Source: Candidatus Nitrosocosmicus agrestis (GTDB taxonomy: Archaea > Thermoproteota > Nitrososphaeria > Nitrososphaerales > Nitrososphaeraceae). Taken from it: a stretch of DNA of 64,000 bases. The notes under the pieces are model-generated. The model was given only the letters and a program-made list of their open reading frames with translations, had not been told where the DNA came from and did not search any database. Shown piece after piece: positions 1-64,000 of this stretch (the first letter of the stretch is position 1; each line of letters begins with the position of its first letter). The translations under genes were made by a program, and so were the position numbers. The DNA lies in NCBI RefSeq assembly GCF_008389435.1, contig NZ_VUYS01000003.1, positions 62,001 to 126,000 on the forward strand, given 5' to 3'.

Positions 1-722
1 ACACCTGAAAGATTTCCGGATATAATTATTTCTCTACCAAACGATGATGAAAATGAAACTGGATTGAGATTAGATATAAAAAGCATCCAAGGTGGAAAAT
101 TGTCATTTGGAAATAAAGCAGTGCTTGCGAACATTAAAGGTAAATTTATAAAATTCGATATAACCGTTGGAATCTGCCAGTCAGAACTGGTCATCGTTAG
201 AATGAGATATATGGAAGATAAACCCAAACTCAGCAGCAATAATGAAATCATGAACATTATGATTCCGTACGCGTCTGGGATTTGAACCCCTAAAATTATC
301 ACTCCTAGAAATACTATAGGTACTTGAAGCATACCTCTTGAAGTAGCTCCAAATACTTTTGATAGGAAAATAATATAGTTCCTCGTCGGAGAGACCATAA
401 TTCTTCGAACATATCCAGATTTCTTGTCTTGGATTAAGCTTAAGGAACTAAACATTCCTACAAACAGCATAGATGTAGAAAGTTGACCGGCAAGCAAAAA
501 TGCAATGTAATTGTCGGTATGAAAAAAGTCTTGAAGGAATTCGAGGGGTGCAAAGGCAAAACTACTTCCAAAGAATACTATCCATAATAGTGGCTGTACT
601 ATACTGAGTACGATTACGGCAGGATTTCTGAAAGTATTTTTTATTTCTCTTACATAAAGACCAATGAATTGATTAAAAGACCTAACGATTTTAAACAATG
701 AGATCGATTTTTTATTGTCCAT
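1..722 (-). CDS. ABC-2 type transporter permease (partial, runs off window)
   Basis: This minus-strand frame starts with ATG at 722 and stays open to the window edge, giving about 240 residues without a stop. It begins MDNKKSISLFKIVRSFNQF and has several hydrophobic segments, typical of ABC-2 (DrrB/NodJ-like) permeases, with the characteristic cytosolic stretch QDKKSGYVRRIMVSPTRN between membrane helices. It would form the membrane part of an exporter for a drug, lipid or polysaccharide in the cytoplasmic membrane. It lies 19 bases downstream of the ATPase gene on the same strand, so the two form an operon. The substrate cannot be told. The C-terminus is outside the window. The plus-strand reading frame at 64-285 is a shadow of this gene. 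Confidence 0.88.
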   Translation of the reverse strand, partial: MDNKKSISLFKIVRSFNQFIGLYVREIKNTFRNPAVIVLSIVQPLLWIVFFGSSFAFAPLEFLQDFFHTDNYIAFLLAGQLSTSMLFVGMFSSLSLIQDKKSGYVRRIMVSPTRNYIIFLSKVFGATSRGMLQVPIVFLGVIILGVQIPDAYGIIMFMISLLLLSLGLSSIYLILTMTSSDWQIPTVISNFINLPLMFASTALFPNDNFPPWMLFISNLNPVSFSSSFGREIIISGNLSG

Positions 723-741
723 TTTCTTATTCTTGGTTATG

Positions 742-1740
742 TTATCGTACAGTTTCAATCTCTTCAAATCTCTTTCCGGTGAGCTGAAGAAATATTGACT
801 CTAAATTGGGTTTTTCGATCTTAATTGATTCTATATTATTACTGTTGTTAACCGTAATTTTTGAAATCAATTCTGACAAAATAGTCTCAGCGCTATTTAC
901 TCTAAACCTTAGTTTCATTGATTTATCTATATCTGGTTTGATACTCTCTGCATCTTTTGGCAATCCAATCTGAGAGATTTCTAATATTCCTTCAATTTTT
1001 AGCAAATGGTCAAATTCAAATGTATTAAAAAAGGATATTTCAATGATGTCTCCCATAGAAAGCGATTTCAATTGTGTAGGTGATCCTTTCGCAATGATTT
1101 TGCCATTGTTTATGATTGCTATGTTGTCGCATAACGCATCTGCCTCTTCGATATAATGCGTTGTAAGAAAAATTGTAACTCCATACTTAGAGTTAATATT
1201 TTTAATTAGCCTCCATAATAGTTTTCGAGTACTTACATCTAGTCCAATCGTAGGTTCATCCATAAATAAAATTTTAGGATCATGCAACAAGGCCATTATG
1301 ATCTCTAGTTTTTTTTTCATTCCCGTCGATAATTTCCCAACTCTTTTTTGGTCTACATCTTTTAACTCCAAGTATTCAAGAAGATTAGTAGCTTTTTCCT
1401 TCCACCCTTTACCTATATTGTGTAACCTTGCTTGAATGTGTATGTTCTCCATTACTGTCAATGACTCGTCCAGTATCACTTCTGAGGAAATCCATCCTAT
1501 GTTCTCCCTAACTTTAAGTGATTGTGTATCTGCATCATGACCCGCAACATACGCCTTCCCTTTGGTCGGTTTGGTTAAACCCGTTAATATCTTTATAAGC
1601 GATGTCTTGCCTGCACCATTAGGTCCCAGTAATCCGAAAATGCTCTCATACTTTATTACTAGATCCAAATTATCAATCACCCTAAGGGAACCATATATTT
1701 TTGAAATCCCTTTGCATTGTATGGCGAGATTCTCAGTCAT
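742..1740 (-). CDS. ABC transporter ATP-binding protein (DrrA/CcmA-like)
   Basis: The protein has the full ABC ATPase set: Walker A GPNGAGKT, signature LSTGMKKKLEI, Walker B ILFMDEPT and the H-loop histidine in FLTTHYIEEAD. The length (about 332 residues) and the extra C-terminal domain after residue 230 fit DrrA-type exporter ATPases. It would energise the ABC-2 permease encoded immediately downstream. I chose the ATG at 1740 (MTENLAIQ), the usual family start; an in-frame TTG at 1761 would add seven residues. An AT-rich, TATA-like stretch lies just upstream around 1775-1795. Strong as a family call; the transported substrate is unknown. Confidence 0.92.
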   Translation of the reverse strand: MTENLAIQCKGISKIYGSLRVIDNLDLVIKYESIFGLLGPNGAGKTSLIKILTGLTKPTKGKAYVAGHDADTQSLKVRENIGWISSEVILDESLTVMENIHIQARLHNIGKGWKEKATNLLEYLELKDVDQKRVGKLSTGMKKKLEIIMALLHDPKILFMDEPTIGLDVSTRKLLWRLIKNINSKYGVTIFLTTHYIEEADALCDNIAIINNGKIIAKGSPTQLKSLSMGDIIEISFFNTFEFDHLLKIEGILEISQIGLPKDAESIKPDIDKSMKLRFRVNSAETILSELISKITVNNSNNIESIKIEKPNLESIFLQLTGKRFEEIETVR

Positions 1741-1831
1741 GGGGGAAATATACCGAACCAAAAAATGCTATCATTATTTAATTTTCTAAACTAGATAAAT
1801 ACTTTGGTCCTATTTGGACCAAATAAACAAG

Positions 1832-3290
1832 TCAGTTTAACATGTATGGTATATCTGAACTACTAGTGGGATAACTATACAAAGTACTATTTCTAAGGTC
1901 AGAAGTAGTCAATCCTAGCTTGATTGCAAGCGAAAATATGTTAATTACTTCTTCTGCATGAGGACCTATCAAATGTGCACCTAAAATTTTGTCTGTTTCG
2001 TTATCAATTAATACTTTGAATCCGGAACAAGTTTCACACATGCGTTTCGAAGTGTACCCATTAGAAGTATCTTGATAATTTACTCGAAAGTTAAACCCGC
2101 CTTTCTTGAGTTCCATTTCATTCTTCCCAACGGATGCTAACGCTGGAATGGTAAATACCACTCTTGGTATCTCATCATATTTCGCTTTAACCGTGTTTCC
2201 ACTCAGCAAATTACTAGCAACAAGTTCTCCCTCAAACCCTGCCTTGGGAGTTGCATTTGGATTTTTACTTGCGACAACATCTCCTGCCACGTAAACATCT
2301 GGATTTGATACACTTTGTAAGAAATCATTAACCAATATCCCATTAGACGAAGATTTGACATTGCCTTTTTCTAGATTCAAGTTTTTAATGTTTGCTATTC
2401 TTCCAGCACCATGTACGATCAAATCCGCCGAATTGAATTGACTGATATTTTTCCTTCCCATCAATGGTTTCGGGATTCGAATTAACCAATCGAGCTAAAA
2501 TTCCTTCACTCCTATCCTCTAATTTTGATTTTTGGATACTTTCTATTGTGGTGTTCATAATCACGTTAATTCCAACGTCCTTGCATTTTTGTAAAAGAAG
2601 TTTCACTAAAACCGGATCAAAATGATTCAATGGGCTCTAACCTCTATGTATTATAGTTATCTCTTTTACTCCTGCTCTAGCTGCAATATGAGCGAATTCA
2701 AATGATATAAATCCGCCTCCAATAAAAATAATTTTATTTGGCAATTTCTTATGCTCAAAGGCGAGAAATTGATCGCTTGTTGTAATCAATTCCGAACCTT
2801 TCATCATCAAGTCAACAGGCTTTGTCCCAGTGGCTATTACTATTTTTTTCCCATAGATGGTTGATTCCCACTCTACCTCTGAATCGGAATTTCTTTCCGA
2901 GCGTCTTATAATTCTTATATCATTTGAACCTTTAAACTCTGCTTCGCCGTGATATGTATGGATACCGTCCTTCATGTAATCATTTTCTCTTTGGATTACA
3001 AAAGGTTCTGTAAAATTTTTCTCGAACCGAATTAAATTTGACCACTGTATTTTTAAGTACTCTGGAATAAAGATGCCTTTATTCCGATACCTGGCATGGG
3101 CATCGACAACTTTGGCCGCTTCAACTAGGATTTTTTTAGGCTCACATTCGCGTAATGCACAGGTTCCACCGAACGGAAGGGAGTCAATTATGGCTAGATT
3201 CCACCCTTTAGACCTTATCGTTTGAGCAACAGTAGTTCCCGCAGTGCCAATTCCTATTACTATTAGATCATATTTTTCTTCAGCTTCCAA
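1832..3290 (-). pseudogene. Broken pyridine nucleotide-disulfide oxidoreductase (mercuric reductase/lipoamide dehydrogenase family)
   Basis: Three consecutive pieces reconstruct one flavoprotein of about 480 residues. The first (3290 to about 2640) has the FAD-binding GIGTAG motif, the redox cysteine pair in GGTCALRECEPKK and an NAD(P)-binding GGGFISFE. It stops at an in-frame TAG (2637-2639). Reading continues in the same frame to about 2465, then shifts frame into a third piece with the second FAD motif (VYVAGDV) and the dimerisation domain. The C-terminal active-site motif, normally HPTxxE, reads YPTSSSD, so the catalytic His and Glu are also gone. Nonsense plus frameshift argues for a decayed gene; two sequencing errors are the alternative. 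The first piece starts with TTG. Confidence 0.82.
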
Positions 3291-3649
3291 CTTCTATTGT
3301 TTGAATTCCAAATTATAAAAAAATTCGAACCCGATGGGTAGTATGACCTGAGAAAAAGGTTAAATGAAGTTTACAAGTTTACACTCTTACTTTCTAAATT
3401 TAATATTATCATAAAAATCTTCTTTTTGATACATATTTTTTCTCGAAACTCTTGTATCGCATTTCTGATATGTCAAACTCAGATAGTTTATCTGGAGCTG
3501 TGTAAATTTGTTTAAAATATGATCTAAACAATTTCTAAGGATAAACAATTCTTATGAATTAAAATTTTTTGGTTTTCTATTAGTGCTTTTTGAGAATCTC
3601 TAACAATTATAAACTGTATGTTGTTGCTACTATACCATTAACTAAAAAC

Positions 3650-4990
3650 ATGAACGTTGAAACGTCTCTCAAGAATATTGACGATGGGTGGTATTTTTTT
3701 ATCGATATTGTTGGTTCATCCAATCCAAATTTATCTATCACTTGCCAATTAGAAAAAATCAACAAAATAAAAGGTTTGATAGCGAAATATCTCGAATCAG
3801 TAGGGGAGCCGGCTATTTACAAGTCCTTTACAGGTGATGGTATGTTAATTGTATTCTTAAGGTACGAATATCCTTTAGACCTTTCTATTTTTATTCATAA
3901 AAATATCTTGGAATTTAACTTGGTGGTCTTAGAACCTGAGAAGATTTTTGTAAGAATAGGTATTGGTTTTGGATCTTTTTTGTCATTTCAGGATGGGGTT
4001 CATAAAGAATTTGCCCCATGGGGACATGAACTAGTCTTAGCCAGAAGAATAATGGATATTGCAAGACCAAATCAAATACTTTTGACAGACTTTGCATATC
4101 AGAAAGTTAAAAATGATTATTTGTTTAACAAAAACAAATACGGTTTATGCCTTTATGATAAGGGTAAAATAATGTTAAAGCATCACAATGAACTTGAAAA
4201 TGTTTATTCCTTCTTTAAAGAAGGCGAATATGGCAACAATTCTGATATCGAATTTAGTTTAGATCTCAAACCCCTAATTCTATATCAAAAATTTGATGAC
4301 ACATTTGTAGCACCTATTCAAAATTTTTGTGAAGCAAGATTTGGTACGATTCTGGGCAAATTTCGTGATTTAACTAACCCATCTAAAGGATTGGAAATTG
4401 GCTTATTATCTACAGGTTTAATATATCAAGTTCTTTTTGAGAATGGCCAAGAGTATGTATCTGCTACATATTTGCCCCCTGGAGAATATTGGGAAATCCA
4501 AAATAGTGAGCCCCTTAGCTTGCTAAGTCATCAGGAAAAGTCATTAAGAAGGCTAAAACAATCAAAATTAGTTAACAATTTCAGATTCCTTATTATGGAG
4601 AAAGAAAAACTAGATAATGATATACGAGACAATCAGAACAGCTCCTTACTTTTCATCAAATGGCATTCTGAAAACAATGTAAATCTGTTCTTTATTGATT
4701 CCTCTGAAATTAACACAATACTTGTCAAATATCCAAAAATAGTTCATAACGTTGGATTGGGCTTTTGGGATGGAAAATATGTACTTCAATTCGGGCCTAT
4801 TATGGAGTACATTAATCCGAAGGATAAAATTCATCCATTGATGAGAAGGCGGTTTTGGCTCCATGCTCATGGGAGTGAAACATATAATCAAACTAGCCAA
4901 TTTTTTAATGAACTAATTAATTTAGCAATAAAAGGCAAGATGATCAAAGTTGATCATAACTACTACAACAAAATCATAAATGGAAAATGA
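3650..4990 (+). CDS. Class III nucleotidyl cyclase-like protein with unknown C-terminal domain
   Basis: Residues 14-180 resemble a class III adenylate/guanylate cyclase catalytic domain: FFIDIVGSS supplies the first metal Asp (19), SFTGDG the second (63), followed by VRIGIGFGSF and GHELVLARRIMDIARPNQILLTD. In the last motif the usual substrate-orienting Asn (VNxAxR) is a Val while the Arg is kept, so activity is uncertain. Residues 200-446 are a domain I do not recognise, rich in aromatic and charged residues. No membrane segment is seen, so it is probably cytosolic. I chose the ATG at 3650, directly before the domain; an in-frame TTG at 3590 would add 20 residues. It is a single-gene unit. 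Confidence 0.7.
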   Translation: MNVETSLKNIDDGWYFFIDIVGSSNPNLSITCQLEKINKIKGLIAKYLESVGEPAIYKSFTGDGMLIVFLRYEYPLDLSIFIHKNILEFNLVVLEPEKIFVRIGIGFGSFLSFQDGVHKEFAPWGHELVLARRIMDIARPNQILLTDFAYQKVKNDYLFNKNKYGLCLYDKGKIMLKHHNELENVYSFFKEGEYGNNSDIEFSLDLKPLILYQKFDDTFVAPIQNFCEARFGTILGKFRDLTNPSKGLEIGLLSTGLIYQVLFENGQEYVSATYLPPGEYWEIQNSEPLSLLSHQEKSLRRLKQSKLVNNFRFLIMEKEKLDNDIRDNQNSSLLFIKWHSENNVNLFFIDSSEINTILVKYPKIVHNVGLGFWDGKYVLQFGPIMEYINPKDKIHPLMRRRFWLHAHGSETYNQTSQFFNELINLAIKGKMIKVDHNYYNKIINGK

Positions 4991-5211
4991 TTTGGTTTTT
5001 TTAAGAATAGTACTTTAATGTATTTGTTTTTTAATTTTTTTGATAAGTTCAATGGATCTATCAAAACATTAATGAAAATATCTTCACCGAGTCAGTGCAA
5101 TCCAATAAATCTATTTCGCCTATTGATACATCAGCAAAATCTTAATCAAGTATTTTTGTATAAAATTATCAATTAGATAATACTTTTATTAGCACAGGTG
5201 AAATAACAAGT

Positions 5212-5493
5212 ATGGATTTCATTAGCCATAATCTCAAAAGGATGAATCAAAAATTTACTGTAAATTCTGCCGATCTGAATTTTATTCCAAAGAAAAATTT
5301 GTCTGAACTCGAGCAGTTGAACAATAAGATGATGGATTCCATGCGTATTAAATTACAAAACCCTGATGGAACATATGGTGACCGCAGCAGTTTTCAAAAA
5401 ATGGTTGATCAAACCCTTGGCCATGATTTATCCATAGTTTCGGAATTGACAAGAGATTATCTCGAATCTAAAAAGAAAAAATTGGATGAGTAG
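5212..5493 (+). CDS. Small hypothetical protein (93 aa)
   Basis: A 93-residue soluble, charged protein starting MDFISHNLKRMNQKF and ending in a lysine-rich helix (YLESKKKKLDE). The second half looks alpha-helical. No known motif is visible. An AT-rich stretch with TATA-like sequence (ttagataatacttttattag) lies 15-40 bases before the ATG, as expected for a short archaeal leader. It stands alone between the cyclase-like gene and a 750-base gap. Coding is likely from the regular start context and amino-acid make-up, but the function is unknown. Confidence 0.55.
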   Translation: MDFISHNLKRMNQKFTVNSADLNFIPKKNLSELEQLNNKMMDSMRIKLQNPDGTYGDRSSFQKMVDQTLGHDLSIVSELTRDYLESKKKKLDE

Positions 5494-6243
5494 ATCGAGA
5501 TTGACTGAACCGTCAAGTTAGAATAAGGAACTTTTTATTATCTGTGAATGATGGTAAGTGGGCTATATCCACACCTTTTACGATTTTGAATGTATTATAA
5601 TAAAACTAGGCAAATAAGATGTCACCCGAGGTGATCTGACTTTATGGATAGCAATCCAAATTCTAACCCCTTTCAATAATACCTTTATCGGTCTATTTTG
5701 AATATTCTCTACGTTTTGTAAAAAAATCGAGGTTTCATAAGGGTATGGCCTTTTTAATTTTTTCAGAAAAATCTTTCAATTCATTTGAGCAATTTGATTG
5801 TGTATCTATTTGTGTTCTGCCTTTTATTGATAAGTTGAGCCTGATTTTCCCTTGTCTTCATATGCCATCAGTATGTCAAATATCGTATGAAAATACTATT
5901 AATACATTATAATCAATGTTCCTAACAATACTGTCAAAATTTGTTACTTATGAACAAGTTGAAGTCACGCAGTCTGTACTTTTCTAGATCGACGAAAGAG
6001 TATATAAATTAAATGGGTGTAATCTTTTTATTTTCTTACATCCTTTTGGATAGCATCATCAAATGTTATATATGATACTTGGAGAAACTTACTCCAATAG
6101 CTATATGACAATTACAATCTGTGTTGATTGAATTTAATAGTCTGGATTCTCGCACCTCCACCGATTGAATTAACTGGCATTTCCTTCATAGTGGAACTAA
6201 TCGTATATCGTACAAATATGGGGTTGCTGTATAATAATTATAA
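5494..6243. other. Intergenic gap, no gene seen
   Basis: About 750 bases with stops in all frames. Only very short reading frames occur. The end of the gap (around 6228-6240) holds an AT-rich promoter-like stretch for the next gene. I see no RNA gene or repeat. Confidence 0.6.
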
Positions 6244-6759
6244 ATGGAAATTACCATAAAGACATTTATATCATTTTGTTGTTTATACTATGTTTTGTCA
6301 TCTGAAATTATTGGTTCAAAATTGTCTGCTCGTTCTAAAAGTGATCTCATTGATAAAGTGTTTGAAGCAATTACCACAAGTGGTGAAGAGGGTGTTTTTC
6401 AGACCGAGTTGTGTAAATCTTTTTCACTAGATAGTAGAGATGGATCAAGATTGGTGGGTAATTTAGAAAAACAGTCTTTGATTACACGTGAAAAAGCTCT
6501 CTATCGTGGAAGATGGACATACAAATTAGTAGTAAAAAAAACTATATCCATGGAATCTGAAGAGCCACGACCTATCGACGTCAGCATGGTGGAGGGAGCC
6601 CCGTGTCTTTGTTGTTCTTATCAACATTTATGTTCAAATGAAGATGAATCAAATCCATATAGTCCCGCAAAGTGCCAGATTATAGAAGAGTGGATTGTAA
6701 CTTCATTTGATAAATTTATGATAAATCAACAACATGATTCCTCACCAGAATATATCTGA
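6244..6759 (+). CDS. RPC34/C34-like winged-helix protein with Fe-S cysteine cluster
   Basis: Residues about 25-100 form a winged helix (DLIDKVFEAITTSGEEGVFQ then GSRLVGNLEKQSLITR and a basic wing). The C-terminal part has four cysteines in the pattern PCLCC.....C....SPAKCQIIEEW, matching the iron-sulfur signature of RNA polymerase III subunit RPC34/RPC39. Orthologues of RPC34 are known in Crenarchaeota and Thaumarchaeota and have been proposed to specialise RNA polymerase. The 171-residue length fits the short archaeal form. The ATG at 6244 directly follows an AT-rich TATA-like stretch, suggesting a nearly leaderless mRNA. The first 22 residues are hydrophobic, so a later start is possible. 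Family assignment rests on the cysteine pattern. Confidence 0.82.
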   Translation: MEITIKTFISFCCLYYVLSSEIIGSKLSARSKSDLIDKVFEAITTSGEEGVFQTELCKSFSLDSRDGSRLVGNLEKQSLITREKALYRGRWTYKLVVKKTISMESEEPRPIDVSMVEGAPCLCCSYQHLCSNEDESNPYSPAKCQIIEEWIVTSFDKFMINQQHDSSPEYI

Positions 6760-6832
6760 CATTCGATAAACAGTTTTTAAATTAATAAAAATTATTTTTT
6801 TTAATAAAAATAAATTAAATAAAAACCATTAA

Positions 6833-7336
6833 CTACCATGTTGCATTAAATGTCTTTGGAGCTGAGCTAAATCCTGATTCAATTATTGCATTACCGTTCA
6901 CAGACCAATCAATGTTTTGCATAGTTTGATTATTTTGTACAAGATTCATCCTAAAAGCTTGATCCGAAATGGGTGTTTCAATTATTGAACTAATGTTTGT
7001 GTCAGTGTTAGAAAGTAATTGTGGTCTTCCATTTACAGGAATGTCTATAAAAGATTTTGAATACTCCCCTAATGATTTGCCATCGGCAATTAATTCATAA
7101 TCGATCTTTGAAGTTGTTAAAGCTTGACTGGTAGGATTCTTGATATTAAAAACGACATTTAGAGTAGCTGTATTGTTGTCATCAGAAATATCTTTGAGCT
7201 CTACATTTTTGATAATAATGCTCACGGCCTCCAGATCAGGCAAGGTTATTGTTAATATTAACGGTAGTAAGACGATGACTCCTACTATGACTATAACGGT
7301 ACCTATTAATACTAATCTACGTCTGCTTAAAAACAA
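6833..7336 (-). CDS. LEA14-like (WHy-type) membrane-anchored protein
   Basis: A 167-residue protein with an N-terminal transmembrane anchor (about residues 8-32) after the basic start MFLSRRR, followed by a beta-rich domain with the LEA type 2 hallmarks: alternating hydrophobic strands and the N-P turn in NVVFNIKNPTSQAL. Such domains are extracytoplasmic and linked to desiccation or stress tolerance. The start codon is TTG. It diverges from the CopD-like gene at 7424, sharing a short upstream region. A second LEA14-like protein lies at 17424-18071. The role is inferred from the family only. Confidence 0.72.
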   Translation of the reverse strand: MFLSRRRLVLIGTVIVIVGVIVLLPLILTITLPDLEAVSIIIKNVELKDISDDNNTATLNVVFNIKNPTSQALTTSKIDYELIADGKSLGEYSKSFIDIPVNGRPQLLSNTDTNISSIIETPISDQAFRMNLVQNNQTMQNIDWSVNGNAIIESGFSSAPKTFNATW

Positions 7337-7423
7337 TTCTTATCGATTTTATTTGTAAAGTATTGGTATTAAAAAACTTTGTTTATAGTAATATATTATG
7401 GAGAATGCTAAATACATTCGCTG

Positions 7424-7924
7424 ATGAATATTTTTGACCCTGTAATTGTATGGATTCACTTGCTGTTTTCATCAATCTGGGTTGGCGGTGCTGTCTTTTT
7501 GGGGATTGTTTTGGCTCCATTCTTAAAGAAAACCATACCTGATGCAAATCAAAGGGTATCTTTTATGGTTACAGTAGGAAGGAGGTTTAATTACTTAGGT
7601 GGTTCATCTCTAATTATACTTGTAATTACCGGTATATATAACGCTAGGACTTTCTTCAGTCAACCAAATCTATTTCTCGAATCAAATTATGGCTATATAC
7701 TACTGACAAAAATTATCTTGGTGAGTATCATGTTTGCAATATATGTAATTCACATAAAAATTCTAAACAAAAATGTAGAACAAAAAATAGTTGAAAAGGA
7801 TGTGCCAGATGAATATTTTACAATTCTGAGAAAACGAATCATAATACTTGGTAGAATTACGGTTGGATTGTCCATCTCTATTTTGTTTCTGGCAGCGCTC
7901 TTAGATAGAGGTTTTAGTTTGTAA
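7424..7924 (+). CDS. CopD-like integral membrane protein
   Basis: This 166-residue protein has four predicted membrane helices, with histidines at helix starts (VIVWIHLLFSSIWVGGAVF; MFAIYVIHIKIL), as in CopD/DUF2269-type proteins that handle copper or haem in the membrane. The first helix motif WIHLLxxxxWVGGxxF is diagnostic for this superfamily. The ATG at 7424 follows an AT-rich promoter-like stretch (tttatagtaatatatta). Copper handling would suit an ammonia oxidiser, which depends on copper enzymes, but no other copper gene is adjacent. Confident on superfamily, not on substrate. Confidence 0.78.
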   Translation: MNIFDPVIVWIHLLFSSIWVGGAVFLGIVLAPFLKKTIPDANQRVSFMVTVGRRFNYLGGSSLIILVITGIYNARTFFSQPNLFLESNYGYILLTKIILVSIMFAIYVIHIKILNKNVEQKIVEKDVPDEYFTILRKRIIILGRITVGLSISILFLAALLDRGFSL

Positions 7925-7957
7925 CAATTTTAATAGATTCCATGTCTCTCTCCATTA

Positions 7958-8722
7958 TTATTTGAAATTGTTTTGAATCATTAGTGATTTTATGGCCTTT
8001 CCTGTGTATTTGTCATCATCAAGAGTAATTGAAACTTTATCTTTTGTCTTAGGATTCAGGTCGATAATGACGATCTCGTCATCAACCATTACTTCAACAG
8101 TCAATATTCGTCGAGTAAGGGAAATGTCTTTTATTTCCACATAAATATTCATAAGACTGCTTTTATCCTTCATTGACAAGTTCATTAAAAAATATAATGC
8201 ATTGATAAATGATTCTAATAGTGAAAATGTAATTGCTTCATAATCTGTCCTTTTAGTTTGATTGTTTTCAACCTGATTATTTTTTATTTCGTGCTTTTCA
8301 GAACTTTGAGATTCTGATTCTGATGACGATACCTCGTTTACAATTTTTTCTGTAATGTTCCAATATATTTCTCTAGTATCTGAACTGAGTGTGTCAAAAA
8401 TTTTTACAAAATCTTGAATGATTGACTCTATTGATAACTCTAAAACATTATTTTCGAGTATTTTTAACGATACGTTTACAGTGTGATAATTAAATTCGTG
8501 ACCCATGAATTTGGTAAATAGCATTAACCTCCCATATCTTATATAATGATGATTACATCCTGATATTCTATTGACTAATCTTACAAAATAATCCACCGAA
8601 GATTGATTTGTTCCTATGCAATTTAGCTTTGAGATAATTATTAACTTCATGATCTTTTTGAAGTAATGTTGAAATTGATCTGGGTGATCACTAAAATCAT
8701 AATTAACTACTTCTATTGCCAA
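7958..8722 (-). CDS. Hypothetical protein (254 aa)
   Basis: A 254-residue soluble protein that I do not recognise. It starts with TTG (MAIEVVNYDFSDHPDQFQHYF). The first 135 residues are helical and contain a H-H-Y cluster (GCNHHYIRYGRLMLF). A serine/glutamate-rich linker follows (about 135-160, SSSESESQSSEKHE), then a helical and beta C-terminal domain ending LMIQNNFK. It converges with the CopD-like gene 33 bases away. Long open frame and sensible composition make it a real gene. Confidence 0.68.
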   Translation of the reverse strand: MAIEVVNYDFSDHPDQFQHYFKKIMKLIIISKLNCIGTNQSSVDYFVRLVNRISGCNHHYIRYGRLMLFTKFMGHEFNYHTVNVSLKILENNVLELSIESIIQDFVKIFDTLSSDTREIYWNITEKIVNEVSSSESESQSSEKHEIKNNQVENNQTKRTDYEAITFSLLESFINALYFLMNLSMKDKSSLMNIYVEIKDISLTRRILTVEVMVDDEIVIIDLNPKTKDKVSITLDDDKYTGKAIKSLMIQNNFK

Positions 8723-8887
8723 GACTTGTACTTTATCGTTTAAAAACCTGATTTATAATTTTTTGACTTTGACTTTTGCGATTTTTATATTTGGTTAGTT
8801 ATTAGTTACCCCTTGAAGATATCAGAGATAAAGAGTTTAATTTATTATTATCTATTAAAGGCATACATATTATAAGAATTTTATATT

Positions 8888-9145
8888 TCAAGGTCTATAC
8901 CATTTTGAGAATCTATCCTCAGCGGTAAGCTTATTCTTGAATTGTTTCAATAAAAATCCTAAAATAATGTGGTATTTGTAAACGAATGACATTCCAATTG
9001 TAATGATACCTGCCAAAACAAATCTAATCCCAATTTCTTTAAATCCTGCTGTGAATGCATTAACAAACCAATCAATCATTATGAATGCTATCCCAAAAAG
9101 CATTACCAAAATCCCTACTGTAATAAATGCTTTAAATAATGGCAA
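8888..9145 (-). CDS. Small membrane protein (85 aa)
   Basis: An 85-residue protein with two membrane helices (about residues 5-30 and 42-62) and a basic cytosolic tail (LLKQFKNKLTAEDRFSKWYRP). The start is TTG at 9145. It lies 122 bases downstream of the truD gene on the same strand and may be cotranscribed with it. The function is unknown. Confidence 0.6.
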   Translation of the reverse strand: MPLFKAFITVGILVMLFGIAFIMIDWFVNAFTAGFKEIGIRFVLAGIITIGMSFVYKYHIILGFLLKQFKNKLTAEDRFSKWYRP

Positions 9146-9267
9146 ATCTGTCTTTTTTGATATTTGAATTCTCCATCCTAGATGTATCTATTATTGCATG
9201 GCAGATAATTATGTCTATATGTACCTGTCGATTCGTAAATCCAGATCACAGAACTCATTATCGAGGT

Positions 9268-10566
9268 CTAAAAGCCTGCAAGAATGGGGTCAGGGGGTTT
9301 CATCAATTCTCTCAACAGAGAAGTAGCATATGTCCCTTTAGGGGCAGAAAACTGAATTACTAAATGCTCGCCTTCAGCGAAATATGCAAAATCTTTACAA
9401 AAATAACTTGCTTGTCTAAAACCACCGGCTTCGCTCAGCTCTTGCATCTCCTTCACAAAAAAATCTTTTGAATTTACTGACTCTTCGTGCATTATTTCCC
9501 TAACCAATTTGTCGAATCTATTTTTTCCAGGCTGGAATGAATATCCTGGTAATCTGATAACGGGAATACCTTGAATCTTGTCTTTTCCAAAACTACTTCC
9601 TGAATACTTGCGAATTTTGCCAAATTCTAGATCATTCTTGTTTATATCAAAACATAGATCACCATCCTTTGGAATAATCAATGAAAATTCATTTTCAATT
9701 GCCGTACTTAAAGTTCTATTAAATAAGTAAGCCTGATATGCTTGAACAAATAATCTGCGAATAGTAATTGGAACAGTCCTAAGTACCTTAATTGATTCAC
9801 TTCCATTTATAATCTCTCGAGCTAGATTTCTTTCAATATCCATTCCCTTAGGGATTTGTTCTAACAAAGAAGGGTTATTTTTAACATCTTTGAGTTTTTC
9901 CCTAATTTCTTTACTATATTTAGTATCGTAAGTACTCGTATAGGTTAGTAATAACTCTACTGCTTCATCAAACCTACGCTTTATTATAGATTTTCCAACC
10001 AAGTGAGTCACTAGTCTCTCACTTCCAAACCTCTGTAATCCATAATAATTCCCTATTTTATCAATTTCTGAAGCAAAATTATTCAGGGTCTTTGAATTAG
10101 CTTTAAGTGGATTAGTAATTTTTATTCTAAATGCATTGCCAATTAGAAAGTTTTTTCCTATGGGTCTTTTTGCAAATCCCAGAAGTGTCAGTTTTATTTG
10201 GTTAGTAGTGAAATCTTTAATCGCTTGTTTTGTACCTTTTTTGAATCTATTTGATGTAGCATACTGGATAGTGGTTGCCTTTGCATCTTTTAGGCCCACA
10301 ATCTTCAAGATAATGCCTGTTCTTCTCCTTATAAGGAATATAGCGTGTGCAGAATCAATACCATTTTTTTCTAATTGATAAAATGGAAATATGTGGGTAT
10401 CGTCTTGAACTTTCTGTATACTGGCAAGATATTTGCTGCTAAGTAATTCCTTGACCTGAAAGTCTTCATTTTTTTTCTTGATTGATCCTCCAATACCTTG
10501 ACTGCTTGTAGCATACAAGTTAATTCCTGCAAGCCTGTCTATAGAGGGGGAAGGATTTGAGATCAT
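9268..10566 (-). CDS. truD: tRNA pseudouridine(13) synthase TruD
   Basis: The 432-residue protein carries the TruD family motifs: the catalytic aspartate in GLKDAKATT (about residue 93), the NYYGLQRFGSER motif (about 172-183) and the inserted TRUD domain with the late motif LPGYSF. TruD converts U13 of tRNA (in archaea also other sites) to pseudouridine in the cytosol. Length fits archaeal TruD (400-450). ATG start at 10566. Downstream on the same strand is the 85-residue membrane protein gene. Confident assignment. Confidence 0.93.
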   Translation of the reverse strand: MISNPSPSIDRLAGINLYATSSQGIGGSIKKKNEDFQVKELLSSKYLASIQKVQDDTHIFPFYQLEKNGIDSAHAIFLIRRRTGIILKIVGLKDAKATTIQYATSNRFKKGTKQAIKDFTTNQIKLTLLGFAKRPIGKNFLIGNAFRIKITNPLKANSKTLNNFASEIDKIGNYYGLQRFGSERLVTHLVGKSIIKRRFDEAVELLLTYTSTYDTKYSKEIREKLKDVKNNPSLLEQIPKGMDIERNLAREIINGSESIKVLRTVPITIRRLFVQAYQAYLFNRTLSTAIENEFSLIIPKDGDLCFDINKNDLEFGKIRKYSGSSFGKDKIQGIPVIRLPGYSFQPGKNRFDKLVREIMHEESVNSKDFFVKEMQELSEAGGFRQASYFCKDFAYFAEGEHLVIQFSAPKGTYATSLLRELMKPPDPILAGF

Positions 10567-10725
10567 GAGGATCTTGTTCTTTCAGATTCAAATAAATAGG
10601 ATACAAAGAATAAAGATAAAATCATTGATAATTATTTTCTATAAGAAATTAGGCTAATATAAAACCATATCTTTTATTCAGTAAAACATAAATCGTATTT
10701 TGCGTATATCAATCAAGAGTAATTA

Positions 10726-11619
10726 ATGTTTAGAAGAATAATCCATTCCTTAGGAAGTGATCATAGAATATTTGGAATACCGAATAACAATATTATTATT
10801 AATGATGCAAAACAATTATTTCTTATTACGCTTTTGTCTGTTTTTTTGATTTCTTCATATATTTCTATTAATATGAATTTTGCTAATGCCCAACTAAATT
10901 TTGATGATTTTATGAAGCAAACTCAAAAAAGTATTCAATCTACTATTGAAAATAGCAATAACAATGATAATAACGACAACAATGAGTGTAACAACAACAT
11001 TTCTATTCAATCTCAAACAAACGATAATGGTAAAACTACAAGTACTACACGAAGTACTTGTGATGACAAAACAACTACAAGTACGACCACCAATAATGGT
11101 CAATCAAATGCACTAAACAAAGACTTAAACGGCACTATATCGAGTTCAGAGATTAACCCGGTCAATGGTACTGTCATAAATAGTTTATATGGAAATTGGT
11201 CCCTCTATGCTCGAGATAACGGAAGTAAGGACTTTAATGCAAGTTTTATCAAACAATCTAATCATCCTATTGATACAACCGCCACAAATGTAACTAATAC
11301 TATCACTCCTAGCAATACACCTCAGAATAACGAAACATCTGGGTTAACATCGACAAACACCACATCATATAGTTTATCTAATTTCTTGGCAAATTCGGTC
11401 CAACAACAGAATAGCGACGTTACGTATTCAGGAAAAATAGATGTCATAAAAGAGACTCGCTCTATTAACGCCACCGTTTCTAACGAAACAAACAACTTTA
11501 AAGGTGTTGGTGTCTCAATTTCAATCGCTGACAATAGAATCTTAATAGTTAACTTTGATTCCGCTAGTCCACTTTACAAAGAATTTGAAAATATTCCAGT
11601 TATAGGTTTGGTAAAGTAG
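10726..11619 (+). CDS. Exported Asn/Thr-rich protein, paralogue of the gene at 35986
   Basis: A 297-residue protein with an N-terminal hydrophobic export segment (about residues 33-55, ending NFANAQ) and a low-complexity Asn/Asp/Thr/Ser region (residues 70-130). A structured C-terminal half follows with SLYGNWSLYA, LSNFLANSVQQQN, TYSGKIDV and FENIPVIGLVK. The protein at 35986-36933 has the same blocks (SIYGNWSLKS, LSNFRVNAIMQQN, TYKGTIDV, FKNIPLVGLIN), so the two define an extracytoplasmic family in this genome. The role is unknown; surface structure or binding is a guess. Confidence 0.72.
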   Translation: MFRRIIHSLGSDHRIFGIPNNNIIINDAKQLFLITLLSVFLISSYISINMNFANAQLNFDDFMKQTQKSIQSTIENSNNNDNNDNNECNNNISIQSQTNDNGKTTSTTRSTCDDKTTTSTTTNNGQSNALNKDLNGTISSSEINPVNGTVINSLYGNWSLYARDNGSKDFNASFIKQSNHPIDTTATNVTNTITPSNTPQNNETSGLTSTNTTSYSLSNFLANSVQQQNSDVTYSGKIDVIKETRSINATVSNETNNFKGVGVSISIADNRILIVNFDSASPLYKEFENIPVIGLVK

Positions 11620-11724
11620 CGGGAATTTTGGTTTAAAGTTTTGTGATTCTCTGGCCTAACTTTTATTTCATCTTTTTGAATCATCAGAGGATACAATAGT
11701 TGCCAAATTGTGCAGTTTGATTTA

Positions 11725-11741
11725 CAAAAGTGTATAAGTAG
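11725..11741 (+). promoter_or_regulatory. Probable TATA/BRE promoter of the CDC48 gene
   Basis: The stretch acaaaagtgtataagtag has a purine-rich BRE-like part followed by TATA-like tgtataag. It lies about 30 bases upstream of the ATG at 11769, predicting a very short leader. Confidence 0.5.
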
Positions 11742-11768
11742 TATGTTATTAAATATTAAGTAGTAATC

Positions 11769-13946
11769 ATGTCTCAGAGTAATACTCTTTCTTTAAAGGT
11801 GCTTGAAGCATACACACGAGATGTTGGTCGTGGTGTTGCCAGAATTGATTATGATTCTATGGATGCTTTAAGCGCATCTACAGGTGATGTCGTGGAAATT
11901 AGGGGGAAGCGCAAGACAGTTGCAAAATGCTTACCTCTTTATCCTTCAGATGAGGGTAAGGGCATTATTAGAGTTGATGGTTTAGTTAGAAATAATGCCG
12001 GTGTAGCGATTGGTGATACAGTAATTGTTAGAAAAATTAAAGCAGTTCCCGCAGAAAAGGTAATTGTAGCACCATTAGAAGCTATTCCACCAATAGATGA
12101 ACGATATCTAGCAGATGCTCTTGAAAGTGTACCACTTATCAAAGGTGACAACGTTATGGTACCGTACTTTGGTGGTAGACTTACTTTTCAAGTTATAGGT
12201 GTTACACCTGGACCTGGTGTAGATGCTGTTTTAGTTACACAAAAAACCGTATTTCACATTGCTGAACGTGGAGAAACACTGCGTGGAGTACCACAAGTAA
12301 CTTATGAAGACATTGGCGGACTAAAAGATGAAGCACAGAAAGTTAGAGAAATGATAGAGCTTCCTCTAAGACATCCTGAAATATTTGAAAAATTAGGTAT
12401 AGAAGCTCCTAAAGGAGTGCTGCTTTATGGTCCACCAGGAACTGGTAAAACATTATTGGCAAAAGCAGTTGCCAATGAAAGTAATGCTCATTTTGTAAGT
12501 ATCTCGGGCCCAGAAATTATGAGTAAATTCTACGGAGAATCAGAAGCAAGATTACGAGAAATATTTAAAGAAACAAAGGAAAAGGCTCCTTCTATAATGT
12601 TTATAGATGAAATTGATTCTATAACTCCAAAGCGTGAAGAAGTAACAGGCGAAGTTGAGAGAAGAGTAGTATCTCAATTATTATCTCTAATGGATGGTTT
12701 AGAAGCTAGAGGTAAAGTTATTGTTATTGCAGCCACAAATAGACCTAATGCCATAGACCCAGCATTAAGAAGACCTGGTAGATTCGACAGAGAAATAGAA
12801 ATCAAGGTTCCAGACAAACGTGGCAGGTTAGAAATCCTTCAAATCCATACAAGAAACATGCCATTAGACTCCGATGTAAACCAGGAAAAAATAGCATCAG
12901 TAAGTCACGGATTTGTTGGTGCTGATTTAGAATATCTGTGTAAAGAGGCTGCTATGAAGTGTCTAAGAAGATTACTGCCTGAATTAAATCTTGAAGAGGA
13001 GAAAATCAACCCTGATGTATTAAACAAATTAGTTGTTACGATGAATGACTTTGAAAATGCTATAAAGGAAGTAATGCCTTCCGCAATGAGAGAAGTGTAC
13101 CTTGAATCCCCCGATGTAGAGTGGATAGATATTGGTGGGTTAGACGAAGTAAAAAGAGAACTCCAAGAAGCAGTGGAGTGGCCATTAAGATATCCTGACT
13201 TGTATACCAAATTGGGTCACTCTGTTCCTAAGGGAATCTTGATGCATGGTCCATCAGGTACAGGAAAAACAATGCTTGCCAAAGCAGTTGCTACAGAGTC
13301 TGAAGCCAACTTCATAAGCGTAAAGGGACCTGAGCTGCTTTCAAAATGGATCGGTGAATCAGAAAGAGGAATTAGAGAAATTTTTAGGCGAGCAAGACAA
13401 GCAGCACCATGCGTTGTTTTCTTTGATGAAATTGATTCTATTGCTCCTATAAGAGGGATGGAAGGAGTAAACGCGGGTACAGAAAGAATGGTTTCACAAT
13501 TGCTAACTGAGATGGATGGTATTCAAGAATTAAATGGTGTAGTTATAATAGCTGCTACGAACAGGCTGGACATGATTGATAGTGCATTACTTCGACCTGG
13601 AAGGTTTGACAAAATTGTGTTTGTACCAAAACCAGATATTAGTACAAGGCTTAAAATACTCGAAATTTATGCAAAAGAAAAGCCTCTAACTAGTGACGTC
13701 AATTTACAAAGAATTGCAGAACTCACTGATGGCTTTAGTGGTGCTGATATGTCCGCAGTCGCAAATACTGCTATCTCATTAGTGCTACACGAGTACCTTC
13801 AAAAATACAGCAATCCTGAAGATGCAGCAAAACATGCCTCTGAGGCTCATGTTACTATGAAGCATTTTGAGGATGCTGTAAAGAAGATAAAGACCCAAAG
13901 AGATATGAAACCAGGCGAGAAGCTTACTTTGTCACAGTATAGGTAA
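11769..13946 (+). CDS. AAA+ ATPase of the CDC48/p97/VAT family
   Basis: The 725-residue protein shows an N-terminal double-psi beta-barrel domain (residues 1-185, starting [21 protein letters not shown]) and two AAA modules. D1 has Walker A GPPGTGKT (about 220), Walker B IMFIDEID and an SRH ending [12 protein letters not shown]2 has Walker A GPSGTGKT (about 493), Walker B VVFFDEID and [10 protein letters not shown]. It is a hexameric unfoldase that extracts and unfolds proteins, working with the proteasome in archaea. The Pro-to-Ser change in the D2 P-loop is unusual but leaves the Gly-Lys-Thr intact. A good TATA box lies upstream. Confident assignment. Confidence 0.96.
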
Positions 13947-14025
13947 TCTCCACCTTTTTATTTATTTTATTCTTGGGAAAAAATCAACTCATCTATTTCA
14001 AAAAAATTAATTTATTAACTGTTAT

Positions 14026-15252
14026 TTGAAATCTGATATATTGTATCAAGGCTATTTGGAAACCAAGATTAAAGAAAGTCTTGCAATAATTGACCTTGGG
14101 TATAATTCTATCAAAGTTTCTATTTATGATATTTACAAAAATGGACATTATAAGAAACGCTTTCAAAAACAGGAATATGTACAAATTGGACATGAATTAA
14201 ACAAAAACAATAATCAGATTCCAGAATCTAATATTGGGCGTACAGCCAAAGCTGTGGAGATTTTTAAAAAAGAGTTAAAGAATGAAGGTGTAGATAGCTT
14301 AATACCTATCGCAACGAGTGCTGTGAGGGATGCGAGTAATCAAAAATTCGTAGTGGAAGAGTTGAGAAGACAAACTGGAATTTCGTTTAATATATTATCA
14401 GGACCCGAAGAGGGATTTTTTTCTTATTTGGGTGCACAATCTTATATTCATGTACCACACGGTTTTTTTTTCGACTTGGGTGGTGGTAGTTTAGAATTGA
14501 TGCATGTTGTTGATTTTAAGATAGTAAAGACATTGTGTTTGGATTTAGGTGTATTACGGTTATCTGATAATAATGTTGTTTACAATAATCGCCGTGACGA
14601 TGTTGATGGATCCAACTCCCGCATTAATTATGAAAATTTGGAGTCTTTTCTTTATAGAACCATTCCATCCATGAGTCAATTAGGTTTATCTGGTGTTAAA
14701 GATTTAAAATTGGTATCAATTGGGGGGACAGTAAGAACACTATACAAATTCGTCTCTCGAATGTTTGAACTTCCTGTTTCTTATTCGCATCAAAATATGG
14801 TTCTAAATAAAAGAATGATGCACCTTACGAATAAATTTCTTGGACAACTTTCACTAGATGAGTTATCTAATTTAAAACTAATTGAAAAGCAGAGATCTAA
14901 AACCATCACAGTAGGAAGTTTTGTGGTAAAAATATTGATGGAAAAAATGAAATTCGATAGTTTATTAATCTGTCCTACTGGTCTGAGGGAAGGAGTTTTA
15001 GAACATTACCTTTATTTTAAAATGGATAAGCAATATCGTAAGAGAAAAAAGTTTGTTGAAATAAATAGTGAACCACTATTTGTGATCGAAAACAACGGGA
15101 ATAATACTTCGAAGACGAATAACGAAGTATCTATAAAATCTAGTGAATATGCAGATTTGTTTAATAAAGGCAAGTCATCGTCCTTGTTGGAATCCAATAC
15201 CTTTGCTTTTCCTAGAAAACTAACCAGTTTCAAGATAAATAGGTTAATTTAA
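14026..15252 (+). CDS. Ppx/GppA-family exopolyphosphatase/phosphatase
   Basis: The N-terminal ASKHA fold shows phosphate-1 (AIIDLGYNSIKVSIYD), the ATSAVRDA motif, GPEEGFFSY and phosphate-2 FFDLGGGSLEL, as in exopolyphosphatases and pppGpp phosphatases. It probably hydrolyses inorganic polyphosphate in the cytosol. The 408-residue length is slightly longer than the minimal two-domain core, with a Ser/Asn-rich tail from about residue 345. The start codon is TTG at 14026. It lies between the CDC48 and TyrRS genes on the same strand, with 79 bases to each neighbour. Polyphosphate versus pppGpp specificity cannot be decided from the sequence. Confidence 0.85.
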   Translation: MKSDILYQGYLETKIKESLAIIDLGYNSIKVSIYDIYKNGHYKKRFQKQEYVQIGHELNKNNNQIPESNIGRTAKAVEIFKKELKNEGVDSLIPIATSAVRDASNQKFVVEELRRQTGISFNILSGPEEGFFSYLGAQSYIHVPHGFFFDLGGGSLELMHVVDFKIVKTLCLDLGVLRLSDNNVVYNNRRDDVDGSNSRINYENLESFLYRTIPSMSQLGLSGVKDLKLVSIGGTVRTLYKFVSRMFELPVSYSHQNMVLNKRMMHLTNKFLGQLSLDELSNLKLIEKQRSKTITVGSFVVKILMEKMKFDSLLICPTGLREGVLEHYLYFKMDKQYRKRKKFVEINSEPLFVIENNGNNTSKTNNEVSIKSSEYADLFNKGKSSSLLESNTFAFPRKLTSFKINRLI

Positions 15253-15331
15253 GAAGAGACTAAAAATTTTAAATATTTAGAATCGGATTATGTTTGTTAA
15301 TTTATAATATTCTATAGCATAAACTCTTTAA

Positions 15332-16390
15332 ATGGATGTTGTCACTAGGGCTGAACTAATACAGAGGCCTCCAACTGAAGAAGTCGTCACCAAGGAGGAA
15401 TTGATCACATTGTTAAAAAATAAGTCCTCTCCCAATCATTACATAGGTTTAGAAATTTCCGGAAAACTGCACTTGGGCAGCTTAATATTGACGGGGTTTA
15501 AGTTAAACGATTTTATAAAAGCAGGCTTTAGAACTAATGTATTTTTAGCTGATTGGCATACATATATCAACAATAAACTAAACAATGATTGGGATCTGAT
15601 CTCCAATGTCTCAAAGTATTATGAAAAAGCATTTAGTTTTTTTTGTCCAGGGGTGAACATACTACATGGAACAAAGCTCTATGAAGAAAACAAAGATTAC
15701 TGGAAGAATTTTGTTCTTTTTTCTAAGCAAATAACTCTTTCAAGAGCTCTCAGGTCGCTCACCATAATGGGTAGGACTGAACAAGATTCATTGGATTTTT
15801 CGCAACTTTTGTATCCATCAATGCAGTCTGTGGATATCAAGGCGATGGATCTAGATATCGTGCATGCAGGAACAGATCAGAGAAAAATTCATATGTTGGT
15901 TAGGGAGGTTTTCCCAAAACTAGGTTGGAAGGTTCCAGTTTCTGTTCATCATCACATACTGCCTGGATTAACTGATCCTAATATGTCAACAAATTCATCA
16001 ATTGAACGAAATTCTGAGGATGCTAAAATATTTACAAAAATGAGTAAGAGCAATCCGTCTGGAAGTATTTTGATTCATGATAATGCTGAAGAAATTTCAA
16101 CAAAAGTTAAGAAGGCGTATTGTCCATCTAAGATAACTCAAAATAATCCTATTTTGGAAATCATAAACTATGTTATTTTTCATGAATTTGAGGAGTTTAT
16201 ATTGGAAAGACCTACAAAATATGGTGGAAATATTTCTTATTACTCATTTGACGAACTCAAAGTGGATTTCGAAAATGGCCGGATTCATCCCATGGATTTG
16301 AAAATGTCAACCAGCATATACTTGGATAAGATTATAGCACCAGTCCGCAATTACTTGGAAAATGATTACAGGAAGACTTTTCAGTCGTAA
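15332..16390 (+). CDS. tyrS: Tyrosyl-tRNA synthetase
   Basis: This class I synthetase of 352 residues has the HIGH-like motif in SGKLHLGSL (about 43-51), the tyrosine-pocket region YPSMQSVDIKAMDLDIVHAGTD (split here by the usual spacing), DQRKIHMLVRE and the KMSKS signature FTKMSKSNPSGSI (about 233-245). The length and order match archaeal TyrRS, which charges tRNA-Tyr. The ATG start gives MDVVTRAELIQRP. It follows the Ppx/GppA gene on the same strand. TrpRS is the only close alternative, and the pocket motifs favour tyrosine. Confidence 0.9.
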   Translation: MDVVTRAELIQRPPTEEVVTKEELITLLKNKSSPNHYIGLEISGKLHLGSLILTGFKLNDFIKAGFRTNVFLADWHTYINNKLNNDWDLISNVSKYYEKAFSFFCPGVNILHGTKLYEENKDYWKNFVLFSKQITLSRALRSLTIMGRTEQDSLDFSQLLYPSMQSVDIKAMDLDIVHAGTDQRKIHMLVREVFPKLGWKVPVSVHHHILPGLTDPNMSTNSSIERNSEDAKIFTKMSKSNPSGSILIHDNAEEISTKVKKAYCPSKITQNNPILEIINYVIFHEFEEFILERPTKYGGNISYYSFDELKVDFENGRIHPMDLKMSTSIYLDKIIAPVRNYLENDYRKTFQS

Positions 16391-16501
16391 TATTGAGAAT
16401 AATGGTGATTTTTTACTTTTAGAATCTCTCTTTAAGCAGTATATTGAATATCATGAGTTTTGAGTTACAATCATAATACTATAACATTTTCACGAGTTCA
16501 A

Positions 16502-17320
16502 TCAACACAGAGCTGAAATATTTAATCTAACGTAATCGATGATCCATTTGTTACTGAGGCTGGAGAATTTGGTTTGTAATGCTTTTTCTTGTAAAAAGGC
16601 GTCTACAAAAGCATTTCTTATACTAGAGTCTTTATCAAGAGGTAAATAAGATAAATAAGGTTTCATTACTACTGTTTGCATAAACAGTTTGTATTCTTCC
16701 AACCTGGAAAAATGAGCAATTTTTTTAGTCAACGTCGTCTTTATGTTACTGAATCCAATTTTTTCTAAAATCAACCGAGTCTCTTCATCTGAGGCAAAAT
16801 TCCATGGTGTCACCCAATCAGTAAAATATCTACTGAATTCATTTTTCTTTCTTACTTTCTCCAATAATCTGTGAGTATCTCTCAAATTCCCCTTACCGCC
16901 ACACTGAACAAGTATCTCTCCATTGTCTTTTAGGATTTTTCTAAAATTTGAAAACAATCTATAGTGGTCCGCAATCCAATGAATTACTGCATTGGAAAAA
17001 ATGACATCTACTCTTTCTTCCAGTTCTACAAAGGAGATGTCTGAGATAACGAACTTGATGTTCTTTACATCACCTAGATTGGATTTTGCCGTGTTAATCA
17101 TATTTTGATCCAAATCAACAGCATATAATTTGCCTTTTGGAACAAGATTGGATAGAATTTTTGTAACTCTACCACTTCCACATCCTGCATCAAGTACCAC
17201 CTCATCACCATTCCATTGTCTGCAAGATAAAAGCTCTTGAGCCCATGTTTCTTGAACATTTGAAACTTTGTGATAAGTCTTGGCATCCCAATATCCATAA
17301 CAATGTTCAGTTTCTTTCAC
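16502..17320 (-). CDS. SAM-dependent class I methyltransferase (trans-aconitate methyltransferase-like)
   Basis: The 272-residue protein carries methyltransferase motif I VLDAGCGSGRVT (about 41-52), the acidic residue after strand 2 (LYAVDLDQNMI), motif IV DVIFSNAVIHWI and post-motif LKDNGEILVQC. The overall pattern, with FSNAVIHWI and GG near GGKGNL, resembles Tam-type methyltransferases acting on small carboxylic acids. The start is GTG at 17320. It is a single gene, convergent with tyrS and divergent from 17424. The substrate is uncertain. Confidence 0.8.
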   Translation of the reverse strand: MKETEHCYGYWDAKTYHKVSNVQETWAQELLSCRQWNGDEVVLDAGCGSGRVTKILSNLVPKGKLYAVDLDQNMINTAKSNLGDVKNIKFVISDISFVELEERVDVIFSNAVIHWIADHYRLFSNFRKILKDNGEILVQCGGKGNLRDTHRLLEKVRKKNEFSRYFTDWVTPWNFASDEETRLILEKIGFSNIKTTLTKKIAHFSRLEEYKLFMQTVVMKPYLSYLPLDKDSSIRNAFVDAFLQEKALQTKFSSLSNKWIIDYVRLNISALC

Positions 17321-17423
17321 TTGGTTTCTCCCTAGTCGATAGGACTAATAAGTAAGTAAACCTTTCAAATTGCGAACACTTTGTAAACCATTTTATAGGC
17401 TCAGATAAATAGTCCATATATTT

Positions 17424-18071
17424 ATGAATACAAAGGTTATTTATGCAGTGGGCGCGGGTATCATAATCATCGGAATTGTTTTTTACTTTCTCTTTAATTC
17501 AGGATTTTTGGGACAGAACTCCAATAATGATGATATATTAACATCTCCTGTAAACACAACAGAAGGTGATGCTACTGAACCTATTTCTTTACCCTCTCAG
17601 GGTACTGGAAATACCCAAATGACTCCTCAGCAGCTCAATAATCAGAACCTTTCCATTGCTATTAATTCCGTCAAGATTGTACCAGTAAATAACGAATCAA
17701 GATTGGAAGTTGCGTTTAATGCATATAATCCTAATAAAGGATCAGCAATACTTGAAACAGTTACTTATAATGTATTTGTGGATGGAGTAAGATTGAGTTC
17801 AGGAGACCTGGGTTCTAGGACAGAGGGTTTTGTAGATTCTCTTGAATCGGTTTATACGATAATTGGAAATCAAACAATAGTGTTAAGAGATAGAGAACCC
17901 TTAACCGAAGAAGGGCTGAAATTCTTTGATTCTCAAGGAAATTGGATTGGAGGATCTTCTAATGCGACGCAATTTGATGTAAATGGTACATATTTCTTTA
18001 CGCTTAACCGGGGTAGTGAAACACAAGCAAGGGAGAATTCGTTTAATTTCCAATATCCAATCACTTCCTGA
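17424..18071 (+). CDS. LEA14-like exported or membrane-anchored protein
   Basis: A 215-residue protein with an N-terminal membrane segment (residues 6-26), a Thr/Gln-rich linker (30-75), and a beta-rich domain with LEA type 2 features (SVKIVPVNNESRLEVAFNAYNPNKGSAIL, where the N-P-N turn is typical). It is the second such protein in the window; the first is at 6833-7336. Probably extracytoplasmic. It lies 62 bases upstream of the acyl-CoA synthetase gene. The function is known only by family. Confidence 0.7.
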   Translation: MNTKVIYAVGAGIIIIGIVFYFLFNSGFLGQNSNNDDILTSPVNTTEGDATEPISLPSQGTGNTQMTPQQLNNQNLSIAINSVKIVPVNNESRLEVAFNAYNPNKGSAILETVTYNVFVDGVRLSSGDLGSRTEGFVDSLESVYTIIGNQTIVLRDREPLTEEGLKFFDSQGNWIGGSSNATQFDVNGTYFFTLNRGSETQARENSFNFQYPITS

Positions 18072-18133
18072 TTTCTTCTCATTGTTTTATACAAATTGTT
18101 ATATTTGCCTGCGTGGACTCCTTTTAAGCGCCG

Positions 18134-20110
<1,977 letters not shown>

Positions 20111-20274
20111 AATGTGAATTTACCTTCCCTTTTTTTATGTCAAATAACAGCAATATTTAATGAACATTACATGGGATTCTTATCCCAAAGTTGGAATCTA
20201 AAATTAAGCAATCGTGTTTAAACGATTTTAGCTCATCGTGTTAGATTGCAGTCAGCTCTACAAAAAAATCATAA

Positions 20275-21168
20275 ATGTCAGTCATCCCTATCTACTTAAA
20301 CATGCTTCAGGAACTCTTTTTAGATGCTATAAGGAATAAAGAAAATAAATTATCTTATATACATGGAAAGGGATTTGAAAGGGTTCTAGCAATCGCAAAG
20401 GGCAGATGGATTGATTACTGTCCTATGGGAACTACTTCGAAGACTGTTGGTGTGGATAGTAGTTGGAATAAGAAATCGTTTCAAGGTATTGATTTTTATG
20501 TAATCGATAGCATTGCAATAGAATCAAACAACGATGTATCCAATTCCATCTCTCAATGGGATTATGGTGTTGGAAATATGTCCGGTGACTCATTAGGTTC
20601 ACGTGCGATGAGAATGGAAATTGAAGTTGCTGATATTTCGATAAATAGGAAACCAGATATTATATGTTTGGATGGTTCCTTGGTTTCAAATTTAGTCCAT
20701 AATAAAAGTAATTCATACCTAGAAAGTGTAAAAAATCTTGTAAACAATATGTCGAAAACATGTGTGATTTTTATTTCAAAGAATTCTTCCTCCAAAAATC
20801 AGTTTGGGGAATTCGGATCAAAGGCGGCAGATATCTACTACTACAATAAACTTGGATTTGAAACTGGTTTTAGCAAACCTTTGTATAATAACTTTGTATC
20901 AAAAACACTGGGTATAATCGAGATCTACGCAAGACTCGCTTCCTTTGTTCCGCTAATCAAAATTGAGATTGTAGGTAATTTGGACTACTCCATTGATGAA
21001 ATAAAAAACCTGTTAAACGGATTATATTGCCATAGTATAAAAGGATATCCATACTGTTTGAAAGCCGCACATCAAGCATGTAAAATATCTAATAACGATG
21101 TCAATAGATTGGCAAATTTATATGGATTTAAGAACGAATTTGGGTCGAGAGATTCATTGAATGAATGA
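20275..21168 (+). CDS. nurA: NurA-domain nuclease
   Basis: The 297-residue protein has the NurA signature: a first acidic motif in VGVDSSWNKK, a second in IICLDGSL, and the C-terminal GYPYCLKAAHQACKIS block. NurA is a 5'-3' exonuclease/endonuclease that works with the HerA helicase and Mre11-Rad50 in DNA end resection. HerA is usually adjacent; here neither neighbour is herA. ATG at 20275. Cytosolic. The assignment rests on the three motifs and length. Confidence 0.75.
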   Translation: MSVIPIYLNMLQELFLDAIRNKENKLSYIHGKGFERVLAIAKGRWIDYCPMGTTSKTVGVDSSWNKKSFQGIDFYVIDSIAIESNNDVSNSISQWDYGVGNMSGDSLGSRAMRMEIEVADISINRKPDIICLDGSLVSNLVHNKSNSYLESVKNLVNNMSKTCVIFISKNSSSKNQFGEFGSKAADIYYYNKLGFETGFSKPLYNNFVSKTLGIIEIYARLASFVPLIKIEIVGNLDYSIDEIKNLLNGLYCHSIKGYPYCLKAAHQACKISNNDVNRLANLYGFKNEFGSRDSLNE

Positions 21169-22173
21169 TTTCACATACCTCCTCAAAAACATGCAAGTCT
21201 TTCTAGTATAATTTGAGAAGGAACATATATTGTTATCGCTGGATAGTAGCTAAATCATGATATCTTTTTTCTTGATTACTTGAGAGTGAGGCTGTCTACA
21301 AAAATTAATAATAATCTTTTTAGATTCGTGCTTATATCTCATTCAAACAAGGTACCATTTCTGACCAAAACTAACTTTTTGCGTTTTTCCTTCCAATAAT
21401 TTCAAAAATATGAAGTCAGTTGTTTGTTCTCTGAACCTTGCCTTTTATGATTAGTTCTGTGATTAGTTTTTTTTTGGTTTGGAGTATCCATTTTCACCAG
21501 TGGTTCTGAAAGACTTTTGGGAGTGTCCTAACTCCCGCAACTATTATTACTATAATCATCATCATCATCATGACTTCACGATCGTTAGAAATTCCTAATT
21601 CGGCTTTAGCTTCCTTGTTATTAGATCCTGCTATACTATAAATTGCCAATCCTTAACTCAAGGCTTCAATAACTATGCTTTCCGATGCAAAATCATATTG
21701 AGTTGGTGCATTCTTAAAATTTTCAATTTTGTTCGTAATTCTTTCTGGAAATTACAATGATATGTTCTACTGCATTTTTAATTTATAGGCGATTACCTTC
21801 CATAAGCAAGTTCAAAAAAACCTCCAATTCTTTTGATTCTCTTGTTGAATAAATAAATCTCTATTGTTGACTATTATATGGCGATGCTGACTATCTAGCA
21901 CCTTCAAATAAAGCCATGAGGATGATTTCATCAATGGATTCGCTGCTGATTGATCTTGGCAACTATTCATTTAATAACAAAGAATTTATGTTACAATTTA
22001 ATACTAGATAATTTTTTTCTGATGTTGTTTCTTCCAATTTAATAGCCATCTTTTGATACGTTTAGCAATTTATAATCCTAAGAAATAAAGCAAATTTCTT
22101 ACAAAATGATTTGAAAGTGATTGAAAAAAGACGTACAAAACTTATTTGTATCCTGCTACTCAATTGTGTTACA
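21169..22173. other. Intergenic region with a possible decayed ribbon-helix-helix gene
   Basis: No intact gene. On the minus strand, around 21775-21560, a degraded coding pattern can be read: KNAVEHIIV, a one-base shift, then FPERITNKIENFKN and YDFASESIVIEALS, a stop, and a further readable stretch. The pattern of hydrophobic residues resembles a ribbon-helix-helix DNA-binding protein. This is a weak reading from eye alone. The rest is AT-rich with nothing recognisable. Confidence 0.3.
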
Positions 22174-22587
22174 ATGGGACGATGGGATGATGGCAGTGGC
22201 GATGGCTTTTATGGGGGTTATCATAATGGAGGGGACAGCAATCGCAAAAAAAGAAATTGGTATAGAATAATAAAAAGAGTTATTTTTGTTGGATTTGCTT
22301 TAGTTGCAGCAGTAGTACTTTACGTATATTTTACCACTGCAGGATTGAATGCAGAAGTAATACAAAGGGGGGGACCTGTCGAAACCATTAGTATAAAATT
22401 GAGTAATAACAATTTCTATTCAATTAGTAACGTTACTGTCCAATTTGATACTGGACAGGTACAGAAATTAGGCGATTTGGGTCCTTTTGCATCTGTGTTC
22501 ATAACTCCAGATGGAGGAAGTTCTAATTTCAAACAATTGTTGGTCAAAGCTAATAATGGACAAATCGAATACATAAAAAAAAGATAA
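22174..22587 (+). CDS. Small single-pass membrane protein
   Basis: Starting at ATG 22174 the protein is 137 residues: a Gly/Asp-rich N-terminus (MGRWDDGSGDGFYGGYHNGG), a basic stretch (NRKKRNWYRIIKR), one membrane helix (VIFVGFALVAAVVLYVYF), and a beta-rich outer domain. A longer frame begins with TTG at 22111 but adds an uncharacteristic leader, so I prefer the ATG. Outside domain probably extracytoplasmic. Function unknown. Confidence 0.62.
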   Translation: MGRWDDGSGDGFYGGYHNGGDSNRKKRNWYRIIKRVIFVGFALVAAVVLYVYFTTAGLNAEVIQRGGPVETISIKLSNNNFYSISNVTVQFDTGQVQKLGDLGPFASVFITPDGGSSNFKQLLVKANNGQIEYIKKR

Positions 22588-22747
22588 TCTTTACACTTTT
22601 ATTTCATTTTTTAAATAGTACATAATTACTGCTATTGGCCTTTATTTTGAATCCTGGTTCGGCTCTCCATCTATATATGTTAAATTGGCCTATTGCTTTT
22701 TTTACTGCTGAAGATACAAATATGCTATGAGGATCTATGCATTCGCT

Positions 22748-22996
22748 TTAAATTAAACAAACACTTTTTGTATCTCGAACATCGTTACTGTTTAGAAAGT
22801 ATGGTGCTGATCCTTTGTCAAATTGTAGGGGTCCATTGATGTTATTACAAATCGCAGTATGAACTTGGAAATGCTGGGCGCAGTAAATAGTGAAGCATTT
22901 TATGCATTTACAGCTAGATTGATTCTTGCAATCAGGGAAATTACATATTGATCCAATAATATTTTGATTTGTCCAATCGTGATTTGCGGTTTCCAA
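22748..22996 (-). CDS. AN1-like zinc-finger protein
   Basis: An 82-residue protein with a cysteine/histidine array C-x4-C-x7-C-x2-C-x4-C-x2-H-x3-H-x3-C (ICNFPDCKNQ, CIKCFTIYCAQHF, HTAIC). This closely follows the AN1-type zinc finger, which binds two zinc ions. Short archaeal AN1-like proteins are known but their role is not settled. The start is TTG at 22996. The plus-strand frame overlapping this start (22964-23209) is hydrophobic and unlikely to be a gene. Confidence 0.65.
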   Translation of the reverse strand: METANHDWTNQNIIGSICNFPDCKNQSSCKCIKCFTIYCAQHFQVHTAICNNINGPLQFDKGSAPYFLNSNDVRDTKSVCLI

Positions 22997-23244
22997 CGGT
23001 TTTACACCATTTACTATTACGGTCGTTATAATATAAAAAACCAGTTAGTCTTTTTAATTATGGGCAAATATTGTAATGATTTCTTAAATATATTTCATAT
23101 AGTTTACATATTTTATAAATTTTTTAATACTTTTAAATTATTACATAAAAAAGGAACAGATATAGTATTTGCCGGGAAAATGGCGAAAAAGAGCACTAAA
23201 CGCTACTAGATGAAGAATTTCGTACTAAAACTATGATATAATCT

Positions 23245-23286
23245 TATATCCGGTTAAAAAGGCCGATATTCGTAAATATTATATAC
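23245..23286 (+). promoter_or_regulatory. Promoter and dyad before the cysteine-rich micro-ORF
   Basis: A TATA box (tattatatac, 23277-23286) is centred 27 bases before the ATG at 23308, the spacing of a leaderless archaeal transcript. Directly upstream an imperfect dyad (atatc at 23246-23250 and gatat at 23265-23269, flanking cggttaaaaaggcc) could bind a dimeric regulator. Confidence 0.45.
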
Positions 23287-23307
23287 GAGATCAGTCGTAG
23301 TATATTT

Positions 23308-23382
23308 ATGGAATATAATAAATTATGTGAAAACTATGGCCACAGATTATGCGACTGCGGATGTTGCTGTCAGGACGGTTAG
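23308..23382 (+). CDS. Cysteine-rich micro-protein (24 aa)
   Basis: A 24-codon frame, too short for standard gene calls. It reads MEYNKLCENYGHRL then CDCGCCCQDG and stops with TAG. Six of 24 residues are cysteine, five of them within seven positions (C-D-C-G-C-C-C), plus a histidine, which looks like a compact metal-binding or redox site of metallothionein type. A TATA box at leaderless spacing and an upstream dyad support expression. It is alone between the AN1-like gene and the cupredoxin-like gene. It could instead be a regulatory leader or chance; coding status is not proven. Confidence 0.45.
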   Translation: MEYNKLCENYGHRLCDCGCCCQDG

Positions 23383-23532
23383 TTTGAAATACTGATATAA
23401 TAAAATTCTAAATATATTAATACTTTCATCCTATCGTCTTATTTTTTTTACATGGGTTGCTGGTTGTTGAAATTTTTAATAAATAAAAATTTTTTTAAAA
23501 AATGAATTGGTCGATCTAGATCGTAATCAGAC

Positions 23533-24714
23533 TTAGTTACAGGGTGGAAATATTTCCATATTTGGTCCAGGAGTATCGGAGCACGGCGTCAAAGAAGTTA
23601 CAGTTCCTAAGACCGGTTGTCCTGCAAAGTGGTGATCGGTATCTTCATGATCCACGTCAATCGTTATCGTTTTTCCACTTCCACCTATGTTTATTGTTGT
23701 ATCAACACCTTTCCATGTCACAACTCCGTTCGAAGCTACGTCCATGTCCCCTTTGATTGTAACCATGTTATTTGAAGGTAATGTAATATCACCATTTTGG
23801 TCAAAATTTATGAAGTCATGGGTGTGTCCCGAAGTACCATTAAACCATGCCATATTTGTTACAAAATTTTTCATTTCTCCGTCTTCTACTATCATTGTCC
23901 AATCTCCACTAGCATTCCAAGTGCTTGTACCTGTAACTATGATTGTATGAATCTTCCCTGTAGCTTTAAAACTGTCAATATCGCCGTGTTGGGGTATAAT
24001 AAGTTGCTGTGGAGCAGTTTGAACTGGTTGCTGTTGCTGTTGGTCCAGTGGCTGTTGCTGTTGGTCCAGTGGCTGTTGCTGTTGGTCCAGTGGCTGTTGC
24101 TGTTGGTCCAGTGGCTGTTGCTGTTGGTCCAGTAGCTGTTGCTGTTGCTGTTGTATAGGGATTTGCTGTGGAGCGTTCTCACCAATAATACCAGTTTGAG
24201 ACTGTTGTGTTTGTACCGGATTATCTGAACTAAATCCATTGTTTGCTTCATCTTGGGCAAAAATTTGAGAATTTGCGTTCAAATCTGAAAATTCGGTACC
24301 GAGTGTAGAGTTGTTGTTATTTGTCGATGCTACGTTAGTTGGCTCTGTTGTAATTACTTGACCTTTGATATTAGTCCAAATTGGGTCATAGTAGTCAATG
24401 GTTCCTGGTGTATCAAAGGTGACATTATATGATTCATTAGGTCCAAAAAAGTCGCCATAGAAAATGTTGGATGGGCCTTGATCAGGATTTCCAGATACTA
24501 TCTGATGATACACAGAGTCCTTATTTTCCCAAATCACTGTTGCTCCAATTGGCACGGTGACGTTAGCAGGCTCAATGGGATTTTGGCTGTCACTATTCGT
24601 AGCTCCTGGATGAATAGTAATAGTAAATTGCTCTTCTTGGGCTGATGCTTTGGATTGAGTGAGACTAATTGAACAAACTAGAAGTAACATTGCTAACACT
24701 AAAATAATTTTCAT
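23533..24714 (-). CDS. Exported cupredoxin-like protein with PLDQQQQ repeats and C-terminal beta domain
   Basis: A 393-residue secreted protein. Residues 1-25 are a signal peptide (ending KASAQ). Residues 27-115 resemble a plastocyanin-like fold (ANVTVPIGATVIWENKDSVYHQIVSG and FDTPGTIDYYDPIWTNIKGQV). The first copper histidine (YHQI) is present, but the loop that normally carries Cys and the second His (YYCxxH) reads YYDPIW and no Met follows, so type 1 copper binding is doubtful. Residues about 195-235 are Gln-rich, with five PLDQQQQ repeats. The last 150 residues form an unknown beta-rich domain ending with two cysteines. ATG at 24714. Probably a surface protein. Confidence 0.75.
   Translation of the reverse strand: MKIILVLAMLLLVCSISLTQSKASAQEEQFTITIHPGATNSDSQNPIEPANVTVPIGATVIWENKDSVYHQIVSGNPDQGPSNIFYGDFFGPNESYNVTFDTPGTIDYYDPIWTNIKGQVITTEPTNVASTNNNNSTLGTEFSDLNANSQIFAQDEANNGFSSDNPVQTQQSQTGIIGENAPQQIPIQQQQQQLLDQQQQPLDQQQQPLDQQQQPLDQQQQPLDQQQQQPVQTAPQQLIIPQHGDIDSFKATGKIHTIIVTGTSTWNASGDWTMIVEDGEMKNFVTNMAWFNGTSGHTHDFINFDQNGDITLPSNNMVTIKGDMDVASNGVVTWKGVDTTINIGGSGKTITIDVDHEDTDHHFAGQPVLGTVTSLTPCSDTPGPNMEIFPPCN
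24029..24133 (-). repeat. 21-bp tandem repeat encoding PLDQQQQ
   Basis: Five nearly identical 21-base units (tggtccagt recurs at 24041, 24062, 24083, 24104 and 24125) within the cupredoxin-like gene. Each encodes seven residues, PLDQQQQ. The period keeps frame, so copy number can change without breaking the gene. Confidence 0.9.
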
Positions 24715-25025
24715 ATATGGTCATTTGGTAAATAATAACACGAATATATATCTGTGATCCCTTATGAAAGTGCTGAGGTTGTTTGAATGCTTTTTTTGAT
24801 TTCTAAATCTGATTCTAACCATAGTATCATAATATATTGTCTCTCTAATGAGAATCTATTTTGCACTCATAATTACGTATTTTTATCATCTTCAAAAGCG
24901 ACTATAATTTTGCGTCTAACCAATAAGTTATCACAATAGTTCGTACTGAATTCTCGATCTAAAAATATTACCTTAATTACAAGAATGGCTTTGGATATTA
25001 CCAATTGCCAACGTCAAAGATATTT
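24715..25025. other. Intergenic gap with promoter-like sequence only
   Basis: About 310 AT-rich bases between two minus-strand genes. The part next to 24715 carries the likely promoter of the cupredoxin-like gene (aataataacacgaatatatatc). No other feature is seen. Confidence 0.5.
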
Positions 25026-27794
25026 TTATAAATCTATATCCAATTTTACTCTTATTGTGTATATCTTAAACGGTTTTAATGCTAAGTTGAGTGAATTGTT
25101 TTTTTCGCCAAAGACCGTGATTTCTTTCTTTGCCTCAACATGAGCTTTTTCCAATAAATCTACGAAAGTTGCAGATATTATTGGAAAATAAAATGATATT
25201 CTTGCGTTAACTGTTTTGCCTTCTGTTTCATAAATTCTCAAGATGATGGTTTTGCCGGATTTTTCGTCTTCCTTTATCTGCGGTAATTTTAATGTACTAA
25301 CAATAACGTTCTTTGGTGATACTGACATGAATGAAATCCCATTTCCTATGGGATACTTGTTTTCTTTCTCTAAATTGTCTGATGACCTTTTATCCTCTTT
25401 TTCCCAGTTCGCTAGATGAATAGCGATAGGTTTCATATTAAAAGCGATTCCTTCTCTATAACTGGATCCGTCACACCAATTCCCTTGATGGGGCACTAGT
25501 GAATATTTGAACATGTATGGTCTTTTTTCAGCAGCATCTGGAGTTGCAATGCACGGACCTTTGGTACCATCTGCTGACAATGTTTCGACACCTCTGAGTA
25601 GTGTAAAGTAAATGCTATTGTCCCTAACTTCATGGGATGGAATACCAAAATGGGTGAAGGTAACACCGATGTCTTGTTGTTTGTTTGAATAATCAAGCCA
25701 TTCTATCGATGGAAACGTACCGCTAGGAACCTCTTTCCATTTCTTAGTTACCTCTGGATCTTTGTTGAGATAGTATAAATTGGTTGGTCTTTGTATTGCT
25801 CCGAATTGAGTCCCTGTCCAATAGGTATAACCTTTAAAAGGAACATCAAATTTGACTCGTATTCTAACATGTGGATGATTATTTTCAATAAAAGTTCTGC
25901 AATCAATTCTAGATAATCCCTTGTATATTAAAACCTCTTTTCGTATAGTCAAAAAGCTATGTTGATACAAAACAGTTGGTAATTTTTCATTTAGCCTATA
26001 TGGCCATCTAATTGCGTAGTATTTATTTTGAAAAACTATTTTGGTCCTGATTTTACCATTTTCCACGCTATATTTTTCTTTTTTAAATACTCCAAAAGGA
26101 ATACCTTCTCCGCTCTCTGATTTGATGATGCCTGTTACATCTTTATGATAATAAAGATCCCCTAATTCTTCCTCTATTCTAACCTCATTGCCAATAAAGT
26201 ATAACCGGTCGGATTTCATTAAAGAAAAAATTCCTGTTTCTGCGTCTATTTCTAATGTATAATCATCAAAGTTGAATTTTGTTTCATAGGATCTCGGATA
26301 TGCTAGTAATGGAATTCGTTCCATTCCCCCGTTTTTCCCCTTTTCTTTCTTACGATAAATAACTTGGTAAATCGCGTAACCTAGTGCTGGCAATCTTGCT
26401 ATAAACCCTATTTGGACACTTTTAATTCCCCGATCTTTTTCATGAAGCTGAATGTCCAATATTTCAACATCTATAATTTCGTTACTACTTAAGGATCTTA
26501 ACTCCATTATTTCAAAGGCTTCATCTATGTCAAATCTGATGGTTGCTTCAACCCATTCCTTTATCTCCCATGAAACAGAGTTGAACACTATTAGACAATG
26601 TTCTTTGTCATTTTGATTAAATGTAGCCTTGATTACCTTTGTCAAACATTCGTTGAGGGTTTTTTTAATGGTATTGTCCATTTTGTCAAAAGCTGATCTC
26701 ATTTCATCGTATACTGAATCTATACCCGTGCCTGGTAAGGAATCATGCATAGCAAAAAACAGTGCCTGTTTCCAATACTTTTTCAGATCATCGCCAAAAT
26801 CATTATTAGAAGAAACCAGATTCAATATTGTATTCCAGCGCTCAAGCATAAGTAAATTATTTTCATATTCTTTGAAACCTTGCTTTATCCATGATCTTGT
26901 GGACGTGCTGTCTGGAAATACAAAGGAAGCTTTTCCAGAATACATTTCTCCAGTTTTCGTAGAAATTCTGATGTTCTTTTCCTTAATTTCTTGCTCAAGA
27001 TCTCTGAAAAACTCTGTTGGGGTTGATACCTTCATTAATGGACTCTCGATCGAGTTTTTAGTTGATTCATTATAATTTAATAATGTGTTACATAGTTCCG
27101 GTTGCGGCGGTGTTGATCCACTTCCAGAGGGCATCAAAACATGCCTTGTTGTAGATAGCCTCCGAAGCTGTTCAAATGTTTCGGGTAGTAAATTGAGATC
27201 CAATCCTGCTCTATATCCTAACGGCATCCAGTGCGATAGGATTTCCGTGCCATCCAGTCCCTTCCAATAAAATTCTGAAATCAAGGGTTCGGCTACTCCT
27301 CTTCTAAAGGCGAAGTATTTGTAGCCACTTTCTTTTAAAATCTGAGGCCACTGGGCATTATATCCAAATTCATCTGCTCCCCATGCTACTATTACATCCT
27401 TTCCAAATTTTTCTTTTACATAATTTTTTCCCTCAAGAATTTCACGTATTAATACTTCACCAGAGGGTAGCATAACGTCGGACATTAAATATTCGCCCCC
27501 GGCAATTTCAATTCGACCTTCTTGAATGAATTGCTTTATTTCAGAAAATAATTCTGGATAATTGATTTCTATATTTTCTAAAAGGTATGTTTGTTCAATT
27601 ATAAATTTGAAATCCTTTTCTGTTTTTAGAATTTCGATTGCCTTTTTGATTATATAATTACAATTAATGTCAAAATTTTCCTCCTTACTGAATATCCATA
27701 TCGCATCATAATGACTATGAGGAACAACATGAACTATGGGTTTATTCAATTCTATGAATTTTGCAGGGCTTAAAGATATGTAAGTTTTGCCCAC
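25026..27794 (-). CDS. Glycoside hydrolase family 38 alpha-mannosidase
   Basis: The 922-residue protein begins (after a GTG start) with the GH38 zinc-binding motif VVPHSHYDAIWIF (about 21-33). It continues with the family's IIEQTYLLENI, IEIAGGEYLMSDVMLPSGE and the nucleophile region WGADEFGYNAQWPQIL, where the Asp also binds zinc. The middle and beta-rich C-terminal domains of retaining alpha-mannosidases follow. It should hydrolyse alpha-mannosides in the cytosol, as there is no signal peptide. It could trim or recycle glycans from N-glycoproteins. It stands alone, with gaps on both sides, and could have been acquired. Confident family call. Confidence 0.9.
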   Translation of the reverse strand: MGKTYISLSPAKFIELNKPIVHVVPHSHYDAIWIFSKEENFDINCNYIIKKAIEILKTEKDFKFIIEQTYLLENIEINYPELFSEIKQFIQEGRIEIAGGEYLMSDVMLPSGEVLIREILEGKNYVKEKFGKDVIVAWGADEFGYNAQWPQILKESGYKYFAFRRGVAEPLISEFYWKGLDGTEILSHWMPLGYRAGLDLNLLPETFEQLRRLSTTRHVLMPSGSGSTPPQPELCNTLLNYNESTKNSIESPLMKVSTPTEFFRDLEQEIKEKNIRISTKTGEMYSGKASFVFPDSTSTRSWIKQGFKEYENNLLMLERWNTILNLVSSNNDFGDDLKKYWKQALFFAMHDSLPGTGIDSVYDEMRSAFDKMDNTIKKTLNECLTKVIKATFNQNDKEHCLIVFNSVSWEIKEWVEATIRFDIDEAFEIMELRSLSSNEIIDVEILDIQLHEKDRGIKSVQIGFIARLPALGYAIYQVIYRKKEKGKNGGMERIPLLAYPRSYETKFNFDDYTLEIDAETGIFSLMKSDRLYFIGNEVRIEEELGDLYYHKDVTGIIKSESGEGIPFGVFKKEKYSVENGKIRTKIVFQNKYYAIRWPYRLNEKLPTVLYQHSFLTIRKEVLIYKGLSRIDCRTFIENNHPHVRIRVKFDVPFKGYTYWTGTQFGAIQRPTNLYYLNKDPEVTKKWKEVPSGTFPSIEWLDYSNKQQDIGVTFTHFGIPSHEVRDNSIYFTLLRGVETLSADGTKGPCIATPDAAEKRPYMFKYSLVPHQGNWCDGSSYREGIAFNMKPIAIHLANWEKEDKRSSDNLEKENKYPIGNGISFMSVSPKNVIVSTLKLPQIKEDEKSGKTIILRIYETEGKTVNARISFYFPIISATFVDLLEKAHVEAKKEITVFGEKNNSLNLALKPFKIYTIRVKLDIDL

Positions 27795-28751
27795 TCAAAA
27801 TTTTGGACATTATTTTATAATTAACCATAACTTGATTCAATTTCAGATTGTTTTGATTATTATTCTTTATTTTTGCAAAATATGTGTCTATTTTAAGTCT
27901 TCTTATGTGAACATGGTATTCACACGGTAATTGAAATTTAATATAATTTTACCTTTCGAGATTCAAGAAAAAATAACAGTTTCTGAAAAAAAGGTAAATT
28001 TTTATATTTTTATGTACCCTATTTGTGTATATGGTCCTTATAAAATTTCATGAATAAAATTCTATTTGATTATGGTAATCATAAATTATGAATGATTATC
28101 GATCATCAAAGCCTGTCTTATAACTCAAAAGCATTCTTATGCATTATATTTTAGTTTGGAGTCCAGCAGTGATGGATGTTATATACGCCTAGTATTTCAT
28201 GATGTTACAACCGTATACAATTTTTACTATTCCCTGCCTACTTCTCTTTTTCAGTTGATTCTATTGATTCAAAATAAAATACAAAATACATTGTTCCTGT
28301 GCGAGGATTCTCTATGCTTTACATAATAAATTTTGCTTCCAGCCTCAGGACCCTTTCAATAATGACTAATTGCATGCAATGTCAACACACTATCTGAGAA
28401 ATATTATGTTAATATTATATCCCAAAGCTTTTAGTCTAAGAAAAGATTTCGTTTTCTAGGTCAAGACCAGAAAAAATACTGGATCAAATATCTGTAGTGG
28501 ATGCTATTATTATCGTTCTACATTCTGAATTAATCTCCAAGTTTCTTCAAACATCTTTGTTGAGCAAAGTGCCTGATTCATCGTTTGAGATGTTTGTTTC
28601 TCTCTAATTGGGTAAAATCAACTTATTGATGTTAAACGTCTTTAAAAAAAAATTTGAATTTTTTTAATAACTATATATATGCTTTTTTCCTCCTGCTAAA
28701 ATTGAATAAACTTGTAGACCTACTTCTGAGTGGGAAAACTATCAAAGTTGA
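27795..28751. other. Intergenic gap, nothing recognised
   Basis: Roughly 950 AT-rich bases upstream of the mannosidase gene. Only short frames with stops are seen, and no RNA gene or repeat. Confidence 0.5.
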
Positions 28752-28982
28752 TTATTCTATTGTTTGGAATATTTTTATTTCAAAAATCGGGTGAATTAAT
28801 TTTGGCCAAGGATGCCCGGAATATCTTGATATTTTACAATTCTCGATCTCGCCAATTTTTCCGTTTACTTTGATGATTGCACAAACCAAATATTGGTTAA
28901 TTGCCTTTTTTTCTAACTTAGTCGAAATTACCAAAAGTTGATATCGGTTTTCTAATCTTATATAAGGTTCAACTACCAACAA
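28752..28982 (-). CDS. Doubtful small ORF (76 aa)
   Basis: A 76-codon frame with TTG start in a long gene-poor stretch. The product (LLVVEPYIRLENRYQLLVIS, then AIIKVNGKIGEIENCKISRY) has a plausible mixed composition with alternating hydrophobics but no motif. It could be a real small protein, a fragment of a decayed gene, or chance. Confidence 0.28.
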   Translation of the reverse strand: MLVVEPYIRLENRYQLLVISTKLEKKAINQYLVCAIIKVNGKIGEIENCKISRYSGHPWPKLIHPIFEIKIFQTIE

Positions 28983-29463
28983 GCATTATGTTTGCTTCTT
29001 TGAATTGTACGTATTTAATTTTCTACCTGTATGTATATCATACCTTGGACCATTTCTTTAAACTTAATCTTAAAAATGAAATATCAAAATAGAAGATAAA
29101 TATTTATTTTTTTATTCTTTTTTTACCGGATGATTTTATCTTTAAATGTTCATAATTGCGTTTATATTACTTCATATGTGTATACCTTGATATTTGTCCT
29201 CCAACAACTATCGTATCATAGTGATAGTTTAAATTAATCAAACTACGCAGTTTATCATTAAAATGACATCTTATGTCATAGAATGAGCAAATCTACGGTG
29301 ACATATCATAGAAATTGTTTGTCTTACTGTATCTTCTAATTCGTTAAGATATTGCTCGGATATTTTATTTACATATCCATAAAAAATGTGTACACAATGT
29401 TTTGCTTACTTGACGAGCGCCGTATAGAATAATACTGGGATTAGTAATTCTTATAGTATCAAT
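28983..29463. other. Intergenic gap
   Basis: About 480 AT-rich bases. The end near 29440-29460 probably holds the promoter of the membrane protein gene at 29464. No gene is seen. Confidence 0.5.
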
Positions 29464-30006
29464 ATGACATCCGATATTCAAAGGGCCAGATGGGGAAGTA
29501 GATTCATTATATCTGCCATAGCCCAAGGTGGAATTTTGACGTCCTTTGCAATTTTTTTTATAGTCTCACAGTTTATTTTCTCAAATAAATTAGATATGAT
29601 TCAATTTCTATCACTTTCCTTTGATGGTCCAGCCAAATGGTTTTTTCTAGGGATCATTTTTTACTTGATCTTTATTGTTGCAATAGCTGTAACTGCCATT
29701 TTTTATATCCAATTGGAAATAAATCTCCAAAGAAAATTGTCTAAATTCATAAATGCTTTAGTGTGGATTCACCTCTTTGGAATGAATATAGGAGGGCCCC
29801 TTGCTACCATTTTAATGATATTTGCAGGGTTAGCTGGTTCTGGAATATTATCAGTTTTCTCTGGGGGGGATATAGGTCCTGAGGACGTGAACATTATGAC
29901 ATCTTTCATAACTCCGATAGCCATTTCAATAAGTATACTTAGTTTAGGTGTAATTAGCGGAGGAGTTGCTTACATAAAAACTTTTTTTATAAGTAAGCGA
30001 GTATAG
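29464..30006 (+). CDS. Hypothetical four-helix membrane protein (180 aa)
   Basis: A 180-residue integral membrane protein with four hydrophobic segments (about residues 12-38, 55-82, 95-120 and 148-172). The region IHLFGMNIGGPLATILMIFAG between helices is glycine-rich. No enzymatic motif is seen. ATG start at 29464. Isolated gene in a sparse region; unknown function. The length and helix pattern make coding very likely. Confidence 0.68.
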   Translation: MTSDIQRARWGSRFIISAIAQGGILTSFAIFFIVSQFIFSNKLDMIQFLSLSFDGPAKWFFLGIIFYLIFIVAIAVTAIFYIQLEINLQRKLSKFINALVWIHLFGMNIGGPLATILMIFAGLAGSGILSVFSGGDIGPEDVNIMTSFITPIAISISILSLGVISGGVAYIKTFFISKRV

Positions 30007-30247
30007 ATAAAAATAATTTATGTTTGAAAACGATAATATCAGTACCTTTTACTTTGTAAATTGTATCAAACAATTAATACTCGTGACTGTCAATAGGGCT
30101 TGTAACAGATCTGTATCTTCCGACTAAACTTTTCTTTCAAAAAGAGGAATTTCGCGAAATTCCTACACAATTTGAAAAAAACTCAAATAAACCTAACCTT
30201 GTGTTGAATGTAGCTCCATATCTGAAAAGTTAAGGGTCAAATCGAGG

Positions 30248-30618
30248 ATGAGTAACAATATCAACAATAATAAAGACAATAATCACAATGATGATCGGAA
30301 TAGAAGGAGTTTGACTGATTACAAAGGCAATTCTCATTTAAAAATTGCATCATAACAATGTGCCTATTCCTTTGATGGTAGTTTATCTAGATGTAAAAAA
30401 TCTAAAAGGGGGAAACAAGAAAACCAGGATAATGAGAATGGTCCAGCCAGTAATGGGGATTCTTATACATATGACGTTGACGACGATGACAATGGAGGTG
30501 GTTTTATTTCCGATAACTACTGTGATATTAGTAATTCCAGAGATAATATTATGAGGAAGGCAAGAATGATAACAGATATGGTAACAACCAGTATGCTACC
30601 AATGAGTATAAAGGCTGA
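30248..30618 (+). pseudogene. Decayed hydrophilic Asn/Asp-rich protein
   Basis: From ATG 30248 a hydrophilic frame reads MSNNINNNKDNNHNDDRNRR up to GNSHLKIAS, then hits TAA (30353-30355). The same frame continues sensibly (CAYSFDGSLSRCKKSKRGKQ, DVDDDDNGGGFISDNYCDIS) to about 30555. A one-base shift then leads to EEGKNDNRYGNNQYATNEYK and a TGA at 30616-30618. The Asn/Asp-rich composition is shared by all pieces, so this looks like one gene of about 123 codons broken by a nonsense mutation and a frameshift. The original function is unknown. Confidence 0.55.
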
Positions 30619-31838
30619 AAACTATGCTTACATTTTTCATCTTTTTTAAATTTAAGATAAATTCATACTTTTTGAAGACTTGAAACTAAATTTTAAACCT
30701 AGCAAAAAGTAGGTCCAAATATCAATAAGTCGAGGCTAAATATAACCATCAATACGCTTATTCAGTTATAGTATTTAGTAACAGATTATCGTCAACGACT
30801 TGACATCAACAATTAAAAGTGATATAGGATGTAATTGATGCATCTAAAAAATCTATTGTTCTTTTTTGGTAAACTTTAAAGATTTTTTTACAATACTGAT
30901 ATACATACAAAACACCAGGAATTTCGGATAAAAAATTATTGCGGATAAAGGTTGTCCACCTTGGGGGATTTCATATTCAAAGCATCTCTTTAAACATTAG
31001 TAGCCTGGATATCATTTCTATAAATATTTAGGCACTTTATTTACTAATTTGTGATAACTTTAATTTCACCTTTTAAAGTATATGTAACCACAAATGGCTT
31101 TTTTTGAAGATTGTGGAATGCTAAGGTGTTTCACGCAAATGCAAAAGAGCCAACGTTAAAAAATGGTTCTGTATGTTGCTTGATTATCGAGGATGTATAC
31201 TTTTTATTTTCTAATGATGCCTCTATTATTTGTCTGGACACTTGGGCTTTGTCCTTGTCTCTGCTAGAGTAGAATAACTACTTCATTTGGTTGGTTTTAG
31301 GTGTAAGATAATATTCTAAAACATATTCTTCCATTTTCTAATAGTAGAGCCGCTAGTACTACTTGATGATATTTATGAAGACGCAAAAGGATCAATGGTG
31401 GAATTGAGTGCTTTTGAATTATATATAAAACAATTAATTCTTGACTTTTCAGATAGATTACTCTCAAAAAATTTACGGCTGTTAGAAATAAAACCAAGGA
31501 GATGTAATAAAATGCTTTGCACTTAAATCGTCACATTGCACTCAATTCATCGAGATGCGGTATTGTGATTTAATGTTGTATCGTCACAAATGTATATGAG
31601 TGAGAAATATTAAAACTAATGCAAATCCTTTGTGAAACCCCGATTTTTGGTAAAGTATATTTCTGATTCAACCTTTACCTATATCTGAACAGGCTAGATT
31701 ATTTCACAATTCTGATACATTATTTTGTTATTTTAATATATATTAAAAAAGGATCGTATTAAAGATCAAATTCTTGGAGAATTTACCTTAAACTACCACT
31801 GTTTCTCTCTTACGTATTTTAGATCAACCAAACCCTCT
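30619..31838. other. Intergenic gap with at most coding fragments
   Basis: About 1.2 kb of AT-rich DNA. Around 31345-31530 a plus-strand stretch (VEPLVLLDDIYEDAKGSMVE and on to FELYIKQLILDF) looks coding but has no start and may be a gene fragment; a minus-strand frame overlaps it. Nothing else is recognised. Confidence 0.35.
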
Positions 31839-32131
31839 TTAGTGACCTGAGTAATATATTTCTTCGATTAGTGTACTCAATCTGCATCTTATTGGTCTTA
31901 TGGTAGTAGAGTTTTTAAATTCAATTGCTTTCTTAGATTTAATCCATTTTAGATGGTTTCGTAATAATGACATGGTTTTTGCTTTTTCTTTATTTTCGCT
32001 CGGATAAAGATCCTCATAAATTTCTTCAACGGTCCAATAATCCTTTTCGGGGTTAGAGGAGTTAATAGCAAAAAGATGGACTATAGTGCCGCAATTCCAT
32101 TTTTATGAGGCTTTTCTACTTTGGAGTCCAT
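31839..32131 (-). pseudogene. Frameshifted small winged-helix-like protein
   Basis: ATG at 32131 starts MDSKVEKPHKNGIAA, then a stop. One base away the frame continues as IVHLFAINSSNPEKDYWTVE, EIYEDLYPSENKEKAKTMSL, LRNHLKWIKSKKAIEF and ends EEIYYSGH at 31839. The order W-T-V-E-E-I-Y, S-L-L-R-N-H-L and the basic end fit a winged-helix DNA-binding fold of about 97 residues. The long readable second part without its own start shows a single-base frameshift, either decay or a sequence error. Confidence 0.55.
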
Positions 32132-33556
32132 TATACTACAAAGTATCTACTTAACTATTTTAAATAGTTTTCATTTTTTTTTCGAATAAATTAACATTCA
32201 GGGGTATATTTTGAATACTTTTTATATAATTATTATATATTCATTCTTTTTTTATATCTTGATATAAAAAACAAATTATTGTTTAAGAATTTCTATTACA
32301 AATAACTGGTTAGTTTTGGTTTGTAGGTCTTTGGATCTGAGGATAGTTGTTATTGAGTGCTCATAGTCAACCTTTCATACCGATTTATATCTATGCACAA
32401 TAATGCATAGTAGTAGCAAAAAATTATTCTTTCCTGCCCGCTTTTTAGACTAGTAATGACTCTTGATTTGATTATATAGTTTTGGTAACACTAATACTCT
32501 TACACTGCTTTGTACCTCTAAATATTTCTTTGTCACAGTAGTTTAAAATATAAAATATAGGACAAGTCTACTTGAATGTTTAAAAGATTGATTCATTTTA
32601 CAAAGATACTTGTTCTAGTTTGCTAAAACTTTCAAATTAAATGATATAACTTTGCGTATTCATCCTTTGAACTCTTAATGACGAAATTCGATACTTTTGT
32701 TATTCTTTATATTCTAGATGATCTCATTAATATATTGCAAGTCTCTACAAGTCTGAACTTCTATCCACACCTCTTAGTTATCGACGACATAAATCGTCTT
32801 GGAAAGATTTGAAGTCCATGGTGTTTTTTTAATGCTGAGTAAAAATATTTAATTTAACATGTTGTGTTATCTGAAGAAATTTATCGATTGTCCAATTACT
32901 GATCAATTGCGCCATATTTCTGTGTGAAGGTTAGATATGGAAAAATTATTTGCTTTTAAATTTCTGTCTGCTTGTTTTCATTTGATGAACTATTCATAAT
33001 TTTCTGTCTCAAATCAAATATAAAAAAAGAGTATGGATCAAAAGTTTATCAAAGCAGTTTTATATTATTTACTTCATAATAGTTGAAATGTCTGGTTTAT
33101 TATTCATAATGTCGTTTCTATTAAACTATTTAATATTAAAGATCAGAATATTTGAACCCCATTAGGTATGATGACCTTATTTTGATAGTACAACTTAATT
33201 CTAAAATGGTTGAATTTTCGAAAAGGGTTATCTAAAAGTAATTATCTATAATTTAATGTATTGATTAACCAATAAATATTATTAAAAAAAATTCGAAATC
33301 TATTTTAAAAATTTTGTAAAGTATTACCAAGTATGTGATCTACTCTTTTATGTTAAATTATTTGTTTATTACACTTGCATAGTTCAATATTGCATCATCA
33401 ACTTGAATTGTCAGTATTTTGAGAATTACACTGTAGTGTTAAAATCCCAATTGGATTCGAATAGACTTTGAAATAAAAAAATGATAAAAAACTATCGCAT
33501 ATCTTATGATAATGATACAAAATTGATTTATTTGACAATAATGCGGTTCTGACTAT
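32132..33556. other. Intergenic gap, nothing recognised
   Basis: About 1.4 kb of very AT-rich DNA with stops in all frames. No RNA gene, repeat array or coding fragment stood out. Confidence 0.5.
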
Positions 33557-34750
33557 TTATTTTCTTCCTACATTAATGGATTCTATCCAATTTGGATCCT
33601 TACCTGATTCAACCCTGTCCTTAAATACTAATGCACCATTCTGTTGATCTATTTCATACACGGATACGTAACCTGATTTTTGTCCAGCGGCTAATAGATA
33701 TCTACCTGTAGGATCTATGTTAAAGCCTCTAGGAGTGTTTTCTGTTTTATAGTTACCGCTGTAGGTGATATTACCCGTCTTATCTATCGAAAAAAGTGAA
33801 ATTGTATTTTTGACTCTCTCGCTAACATACACCCATTTTCCATTAGGGGCGACGTGAATATCTGCCACTCCTGCATTTGCAAATTCTTCTCCTTCTCCTT
33901 CTCCTTCTCCTTCTTTGTTTGTATTTGAATTAGTATCTTTGTTTGTCTCCAAAGAATTTTCCATTCCATTGTTTGAAAGTAAAACCGGTAGCCTTTGGAT
34001 TTCTTCCAAAACACCGGTTTGTTTATCTATTTTAAATGAATAAATCGTTCCATCTTTCTCATTAGATACAAATAAGAAGTTGTCGTCAGGTGAAAAATCA
34101 AAGTGCCTAGGACCCGATCCTGATTTAGTGTATACCTCGGGAGGATTGTTTGGAGTGAGATTTCCCGAAGCATTGTTAAACAAGTATTGATTAACTCTAT
34201 CATTTCCTAGATGTGGTACGTAAATAAATTGATTGGTCAGATCAGTTCGGATTGAATGAGGATTATCTCCTGACAGGACGGTTTGAATTGGTTTAGATTT
34301 TACAGTTCCATTTATATCAATTGAATTTACAACAATCTTTCCACCGCCGTTTGACACCGATAATAAAAATCTGCCTGATTTGTCTACAGAAATAAATACC
34401 ATATTGTCCGGGAGCGATGTTTTACCTATTTGAGTTAGATTACCTGACTCGGGATTTATAGAATAAGAAATAACTGAGTAGGGCTCTGAACGAATTGAAG
34501 CATATAAATAATTCTGGTCTGGGCTCAACGCCATGTGCATTACCTTTGGACCTGCAGGAACTCTATCCAACATAGCTAACTCACCTGTTTCTTTATCTAG
34601 CTTCAATATAGAAATACTACCGTCATCACCATTTGACACATACGCAATAGTCTCTTCTGCACGAACTTTACTCGTTTCTATAGCGGATAGTGTAACTATG
34701 ACCAGTGCAAGGGCAACAATAAGGATATATTCATCTTTAATTCTGATCAT
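33557..34750 (-). CDS. Exported beta-propeller lactonase-family protein
   Basis: A 397-residue protein with an N-terminal hydrophobic export segment (residues 8-30) and repeated propeller blades of the lactonase/YVTN type: AYVSNGDDGSISILKLD, MHMALSPDQNYLYAS, FISVDKSGRFLLSVSNGG, GPRHFDFSPDDNFLFVSNE and PRGFNIDPTGRYLLAAGQ. The family includes 6-phosphogluconolactonase, but exported members are often of unknown substrate. A Gly-Glu repeat (GEGEGEGEE) in a loop near residue 285 is encoded by tandem hexamers. ATG start. Isolated gene. Confidence 0.85.
   Translation of the reverse strand: MIRIKDEYILIVALALVIVTLSAIETSKVRAEETIAYVSNGDDGSISILKLDKETGELAMLDRVPAGPKVMHMALSPDQNYLYASIRSEPYSVISYSINPESGNLTQIGKTSLPDNMVFISVDKSGRFLLSVSNGGGKIVVNSIDINGTVKSKPIQTVLSGDNPHSIRTDLTNQFIYVPHLGNDRVNQYLFNNASGNLTPNNPPEVYTKSGSGPRHFDFSPDDNFLFVSNEKDGTIYSFKIDKQTGVLEEIQRLPVLLSNNGMENSLETNKDTNSNTNKEGEGEGEGEEFANAGVADIHVAPNGKWVYVSERVKNTISLFSIDKTGNITYSGNYKTENTPRGFNIDPTGRYLLAAGQKSGYVSVYEIDQQNGALVFKDRVESGKDPNWIESINVGRK
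33885..33915 (-). repeat. Hexamer repeat encoding Gly-Glu
   Basis: Tandem ttctcc units (plus strand) within the lactonase-like gene encode alternating Gly and Glu in a surface loop between blades. Being six bases long, the units can vary in number without a frameshift. Confidence 0.8.
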
Positions 34751-35985
34751 CTTTTTATCTATTCAAAAATGTTCTTTTATTGGCTTAAAAGTTTGTTTTC
34801 GTTGATGGCTGTTATTTCAAATATTACTATAAAATTCTTGTCCTCAAAAAGGGTCAATATTGAATTATGAGGTGTGAATCCATGATAGTTCATAGATTAT
34901 ATGTGATCTTGAAATCTGTGAAACTTTGTCTATTTCATTCAAATATTTAATAAATTTGCTAGTTTAAACAAACGACTATACTTGTGTTTTGAGATTCGTT
35001 CAGGGCTAATTAAATGAACATATTTTATAGTTTGGTTATTCAATGTTTAAAAGATGGTTATTAAATTATTCTATTTATTTAATTCGATTTTATTGTATAT
35101 TAATAAGTAAAAATATCCATCCCATTTTCATGGGGTTTAACTATTTAGATTCAAACCTTTTTTTCTTTCGGTAAATCAGAATGTTGAGTTATTAAATTTG
35201 TTATATCATAGTTATTGTATTATAATCTTTATTGTAGGAATAGATAATTGTGGTACTATTGACCCTCCTTTTCTAGTTTTTCAATAACTTTTCTGACACC
35301 TTCTAACAGTAAGGAATACCGTCATGTCATTAATATCTAGTCAAAATTGATTCTGGGCGGTATCAGAAGAGATAAATCCACTGTAAAAGGGTTCATTCGT
35401 TTAAAAAAACCAAGAGGTTTCAGTTTTTTTCTGTATTGTTGATATTTTCATCAGATTGTGTGATAAAATAATTAACTCATACTTCCGATCAAAACGCCTA
35501 TGTTGCTAATTAATCTCATCTATTCATATATTTTGAGTAAAAGATGAGGGAAAGACAACAATAGGGGAAGGTATTAAGATAATGGATAACACTACGGTTA
35601 TGGATATAGAACAATCTAACAACTTATTAATCAATTTCCAACTCATAAAACCCAAAAATTAAAATTTATGCTAAACGAAAATAATTTGAAAAAGTTCTGT
35701 CATGTAGAGAACTTTATGATTTGATCTAATTATCGTTTATCAAAGTGCATCTCAATTTAATTTTAAATATTGGAATGCCATGGTATTTGCATTTTATATG
35801 GATGACTATACTATACTTGTAGCTCCATATGGGTTTTACCCAACTATACATTATGTTGATGGACATAGAGCTAAAACTTTACTTATGACAACATGTACAA
35901 AATGATGTCTGACTTCTTTGGTTAATGGGCTAAAATATATCTTGACAGTTTAAATAAAGTAACTATGTTCTATTAGTTTTTAACA
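34751..35985. other. Intergenic gap, nothing recognised
   Basis: About 1.2 kb of AT-rich DNA between divergent genes for two exported proteins. Only short frames; no RNA gene or repeat identified. Confidence 0.5.
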
Positions 35986-36933
35986 ATGTTCCTATATGTT
36001 CTATATAAAAGTCATGTTATAATGATTTTTGAATATTATATGGAAGAAAATAAAAAATTTTCTTTTAGGAATACAGTGGGAATCCCTGCCAATACCTCAT
36101 CAAGGTATCACCAAAAAAAGTTAAAATCAATGTTCTTAGTTATTCTGTTTTCTTCTGCTATTTTCTTTTTCAATAGCCTTCTAAATGTCCACAATGCTGT
36201 TGCAATTCCCACACTAGGTCAGTCAATAAAACAATTCCAAGAATCCTTGGAATCATCTATTAACAAAGAGATCCAATCAATTCATAAGATCGCTGATAAC
36301 GTTACAAATTGTACCTACAACATATCTTTCCAATCTCAGACACATAGTAATGAGAGCAATGACATTTATGCCAATAATGGTTGCTTTGACAACCATAAAT
36401 TTCCATTAATCACCATGAATATGCCTATTAAGAACAATCTTACCGGTCAAATAACTAGTGCAGAATATGATACCCAATCCGGAAAGATTGTGAGTAGTAT
36501 ATATGGAAATTGGTCATTGAAATCTGATACTGGAGAACGAATTAATTTTTCAGCGTTTTTCAATAAGGAACCATTTAGAATTGATTTAACAAATCAGTCA
36601 TTATTACCTACTCACCAAATTAACAGTAGTACAAATAATTCGTCTCTACCAGTCCAAAGTCATTCTGCTGTGGGGGATATAAAGGCATATAATTTATCAA
36701 ATTTCAGAGTTAATGCCATAATGCAGCAAAACTATGATACTACATACAAAGGCACAATCGACGTCACAGAGAAGAATATTTCGTCTAACTCTGCCAACCA
36801 AACTAATACATACGATAACCTCAACGTGTCTATTTCTATCTTAAGCGGTAGGATTTTAGTGATCAACTTTGAAAATCAGAATAACTGGACTAATGAATTT
36901 AAGAATATACCATTGGTTGGATTGATTAACTAG
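35986..36933 (+). CDS. Exported protein, paralogue of the gene at 10726
   Basis: A protein of up to 315 residues. A hydrophobic export segment (SMFLVILFSSAIFFFNSLL) ends near NAVA. The rest has repeated NxS/T sites and the same conserved blocks as the 10726 protein: ITSAEYDTQSGKIVSSIYGN, LSNFRVNAIMQQN, TYKGTIDV and FKNIPLVGLIN. Two cysteines (NCTYNIS and GCFDN) correspond to the pair in the paralogue. In-frame ATGs at 36019 and 36040 are alternative starts, the latter giving MEENKKFSFRNTVG. Extracytoplasmic, function unknown. Confidence 0.7.
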   Translation: MFLYVLYKSHVIMIFEYYMEENKKFSFRNTVGIPANTSSRYHQKKLKSMFLVILFSSAIFFFNSLLNVHNAVAIPTLGQSIKQFQESLESSINKEIQSIHKIADNVTNCTYNISFQSQTHSNESNDIYANNGCFDNHKFPLITMNMPIKNNLTGQITSAEYDTQSGKIVSSIYGNWSLKSDTGERINFSAFFNKEPFRIDLTNQSLLPTHQINSSTNNSSLPVQSHSAVGDIKAYNLSNFRVNAIMQQNYDTTYKGTIDVTEKNISSNSANQTNTYDNLNVSISILSGRILVINFENQNNWTNEFKNIPLVGLIN

Positions 36934-38005
36934 GGGGGCTGTTTGTGTTTATTGGCAATACTAACTCTACAAAAATCATGTTTCTCTTTTATTTTCTTTG
37001 GATAGAATAGATCATAGTCTGTTAAGACTAGTAATCAATAATAACACATTATTTAGGTTAATTTATTACTATGGGCTAGAACTTAACATGCATGACTTTG
37101 CAATACACATTAAAATAATTTTAATTTTACCTAATTTCTGAACCCATTCTATATTATAATAACCATAAACAGATCTGTAAGTGAATGCATGGAAAATTAT
37201 GTTCATAATAAATAAAAGTTCATTATATGAGTTATTCAATTAATTTCAAATTGAAACAAAAATTGTTTTCAAAAAGGCATTTGCGTCAGCAACATTTGTG
37301 ACTAATGCAAGCCCTTTTGAAAATACTATGGAAGTTAACAGATTATTATCAGGTGAGTTTAAAAACTCTATGTATCTATCGTCTTGCTTAACCATGGTCA
37401 ATTCTTGTGGTTAAAAATAAATATATGAATGAATCTGATGAGTGACTTCCTATTATCGGAGTATATAGAAATCCTTGACTGTTTCTTATTTTATTGGTTC
37501 AATAAATTTTGCGAAACTTATGTATCATTCATATCTATTTTCATTACATTAAATTGCTAACAAATTAATCAGCTTGCAATAAAAGCTTTGAATACTGTCT
37601 TGTCATTATCTTTGTGGTCGATATGCTACTTGGTTTTTTTTGAAATTCATCAATTTATGTAATAATATTGCAAGAATCAAAACTTGGGTAATTCACTTTA
37701 ATGCATATTTAAAAACAATTGTTCATTCTGAAATGATATTGGAGCTTTCTAAATTGTTCCTTGAAATAAGATTAATTGAATATTGATTTTGGAAGTAGTA
37801 AATAATGAAAATCACAGTGGGGTTGAATATATACTAATTAAATAAATTTTAGATCAGTCGATAAAGAGGAAAGCACTATTGCTAAGATCTTGTTACAACC
37901 CACTGAAGTTAAAAAATCCTGTTGATAAAGGGAATGAACATCGAATAACTCTAATGAGGCAGATTTTTAAATACTGCAATAAAAATATGTTATGCTTTTA
38001 TCCGC
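36934..38005. other. Intergenic gap, nothing recognised
   Basis: About 1.07 kb of AT-rich DNA between two convergent genes for exported proteins. No gene, RNA or repeat was recognised. Confidence 0.5.
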
Positions 38006-39118
38006 CTATAGATAGGATGGTTTTGCACCCATAATCGAAGATGACAAACCATCTATCGATTCAGAAAAAGTTCTATTTACTACATCTTTATACGATCTAA
38101 ATGCATCCAATTCGTCCTCAAGCGATCTGGATAAAAATTCTGTTGAGATTTGATTCTTTGTTTCATTACCTGTGAGGAGATAGTCTTTAAATAATTGATA
38201 ACTTTTTATTTCATTTTTAAACGAATTTGACATATTAGCCTTGGTGGGTTTGAATTCTTTAGGTGCCTCTATTTGTTCAAATTTCTCTAGTTGATTTGTA
38301 AAGTTTTTTAAGTATATTGATGTCAGCTCTGACATTGAGGTATTTGTAATTTTTCCTTCTTGGAACTCTCCAATCTTTTTTTGATACTCGCCGGTCAATT
38401 TCGCTGCCTGTTCAGTTATTGAGGCGAAAAAATGTGAGTATTTGTCAATATTATTTAATATAGAAATTAAGCTGGTATTTTTTTCAGGCAAGATTACAAA
38501 TGAATCAACCATATTCCTAAAATCATTGATGTATTGGTTAAACGAGCCTGGCTGAGCTATATAAAAAAGACTAAACAATTCTCCGTCTTTGATGATATTA
38601 ATGGTGTTTAGTTTCATTGTTCTATCATTACTATAATCATAATATACCTGATCAATGACTTCATTTCCGTTAATATGTGAAATATTATAACTAACAGGTC
38701 TTATTATTCCATTTACTGTACTTTGATAGATCAATGAATGGTAATCGTGTACAAAATCAGAAATTGTTGCATTTGTGGATAGTCCAGAGCGGACATAGAT
38801 ACTAATTTCAACATCAGGCAATTGATGAATGTTATTTGAAGGAATGGTAAACTTTACCACTTGGTTAGCATGTAAATTGGTCTCATCGGCATTTAGAAAA
38901 GATGGATAGTTTATTTTAATGTGATAGTCAGGATTTTTGTAGATCAACCACTCATTGGTCAGATTTGAATATTTATAATTTTGAAAAGAATTTCGAACTT
39001 GACTAATTTGATCTTGAGGTGAATGAGTTTTTCCTACACCTAACGGAAAATAGATTGCTGAAGTAACTAATACTACTATAAAACACAAAAATGTTGTCGC
39101 TACTACCGTCTTTTGCAC
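38006..39118 (-). CDS. Exported protein with PsbP-like domain
   Basis: A 370-residue protein with an N-terminal membrane/export segment (residues 5-25, FLCFIVVLVTSAIYFPLGV). A domain resembling the PsbP/PsbP-like fold follows (WLIYKNPDYHIKINYPSFL, VEISIYVRSG, a later FYIAQPGSFNQY and FRNMVDSFVILP). Such domains occur in many archaeal exported proteins of unknown role. Residues 220-365 are helical, probably a coiled bundle. The start is GTG at 39118. It probably sits on the outer face of the membrane. Confidence 0.65.
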   Translation of the reverse strand: MQKTVVATTFLCFIVVLVTSAIYFPLGVGKTHSPQDQISQVRNSFQNYKYSNLTNEWLIYKNPDYHIKINYPSFLNADETNLHANQVVKFTIPSNNIHQLPDVEISIYVRSGLSTNATISDFVHDYHSLIYQSTVNGIIRPVSYNISHINGNEVIDQVYYDYSNDRTMKLNTINIIKDGELFSLFYIAQPGSFNQYINDFRNMVDSFVILPEKNTSLISILNNIDKYSHFFASITEQAAKLTGEYQKKIGEFQEGKITNTSMSELTSIYLKNFTNQLEKFEQIEAPKEFKPTKANMSNSFKNEIKSYQLFKDYLLTGNETKNQISTEFLSRSLEDELDAFRSYKDVVNRTFSESIDGLSSSIMGAKPSYL

Positions 39119-39257
39119 ATTACATAAACCTCGGTTTAATTATTTAATTCTTAATTTTGTCTCTATTACTACCCAATTTGAACTAAAGTAGGATGTTGTA
39201 GGTAACAAAAAAGTTTGTTATTTTTGTATTTAATCTATCTCTCCGTTAGATGAAAAT

Positions 39258-39407
39258 TTATTTTCCACAATAGGGACAAACAAATCCATGTATTTTTAAG
39301 TCATATCTGGATTTCTTTGTCTCATAATTTCTTTTGCAATTTGAGCAAAATGATGATTGATGTCTGGAATTGGATTCTTTTGTTATGGATGTTAATATTG
39401 GACACAT
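39258..39407 (-). CDS. Small zinc-ribbon protein (49 aa)
   Basis: A 49-codon frame on the minus strand with ATG at 39407 and TAA at 39258-39260. It has two CxxC pairs, FCSNCKRNY and FVCPYCGK, 25 residues apart, a classic zinc ribbon, with a basic spacer (ETKKSRYDLKIHG). Such ribbons bind nucleic acids or act as small subunits. It lies upstream of the PsbP-like gene on the same strand, with 139 bases between. Real coding is likely because of the intact double knuckle. Confidence 0.62.
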   Translation of the reverse strand: MCPILTSITKESNSRHQSSFCSNCKRNYETKKSRYDLKIHGFVCPYCGK

Positions 39408-40466
39408 AATTATTAACTTTGCTATTGTAATTCAAACTCAATTAAAGACCTTCTTTTACAATGATATATTTTTGAGTTAAATGATTGTATATTATAGAAA
39501 TTCTCAATCTACTCAGTTGAGCGCTAACCAAAGCTCATTATGGCTTACAAATTGTTTGGCTAGAATATTCTAACACTTTAAGAAAATTATTACTATGGAT
39601 AGATAGGTAGTTGAATACAGATATAATTTGATTTTATGTATCTTTTTCATGTGTTATGGTCGCCTGCCTAATCTTTTTATTTTGAATTTTTTTGTTCCTT
39701 GATGTTAGATTTAATGAGATTTTTTTTGATCGTTTTATCTTGATCCAAAGTATGGAAGTTTCTAATATTTTAAAATGTAATATTTCTGAAATCTTGTGAT
39801 TGAAACTTGTACTTTGCCTGATTGTTTTGTAGCAAATATTAAAACATCTTTTTAGTGGCACAATCGATCACCATGGTCGCGACTTGGGACCTAAAATTTG
39901 GTTGCACTTATCAAACACTGACTATGTCGTATTAAAAGTCCATTCGGATTATTCTTTGCTTTATCAATCTATCGGTAATTTTATGAATGCTTTACAAATG
40001 TTTATGTCAAAATGTTTGTCTCATCAAAAATATTTCACGGAATCGACTACCACAAAAGAGAATCTTTACGACAGTCTAATTCATTACTTTAACTTTGTTA
40101 AATGTACATTTTAATTGCATCTTTTTAACAATTTCAACCAACCAAAGCACAAGATTACATAATTGAAAAAAGGGATATATGAGCTGATGGCCGACAAGTG
40201 TAAGATTTCAGAGTTCGAATTTGTCCCATATTATTAAGGTTATGGACCTTTACATAGTTTATTTGTCATGCATTAGTAGACAGGTATCATTATCTAGTCT
40301 ATATTTAGAATGCATGGAGTTTGAGTATATTTTCACAAATTTCCAGAAATGTAAAATGGTGTAGTCGGTTACAAGTAATCTTCATTTGCAAATCCTATTT
40401 AAAAGTCGCTAATACCGTGGGACAGGGCAAACGGACTACTAAATTATCTGTTTGATGCAATACTTG
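39408..40466. other. Intergenic region with doubtful short ORFs
   Basis: Two short frames, 39634-39861 minus (75 codons, very basic) and 39884-40114 plus (76 codons, TTG start), have no recognisable features, and I do not call them. A tRNA-like relic at 40172-40228 is described among the findings. The rest is AT-rich. Confidence 0.4.
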
Positions 40467-40634
40467 TCAAGATTCCTTATTGTCCCTTTCAGCATCTTGT
40501 TCATTGCTATCGCTTTGAGAGTCACTAACATTATAACTGTTTTCATCATCGTCTAATTCTTCCTCTTTATGGATTTTTTCTACTATTTTATCTTGCACAT
40601 CCTCCTCTATTCTTACATTTTCGTCGATGCTCAT
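40467..40634 (-). CDS. Small acidic protein (55 aa)
   Basis: A 55-codon frame with ATG at 40634 and TGA at 40467-40469. The product is strongly acidic and hydrophilic (MSIDENVRIEEDVQDKIVEK, then EEELDDDENSY and SDSQSDSNEQDAERD), with a short heptad-like helix at the start and a disordered tail. No motif. Small acidic proteins of this type are common in this lineage, but coding evidence is limited to composition and the intact frame. Confidence 0.42.
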   Translation of the reverse strand: MSIDENVRIEEDVQDKIVEKIHKEEELDDDENSYNVSDSQSDSNEQDAERDNKES

Positions 40635-40983
40635 GGATTGTAATGCGCAAAATAGTATTTAATATAAACACAAGCCCTATACTTTTGGCATAAAATGGGT
40701 TTCCCCATTCCTAAAATTATATGACACTAAATTATTATGACAGTTATACATAATTATGATAGTATTGGATTGGACGCCTAATGGTTAATTTCCATTGAAG
40801 TAACTAAGTTAGATTGCTAAATAAAAAGAAAAAAAATTATTTGACCATTACTTTTGCATTACTATGTATGTGGCTATATTTTTATTGATTAACAAAGTCG
40901 CAAGAAAGTGACACTAACCAAAACCACTTGCAATTAGTGGTGAGTAGATTATGTTTTGAGATAATCTCCTGACCAAAGAAGCG
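40635..40983. other. Intergenic gap
   Basis: About 350 AT-rich bases. Nothing is recognised apart from the terminator-like hairpin at its right end, listed separately. Confidence 0.5.
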
Positions 40984-41009
40984 AAAAAACCCAAAGACCA
41001 GGCCTTTGG
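40984..41009 (-). terminator. Hairpin plus T-run downstream of the VOC gene
   Basis: Read on the minus strand, CCAAAG (41009-41004) pairs with CTTTGG (40996-40991) around a 7-base loop and is followed at once by G and six Ts. It lies about 85 bases after the stop of the VOC gene and would end its transcript. Confidence 0.45.
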
Positions 41010-41092
41010 CTGATAGGATAAAGAATTTTTGTTTATTTTATCGGCCAAGTTCAGACGTACAATGATCTGGATGAAACTTGAGAATTCTGCAA

Positions 41093-41482
41093 TTACTGTG
41101 TTTTAAACTGGCCCCGTGGTGGCAATTCCTGGAGTGCCCAGCCATTGCCATCTGGATCATTAAAATAAACGAACTTGCCCCACATTTGAGTATCAACTTC
41201 GGTGACTTCGACTCCTTTTTTTTTAAGTTCATCGTGGGCTGCTTGTGCATCCTTCACAACCATTTGTAATCCTTTGATGGAACCTGGTTTCATGTTGTCA
41301 GTGATGCCAACACCAAAACAAATTGAACAAGCGGAACCTGGAGGTGTCATCTGAACAAAACGTAATTTCTCATTAACGGTGTGGTCATGGTCTAAGTTGA
41401 ATCCCACCTTATCTTTATAAAAATCACGTGAACGATCCACATCTGTTACTGGAATTGCTACTAATTCGAGTTTCATTTCCAT
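41093..41482 (-). CDS. VOC-superfamily (glyoxalase/dioxygenase fold) protein
   Basis: A 129-residue protein from ATG 41482 (an in-frame TTG at 41500 would add six residues). It shows the paired beta-alpha-beta-beta-beta units of the vicinal-oxygen-chelate fold: VAIPVTDVDRSRDFYKDKVGF and, in the second half, FVYFNDPDGNGWALQELPP. The last motif is typical of glyoxalase/bleomycin-resistance-like proteins. The exact reaction cannot be inferred. It is a single gene followed by a hairpin terminator. Confidence 0.85.
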   Translation of the reverse strand: MEMKLELVAIPVTDVDRSRDFYKDKVGFNLDHDHTVNEKLRFVQMTPPGSACSICFGVGITDNMKPGSIKGLQMVVKDAQAAHDELKKKGVEVTEVDTQMWGKFVYFNDPDGNGWALQELPPRGQFKTQ

Positions 41483-41974
41483 CAAAAATCCATACTCCAA
41501 TGTTTTAGATTAACAGTGCAAGAACAAAGTAGAATCTGTTCGTCAAGCGAATTTCGTAAATAAATTTCCATGCTTCTACAATATGTATTCTTGGATAAAA
41601 AGATGCAGGAAAATGGATGTTGTAAGCGAAACTACCATACCAATCTGTCTCTCCATATGAGGAAAATTATGTCGCTTTATTGATTGATGATATCACTGAT
41701 ACAAAATCCTATATTTAAGAATAGTTATTAAAAGGGATTTAGATGCCTGATTATGATCCAAGTATATATTTGAATTAAAGAGGCAATTTTGTTGCTTATC
41801 ATACGAAATTATTCAGTATGTTTGGATGACTATATCGACTAGAAAGCAAAACATACTGGAAAGAAATATGAAAAAAGGCTTACTTTCAACAATTTTTAAA
41901 CTCTAAATGCTGGCGATATTTGTGGTCATAGAAGGGCTAAAAATGACATTTTGTTTTCTCTTATGATATCATAA
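41483..41974. other. Intergenic gap
   Basis: About 490 bases. A stretch near 41650-41700 reads YEENYVALLIDDITDTKS on the plus strand but is flanked by stops; it may be a coding fragment or chance. Nothing else is recognised. Confidence 0.35.
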
Positions 41975-42316
41975 TTGGATTTCAATTTTAAAATTGTTGA
42001 GAAATATGCTAAATACTACAATTATAAATTATATTCATTAGTAGACTATGTGATAGACTTAACCGAAGTAGAAAGAGAGAATAAGGTATATGTAAATGAT
42101 AATGCGATAATCCTTGATAAAGAATCTATAAAGCCACCAGAATTATTAGAATTGGCAGGTTACTCATCTCTTGTTTATGATTGCTATTTAGTACAAAACA
42201 ATGAGGGAAATGCAAAGAAGAAGAAGAAAACGCCCTATGAAAATAAACTTCTAAAAGAAAGCAGGACCATTCATATCGAAACGGGTATGAGGTTTAATGC
42301 AATACTTAAGCAATAG
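41975..42316 (+). CDS. Hypothetical protein (113 aa)
   Basis: A 113-residue soluble protein with TTG start. It is rich in Tyr and Lys early (EKYAKYYNYKLYSLVDYVID), contains IKPPELLELAGYSSLVYDCY, and has a basic run (NAKKKKKTPYENK). I do not recognise a family. It lies 130 bases before the ferredoxin gene on the same strand. Confidence 0.5.
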   Translation: MDFNFKIVEKYAKYYNYKLYSLVDYVIDLTEVERENKVYVNDNAIILDKESIKPPELLELAGYSSLVYDCYLVQNNEGNAKKKKKTPYENKLLKESRTIHIETGMRFNAILKQ

Positions 42317-42446
42317 TAACATCTAATTTTTTGATTGATATGTGATAAACAGTTTATGAAAAATGCAAAATAAGATTAAAATACTCACATTCGTTTGCAA
42401 TTAAATGTCAGTTGGTTAAATAGTAGTATGTTTAGAGAATTGTGAT

Positions 42447-42947
42447 ATGCCTATAGATCCAGAGTTTCCGAAAAATCACAATGTGATAGGTAAACATTCT
42501 ACTTCCGATGGTTCATACTCTCATTTTGTATGGGGCCCGGGAAGGTCTGATGCAGAGTCTTCAACCAACAAAGAAGTTCAAGACGCATACAAAGCAAGAG
42601 GTGAGGAGTACCTTCCTTTGGGGGTACATGGAACTTTTGTGGCAGTAGATTGGGATTCTTGTATTTCTGATGGTGCGTGTATTGAAGCCTGTCCTGTTCA
42701 AGTTTATCAGTGGTACAGATCAGAACAAGACGTTCCCGCTATCGAAATGGTAAATGCAGTAAGTGAAGGGATAGGTGATGATCATAATAGAGAAGGAAGG
42801 AGAGATTACACTGATAAGCCCGATCCAATAAGAGAAAGTGCGTGCATTTGGTGTATGGCGTGTGTTACCGTATGTCCTACTAATTCGATCAAAGTGGACG
42901 AAGCTAATCTGCAAGTACATATGGAGGAGGCTAAAAGAAGTGCTTGA
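42447..42947 (+). CDS. Dicluster ferredoxin with N-terminal extension (Sulfolobus zinc-ferredoxin type)
   Basis: A 166-residue ferredoxin. Cluster motifs are CISDGACIEACP (about 71-82) and CIWCMACVTVCP (about 131-142). The first has Asp-Gly in place of the second Cys position, as in thermoacidophilic archaeal ferredoxins, where one cluster may be 3Fe-4S. The extension of about 60 residues contains His residues (KNHNVIGKHSTSDG) that bind zinc in the Sulfolobus protein. It carries electrons for oxidoreductases such as 2-oxoacid:ferredoxin oxidoreductase in the cytosol. ATG start at 42447. Confidence 0.9.
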   Translation: MPIDPEFPKNHNVIGKHSTSDGSYSHFVWGPGRSDAESSTNKEVQDAYKARGEEYLPLGVHGTFVAVDWDSCISDGACIEACPVQVYQWYRSEQDVPAIEMVNAVSEGIGDDHNREGRRDYTDKPDPIRESACIWCMACVTVCPTNSIKVDEANLQVHMEEAKRSA

Positions 42948-43470
42948 TGCAGTTTTGACTTACAGAAAGGAAAAAATTAAGTTTTTACAAGTGTCAGTAA
43001 ATTGCTTTTTCTAATTAAATATTTATTCGATAATTTGGAATTATGATTTCTGGTCAGAAAATAATCCTTTTCTGATGATGAGTAAATGTTTATAGTTAGA
43101 TAGCGAAGTGTTAGTATAATATTAAAACGGTATTTCTCATTACTGATTATATTTCTTGTTTCAATAAACAATGGTTTTATCTGGAAAATAAAATGTGATG
43201 AATAATTCGCCAATAGATTGTATTCTGTTTCTTTTGTCTCCTTTGTGATCTTGTAGACTACTAATCCATATTGTATATTTTGACCTATACTTGGGACCAG
43301 ATCAGTGACCCTTGAGTGGCTTTAAGCATCCAAAGGTAATAGAACTTAACTTATCTTACAACACCGTTTTTAAATATACAACAAAGCCTTATGTTTCCAT
43401 TAATGATAACACATGGACAAGATATGAAAAGCAAGTCTGATCATGTATCTATTGCCGTAATCATAATAGT
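42948..43470. other. Intergenic gap with a doubtful short ORF
   Basis: A 78-codon minus-strand frame (42977-43213) has no motif and an AT-driven composition (Ile, Asn, Lys, Tyr); I do not call it. The rest shows nothing. Confidence 0.4.
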
Positions 43471-43720
43471 ATTGTTCCTCCAACATCAAATGCTGGATCT
43501 GACCAAACAGTGATCCGGCGAAACTGTCCCCCTTAATGGAAGTAATAGCTTATCAAACGGTTCTTCATTGACATATTTGTGAATCCGGCTAGATTAAACC
43601 CCGTTGAATTAAGTGATTCAACATCTTTAATCCGTCTTTTACAGTACTAGAGGTAATGTCCAAACTGGTCTCACTTTCCAATTAGCCATAACCAATGTGG
43701 AAGAAATAATGAGTTAGCCT
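43471..43720 (+). pseudogene. Remnant of a PKD/cadherin-like extracellular domain
   Basis: Pieces in shifting frames read PPTSNAGSDQTV, PLNGSNSLSNGSSLTY, LSDSTS-like residues, NPSF-like and TGLTFQLAITNV-like segments. This order (NAGxDQTV, LNGS, LTYxW, FQL) is that of PKD-type beta-sandwich repeats in exported archaeal proteins. No frame is intact and several stops occur, so this is a decayed fragment. I read it by eye; boundaries are approximate. Confidence 0.45.
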
Positions 43721-43918
43721 GACAAATTTATTATTACTATAAATCTTATTTCTCATCTTCACCAAATGAAAAATTTAGTTTGGATTTGTAGGAAAATCAG
43801 TAACAATTGATAAAATGGGAAAACTGCAAAGGCTATTTTATCTCTGTTTTTGTTTGATTCGCTATTATATCCATTTTTATATGGCCTTTTGCAAAAGGAC
43901 CCAAAGTGCTTTCTCAGA

Positions 43919-44938
43919 TTATTTTTTTTCAATTAATAATTCATTGACAAATTTTGGTTCAATAATGTATTGAAAATTGGGATATTTACTTATTACACCT
44001 CTTTCGGCAAAAAAATCGGCAATCGAGTTTCCAGAGGTGTACAGCGAAGCTGAAGTATTTAATTCCTTATTCATTGAAATTTGGCTGTTATGTTCCAAGT
44101 CCATAACTTCGGCATCATCCAACCCTTTGATAATGTCCGTTTTGTTTACACCCGTTTTTACGGACATTATTTTTATATCTTGCTCTTTATTCTTCTCATA
44201 ATCTTCCTTTGCTTCTACCAGAGATTTTATGATATTTTTAATATCATTGGGTCTTTGTTCGACTACATCTGAATGAAATGCCAATACGGTAGTCAAAACA
44301 CCGGGTACAATAGCACCTGTGGAGAGAATTTTGAATTCACTCTTTAACGCATCTAATGAGTATGGATTATAGAAATGCCCTGCATCGATCTCGCCTTTCT
44401 TTAATGCATCTGACATATTTTGAACAGGAATGCTCGCGAATTCAACATCGCCTTCATCAAGACCAACTTTTTTTAGTGATTCTAATATATAATAATGTGA
44501 AAAACTGTTGATCCCATCGACACCCACTTTTTTACCCTTTAATTCCGTGAGGTTGTCTACATTGCCTATAATTGGATCTGCATCTTTTGCTATATCGGTA
44601 TTGAATACTACTTTAGTATCGATTCCTTCAGAGTTCTGTATTATTGCATCAGAATATACTACAAACATCCCATCATATTCTCCATTAGCATAATCTGTAA
44701 GCGTACCAGCATAATCTTGAGCTAATGTTAGGTTTACGTCAACATTATTTTTTTCAAAATATCCCTTTTCTTGAGCAACATAAGCCAAAAAATTTGGAGG
44801 CCATATTCCTACTGAAAGTCTTAGTGGTTTTTCATTTGATGTTTGAGCAGATACTATATTGAATGAACTCAAAAATATTATTATTATAATACTGGAAATT
44901 ACAATCATATGCATTTTCTTACTTGGATTTTCAAACAA
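43919..44938 (-). CDS. NMT1/THI5-like ABC substrate-binding protein
   Basis: A 339-residue exported protein. A signal-like segment (KKMHMIVISSIIIIIFLSSF, ending VSAQ) precedes a type 2 periplasmic-binding fold: LRLSVGIWPPNFLAYVAQEKGYF, VNLTLAQDYAGTLTDYANGEYD, LKGKKVGVDGINSFSHYYI and the late IKNIIKSLVEAKEDYE. This is the NMT1/SsuA/TauA-like family that binds nitrate, sulfonates, taurine or pyrimidine precursors. No permease or ATPase gene lies nearby, so it is an orphan. The start is TTG at 44938, which keeps the positive KK before the hydrophobic segment; ATG at 44914 is the alternative. Confidence 0.8.
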   Translation of the reverse strand: MFENPSKKMHMIVISSIIIIIFLSSFNIVSAQTSNEKPLRLSVGIWPPNFLAYVAQEKGYFEKNNVDVNLTLAQDYAGTLTDYANGEYDGMFVVYSDAIIQNSEGIDTKVVFNTDIAKDADPIIGNVDNLTELKGKKVGVDGINSFSHYYILESLKKVGLDEGDVEFASIPVQNMSDALKKGEIDAGHFYNPYSLDALKSEFKILSTGAIVPGVLTTVLAFHSDVVEQRPNDIKNIIKSLVEAKEDYEKNKEQDIKIMSVKTGVNKTDIIKGLDDAEVMDLEHNSQISMNKELNTSASLYTSGNSIADFFAERGVISKYPNFQYIIEPKFVNELLIEKK

Positions 44939-45364
44939 TTTATTATTTCATTACTATTGTTGTACGTATGTTATATCAATTTTTATTGAACTTTTGGAAC
45001 ATTTTTAATCCTCATACAAAGAATACGGATTTTAGTCTCCGCAAGCTAAAACAAAATGTATAATCTTTTGACTTGTGTATCATGTTACTAAAGGGATACA
45101 TGAAAAAGATACCTTCAGTGTAAAGATTCATATTGTATAGCACATCTAGAATAATAACAGTATTTACAAATTACTTAATTTAAATATCGAGTCGTCACAA
45201 TATAGATTTCTTGATCAGAAGCATGTGCCTACTAAACAAATATTTCAATACATTATCGCATTATATGTAGTAGCAGTAACTCTTTTGTTTAACCGTGTCC
45301 CAAGCTCATTTTTCAGACATTTGAATCTAATAGAGTACCATCAACCCTTGATGTTATCTTTTTT
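44939..45364. other. Intergenic gap
   Basis: About 425 AT-rich bases upstream of the binding-protein gene. No gene or structure is recognised. Confidence 0.5.
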
Positions 45365-45898
45365 CTAAACTGTAAGTTTCAGTCTATCAATCAGTCTTTG
45401 ATTCTGGATTATAAGACAAAAAAAGAGGTAAAGTGATAATGAATTCTTTGAATCTTTTTCAATTACAGTCTTGGCAGCACCTTCACTTAAACCATTACAA
45501 CAGTTAATTAGCATATTATGCAAAACTTCTCGATCACCTTGATGAAGTGCGTTGATTAGTCTATGCCACTTATCATAGGTTTTATCAAACAATTCTTTAC
45601 TATGTGGTTTGTATATTTGCGATGTAACTATTTCTTTAACTATGGACTCATTGCTTGTATTCCTGTTCTCAATATCTACAAGTGTCTTGTAATGATGCAA
45701 TATCATTCCCATCATGATTGGTTCTATAGGTATCGGCCTGTCTGCAGAAGAAATATAAGATGTATAAAGTTTAGCATTATCAAATAGAGAATCAAAAGTC
45801 TTTTTGGCATCCTTGGTCTTTAGTTCCTTTTTAAATTCAGACCAAACTATCTTTTCTATTTCCATGAGTTGTCGAAACGATGGTATACTGCGGCCCAC
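45365..45898 (-). CDS. Conserved archaeal hypothetical protein (MGRxxPSFR type)
   Basis: A 177-residue soluble, helical protein beginning MGRSIPSFRQLMEIEKIVWS, after which come IPIEPIMMGMILHHYKTLVD and a helical tail. The opening MGRxxPSFR and the later PIxMxxIxxHHYK pattern recur, as I recall, in uncharacterised archaeal proteins. No catalytic motif. The start is GTG at 45898. It is separated by 62 bases from the upstream 96-residue gene on the same strand, so the two may be cotranscribed. Confidence 0.62.
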   Translation of the reverse strand: MGRSIPSFRQLMEIEKIVWSEFKKELKTKDAKKTFDSLFDNAKLYTSYISSADRPIPIEPIMMGMILHHYKTLVDIENRNTSNESIVKEIVTSQIYKPHSKELFDKTYDKWHRLINALHQGDREVLHNMLINCCNGLSEGAAKTVIEKDSKNSLSLYLFFCLIIQNQRLIDRLKLTV

Positions 45899-45960
45899 AT
45901 AGACATTACAAAGTCGATGGATTTAACCATTACGCAGTTATACGCAGTGTAATTCTATAA

Positions 45961-46251
45961 TTAGTAATCGGAATATTCATCTATTGTCTTTTGTGTTAGA
46001 TAGATCGAATTCACATTTGTAGGATCTACAAAGATAAAACCATTGTTAATTAGATCGTTTCTAACGTGTTGTCTAATCTCTAGGTTTGATTCTTCTTTGT
46101 TTCTGTTGCCCCCTCTTTCCAGGCAGGCTTCATTATAAATATCAACAAACTTTACTGGTACTTTCAATTCGCCGCTTGTACTCTCAATCAAAACCTTGAC
46201 AAAAGTTAAAGTCAAACTCTCAATCTTATCAGATTTGTCTTGTGATTCCAA
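45961..46251 (-). CDS. Small hypothetical protein, possible winged helix (96 aa)
   Basis: A 96-residue protein (TTG start) with TLTFVKVLIESTSGELKVPV at the start and EIRQHVRNDLINNGFIFVDP near the end, a helix-turn pattern that could be a small DNA-binding domain. It is upstream of and co-directional with the 177-residue gene. No known family recognised. Confidence 0.5.
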   Translation of the reverse strand: MESQDKSDKIESLTLTFVKVLIESTSGELKVPVKFVDIYNEACLERGGNRNKEESNLEIRQHVRNDLINNGFIFVDPTNVNSIYLTQKTIDEYSDY

Positions 46252-46407
46252 TCATATTGATCTACACAAAGTTACTTATAACACTGTATTGCTATGAGCC
46301 GACAGAAATATCTGAAAAGAAGAAATCCCAACCAAAACTATTCCTACTATTACTTACTATTTGGAAAAAGCTTAATTCTTCTATAGACCTACAAATTCTA
46401 TCTCCAT

Positions 46408-46961
46408 GTTATCAAAAGCTGAAATCCAATACCTTCAAGGTCATAAACTAGCTTCCAAAACTTATGAAAGGAAGTTAATATGTTTAATCAAAAAAGGTTG
46501 AAGTTTTAGAAACGGAACTGCCACTCTTAACAAGTATGTTTGGGGAAAATATCAAATCCGTATTTTCTGAAATTCTACACGGGAAGGCAGTGGCGCCCCA
46601 CTCCGTGAAGCAGGAGAAAAACGATGACAATACTCAATATTCTAACTATGGAAAGGCCGCTACTGAATTTAGTAATCCATACAATGACCAATTCCATCTA
46701 TTTAACGGAAAAGGCGACATGCATGAAGGCTTACTCAATTCATTGAGGTTGCTTGGCCAGCACAATATCAATGGTGCTACAAAATTTAGTAATGGAAATC
46801 TAGCATCCGCTACTGAATTTAGTAATTTCAACAATATGGATGATTCTTATTCAAAACTTGTAAATATTTCAGCAATGGAATTGTATCATACTAAAAATTT
46901 CAGTAAATCAACTACCGATTGTTTAATTTCTGAGTGGACCGGGTCGGATTTATATTGTTAA
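46408..46961 (+). pseudogene. Frameshifted int(N)-like protein with TEFSN repeats
   Basis: ATG at 46408 gives MLSKAEIQYLQGHKLASKTY, ERKLICLIKKG, then TGA. Removing one A from the A6 run (46487-46493 area) restores VEVLETELPLLTSMFGENIK and the frame continues to the TAA at 46959-46961, about 184 residues in all. The N-terminal part is clearly related to the integrase N-terminal fragment at 50696-51119 (LLSKAEFQFLQGQKVVSKSY, then LDKDLPLLLSLF). The rest has three copies of ATEFSN/ATKFSN. The downstream frame alone (from ATG 46536) would encode 141 residues and may still be expressed. Confidence 0.55.
46659..46826 (+). repeat. Three copies of an 18-bp near-palindromic motif
   Basis: GCTACTGAATTTAGTAAT occurs at 46659-46676 and 46809-46826, and with two changes (GCTACAAAATTTAGTAAT) at 46776-46793. 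Its core is nearly palindromic (ttACTgAATTtAGTaa). Related copies occur in the integrase N-terminal fragment at 50895-50912 and 50944-50961. Confidence 0.7.
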
Positions 46962-47225
46962 CGATATAATCTTTGGGTTAGATAATGAAAGACCTAAATT
47001 TATTATATTTGAGTTTACATATATTATGGCCCTCTGGTTCATGGTCTTCATTCAAATTAGTTTTGAGACGGTCAGATAAAATGGATTTAGCGATTCTTCA
47101 CAAATAGGTTTATCAGTTAAAGTGTAGATCATGTGGTAAGTCGGGTTTATTGATGCAATAGTACAAAATAATATGCAATACCTTTAATATTTTAAGATTG
47201 AATATATGCAATAACTGCAATCAAA

Positions 47226-47570
47226 ATGAATCAATCTAGTTCGTATATTAAAACAATATCACATAGAAGGGAAAGAGTAATTGCATTACTAACAAAAGGA
47301 CTCAAAGGATTTCAGTTTGCAAATGATTTGGTGGTTAGATTCTGTTACTATTAGTAGATATATACATTTCCTGGAGAAGGAATCCAGTGATAGTCTTAAT
47401 TCCTTGGTCAAGGAAAGATGCCATTTTTGTATCAAACAACTATCGAAGGCATCAAAACAGTACTGAATGAACGTTGGAATATTTACAATAAGGATGTCGA
47501 TAACGAAGTCACATGGAGGAACAAGTTAAATGCTTTAAAACTAGAGAAAGAATGCTTTGAGATTTCGTAA
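47226..47570 (+). pseudogene. Decayed helix-turn-helix gene
   Basis: ATG at 47226 opens MNQSSSYIKTISHRRERVIA, LLTKGLKGFQFANDL. After a one-base shift it continues as a helix-turn-helix (GVDSVTISRYIHFLEKES, SDSLNSLVKER), and after a second shift as LYQTTIEGIKTVLNERWNIY and LNALKLEKECFEIS with TAA at 47568-47570. The pattern (RRExVxxLLxKG, ISRxIxxL, KxxALxLxKECxE) matches a small HTH family common in thaumarchaea, as I remember it. At least two frameshifts make it non-functional. Confidence 0.55.
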
Positions 47571-47772
47571 TAGATATATTGCGGGCCCAACTTTGGACCA
47601 AATTTAATATTAGATGGTTTTTATGAACTTGGAATAAAGTCACAAGATCTAATCTAAATTATCGATATACACTATTGTTGTAGAATAGAAAAAAACGTTT
47701 CAATTATTTTTTACCATTATTAAAATTTTTCATAGGATTATAATATTTTAATAATACAAAAACTAAACTGAT

Positions 47773-49137
47773 ATGATGAAGTTAGTTGATAGCATTTTTA
47801 AAAATTATATAAATATATTTTCACAATCAAAATATTTTCTTGGTTCTTTAATTATCATAATGATCATCTATTTTGGCAATAACCATATTCCTTTTACTTT
47901 TTCTCAACAACAACTACCAAATGTAAATGATCCTTCTTTGAAAATAGATCGTGTGGCCGATGGATTACAATCTCCAACTAGCATGGCATTTCTGACGAAC
48001 AATTCGCTTTTGATAGCGCAAAAGGAAGGAACCCTATCAATGCTAGATCTTAACAATCCTACCAATATAGAACCCATATTGGAGTTAAGCAATGTCAATA
48101 GCAAAAATGAAAGGGGACTTTTAGGAATCACAATTGACAATAACAAAAGTGGAGAATCTAGCATTTTTCTTTATGTTACCGAGACTAGAACTCAATTGGA
48201 TCAGGAGACGCAGGATACTGCAAGTAATGATGATTTGAGAAATAGGGTTTACAAATATGAATGGGATGAGGTAGAACAAAGACTTTCAAATCCAAAGATT
48301 ATTTTAGACCTGCCAGCAGGTCCTGGAACAAACCACCAAGGTGGAAAAATCAAAATTGGTCCTGATAATCAACTCTACGTGGTAATTGGAGAATTACAGA
48401 GAGAGGGACAGTTACAAAATTTTAGAGAAGGGCCAGAGCCTGATGACAGTGGTGTTATATTCAGGGTAAATCCGGTGGATGGCTCGCCGTCAAATAATAA
48501 TCCTTTCATAGAAGCAAATAACGGCGACAAAGGTGGAAATAATAATCTATTGGCTAAATACTATGCATACGGAATAAGAAATAGTTTTGGGTTTGATTTT
48601 GATCCCATCACAGGAAAGTTATGGGATACAGAAAATGGTGAGAATCTCTATGATGAAATAAACATAGTAGAATCAGGGTTTAATAGTGGATGGAAATTGA
48701 TTATGGGACCATTTTCTAAGTCAGAAGCCATAACAGAAAATGATCTAGTTAACTTTCAGGGTTCACATTATTCTGATCCACTTTTAAGTTGGGAACAATC
48801 CAGAGGGATTACTGACCTTGAATTCTTTAAATCAGACAATTTGGGCCAAAAATATGCAAATAACATATTCGTAGGGGATATAACTAGAGGGAATTTATTC
48901 TTCTTGCAGGTAAATGAAAACAGAAATGGATTGCAGTTTGATAATGAACCAAATATAGCAAATGACCATATTGCATCAAGTGAAGAAGAAATTTCTTCAA
49001 TTACTTTAGGAACTGGTTTCAAAGGTATAACAGATGTAGAAACAGGTCCTGATGGAAATCTGTATATATTAACCTATAGCAGGGCCGATGGGGGGCAAGG
49101 AGCACTTTATAGAATATCAGAAAATACAACCCAATAA
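47773..49137 (+). CDS. Exported PQQ-dependent glucose/sorbosone dehydrogenase-type beta-propeller
   Basis: A 454-residue protein with an N-terminal hydrophobic export segment (about residues 20-35) and the GSDH-family pattern: RVADGLQSPTSMAFLTNNSLLI, ERGLLGITID, NHQGGKIKIGPDNQLYVVIG, YAYGIRNSFGFDFDPITGKLW-type blade and GFNSGWKLIMGP. The catalytic base His in the N-H-Q-G-G motif is present. Soluble aldose sugar dehydrogenases of this family oxidise sugars using PQQ; in autotrophs the substrate and cofactor supply are unclear. ATG at 47773. Probably extracytoplasmic. Confidence 0.86.
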   Translation: MMKLVDSIFKNYINIFSQSKYFLGSLIIIMIIYFGNNHIPFTFSQQQLPNVNDPSLKIDRVADGLQSPTSMAFLTNNSLLIAQKEGTLSMLDLNNPTNIEPILELSNVNSKNERGLLGITIDNNKSGESSIFLYVTETRTQLDQETQDTASNDDLRNRVYKYEWDEVEQRLSNPKIILDLPAGPGTNHQGGKIKIGPDNQLYVVIGELQREGQLQNFREGPEPDDSGVIFRVNPVDGSPSNNNPFIEANNGDKGGNNNLLAKYYAYGIRNSFGFDFDPITGKLWDTENGENLYDEINIVESGFNSGWKLIMGPFSKSEAITENDLVNFQGSHYSDPLLSWEQSRGITDLEFFKSDNLGQKYANNIFVGDITRGNLFFLQVNENRNGLQFDNEPNIANDHIASSEEEISSITLGTGFKGITDVETGPDGNLYILTYSRADGGQGALYRISENTTQ

Positions 49138-49401
49138 CTTTCATCCGATAGTAAGCCGGATAAATGGAATGCACTTACATAATCACACCAATTTCTGCAA
49201 ACCTAGCCCGTCTCGTTAAAGAATCATAATTGGATTATTCGTCAAACACAATTTTAAATTGTATAAAGAAAAACTACCATCCACGCTACCATTATTATTT
49301 TCAGGTTCCTGTTACAAATCGTTTTTAGGGTAATTCAATGTAAGTCAATGAAATAGATGACCGTTAGGAGTATCAGAGTTTAATGTTAAATAATTTTAGA
49401 T

Positions 49402-49614
49402 CTATAACTTTTTCCTAGTATTATCATCTTTTTCCCATTTTAGGTCTACAAAAGCAACTAGTTCTTTAGTTTCATTATGTATTACAGGATATGCAGATAA
49501 CACTTTGCGAAGATCTACTGAATCTCTCTTTACAATGATCCTATGTTTAAATTTGTGTGAACCATCAGGTAAATACTCAATGTCACCGGTTGAACTAACC
49601 ACAATTATGATCAC
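49402..49614 (-). CDS. Small hypothetical protein (70 aa)
   Basis: A 70-residue protein (GTG start) with a strand-rich N-terminal half (IIIVVSSTGDIEYLPDGSHK) and a charged end (FVDLKWEKDDNTRKKL). No family recognised. The composition is protein-like, so it may be real, but there is no independent support. Confidence 0.42.
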   Translation of the reverse strand: MIIIVVSSTGDIEYLPDGSHKFKHRIIVKRDSVDLRKVLSAYPVIHNETKELVAFVDLKWEKDDNTRKKL

Positions 49615-49753
49615 TATTAGAATCCCATAAGGCGTCAGTAAAATTTTACTGCTAAATTGTAAATCTAAAAAGGATAATATGTGTCACTGGGGGGCTCGTA
49701 TCCCTTATACTATAAGATTAGTTAACCAAGAGTTGAAGTATATACTCTCAGTT

Positions 49754-50110
49754 TCATGGTGTTATGTCTAGACACCTGGCGAAACCCTGCAAGAATCCAT
49801 CAACGTCTAAGTTGTCGAAACGTGCAAATGTCCACCATGCGTGATCGCCCGCCGGGGCGCTCTCTAAGATCTCTAGTCCGTCTATTTCTCCTGTGCTCAA
49901 TTGAATGCTATATCCTCCGCCCATGACTATATCGACTGTTTCACATGTAGCAGTAGACGATACTAGACCAGAAAAAATTCCTGCTTTCGGTCCAAACACT
50001 GTATATACACTCTGAGCAAAAGATTGTTCAAATGAGATTAGACCCATAGAACTCATAAATGCAGTTAATACTAAAAGTGATAACATAGTAACCTTGTTGC
50101 TTGTATGCAT
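49754..50110 (-). CDS. Small exported protein (118 aa)
   Basis: A 118-residue protein with a signal peptide (MHTSNKVTMLSLLVLTAFM, cleaved near SFAQ). The mature part has two cysteines (ATCETVD and ARCLDITP) that may form a disulfide, a Gly-rich turn (MGGGYSIQLS), and AGDHAWWTFARFDN. ATG start. Extracytoplasmic. Function unknown. Confidence 0.65.
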   Translation of the reverse strand: MHTSNKVTMLSLLVLTAFMSSMGLISFEQSFAQSVYTVFGPKAGIFSGLVSSTATCETVDIVMGGGYSIQLSTGEIDGLEILESAPAGDHAWWTFARFDNLDVDGFLQGFARCLDITP

Positions 50111-50300
50111 ATTATCTGGTTATACGTATATTTAATAGACTTTGTGAACAAGACCGATTCTTATTTCTACAATTATATTTCATATTATAATAGTTATGGT
50201 TAATCTCTATTAAATTGTTGAATAAAGAATAATCTATTATACAAACATGAATTTTTATCTTTAACTTTGATCTTGATGGATTATATTACTAAAAATAATG

Positions 50301-50344
50301 TCGACTGGAATCAACAGAAGCGGGTTTAAATCCCGCACTTCCAC
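50301..50344 (+). other. tRNA 3' fragment (T-arm and acceptor end)
   Basis: The stretch ends with a perfect T-stem and loop (GCGGG, TTTAAAT, CCCGC at 50320-50336) followed by acttccac, like the 3' half of a tRNA. No matching 5' half (ending to pair with TTCCA) is found upstream, so it is a fragment. Such 3' ends are often left as attachment sites by integrated elements. It lies about 350 bases left of the intact tRNA-Val. Confidence 0.5.
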
Positions 50345-50406
50345 TAATTCGTATTGACATGGCCCAGATCAATCCTTTTATTCTGGATTTTAAATCCTTA
50401 AGGTAG

Positions 50407-50598
50407 TTGACGAGCTGTTTGATTTGTCACAAAGGCTTCAACTCGACCTATATTAGAACGGGTTCTAACGGTGCTCTTAAGAAGATGGACTCCTACTGTG
50501 ATAAGTGTGCTATCCACTACGATTTAGAAAAAAACTGTTTACAGTATCTAATTCCTTATACAAAATACAAATCTCTAAAGCAGACCCAGATATCATAA
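50407..50598 (+). CDS. Small zinc-ribbon-like protein (63 aa)
   Basis: A 63-residue protein with two cysteine pairs (SCLICHKGF and YCDKCAIHYD), 26 residues apart, typical of a zinc knuckle or ribbon. The start is TTG at 50407. It lies between the tRNA fragment and the tRNA-Val gene. It may be real; the double CxxC is the main support. Confidence 0.48.
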   Translation: MTSCLICHKGFNSTYIRTGSNGALKKMDSYCDKCAIHYDLEKNCLQYLIPYTKYKSLKQTQIS

Positions 50599-50662
50599 CT
50601 AATAATTCAGTTTACTCAAATAATCCTAACAAAACCTCCGAAACAATGGAAAACGTACAATA

Positions 50663-50737
50663 TGGGCCGGGTCGGATTCGAACCAACGACCCCCGCCATG
50701 TCAAGGCGGTATCTTAACCAGGCTAGACCACCGGCCC
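50663..50737 (-). tRNA. tRNA-Val (GAC anticodon)
   Basis: Read on the minus strand, the sequence folds as a cloverleaf: acceptor GGGCCGG/CCGGCCC with discriminator A, D-stem GTCT/AGAT, anticodon stem CCGCC/GGCGG with loop TTGACAT (anticodon GAC, valine), a five-base variable loop and T-arm GTTGG-TTCGAAT-CCGAC. No intron. CCA is not encoded. The 5' half and the promoter lie inside the 96-bp repeat that bounds the integrated element, so integration has left the gene intact with a repeat copy as its 5' part. Confidence 0.92.
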
Positions 50738-50791
50738 CAATTTGATATTTAGTGAGTTCTTCTTTGTCTTTTATATATAATTGTTGATTAT
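50696..50791. repeat. attL: left copy of 96-bp direct repeat
   Basis: This 96-base sequence is identical to 60219-60314. It covers the anticodon loop to the 5' end of tRNA-Val plus 54 bases upstream, including the TATA box. It marks the left junction of the integrated element; the sequences diverge exactly at both ends (50695/60218 and 50792/60315). Confidence 0.93.
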
Positions 50792-51119
50792 ATTCTCCGT
50801 CAGTGGATTCTATGGGTTTAGTTTGGTTCTTGATGGATTCCAGAACCGCAGTAGCATTTTCTCTTTCTAATTGCTTTTTAATACGTATAGAATTCTTACT
50901 GAATTTAGTAAGATTAATTGAAGTTTCTTCCATGTTGTGATTCTTACCAAATTTAGTAAGATCTAGATTTGGAAATAATGATAAAAGGAGAGGTAGATCC
51001 TTATCTAAGAGGTTAGAAATCTTCTTCTTTACCACTGACTTGAGTTTGTACTCGTATGACTTGGATACAACTTTCTGACCTTGTAAAAACTGAAACTCAG
51101 CTTTAGAGAGAAGTGGCAT
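50696..51119 (-). CDS. Integrase N-terminal fragment, int(N) (split by integration)
   Basis: The frame starts at ATG 51119 (MPLLSKAEFQFLQGQKVVSK). It runs through a helical, basic region (SYEYKLKSVVKKKISNLLDK) and then through the attL repeat, where the tRNA sequence is translated as GAGGLAWLRYRLDM. In the integrated state it reads on 80 bases into chromosomal DNA (stop at 50616). In the excised circle it would instead join in frame to the catalytic part at 59287-60222, giving 451 residues. The region before the repeat is the DNA-binding N-terminal domain. This is the SSV-type int(N). Confidence 0.78.
50768..50780 (-). promoter_or_regulatory. TATA box of tRNA-Val within the att repeat
   Basis: On the minus strand TTATATATAAAAG is centred about 38 bases before the tRNA 5' end, a fair TATA box. 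Because it lies in the repeat, an identical copy at 60291-60303 precedes the integrase catalytic fragment. Confidence 0.5.
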
Positions 51120-51524
51120 AATATTTTAGGAATTATTCGAAATTAATAAGGATTAGCAATTCAAATAACTAGGAGTATCTGAATATACTCAGACTTAATA
51201 GACTACACGTTCCGTTGATTAATTAAGAAATTATCGCATAGCATCAAATAGAAATCTATTTGTTGAATTTTTTCTTTTAATTACATGCCTGCAAACAAGG
51301 GAAGATAATATAATAAGAAAAAATGGAGCAAAAAATAATATTTTCTGTCTATTCTATTTTCATTCTGTCCTAATGCCTATTGAAATTTTGATTATTAGTC
51401 CATCAATAGACAGTATAAAGGACAAATTTATTATTGATTTATTATATGATCTTATTTGATTGCAAAATTAGTATGTTCAATACAGTCAAAAAAAGGTGAT
51501 TACGGTCTTGATTATTGTTTGATT
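51120..51524. other. Gap inside the element
   Basis: About 400 AT-rich bases without a gene. It carries the likely promoter of int(N) next to 51120. Nothing else seen. Confidence 0.5.
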
Positions 51525-51848
51525 TTATCTGGTTGTTGTAAAGTCGGATGGAGGTTGCTCTACCGTTGGGATACATTCACCATTCTGTTGGAAACCTAAA
51601 TTCAAGTTATTGGCGTTTAATGCATTAAATTCTGGTGCAACTGCTTGTCCGTTTGTTTCTGAGGCTTGGTCTTGTTCTGCTCCTTGTTCGGCTTCACTGC
51701 TAGGTTGTTGACCTGCTGCGATATTTCCGCTACACGTTTCCAAAGTAGGTTCAGGAGCAGCAATTGTTGCAAGTGCATTTGGGTTATACAAGCCCAAAAC
51801 TCCTGTTACCAAGAAAGCAGTAAGAATTCCTGTAAATAGTTTATTCAT
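51525..51848 (-). CDS. Small exported Gln/Ala-rich protein (107 aa)
   Basis: A 107-residue protein with a signal peptide (MNKLFTGILTAFLVTGVLGL, cleaved near NALA). The mature part is rich in Gln, Glu and Ala (SSEAEQGAEQDQASETNGQA) and includes VAPEFNALNANNLNLGFQQN with a cysteine on either side (ETCSGN and GECIPT). The middle resembles the EFTALCGNNFNLQLQ block of the 52215 and 62047 proteins, so it belongs to the same loose family. Mobile-element cargo. ATG start. Confidence 0.65.
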   Translation of the reverse strand: MNKLFTGILTAFLVTGVLGLYNPNALATIAAPEPTLETCSGNIAAGQQPSSEAEQGAEQDQASETNGQAVAPEFNALNANNLNLGFQQNGECIPTVEQPPSDFTTTR

Positions 51849-52214
51849 AGTTAAAGTAGAAATTCTAATTCATTTAGCAGTTTTTTATAATAGTTATTTA
51901 GGATTATATGAGAAAAATGTCCTCCTATGAGGAGGATTGACTGTAAGGTTTGTCTGTCTTTGTGATAATCCAATAGGCTAGGAAACAGATTTACCAAAAG
52001 AGAATGGTTTGTTGCCTACAAAATTAAATTTTCTTTCTTATTTTGGTTTATAATATACTCACAGGTCTTGATATATTTTTTACCATGAAGAAGTTGAATT
52101 TTTTGGATTAGAAGAATATGTTAAAAAGCCTGTAACAGAAGCCAAACATCAAAGTGATGAATTATAGCATTACATTGATCTGTTGGACTGGGGATTTTAA
52201 CGACAAAAAATAGT
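51849..52214. other. Gap inside the element, with a short hairpin
   Basis: About 365 bases. An inverted repeat TCCTCC-tatga-GGAGGA (51920-51936) lies about 70 bases upstream of the 51525-51848 gene and could be regulatory. No gene is seen. Confidence 0.4.
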
Positions 52215-52478
52215 TTATTGTTGGCCTAATGCCAAATTGCCCAATTGTTCTTGTAATTGCAAGTTAAAGTTATTTCCACATAATGCGGTAAATTCTCCAG
52301 AAACACATTGGCCGTTTTGTTCACTATCTTGTCCTTGTTCAATTTCTTGTTCTGCATCATTGTGTTTACCTGTGGCAAATGCCATGTTGTTGTCACCAAA
52401 TGTTACTACTGAACCTATGAGAGCTGCTGCAATGAACATCACCGCAATCATTCCGATTTTATTTGTTTTAGTACTCAT
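52215..52478 (-). CDS. Small exported protein ending LALGQQ (element copy)
   Basis: From ATG 52478 the protein has 87 residues. A signal peptide (KIGMIAVMFIAAALIGSVVT, cleaved near AFA) is followed by GKHNDAEQEIEQGQ, GQCVSGEFTALCGNNFNLQL and QEQLGNLALGQQ. The mature part is almost identical to that of the protein at 62047-62310 outside the element. Two cysteines may bond. The last segment (Q-x-G-N-x-A-x2-Q) resembles one curlin-type repeat, which is only a hint. An in-frame TTG at 52496 would add six residues. Confidence 0.72.
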   Translation of the reverse strand: MSTKTNKIGMIAVMFIAAALIGSVVTFGDNNMAFATGKHNDAEQEIEQGQDSEQNGQCVSGEFTALCGNNFNLQLQEQLGNLALGQQ

Positions 52479-53217
52479 TTTAGTCGAAATATACAAGTGA
52501 AATTTGAAATAATATAGTTTGGATTGTTGTTACTGTTATATCTTTGTGAAAAATATTTCAGGTATTGTCTTATTATAAATAATTTCATACTTTTGTTCTT
52601 AAAAATTAAACTCCTAATTTGGATTATCACCGCTCGGGTCTAGCAAGACCCTCGCTATTTGATGACTAGGATAGACAACCAAATGATGATGACCGCGTGG
52701 ATCTTTATTATTAAAAAAAGGTACTATTGTCTATGTCACCTGGAATTTACTAGATGGTTATATATCTGGAGTATTTATTGGTGCCATAAATAGACGATAT
52801 GTTTGCTTTCAACTTAGTTGATGTCCAAAATTAGATTGTCACTGGAGTAAATCTAGGCTGGAGATATATAATGTTTTTAAACCTACCAAGATATTTATGT
52901 TCAAACCCATAGTTTAAGTCGGGCCTTGCATTTTCTTATTCTCCCACGCCGCTCATGCAAGGCTCGAATCTATTGTAATTCTCTGGAAACAATCCAATAA
53001 TTATTGAAAGTTAGATGCAGTACATACCATCCTTTCCTGGCCATTAAATCGCAAACTACCTGACCGACCTGTGACCATTTTTTTATTAGCAACTTATCAT
53101 TAACCTACTTGTTGTTGGTATCTGTAAACTTGGATTGTGCCGAGTTAGTTTAATAGCAATCGATGTTTTTAGAATGAATATAGTCGCTTTTAAACTATGT
53201 TCAATGATGATTGAATA
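52479..53217. other. Gap inside the element with GC-rich hairpins
   Basis: About 740 bases without a convincing gene. Two GC-rich inverted repeats stand out in AT-rich surroundings: GGGTCT-agca-AGACCC (52636-52651) and the 11-bp stem at 52920-52966, listed separately. A small RNA in this gap is possible. Confidence 0.4.
52920..52966. ncRNA. Possible structured RNA: 11-bp stem in GC-rich patch
   Basis: CGGGCCTTGCA (52920-52930) pairs with TGCAAGGCTCG (52956-52966) over 11 positions with one G-U pair, around a 25-base loop. The patch is clearly richer in GC than its surroundings and lies in a 740-base gap. This is only a candidate. Confidence 0.25.
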
Positions 53218-53472
53218 ATGAACATGATTGAAAGTGAAAGTCCTTATTTGGTTGAAGCCAGAACATGTGGATGTAAGGAAAAAGGCAAAAGTGTCTCATA
53301 TCATTTTATCGAATCTGCTCATGGTCTTTGTTTAGAAAAGGGGGAATTAATCTTGGCCGAAATTCAAGCATGTGAGAGGTTATTAAAGTATTCAAAGGAC
53401 GAGGAAGAAATGCAGCTTCTCAAGGATGAAATAACTAAATTAAGGATAGCATTGGATCTAGTACGATACTAA
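53218..53472 (+). CDS. Hypothetical coiled-coil-like protein (84 aa)
   Basis: An 84-residue protein with an N-terminal cysteine pair (ARTCGCKEKGK), a His and Cys (SAHGLCLEKGELIL) and a long helix (LLKYSKDEEEMQLLKDEITK, LRIALDLV) with heptad-like spacing. It could bind a metal through the Cys-x-Cys and His-x3-Cys. ATG at 53218. It lies in the integrated element; the function is unknown. Confidence 0.58.
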   Translation: MNMIESESPYLVEARTCGCKEKGKSVSYHFIESAHGLCLEKGELILAEIQACERLLKYSKDEEEMQLLKDEITKLRIALDLVRY

Positions 53473-53544
53473 GATAAGAAATGGAATATCAAATAAGTAC
53501 TGCTTAAGATATTATACTCATCGACGCACTAAAAAGACTACCAC

Positions 53545-53862
53545 TTATCTTAAATTTTTTGATTCACCAATTGCTTCTTCAATCTTGTCAACATAATCCT
53601 TGACATAAAATTTGATATTATCAATTTGTTTTGGAGATAGTTCAGTTTCTAGTAGTAAGGCCTTTTCAATTGCGTTTGGAAGTTCTTCTATTTTTCTAGG
53701 ATAAGGAATTCTAACACTAATCTCTCCTCTTATAAAATCAATTTCTAAATAAGTTTTTGTTCCTGTTATTTGTGAGATTCCTCTGCTTCTCAGGTAACCG
53801 TTAATTCGTAGTCTAAAAGATTTACCTGAATCGCTTACTATAATATTGTCTAATTCGGACAT
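53545..53862 (-). CDS. Hypothetical protein paired with VapB-like antitoxin (105 aa)
   Basis: A 105-residue mixed alpha/beta protein (FRLRINGYLRSRGISQITG, YLEIDFIRGEISVRIPYPRK, then a helical end). No PIN-domain acids are present, so it is not VapC. Its ATG overlaps the stop of the upstream 48-residue gene (TAATG), which implies translational coupling. The pair's layout is that of a toxin-antitoxin module with an unfamiliar second gene, but it could be another regulatory pair. Confidence 0.6.
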   Translation of the reverse strand: MSELDNIIVSDSGKSFRLRINGYLRSRGISQITGTKTYLEIDFIRGEISVRIPYPRKIEELPNAIEKALLLETELSPKQIDNIKFYVKDYVDKIEEAIGESKNLR

Positions 53863-54008
53863 TACTGGTTTCCTCCATCTTTAAAGTTCTTTACCAGTTT
53901 ACCAATTATCAAATTAAACGTATCACCAGTTTTACCCATTTCTTTTAATATCTCGTAGTTGTCAGAGTCAATCAGAATTTGTTTGTATCTTTTGTTACCT
54001 ATTCTCAT
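53862..54008 (-). CDS. VapB/DUF217-like antitoxin (48 aa)
   Basis: A 48-codon gene (ATG 54008, TAA at 53862-53864) encoding MRIGNKRYKQILIDSDNYEI, LKEMGKTGDTFNLIIGKLVK and a short tail. The order (IxIDxDNYEIL, KxxGDTFxxIIxKLV) matches archaeal VapB-type antitoxins of the DUF217 kind, DNA-binding proteins usually paired with a PIN toxin. Here its stop overlaps the ATG of a 105-residue gene of unknown type. Confidence 0.62.
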   Translation of the reverse strand: MRIGNKRYKQILIDSDNYEILKEMGKTGDTFNLIIGKLVKNFKDGGNQ

Positions 54009-54511
54009 AACATAATTAATACATCGATGATATTTAAATGTTACTTATATGAAGTAATAGTTTAACTATACTCAGTTTTTGTCCAAAAGAATGTTATTAA
54101 AAAATGAGAAATGGTTAATAAAAAAGGAGAGACATCTACCTCCCGTATGAGACTCTTTTTGGTTTTTTTAATTTGAAGATACCTAAATCATCTTAGATAG
54201 TCATCGCAGTTCCTCCCAAATGAAACATGTCCGATATTTATGACAGATTAATTTATTATCTTGATTTTTTTCATATTGAATTCAAATTCTTTTTAAAAAT
54301 ACAAAAATTACACGAATAGAAGGTAAGAGTATTATATATTCAATTGTAAATTGACATGATAATAAAATATTTCTGTTTGTAGATAAGTTTAATATAAATT
54401 ATTTAATTTTTTCATATATAGAATTATCGAAATACAGAATGAGTCATAGCGAATTTGATAGATGGAGAAATTCATTATGCAATCCAACTTGTATTTGCTT
54501 TTTATCTTAAA
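54009..54511. other. Gap inside the element
   Basis: About 500 very AT-rich bases between the antitoxin-like gene and the IS remnant. Nothing is recognised other than likely promoter sequence near 54010-54040. Confidence 0.45.
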
Positions 54512-55466
54512 GCCTATCCTAAAATTAACTTTCTATAGATTATTATACAACATGAGAACTGTATCGGACTAAGATAGTTTTCATCCTTCTTTTCATATCT
54601 TGCGGAGTTTCGTAAACCTGTTATGCCATGAGTTTGTCCTTTCCACAACCCATTTTTTAGGGAAGTGTATCTTACGATTTGGTACTGCAATTTCTTCACT
54701 ATCATCGCCTTTCTTCTTTTTCTTCTTCTTGATTGGTACGTGTAAGATGTAGTCTCGTTTGATTAATTCCTGTTCTGCTTCTGCAGAATTATATCATTTA
54801 TCAAGACATAGATGTTGCAATCATCCTCGTCGTCTAGATCTGGATAACGATTTCGGCCTTTTGATGACTGTATTATCAACTACCTCTGTTACGCATTTGG
54901 TGTCATGGGTGCTAGCTGGTAATAATACAACAGAAAAGAGGATACCATGCTTATTGGTTAAAATATGTCTTTTTGTTCAGCCTTGTTTGCTCCTATCTGC
55001 AGTGGGATTATTTCCTGCGGTCTTTTCTCGGCCTAAAGGTGATTTTATTGATATAGAATCTATTGATTCTATGACCAGTTGATACCATTTGTAGCATCAT
55101 AGATTTTCAATGGTCTGCTCCACATCTTTTCAAAGACATCCAGTTTATTCCATGCCTGGAATCTCCTATGACGAGTAGATCCAGAACAGCATTCTTTTGG
55201 AAGCCGTCTCCACTAGCATCCTGTTCTCAGGATGTAGATGATACCGTCAAGAGGCCTTCTGTATTGTTAAACTGGTCGACCAACAGTCTTTGGAGGCTTT
55301 TCTTTAGACATTATCCTCTTAAACTCATCTCCTAACCTTTCTGGAATCCTTGTAATGGCAGGATGAGCGATATTTATTGCTTCCACTTCTTTCTTCCTTC
55401 TGAATGCAGATACCGTCTACAAGGAAAGAAAAGTAGGTAAAACCCAATCGTATTTTAGGATAGGCT
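54512..55466 (-). mobile_element. Degenerate IS5-family insertion sequence
   Basis: The 955-base unit has 15-bp perfect terminal inverted repeats (AGCCTATCCTAAAAT at 54512-54526 and its complement at 55452-55466). On the minus strand a transposase can be read in pieces: IAHPAITRIPERLGDEFKRI, YRRPLDGIIYILRTGC, CCSGSTRHRRFQAWNKLDVF and KRHILTNKHGILFSVV, as in IS5-type DDE transposases, but with many stops and shifts. It is inactive and was inserted in the element. Confidence 0.82.
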
Positions 55467-55657
55467 CTTGGAATGTCTGACATGATTCATAGAAAAATGA
55501 GATGAATTTGACATATTATAATTCACAATTAAATTTGTAATATAAATAATATGTAAAATTGTATTTCATTTTGAAATATTTGCAACTTATCTACATTATC
55601 TCTTTTTCTTCTTGCTCTTATCAATATAGTTATATGAAACTGCGAAGTTAACTTTTC
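55467..55657. other. Short gap before the exported repeat protein
   Basis: About 190 AT-rich bases with likely promoter sequence for the gene at 55658. Nothing else is seen. Confidence 0.4.
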
Positions 55658-56053
55658 ATGAAATTATTAACCAATCCAAATAATAAAAAGTATAAAAACA
55701 AACAAGTTTACAATCAAGTATTTTATGTGACCTTGATAGCATTTTTGTCATTTGTTCTTATTTCAGGGATTACAACGTCGCATGCATTTGCATTAAAAAG
55801 CGTTTCAGACTTGGGAGGTGTTAACCAAAATCCAACTAAGCTAGAAAGAGGTGGTTCAGACTTGGGAGGTGTTAACCAAAATCCAACTAAACAAGGAGGA
55901 GAAGGCGAAGGAGGTTCTTCTAACTTTCAATGTGATAGTAAAACCCATACATGCTCATGTGATCTAACCAAGGAAGATTGCTTTGATTTAGGTGCATCGG
56001 GTCTATGTAAGGATAGAATAGATAACAACGGAGAATGTACATTTAAATATTAA
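55658..56053 (+). CDS. Small exported protein with SDLGGVNQNPTK repeats (131 aa)
   Basis: A 131-residue protein: a basic N-terminus (NKKYKNKQVYNQ), a hydrophobic signal (VTLIAFLSFVLISGITTS, cleaved near HAFA), two 17-residue repeats beginning SDLGGVNQNPTK, a Gly/Glu linker and a cysteine-rich end (FQCDSKTHTCSCDLTKEDCF, LCKDRIDNNGECTF; six cysteines). The end part looks like a disulfide-bonded mini-domain. It is cargo of the element and probably surface-exposed. ATG start. Confidence 0.68.
   Translation: MKLLTNPNNKKYKNKQVYNQVFYVTLIAFLSFVLISGITTSHAFALKSVSDLGGVNQNPTKLERGGSDLGGVNQNPTKQGGEGEGGSSNFQCDSKTHTCSCDLTKEDCFDLGASGLCKDRIDNNGECTFKY
55804..55890 (+). repeat. Two identical 36-bp units, 51-bp period
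   Basis: The segments 55804-55839 and 55855-55890 are identical and encode SDLGGVNQNPTK in the exported protein. The period of 17 codons suggests a recent tandem duplication. Confidence 0.9.
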
Positions 56054-56114
56054 AAGTTTAATTTTGATTGATTTTTAACTATTATTTTGGTTACTACTGT
56101 TCTAATCCATATTT

Positions 56115-56591
56115 TCAAGTGTTTAAAACAGTTTGTGGATTAGAACAGGTAGTTGGAAAGATGATATCGTTTGATAGAGGAATCATGTCACTAAATATCT
56201 TATTTTTTTCCTGCTCTTCAGTAAACTGAAAAAGGCTCCCTAGCTTTGTATTGCTTTCATACCTCTTTATGAATTTGCATATACAGATCTTACTATCCTC
56301 ATCATCTGCCTCATAGTCTATTAATTGGAATACTTTTGTTTCTCCAATCCCGTATTTTAACAGCTCTAAAATTTCAACTTTTAACCATTCTTCAGCAATT
56401 AACTTGAATTTTTTTGGTAAATTCAGCTTAATGAAATGTAAATTATTATCATTTTCTTCTGTATTCGTGTAATTTTTGTATTTAGTCTGTTGGAATAAAG
56501 AAACATCCACAATAGGGTAGTATGCTTTTTTACGTCTATCAATTTTAGATTCAAATTCATCTATTAATCCGTTATTTCGTAATTCTTCCAA
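56115..56591 (-). CDS. Winged-helix protein in frame after the ATPase stop (158 aa)
   Basis: From TTG 56591 the product reads MEELRNNGLIDEFESKIDRR, KKAYYPIVDVSLFQQTKY, a winged-helix pattern, then a helical domain. It is in the same frame as the ATPase gene upstream and is separated from that stop (TGA 56634-56636) by 14 codons that also read well (KGKSITVDAIKKTY). Thus it may be the C-terminal part of a longer protein of about 776 residues interrupted by a nonsense codon, or a separate gene. Confidence 0.6.
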   Translation of the reverse strand: MEELRNNGLIDEFESKIDRRKKAYYPIVDVSLFQQTKYKNYTNTEENDNNLHFIKLNLPKKFKLIAEEWLKVEILELLKYGIGETKVFQLIDYEADDEDSKICICKFIKRYESNTKLGSLFQFTEEQEKNKIFSDMIPLSNDIIFPTTCSNPQTVLNT

Positions 56592-56633
56592 GTACGTCTT
56601 TTTAATTGCATCAACTGTTATTGATTTTCCCTT

Positions 56634-58448
56634 TCATTCTTTGAATGAATCGGCCAGTTCATTAGTATATACTGCCACCCTGTCCTCTCTAGTTGTACCA
56701 TCTTCCTTTTCTTCTGGACCCTCTTTTGATTGAAACAGAGGGACAAACACTTCCCTAAAGAAATCTAATTTGTAAGAGGGGATTCCAGTGATATTTTGAG
56801 TTAGTTTCAAGACCTCTCTTAAATCTTCTAGTGAGGATATAGACATTATTTCATTTCCGAATTTTAATTTAAAACGGTTAAAGGAGTTACTCTTTGTGAC
56901 TATATTCAATAAGGAAAATATCCTGTTTGCTATCCTAACATCAGTTCCTTTCTCTGATGGCAAAGAATGAGTGAGTATCTTCTGATATGGTATCCATACC
57001 CCATTTTCATAGCTTGCTAACAGTTCATCTTTAATTATACTTATGCAATCTTTGGCAATCTGCGTCTCATCTTGGGAAACTATGAGCTGTTCCTGCACCA
57101 ATGAAGGTAACCCAGATCTCTGTCCAATCAGGATGGTAGATTCAAGATATTTTTGCTTTATCATGTTAGGAGGAGTTATAAGAAACCTACTTTGAATCTC
57201 AGGCCACATCGGCCAATTGGACTCATCTTTAGCACTGCAAAAGATACAGGCAGGCCATCCTCTTGTTACAATGTGTTTTACCTCCATTCCCTTAGTTTCT
57301 GTTTTGTATACGTATGGATGTTCGATTTCATATGTATAGTGTGAAAGTATTGGTTTTAAAATATCCCAAGTTTCTTTATGTGGAGGTTCAAGAAAAACTA
57401 AGACTTTTCCTGACAAATCTATCAAAACTTTGGAATTTTTATGTATTTCTTTGAGCTGCTGAGTTAAATTGCTTTCTTCATCTTTGTTACTATTTTTTTG
57501 TGATTTCTTTAACTGTTCTGTCAAATCTTGCACTTTCTGCTCAATTGGTTTATTATTTTCATCTACCAGGATTCCTCTATCTCGTATTATTACCTTGGGA
57601 GACATGCTTCCAATCATCCAGACATCTTTTGTTGGGAGAAACTTTGTCATCTCCGTTACTGGATAGGTTTTGCCTTCGCTTGTCGGAGCAATTATTCCTA
57701 AGTTGAGTGGGTTTTTTGTATAGGTGCTTAATCCTGTATAAAGTAATAGATTGACAAGTGAATGCTCTTGCTTTATTGTTTTTTTGGCTATTTTATTTAC
57801 ATATTCTACCAAGTTCTTGCCAGCTATTTTTTCAAAGATTACTTGTTTATCTAAATCTTCTCCGTTAAACACATTTTCCGAATATGAATTTACATCGCTC
57901 TTACTCAGTTTACTTCCTGTATTAGTAATAGAATTCGATTTCAAAGTCATAGACTGTTTCGTTATTCCTGGTTCAAGAACGTGAGGTCCGTTAGAATCAT
58001 ACTCATTTTTTAAAAATTCTTTGATAGAGTCCAGAGCATAATTATTAGATATACCGTTTATGAAAATCCGCATTCTATCTTCATTTGAATATAGGATTGA
58101 GAATAAGGTTTGTTTAATTAGCCTTGCTTCTTCCGATGTTCGGTCTTTTATCTGTGAATCTATTTCTCTTTCTAAAATACTCCAGTCGATCTCTATTTCC
58201 CCATTTTTATCCTTATATTGAATTCTGGATTTGATTATTCCATGTCTTCTAGTCTCAATAATAGTATCAAATCGGTTTGTTATATCCACGGAAAAAATTA
58301 TATCTAGACTGGACCTTGGAATAGGAAGCCATAATATTACACTAGGTGGTATATATTCAATATCATGGTTGATAAGTTCATTATCAGGTGAACTGGCTTC
58401 TATGGTCAATCCCTCAAATAGTTCGTCAAAAGATTTTTTTATTGACAT
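56634..58448 (-). CDS. P-loop ATPase of the mobile element, probable replication protein
   Basis: A 604-residue protein with Walker A APTSEGKT (residues 254-261) and Walker B KVLVFLEPP (348-356). A lysine/glutamate-rich insert lies between (about 295-340). The C-terminal part, after CIFCSAKDESNWPMWPEIQS and SRFLITPP, resembles a helicase-like core followed by DNA-binding helices. The N-terminal 200 residues are unfamiliar. Its position and size suggest a replication helicase or initiator for the element; this is inference. ATG at 58448. The frame is open past its TGA into a winged helix. Confidence 0.62.
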   Translation of the reverse strand: MSIKKSFDELFEGLTIEASSPDNELINHDIEYIPPSVILWLPIPRSSLDIIFSVDITNRFDTIIETRRHGIIKSRIQYKDKNGEIEIDWSILEREIDSQIKDRTSEEARLIKQTLFSILYSNEDRMRIFINGISNNYALDSIKEFLKNEYDSNGPHVLEPGITKQSMTLKSNSITNTGSKLSKSDVNSYSENVFNGEDLDKQVIFEKIAGKNLVEYVNKIAKKTIKQEHSLVNLLLYTGLSTYTKNPLNLGIIAPTSEGKTYPVTEMTKFLPTKDVWMIGSMSPKVIIRDRGILVDENNKPIEQKVQDLTEQLKKSQKNSNKDEESNLTQQLKEIHKNSKVLIDLSGKVLVFLEPPHKETWDILKPILSHYTYEIEHPYVYKTETKGMEVKHIVTRGWPACIFCSAKDESNWPMWPEIQSRFLITPPNMIKQKYLESTILIGQRSGLPSLVQEQLIVSQDETQIAKDCISIIKDELLASYENGVWIPYQKILTHSLPSEKGTDVRIANRIFSLLNIVTKSNSFNRFKLKFGNEIMSISSLEDLREVLKLTQNITGIPSYKLDFFREVFVPLFQSKEGPEEKEDGTTREDRVAVYTNELADSFKE

Positions 58449-58608
58449 CTTTATTCATGGCCTCCGTTTGGTCCAAAGGTAATGTATACATCGAAATGGT
58501 TATTAGTGAACTTTGTGTTAATTACAATATTAGTAGTTAAAATCGTTCAACTCCTAATTCGTCACAGCTGAGGAGATTGCACTCTCCTCAACTGCATTTG
58601 CTATTACC

Positions 58609-58755
58609 ATGTTCTTTCTAATGCTTACCGATGTTTTAGATACGATACAAGAAGTTGCAAAGTTGTTGCTACCAGTATGGATCCAATTATTCCTGCCCTT
58701 AGCGCAGGATAAAATAATGCTACTCGTCATTAGTTTTATCATGTTGGCTAACTAA
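58609..58755 (+). CDS. Doubtful small membrane protein (48 aa)
   Basis: A plus-strand frame from ATG 58609 encodes MFFLMLTDVLDTIQEVAKLL, LPVWIQLFLPLA, a short linker and IMLLVISFIMLAN, with two hydrophobic segments. The frame extends 16 codons upstream without a start (VTAEEIALSSTAFAIT). Viral and plasmid genomes often carry such small membrane proteins. The opposite-strand frame (58554-58742) is an alternative but looks less protein-like. Confidence 0.33.
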   Translation: MFFLMLTDVLDTIQEVAKLLLPVWIQLFLPLAQDKIMLLVISFIMLAN

Positions 58756-58767
58756 AATAATCGTTAC

Positions 58768-58788
58768 TAATACTATAAAGTAGTATTA
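58768..58788. promoter_or_regulatory. Dyad 1 upstream of the AbrB-type gene (8-5-8)
   Basis: TAATACTA, spacer taaag, TAGTATTA: a perfect 8-bp inverted repeat with 5-base spacer. It lies in the region between the large ATPase gene and the AbrB-type gene. Confidence 0.5.
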
Positions 58789-58823
58789 ATATAGTTACCA
58801 CTACAAATTAAATATATATAGCT

Positions 58824-58844
58824 AATTCTAACATTATTAGAATT
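58824..58844. promoter_or_regulatory. Dyad 2 upstream of the AbrB-type gene (8-5-8)
   Basis: AATTCTAA, spacer catta, TTAGAATT: again a perfect 8-bp inverted repeat with 5-base spacer, 56 bases from dyad 1. Both fit operators for a dimeric regulator. Confidence 0.5.
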
Positions 58845-58963
58845 AAGCGCCTTAATAAATGCTTCTTTGTTTTTGACTGGCCGTAAAAAATTTATTAGTT
58901 TGTGATACTGTGTCGTGAATCTTGATTAACTTCATATTTTTCTGCCTTCTTTTATTATCTGTT

Positions 58964-59251
58964 ATGATTAGAGGCAAAGTAATAGGAGACTCCAGGATTT
59001 TAAAGAGAGGCATGGTTACAATTCCAGTTAAAGTGCGAGAAAAATTACGAGTTAAGGAAGGAGATTTCCTAACATATATTGAGACAAGTAATGGACAGAT
59101 TAGAATAATCAAGTCCGAGTTTGATATTGATGAGATGGTAAAACAGATAGAGCAATTAAGAAAAAAGAACTTATTATCAATTGACGAGAAAGTCGATATA
59201 AGAAAGTCATTTGAAAACTTTATGCGCAACCTTCCAGATAAGTATGATTAG
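58964..59251 (+). CDS. AbrB/SpoVT-type transcription regulator
   Basis: From ATG 58964 the protein has 95 residues. Residues 1-45 (MIRGKVIGDSRILKRGMVTI, PVKVREKLRVKEGDFLTYIE) form a swapped-hairpin AbrB DNA-binding domain. The rest is helical (DEMVKQIEQLRKKNLLSIDE, VDIRKSFENF) and may dimerise. It could repress the element's genes. A TTG at 58922 would add a hydrophobic leader and is unlikely. It converges with int(C), 35 bases away. Two 8-5-8 dyads lie upstream. Confidence 0.82.
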   Translation: MIRGKVIGDSRILKRGMVTIPVKVREKLRVKEGDFLTYIETSNGQIRIIKSEFDIDEMVKQIEQLRKKNLLSIDEKVDIRKSFENFMRNLPDKYD

Positions 59252-59286
59252 ACCTAAGTTGGGTAATACAGATAGTGATTTTTCAA

Positions 59287-60222
59287 TTAGTCTATTAACT
59301 CTTTCATCAACTCATCCAATAGTGGCCTTATCCTCTTTGTAATTATTTCGTTTATGTCTGGCCTGTAATAATGTCTGAGAAACATGGATTTTGGAATTCT
59401 TCCCTGTGACAAATCTATTATTTCAGGCTCGATTCCCTTGTCTCTTAAGTAAGTAGCAAAAATTTTTCTGCAGTAATACATATTCATCGAAAGATTCATA
59501 GCTCTAAAAATTTTACACAATTGAGGATACGGCTTTTTAATATCTGCTCTCTCTGCAATTACAATAATCTGTTCTGAGACCAAACTGATGAAAACCTTTT
59601 TAGTTCTTCTTAGGAAGGTGTCTGGATATTGATAGTGAAGGAGCTTGTCCTTGCTAACATAATGGTCTTTATTATTCTGAATTAATCTTATACTATGCCA
59701 GCATTCAGAAGGTCTTAATCCGGTTAATGTAGCAAACAATAGAATATTGCTATACTTATTGGGTAACTGTCTAATCGTGTCTTTTAACCAGTGAATCATT
59801 TTATTCATGTCTGCCGCTTCAGGGTTAAAGATCTTAAAGAAAGTGTTATTTGTGTAGTTGCTGTTGGTCCATTTTAGGTCAAACTTCTCAATTAGTTTTT
59901 TCCATTCGTCGTGAGTTCCATGAAACTTGGATAATGATGATAAAGCTTTCATTACATGAATACTTTTTTCCTGAGTTAGTAGTTGAAGATCAGATGCATT
60001 TTTTGTCTCTAAAATGTAATGATATTGCTTAGCATATCTGAATAGATTGGAAGCAGTAGTCTTGCTGACTCTTGATAACAAATATTTCTTGTAGCTGTCC
60101 CATTTCACTTCATTTTCTTGGGACTTTTTAGATTCTTTGTTTTCTGTAGATATTTGATTTGCTGGTAATGTTTGTTTATCAAATTCTTTATCAATTATAT
60201 TAAGATCGTTACCATTGTCCAT
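59287..60222 (-). CDS. SSV-type tyrosine integrase, catalytic part, int(C)
   Basis: A 311-residue fragment with the tyrosine-recombinase catalytic set: R170 in LTGLRPSECW, K208/209 in LRRTKKVFIS, R252 in YYCRKIFATYL and the nucleophile Y285/286 in FLRHYYRPDI, preceded by the QGR motif seen in archaeal viral integrases. The ATG (60222) lies inside the 96-bp repeat, in the part that is the tRNA anticodon loop. In the circular form it would be residues 141-451 of a protein begun at 51119. It catalyses integration and excision at tRNA-Val. Confidence 0.87.
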   Translation of the reverse strand: MDNGNDLNIIDKEFDKQTLPANQISTENKESKKSQENEVKWDSYKKYLLSRVSKTTASNLFRYAKQYHYILETKNASDLQLLTQEKSIHVMKALSSLSKFHGTHDEWKKLIEKFDLKWTNSNYTNNTFFKIFNPEAADMNKMIHWLKDTIRQLPNKYSNILLFATLTGLRPSECWHSIRLIQNNKDHYVSKDKLLHYQYPDTFLRRTKKVFISLVSEQIIVIAERADIKKPYPQLCKIFRAMNLSMNMYYCRKIFATYLRDKGIEPEIIDLSQGRIPKSMFLRHYYRPDINEIITKRIRPLLDELMKELID

Positions 60223-60314
60223 GTCAAGGCGGTATCTTAACCAGGCTAGACCACCGGCCCCAATTTGATATTTAGTGAGTTCTTCTTTGTCTTTTATATA
60301 TAATTGTTGATTAT
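60219..60314. repeat. attR: right copy of 96-bp direct repeat
   Basis: Identical to 50696-50791. It contains the tRNA-Val promoter and the 5' half of the tRNA, cut at the anticodon loop, followed on the minus strand at once by int(C). It marks the right junction of the element. Confidence 0.93.
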
Positions 60315-60568
60315 GATTTGTCTCTCGATATTACATTTACATTACTTTGCTCTTGATTAATTGTAGTGATGTCTAACATATATTGATTTTATTTTTATCT
60401 TCTAATCTATAATTATGGATTACATATATCCTTTGGAAATTTATATAACGAAATTAATTCAATAAATTTAATAATTCGACATAACATATTACTCGAACAA
60501 AATCTTCTCAGATATTTTTGTGCAATAGTAACATAATCTCGATATAACATACTGCAATTTGATAATTA

Positions 60569-60847
60569 ATGTTCAGTAAGTCTCTAAAAAAACCTACTAT
60601 AGGATATTCAATAGCAATGCTCCTTTTGATTACTGTTGCACTTTCCGCAAACGGTATGTCGTATGGGTTTATGGGTTTCAATTTAGGTGGAAGTGATACT
60701 AGCCAAGACCGCTCAATCACCAGCACACAAAGTTCTTCTCAAGGTTCATATTGTTATGCCCCTCCTAATGCAACGATAATCAATTCTTGCAATTCAGGTG
60801 ATCTCTCGACAAGCCAAAATACTGGACTTAATCTGTTAGGGCAATAA
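60569..60847 (+). CDS. Small exported protein (92 aa)
   Basis: A 92-residue protein with a signal peptide (GYSIAMLLLITVALSANGMS), a Ser/Thr/Gln-rich body (DTSQDRSITSTQSSSQGS), two cysteines (SYCYAPPN and NSCNSGD) and the end GLNLLGQ. The end resembles the LALGQQ tail of neighbouring small exported proteins. It lies just outside the element's right end and is transcribed away from it. Function unknown. Confidence 0.62.
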   Translation: MFSKSLKKPTIGYSIAMLLLITVALSANGMSYGFMGFNLGGSDTSQDRSITSTQSSSQGSYCYAPPNATIINSCNSGDLSTSQNTGLNLLGQ

Positions 60848-61419
60848 TACAATCAACTTTTTTATCCTAATCTTAAAGTATTTGCTCTGTTACTTCATTG
60901 CTATTTCAAAAACCATTATTTTTTTTACACATACTATATTCTAATCGTATGCCTGTTTGCTCCTGACATCTTTAAAGTATTTTGCTTAGTTAAATGAAAT
61001 GTTGTTATTCTTTAATTAAATCATAATTATCAAAAGAAGATGGTATAGCGTATTTTCTTTGTGATACTTTCAAATAGTGAAAGTAACTTGAATTCAAATA
61101 GGATTAATGTTATTATAACCTTCTTTGATGTGTTTAGAATGTGCAAAAACATGTCGCTGTAATTTTTGATTCTTATTTTGTAGTTTTTTACTTATAGACT
61201 TTATGATAATGATATTCTCCTCGTGAGTCATAGGATTAATGTGTATAGTTTTTATACTATTAATTTATTTGTTTGAAATAATAATGCCAATATATAGTTA
61301 CTTTTAGAATTAGTTCTCTTATGGAGGAATATTAATACTTAATTATGGCGCAGAAAAATATTATAGTTAGAACTTAACAAATTCTAATATATTTATACTC
61401 CATATTTTCAATGAAATAA
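60848..61419. other. Intergenic gap
   Basis: About 570 AT-rich bases; nothing is recognised except probable promoter sequence before 61420. Confidence 0.5.
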
Positions 61420-61749
61420 ATGTTATCTGAGAAAAGGAATACATCAATAATGGTAACAATTGCTATTGCATCACTAGTGGTAGCAATTATCCCTGCAATC
61501 GTCACCTCTGATTCCTATTTTGCATTCGCACATTCATGTCATAATCATGATCACGATGATGATGATGACGACCATGATCACGATGACGACAATAGTAAAT
61601 CTAATGAAGCAGAACAAAGTATATCTCAAGGGCAATTTTCAGTTCAAAGTAGTCAAGTCGTATCCGGCGGAGATTCAATTGGATCCGGAAATAACGTTGG
61701 CTTATTCTTTAACGACAACATTGGCAATTTGGCATTAGGCCAACAATAA
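61420..61749 (+). CDS. Small exported His/Asp-rich protein ending NLALGQQ (109 aa)
   Basis: A 109-residue protein with a signal peptide (MVTIAIASLVVAIIPAIVTS, cleaved near AFA). A His/Asp cluster (HNHDHDDDDDDHDHDDD) likely binds metal ions. The body (NEAEQSISQGQFSVQSSQVV) leads to the tail NIGNLALGQQ. The last nine codons, the stop and the following T-run are identical, in inverted orientation, to those of the 62047 gene, which converges on it. ATG start. Extracytoplasmic. Confidence 0.7.
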   Translation: MLSEKRNTSIMVTIAIASLVVAIIPAIVTSDSYFAFAHSCHNHDHDDDDDDHDHDDDNSKSNEAEQSISQGQFSVQSSQVVSGGDSIGSGNNVGLFFNDNIGNLALGQQ

Positions 61750-61758
61750 ACTTTTTTT
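61723..61758 (+). repeat. 36-bp inverted repeat, copy 1 (gene tail plus T-run)
   Basis: This 36-base stretch is the perfect reverse complement of 62038-62073. It covers the codons for GNLALGQQ, the stop, and a T7 run, and contains a small hairpin (TTGGC-attag-GCCAA). It may act as a terminator for the 61420 gene. Confidence 0.85.
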
Positions 61759-62037
61759 GTGTCAAATTTCTCTTTTCAATCCATTCGTTCTTGCAAATCT
61801 TAATATTTAATTAATAATTTTATTTTTGTAGTTGCATTCTTCTGCTGTAGGAACAAAGGAATTATGGCCTAAGAGGTTGTGCCTGTAATATGGGGAAAAT
61901 TTTGAGGAAATGATTTGTAAGAAAACTACATTTCATAAATGATTCAAATAAACTTGGATTACTTTTATTTACACAGGCTCCTAACATTGAGTCAAGCATA
62001 AGAAATTAATAAAATGTTCAAAAGTGATGACTTTACT

Positions 62038-62073
62038 AAAAAAAGTTTATTGTTGGCCTAATGCCAAATTGCC
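62038..62073 (-). repeat. 36-bp inverted repeat, copy 2 (gene tail plus T-run)
   Basis: Reverse complement of 61723-61758; here it forms the tail of the 62047 gene on the minus strand. A third, slightly different copy ends the element gene at 52215. Confidence 0.85.
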
Positions 62074-62310
62074 TAATTGTTCTTGCAATTGCAAGTTAAA
62101 GTTATTTCCACATAATGCAGTAAATTCTCCAGAAACACATTGGCCGTTTTGTTCATTACCTTGTCCCTGTTCAATTTCTTGTTCTGCATCATTGTGTTTG
62201 CCTGTGGCAAATGCCATGTTATCTCCAAATGAGACAATCGATCCGACGAGTGCAGCTGCAACAAAAATTGCAACTATCCCAACCTTATAGTTCTTTGTTA
62301 TGTAACTCAT
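62047..62310 (-). CDS. Small exported protein ending LALGQQ (chromosomal copy)
   Basis: From ATG 62310 (87 residues) the protein has a signal peptide (KVGIVAIFVAAALVGSIVSF, cleaved near AFA) and a mature part nearly identical to the element-borne protein at 52215-52478 (GKHNDAEQEIEQGQ, GQCVSGEFTALCGNNFNLQL, QEQLGNLALGQQ). The two genes also match closely at the DNA level over about 180 bases, so one is a recent copy of the other. An earlier in-frame start at 62319 is possible. Confidence 0.72.
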   Translation of the reverse strand: MSYITKNYKVGIVAIFVAAALVGSIVSFGDNMAFATGKHNDAEQEIEQGQGNEQNGQCVSGEFTALCGNNFNLQLQEQLGNLALGQQ

Positions 62311-62367
62311 TATAATCATTATGTATTATCGAAATTAATCATATCAAAGTTTGGATACTTGTTACTG

Positions 62368-62919
62368 TTATTCTTTTTCAGAGTTATTTTTAGGATCATA
62401 ATTAGTAAACTTGATCCTGTTATTTAATTTGTTATGGTTTTTATACTCTAAAGTAGCGTTACCAAAATCTAGCCTGTTTCCATACTCACAAATCATTGCC
62501 TCGGCCTCACCCTCAGAAAACATCTCATCCAGTTTCCTTGGCTTTTTATCTTCAAATACATAGTGGGCGTACCACTTTGATCCAAAAGCCGTTAACATTA
62601 GTAGAATTGGTAAAATGTCTTTTCCTTTTTCGGTCAGACTCCAAATAACCATCAACTGGTCGCCTTTGATTTGCTTGCATTTAATCATGCCCTCTTTTTC
62701 AAGTTCCCTTAGACGCATTGATAAAACTCTAGGTGTTAATCCGGGTATAGATTCTAATATTCTATTAAACCTGTTAATTTTAAGAAATCCAATATCTCTT
62801 ATTATAAGCATTGTCCATTTTTTACCAAGCACTCCTAAAGTAGTTCTTATTGGACAATTCAATATCTTGACTCGTGGTTTTATTGAAGTCCCTTCTTTTT
62901 CATTTTGGTTCTCCACCAT
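62368..62919 (-). CDS. HxlR-family winged-helix regulator
   Basis: A protein of about 183 residues (ATG 62919; an in-frame TTG at 62940 would add seven) with the HxlR pattern: NCPIRTTLGVLGKKWTMLII, FNRILESIPGLTPRVLSMRL and RELEKEGMIKCKQI, then LTEKGKDILPILLML. HxlR proteins are dimeric regulators, some responding to aldehydes or redox state. The C-terminal 60 residues are longer than usual. It is co-directional with the LALGQQ gene downstream and may control nearby genes. Confidence 0.85.
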   Translation of the reverse strand: MVENQNEKEGTSIKPRVKILNCPIRTTLGVLGKKWTMLIIRDIGFLKINRFNRILESIPGLTPRVLSMRLRELEKEGMIKCKQIKGDQLMVIWSLTEKGKDILPILLMLTAFGSKWYAHYVFEDKKPRKLDEMFSEGEAEAMICEYGNRLDFGNATLEYKNHNKLNNRIKFTNYDPKNNSEKE

Positions 62920-63117
62920 CCGATTGTTCTTAGGGTTCAACTATACTTTTATTCCCTTACTTGCTCTTATACTGTTTTTTCTTTACTTAACCTACTGTAG
63001 TACAGACACATCAAGTCTCATAGAATGAATACAACCAACAATCCCTACTACGAAATAAGATGGGGATTTATCCTATACAATGTAGCGGTTATATACTAGT
63101 AACTATATATTAATAAT

Positions 63118-63390
63118 ATGAAGTATAGAAGTCGGACCGAAATTGTAGCCATGATTTTGGATGCAGCTAATGGTGGAGCTACAAAAACCAAGATTATGTA
63201 CAAGGCTTTCCTTAGCTACGCACAACTCAAGGAATACCTTTCGGTGTTGATTGAAAACGATTTGATAGAATATATAGAAGGTTCAGAATACAAGACTACT
63301 CAAAAAGGATTGGTATTCTTAAAGATGAATAATGAAATAGAGGAATTACTGGCAACACCTACAAGAAATTATAAAACTACCAGTAATTAA
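63118..63390 (+). CDS. Small winged-helix protein (90 aa)
   Basis: A 90-residue winged-helix protein: RSRTEIVAMILDAANGGATK, KIMYKAFLSYAQLKEYLSVL, ENDLIEYIEGSEYKTTQKGL. This matches a small wHTH family (F93-like) abundant in thaumarchaea and archaeal viruses; it probably binds DNA as a dimer. ATG at 63118 follows a TATA-like stretch (actatatattaataat), suggesting a leaderless transcript. Confident on fold; targets unknown. Confidence 0.8.
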   Translation: MKYRSRTEIVAMILDAANGGATKTKIMYKAFLSYAQLKEYLSVLIENDLIEYIEGSEYKTTQKGLVFLKMNNEIEELLATPTRNYKTTSN

Positions 63391-63522
63391 AATCATTTTT
63401 TATTTCACCCAAGTTATATATTCACCTTAAGACAATACTGTTTGTTTTTAGATTCGACCCATGTATGAATGTGAATCGTTATTGATGTGTTAGAATTATA
63501 ATTATATTCAATTGGCTAATTA

Positions 63523-64000
63523 GGCTCTGTAAAGTTAACGAAAAATCCATAGCTTTGATTTGCACTTACTATTCATGATTTACCAAATAAGACATAGAAC
63601 TTCTATGGAAGATATCGTATTTGCTGTTAATCTATATTTTGACGGTTTGTCCTTAAGAAAAACTTCCAAAGCATTGTCCAGATTCGTCAGCAGAAGCCAT
63701 ACCACAGCAATAAGGGATTGGATAGAAAAGTACAAACCACAGCGATTATTATCAAAAAGCAAAAAGATTGCAGAATTCATTGTCGATGAAACTCTGATAA
63801 AGGTAGGATCAGAATATGTGTGGCTATGGATTGCAATAGAGCCTGAAACTAGGCAAATTCTCGCAGTAACCGTATCCAGAGAAAGAAACATGCTGATAAC
63901 AGAGAGATTCTTGTCAGGCTTGATTAAAGACTATGGGAAACATCCGGTATCCACTGATGGTGGTACATGGTATCCACAAGGTTGTGAATTCCTTAAACTC
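63523..64000 (+). mobile_element. IS6/IS240-type insertion sequence (left end; cut by window)
   Basis: The stretch ggctctgtaaagttaa (63523-63538) has the form of an IS6/IS240-type terminal repeat and lies about 37 bases before a transposase start. The element runs off the right edge, so the other end cannot be checked. Confidence 0.6.
63575..64000 (+). CDS. IS6/IS240-type DDE transposase (partial)
   Basis: From ATG 63575 an open frame of 142 codons continues past the window edge. It has an HTH region (YFDGLSLRKTSKALSRFVSR, TAIRDWIEKYK) and the DDE core of IS240-like transposases: FIVDETLIKVGSEYVWLWIA, then SRERNMLITERFLSGLIKDY and GKHPVSTDGGTWYPQ, providing the first two catalytic Asp residues. 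The frame is intact so far, so it may be active. The minus-strand frame at 63580-63891 is a shadow. Confidence 0.87.
   Translation, partial: MIYQIRHRTSMEDIVFAVNLYFDGLSLRKTSKALSRFVSRSHTTAIRDWIEKYKPQRLLSKSKKIAEFIVDETLIKVGSEYVWLWIAIEPETRQILAVTVSRERNMLITERFLSGLIKDYGKHPVSTDGGTWYPQGCEFLKL

Follow-up and report, generated by a model that had tools for sequence, protein, structure and literature searches.

The tRNA-Val locus and the genes between its repeats

On the minus strand of the window (the whole 64-kb stretch of DNA analysed here), ARAGORN calls an intact tRNA-Val(GAC) gene, part of which belongs to the first of two direct repeats (Table 1). The repeats, described as identical over 96 bases in an earlier note on this sequence, match at all 96 positions in a direct comparison and diverge immediately on either side. 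Each contains the first 42 nt (5′ half) of the tRNA gene, including the anticodon, and 54 bp of upstream DNA. Two integrase reading frames on the same strand run into these repeats. The int(N) frame starts at ATG 51119 and continues through the left repeat into the tRNA gene, and int(C) has its own start at ATG 60222, inside the att repeat and directly 3′ of the GAC anticodon triplet. Traced back across the right repeat, the int(C) frame is closed by the stop codon 60331-60333. When int(N) and int(C) are fused across a single repeat copy, they give 1,356 nt, i.e. 451 codons plus a stop codon with no internal stops, in agreement with the restoration of the frame that the note had claimed.

Table 1 Features of the tRNA-Val locus (positions refer to the window)
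Feature	Position	Strand	Remarks
tRNA-Val(GAC), intact, 75 nt	50663..50737	-	ARAGORN; 5′ half and upstream DNA inside attL repeat, 3′ half chromosomal
att repeat beside int(N) (attL)	50696..50791	-	Identical to 60219-60314
TATA-like box (ATTATATA), putatively of tRNA-Val	50774..50781	-	Within the int(N) frame, at 44-37 nt 5′ of the tRNA
int(N): N-terminal helical domain (~residues 1-50) and linker	50696..51119	-	Alignment of 34 sequences shows the domain conserved
18-bp dyad in int(N) linker, codes LTKFSK	50895..50912		One of two window matches; codon freeze
18-bp dyad in int(N) linker, codes LTKFGK	50943..50960		48 bp from the first dyad
Integrated element (very probable)	50792..60218		Predicted circle: element plus one repeat copy, 9,523 bp
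Two small genes	53545..54008	-	Homologues inside split elements of G007 (one gene) and G008 (both)
P-loop replication-type gene	56115..58448	-	In-frame stop 56634-56636, giving ORFs 56634-58448 and 56115-56591
AbrB/MazE-type regulator	58922..59251	+	PF04014, E 1.3e-6; TIGR01439, E 1.1e-6, just below cut-off
int(C): tyrosine recombinase catalytic part, 311 aa	59287..60222	-	PF16795, phrog_5127
att repeat beside int(C) (attR), with TATA-like box	60219..60314	-	96/96 identity

Apart from the integrase, the recognisable genes between the repeats are the P-loop gene, the AbrB/MazE-type regulator gene and the two small genes. The P-loop gene has homologues of ~880 aa with an N-terminal Prim-Pol domain, a part that the window gene lacks. 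With this part missing and an in-frame stop present, the element may no longer replicate alone, and the stop in its replication gene makes it look partly decayed. Several broken frames at 54500-55500 resemble, by eye, a decayed insertion sequence. Small proteins with signal-like starts are encoded inside the element (51525-51848 and 52215-52496) as well as in the right flank (60569-60847, 61420-61749 and 62047-62319); those at 52215 and 62047 share the C-terminus NLALGQQ and are members of a family with multiple copies in the genus.

The integrase family and its tRNA targets

The int(C) product matched PF16795 (Phage_integr_3, the SSV integrase domain; E 1.3e-7, 32.1 bits at a cut-off of 27) and the integrase family phrog_5127 (E 1.1e-9). 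The catalytic residues R170, K208, R252 and R275 and the nucleophilic Y285 are invariant in 13/13 sequences, and the H-Y pair of the family aligns with H313/Y314 of SSV1. A family profile of seven joined relatives aligned with five SSV-type integrases over the core-binding and catalytic parts (hhalign 96%, E 1.6e-9); against the PDB, the SSV1 integrase was its sole match, a weak one (E 0.03). A structure model of int(C) (mean pLDDT 71), whose top Foldseek matches include archaeal XerA and the SSV1 integrase (E 0.016-0.36), is likewise consistent with an SSV-type integrase. The modelled N-terminal domain (helices 6-13, 20-48 and 55-63) had no match in the PDB, and this domain is an archaeal family separate from SSV. 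In a tree with SSV as the only other suicidal integrase family, the integrases of the host family form one group apart from SSV, each group on a long branch. The family shares with SSV1 and SSV2 a probably homologous catalytic core and the position of att inside the integrase gene, just past a short N-terminal region; in SSV1, the att site (1735-1778) lies at approximately codons 64-78 of ORF D-335 (961-1968).

The search for the joined protein that the note had proposed yielded relatives within the host family and none in viral contigs (tblastn). In a survey of 70 Nitrososphaeraceae genomes, comprising Nitrosocosmicus and other members of the family, integrase relatives are encoded in 27/70 and the N-terminal domain in 28/70. 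Against phages and plasmids, tblastn returned weak SSV-like matches and nothing else. Nine elements, the one in the window and eight more, give an in-frame join; their exact repeats measure 26-99 bp and contain tRNA parts. The repeats hold the 5′ half of a tRNA in sense orientation in the window element (Val, exact repeat of 96 bp) and in G007 (Arg(TCG)), and the 5′ part of tRNA-Glu, assigned by reading the sequence, on contig 27 of the same genome as the window. A tRNA 3′ half in sense orientation is used in G013, G008, G025, G029 and on contig 8 of the window's genome, and the 3′ end of Ser(GGA) in antisense in G006 (anticodons of intron-bearing tRNAs are ARAGORN calls and may be off). The occurrence of 5′-sense, 3′-sense and 3′-antisense tRNA targets within one integrase clade is new and opens the switch of target side to study; the 5′-sense type does not form one single branch in the integrase tree. 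In all nine elements att is placed after the conserved N-terminal domain and ahead of the catalytic part, and the tRNA-derived peptide therefore falls in a variable linker. Two further candidate pairs (G026 and G013:C105) were rejected as support, having no in-frame join and a stop in both int(C).

The unsplit order of int(N), half tRNA and int(C) was found on two decayed contigs, with tRNA-Gln in G009 and tRNA-Glu in G010. Intact tRNAs lie directly downstream of many int(N) loci, comprising Val, Arg and Glu in sense and Gln, Ser, Tyr, Thr, Arg and Val in antisense orientation. At a further locus (L171, G062:C18), a tRNA-Val is placed between two int(N) domains, each reading into one tRNA end, which suggests that both halves of a single tRNA gene have been targeted.

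Direct repeats could also arise by tandem duplication or homologous recombination, with the open joined frame being a coincidence. For one element with a 96-bp repeat this could be chance, as two frames agree in phase in 1 of 3 cases by chance alone. However, the same in-frame join in eight further elements at different tRNAs excludes a chance phase match, and homologous int(N) sequences stand beside the tRNA across species even though the insert is absent there, so that we regard this origin as highly improbable. The partition of an SSV-type integrase on integration, as proposed in the earlier note, fits the PF16795 match, the SSV core alignment and the sites of the relatives. That note had also named two arrangements that would speak against it, a full-length relative without int(N) and an insert-free site without a repeat copy; every full-length relative had the int(N) domain, and insert-free sites in the genus carry one copy of the tRNA 5′ half.

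Altogether, the locus is very likely occupied by an integrated mobile element of 9.5 kb, probably plasmid-like, whose tyrosine integrase is of the suicidal (SSV) type. In the presumed free circle, one gene for a 451-residue integrase would span attP, with the tRNA-derived att inside the linker between the small N-terminal domain and the core-binding and catalytic part. On recombination with the tRNA-Val(GAC) 5′ half, int(N) would become joined to an intact tRNA (attL), and int(C) would end up at the opposite end of the element (attR). Neither a free circle nor an intact full-length integrase gene was seen in the sequences examined. With the complete integrase gene lost, integration should be hard to reverse.

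Nitrososphaera evergladensis, the host of the element NitEve-E3, presumably belongs to the same family as the window host. NitEve-E3 was singled out among 74 thaumarchaeal elements for its split SSV1-like integrase, and all but one (CalSub-E1) of the tRNA-targeting elements in that survey use the 3′-distal tRNA part (PMC6563490). In contrast, the window, Arg and Glu elements use the tRNA 5′ part, as CalSub-E1 does. Suicidal integrases and their splitting are well described, as a development of hyperthermophilic archaea (PMC8371274). This archaeal peculiarity is extended by the present family to ammonia-oxidising soil archaea and to many tRNA genes. In the open-licence literature, suicidal integrases and Nitrososphaer- occurred together only in the review PMC8371274, which is weak evidence of novelty.

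The putative tRNA promoter region and int(N) remnants

Upstream of the tRNA, a box similar to the TATA-like box of the window and starting at -47 to -39 is present in 14/14 aligned sequences, where it is the best-conserved block. Copies with a disrupted int frame retain it, as do species without int(N). The box probably drives tRNA-Val. In the window it lies inside the repeat and inside int(N), and is therefore present in attL as well as attR. Since att extends 54 bp upstream, the tRNA retains an identical TATA-box region, which after integration would be supplied by DNA doubling as int(N) coding sequence. At attR, the same box would stand ahead of int(C), the frame of which would restart at the ATG in the anticodon loop, and this copy could drive int(C).

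Upstream DNA is likewise included in the sense/5′-half repeats of the other two elements, with 89 bp for Arg (5 mismatches) and 123 bp for Glu (1 mismatch), as compared to the 96 bp for Val; in the Arg element, the TATA-like stretch is identical between the repeat copies. It is uncommon for attP and attB to be identical over 54 bp beyond the tRNA, and this is explained only in part. A similar use of the tRNA 5′ half as attB is known from pTN3 (Thermococcus nautili) and TKV4. However, pTN3 shares 41 bp, and its tRNA was described as "separated from its original promoter" (PMC5495485), whereas the 96 bp of the window include the TATA-like region; this comparison is by description, and the host of pTN3 belongs to a different archaeal class.

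The tRNA-Val gene is identical or nearly so in 11/11 same-genus genomes inspected. An int(N) remnant abuts it in G005, G007, G008, G009, G012, G016, G017 and G018, with some frames open and some broken, and G010 retains the int(N) start 1 kb from tRNA-Val; a sense-strand int(N) at tRNA-Val was not found in G006 and G013. The 9.4-kb insert is absent as a unit from this locus in relatives. In most genomes having the right-flank ORF (60569-60847), its distance from tRNA-Val is 1.5-4 kb, with no int(C) between the two in those same-genus genomes. G016 carries an older attL/attR pair (100/104 identical), in which the tRNA half of attR is decayed and continues to provide the start of an int(C), whose first codons are retained beside a diverged 5′-half copy; this pair is an older insertion at the same site. 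In the window, the sequence just outside attR (60315-60374) matches int(N) DNA at 26/60 positions versus 15.6 expected (p = 0.002). This one test prompts the suggestion that attB itself may be an old int(N) fossil, the site having been scarred by an earlier insertion.

The persistence of solo int(N) remnants at putative tRNA promoters is a new observation. Such remnants may last as fossils because a deletion of int(N) would harm the putative tRNA promoter. With the putative tRNA promoter inside the scar, solo int(N) remnants thus provide a testable reason for permanent integration scars.

Alternatively, int(C) with its 311 aa could be a complete integrase expressed in attR from a tRNA-type promoter, with int(N) as an optional or regulatory extension and an element that is not suicidal. 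It has the core-binding and catalytic parts, an ATG inside att and a duplicated TATA-like box in attR. In addition, Int(C) of SSV1 and SSV2 is weakly active in vitro, and that of TKV4 is apparently expressed (PMC8371274). Against this, all intact pairs tested conserve the N-terminal domain as well as an open frame across att, which argues for the full protein as the working form, and the solo int(N) remnants represent loss other than by precise excision. We consider a complete int(C) unlikely and favor the suicidal integrase, for which "irreversible" may nevertheless be too strong a term, as int(C) alone might be active.

An 18-bp dyad in the integrase linker

The dyad CTTACY-N6-RGTAAG has two matches in the window, both in int(N), compared to an expectation of 0.10. 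At this dyad the int(N) of relatives encodes LTxFSK, and the codons used are frozen (Leu CTT 35/35, Lys AAG 33/35, Ser AGT 36/37); the p values versus background, 9e-12 to 1e-28, are too small, since the sequences are related. On the int(C) side, the dyad is in a different frame and read as LPNSVR. An integrase-linker dyad whose reading frame differs between the N- and C-side of att is new. LTxFSK as a peptide motif alone was rejected, because the codons are frozen and the same DNA reads LPNSVR on the C side. Two loci with GTTACT...AGTAAC show a paired change of both outer bases.

Across 15 same-genus genomes, the dyad has 58 matches versus 11 for the reversed control. Integrase hits account for 47/58. 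The remaining 11 include four next to weak integrase remnants and another two close to a tRNA-Thr. The shorter form TACY-N6-RGTA occurs twice per joined attP in 7/9 elements and once in 2/9 (expected 0.03). A C-side dyad is present in 5/5 3′-sense elements versus 0/4 others. SSV integrases differ in this respect, as none of five SSV-type integrase genes has a TACY-N6-RGTA dyad, and are separated from the present family by a very long branch.

The dyads may be arm-type or accessory sites. They might instead be an operator for an int regulator, or form an RNA hairpin. The symmetry fits regulators that act as dimers, an AbrB-type protein is encoded by the window element, and perfect copies could fold as RNA too. 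However, copies flank the att core on both sides in the 3′-sense elements, both window dyads are within the int gene rather than upstream of it, and their number is about two per attP. We rate the operator or hairpin reading somewhat below an even chance. Should the dyads act on int, a possible parallel would be the bacterial KplE1 intS, reported as a new paradigm of integrase gene regulation (PMC2951348).

With arm-type or accessory sites, one could tentatively, at a little under even odds, envisage a whole attachment module inside the integrase ORF, consisting of the tRNA core and a dyad pair. Dyad placement would suit the tRNA half used, with one dyad on each side in 3′-sense and both on the N-side in 5′-sense elements, and dependence of the host tRNA on the int(N) promoter would fix int(N) as a fossil. 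Archaeal integrases have been described as requiring no essential helper or directionality factors (PMC8371274). If confirmed, the dyads, conserved at the DNA level in two reading frames, would represent arm-type or accessory sites in archaeal integrases.

Two loci in the genus, L199 (G008) and L202 (G016), carry dyads within ~70-100 bp of tRNA-Thr where an integrase is not detectable; these are possible last traces of vanished elements.

A second int(N)-like frame of the window, at 46403-46960 on the plus strand and thus in the opposite orientation, has no tRNA nearby; it is broken and carries a long linker with ATEFSN/ATKFSN repeats.
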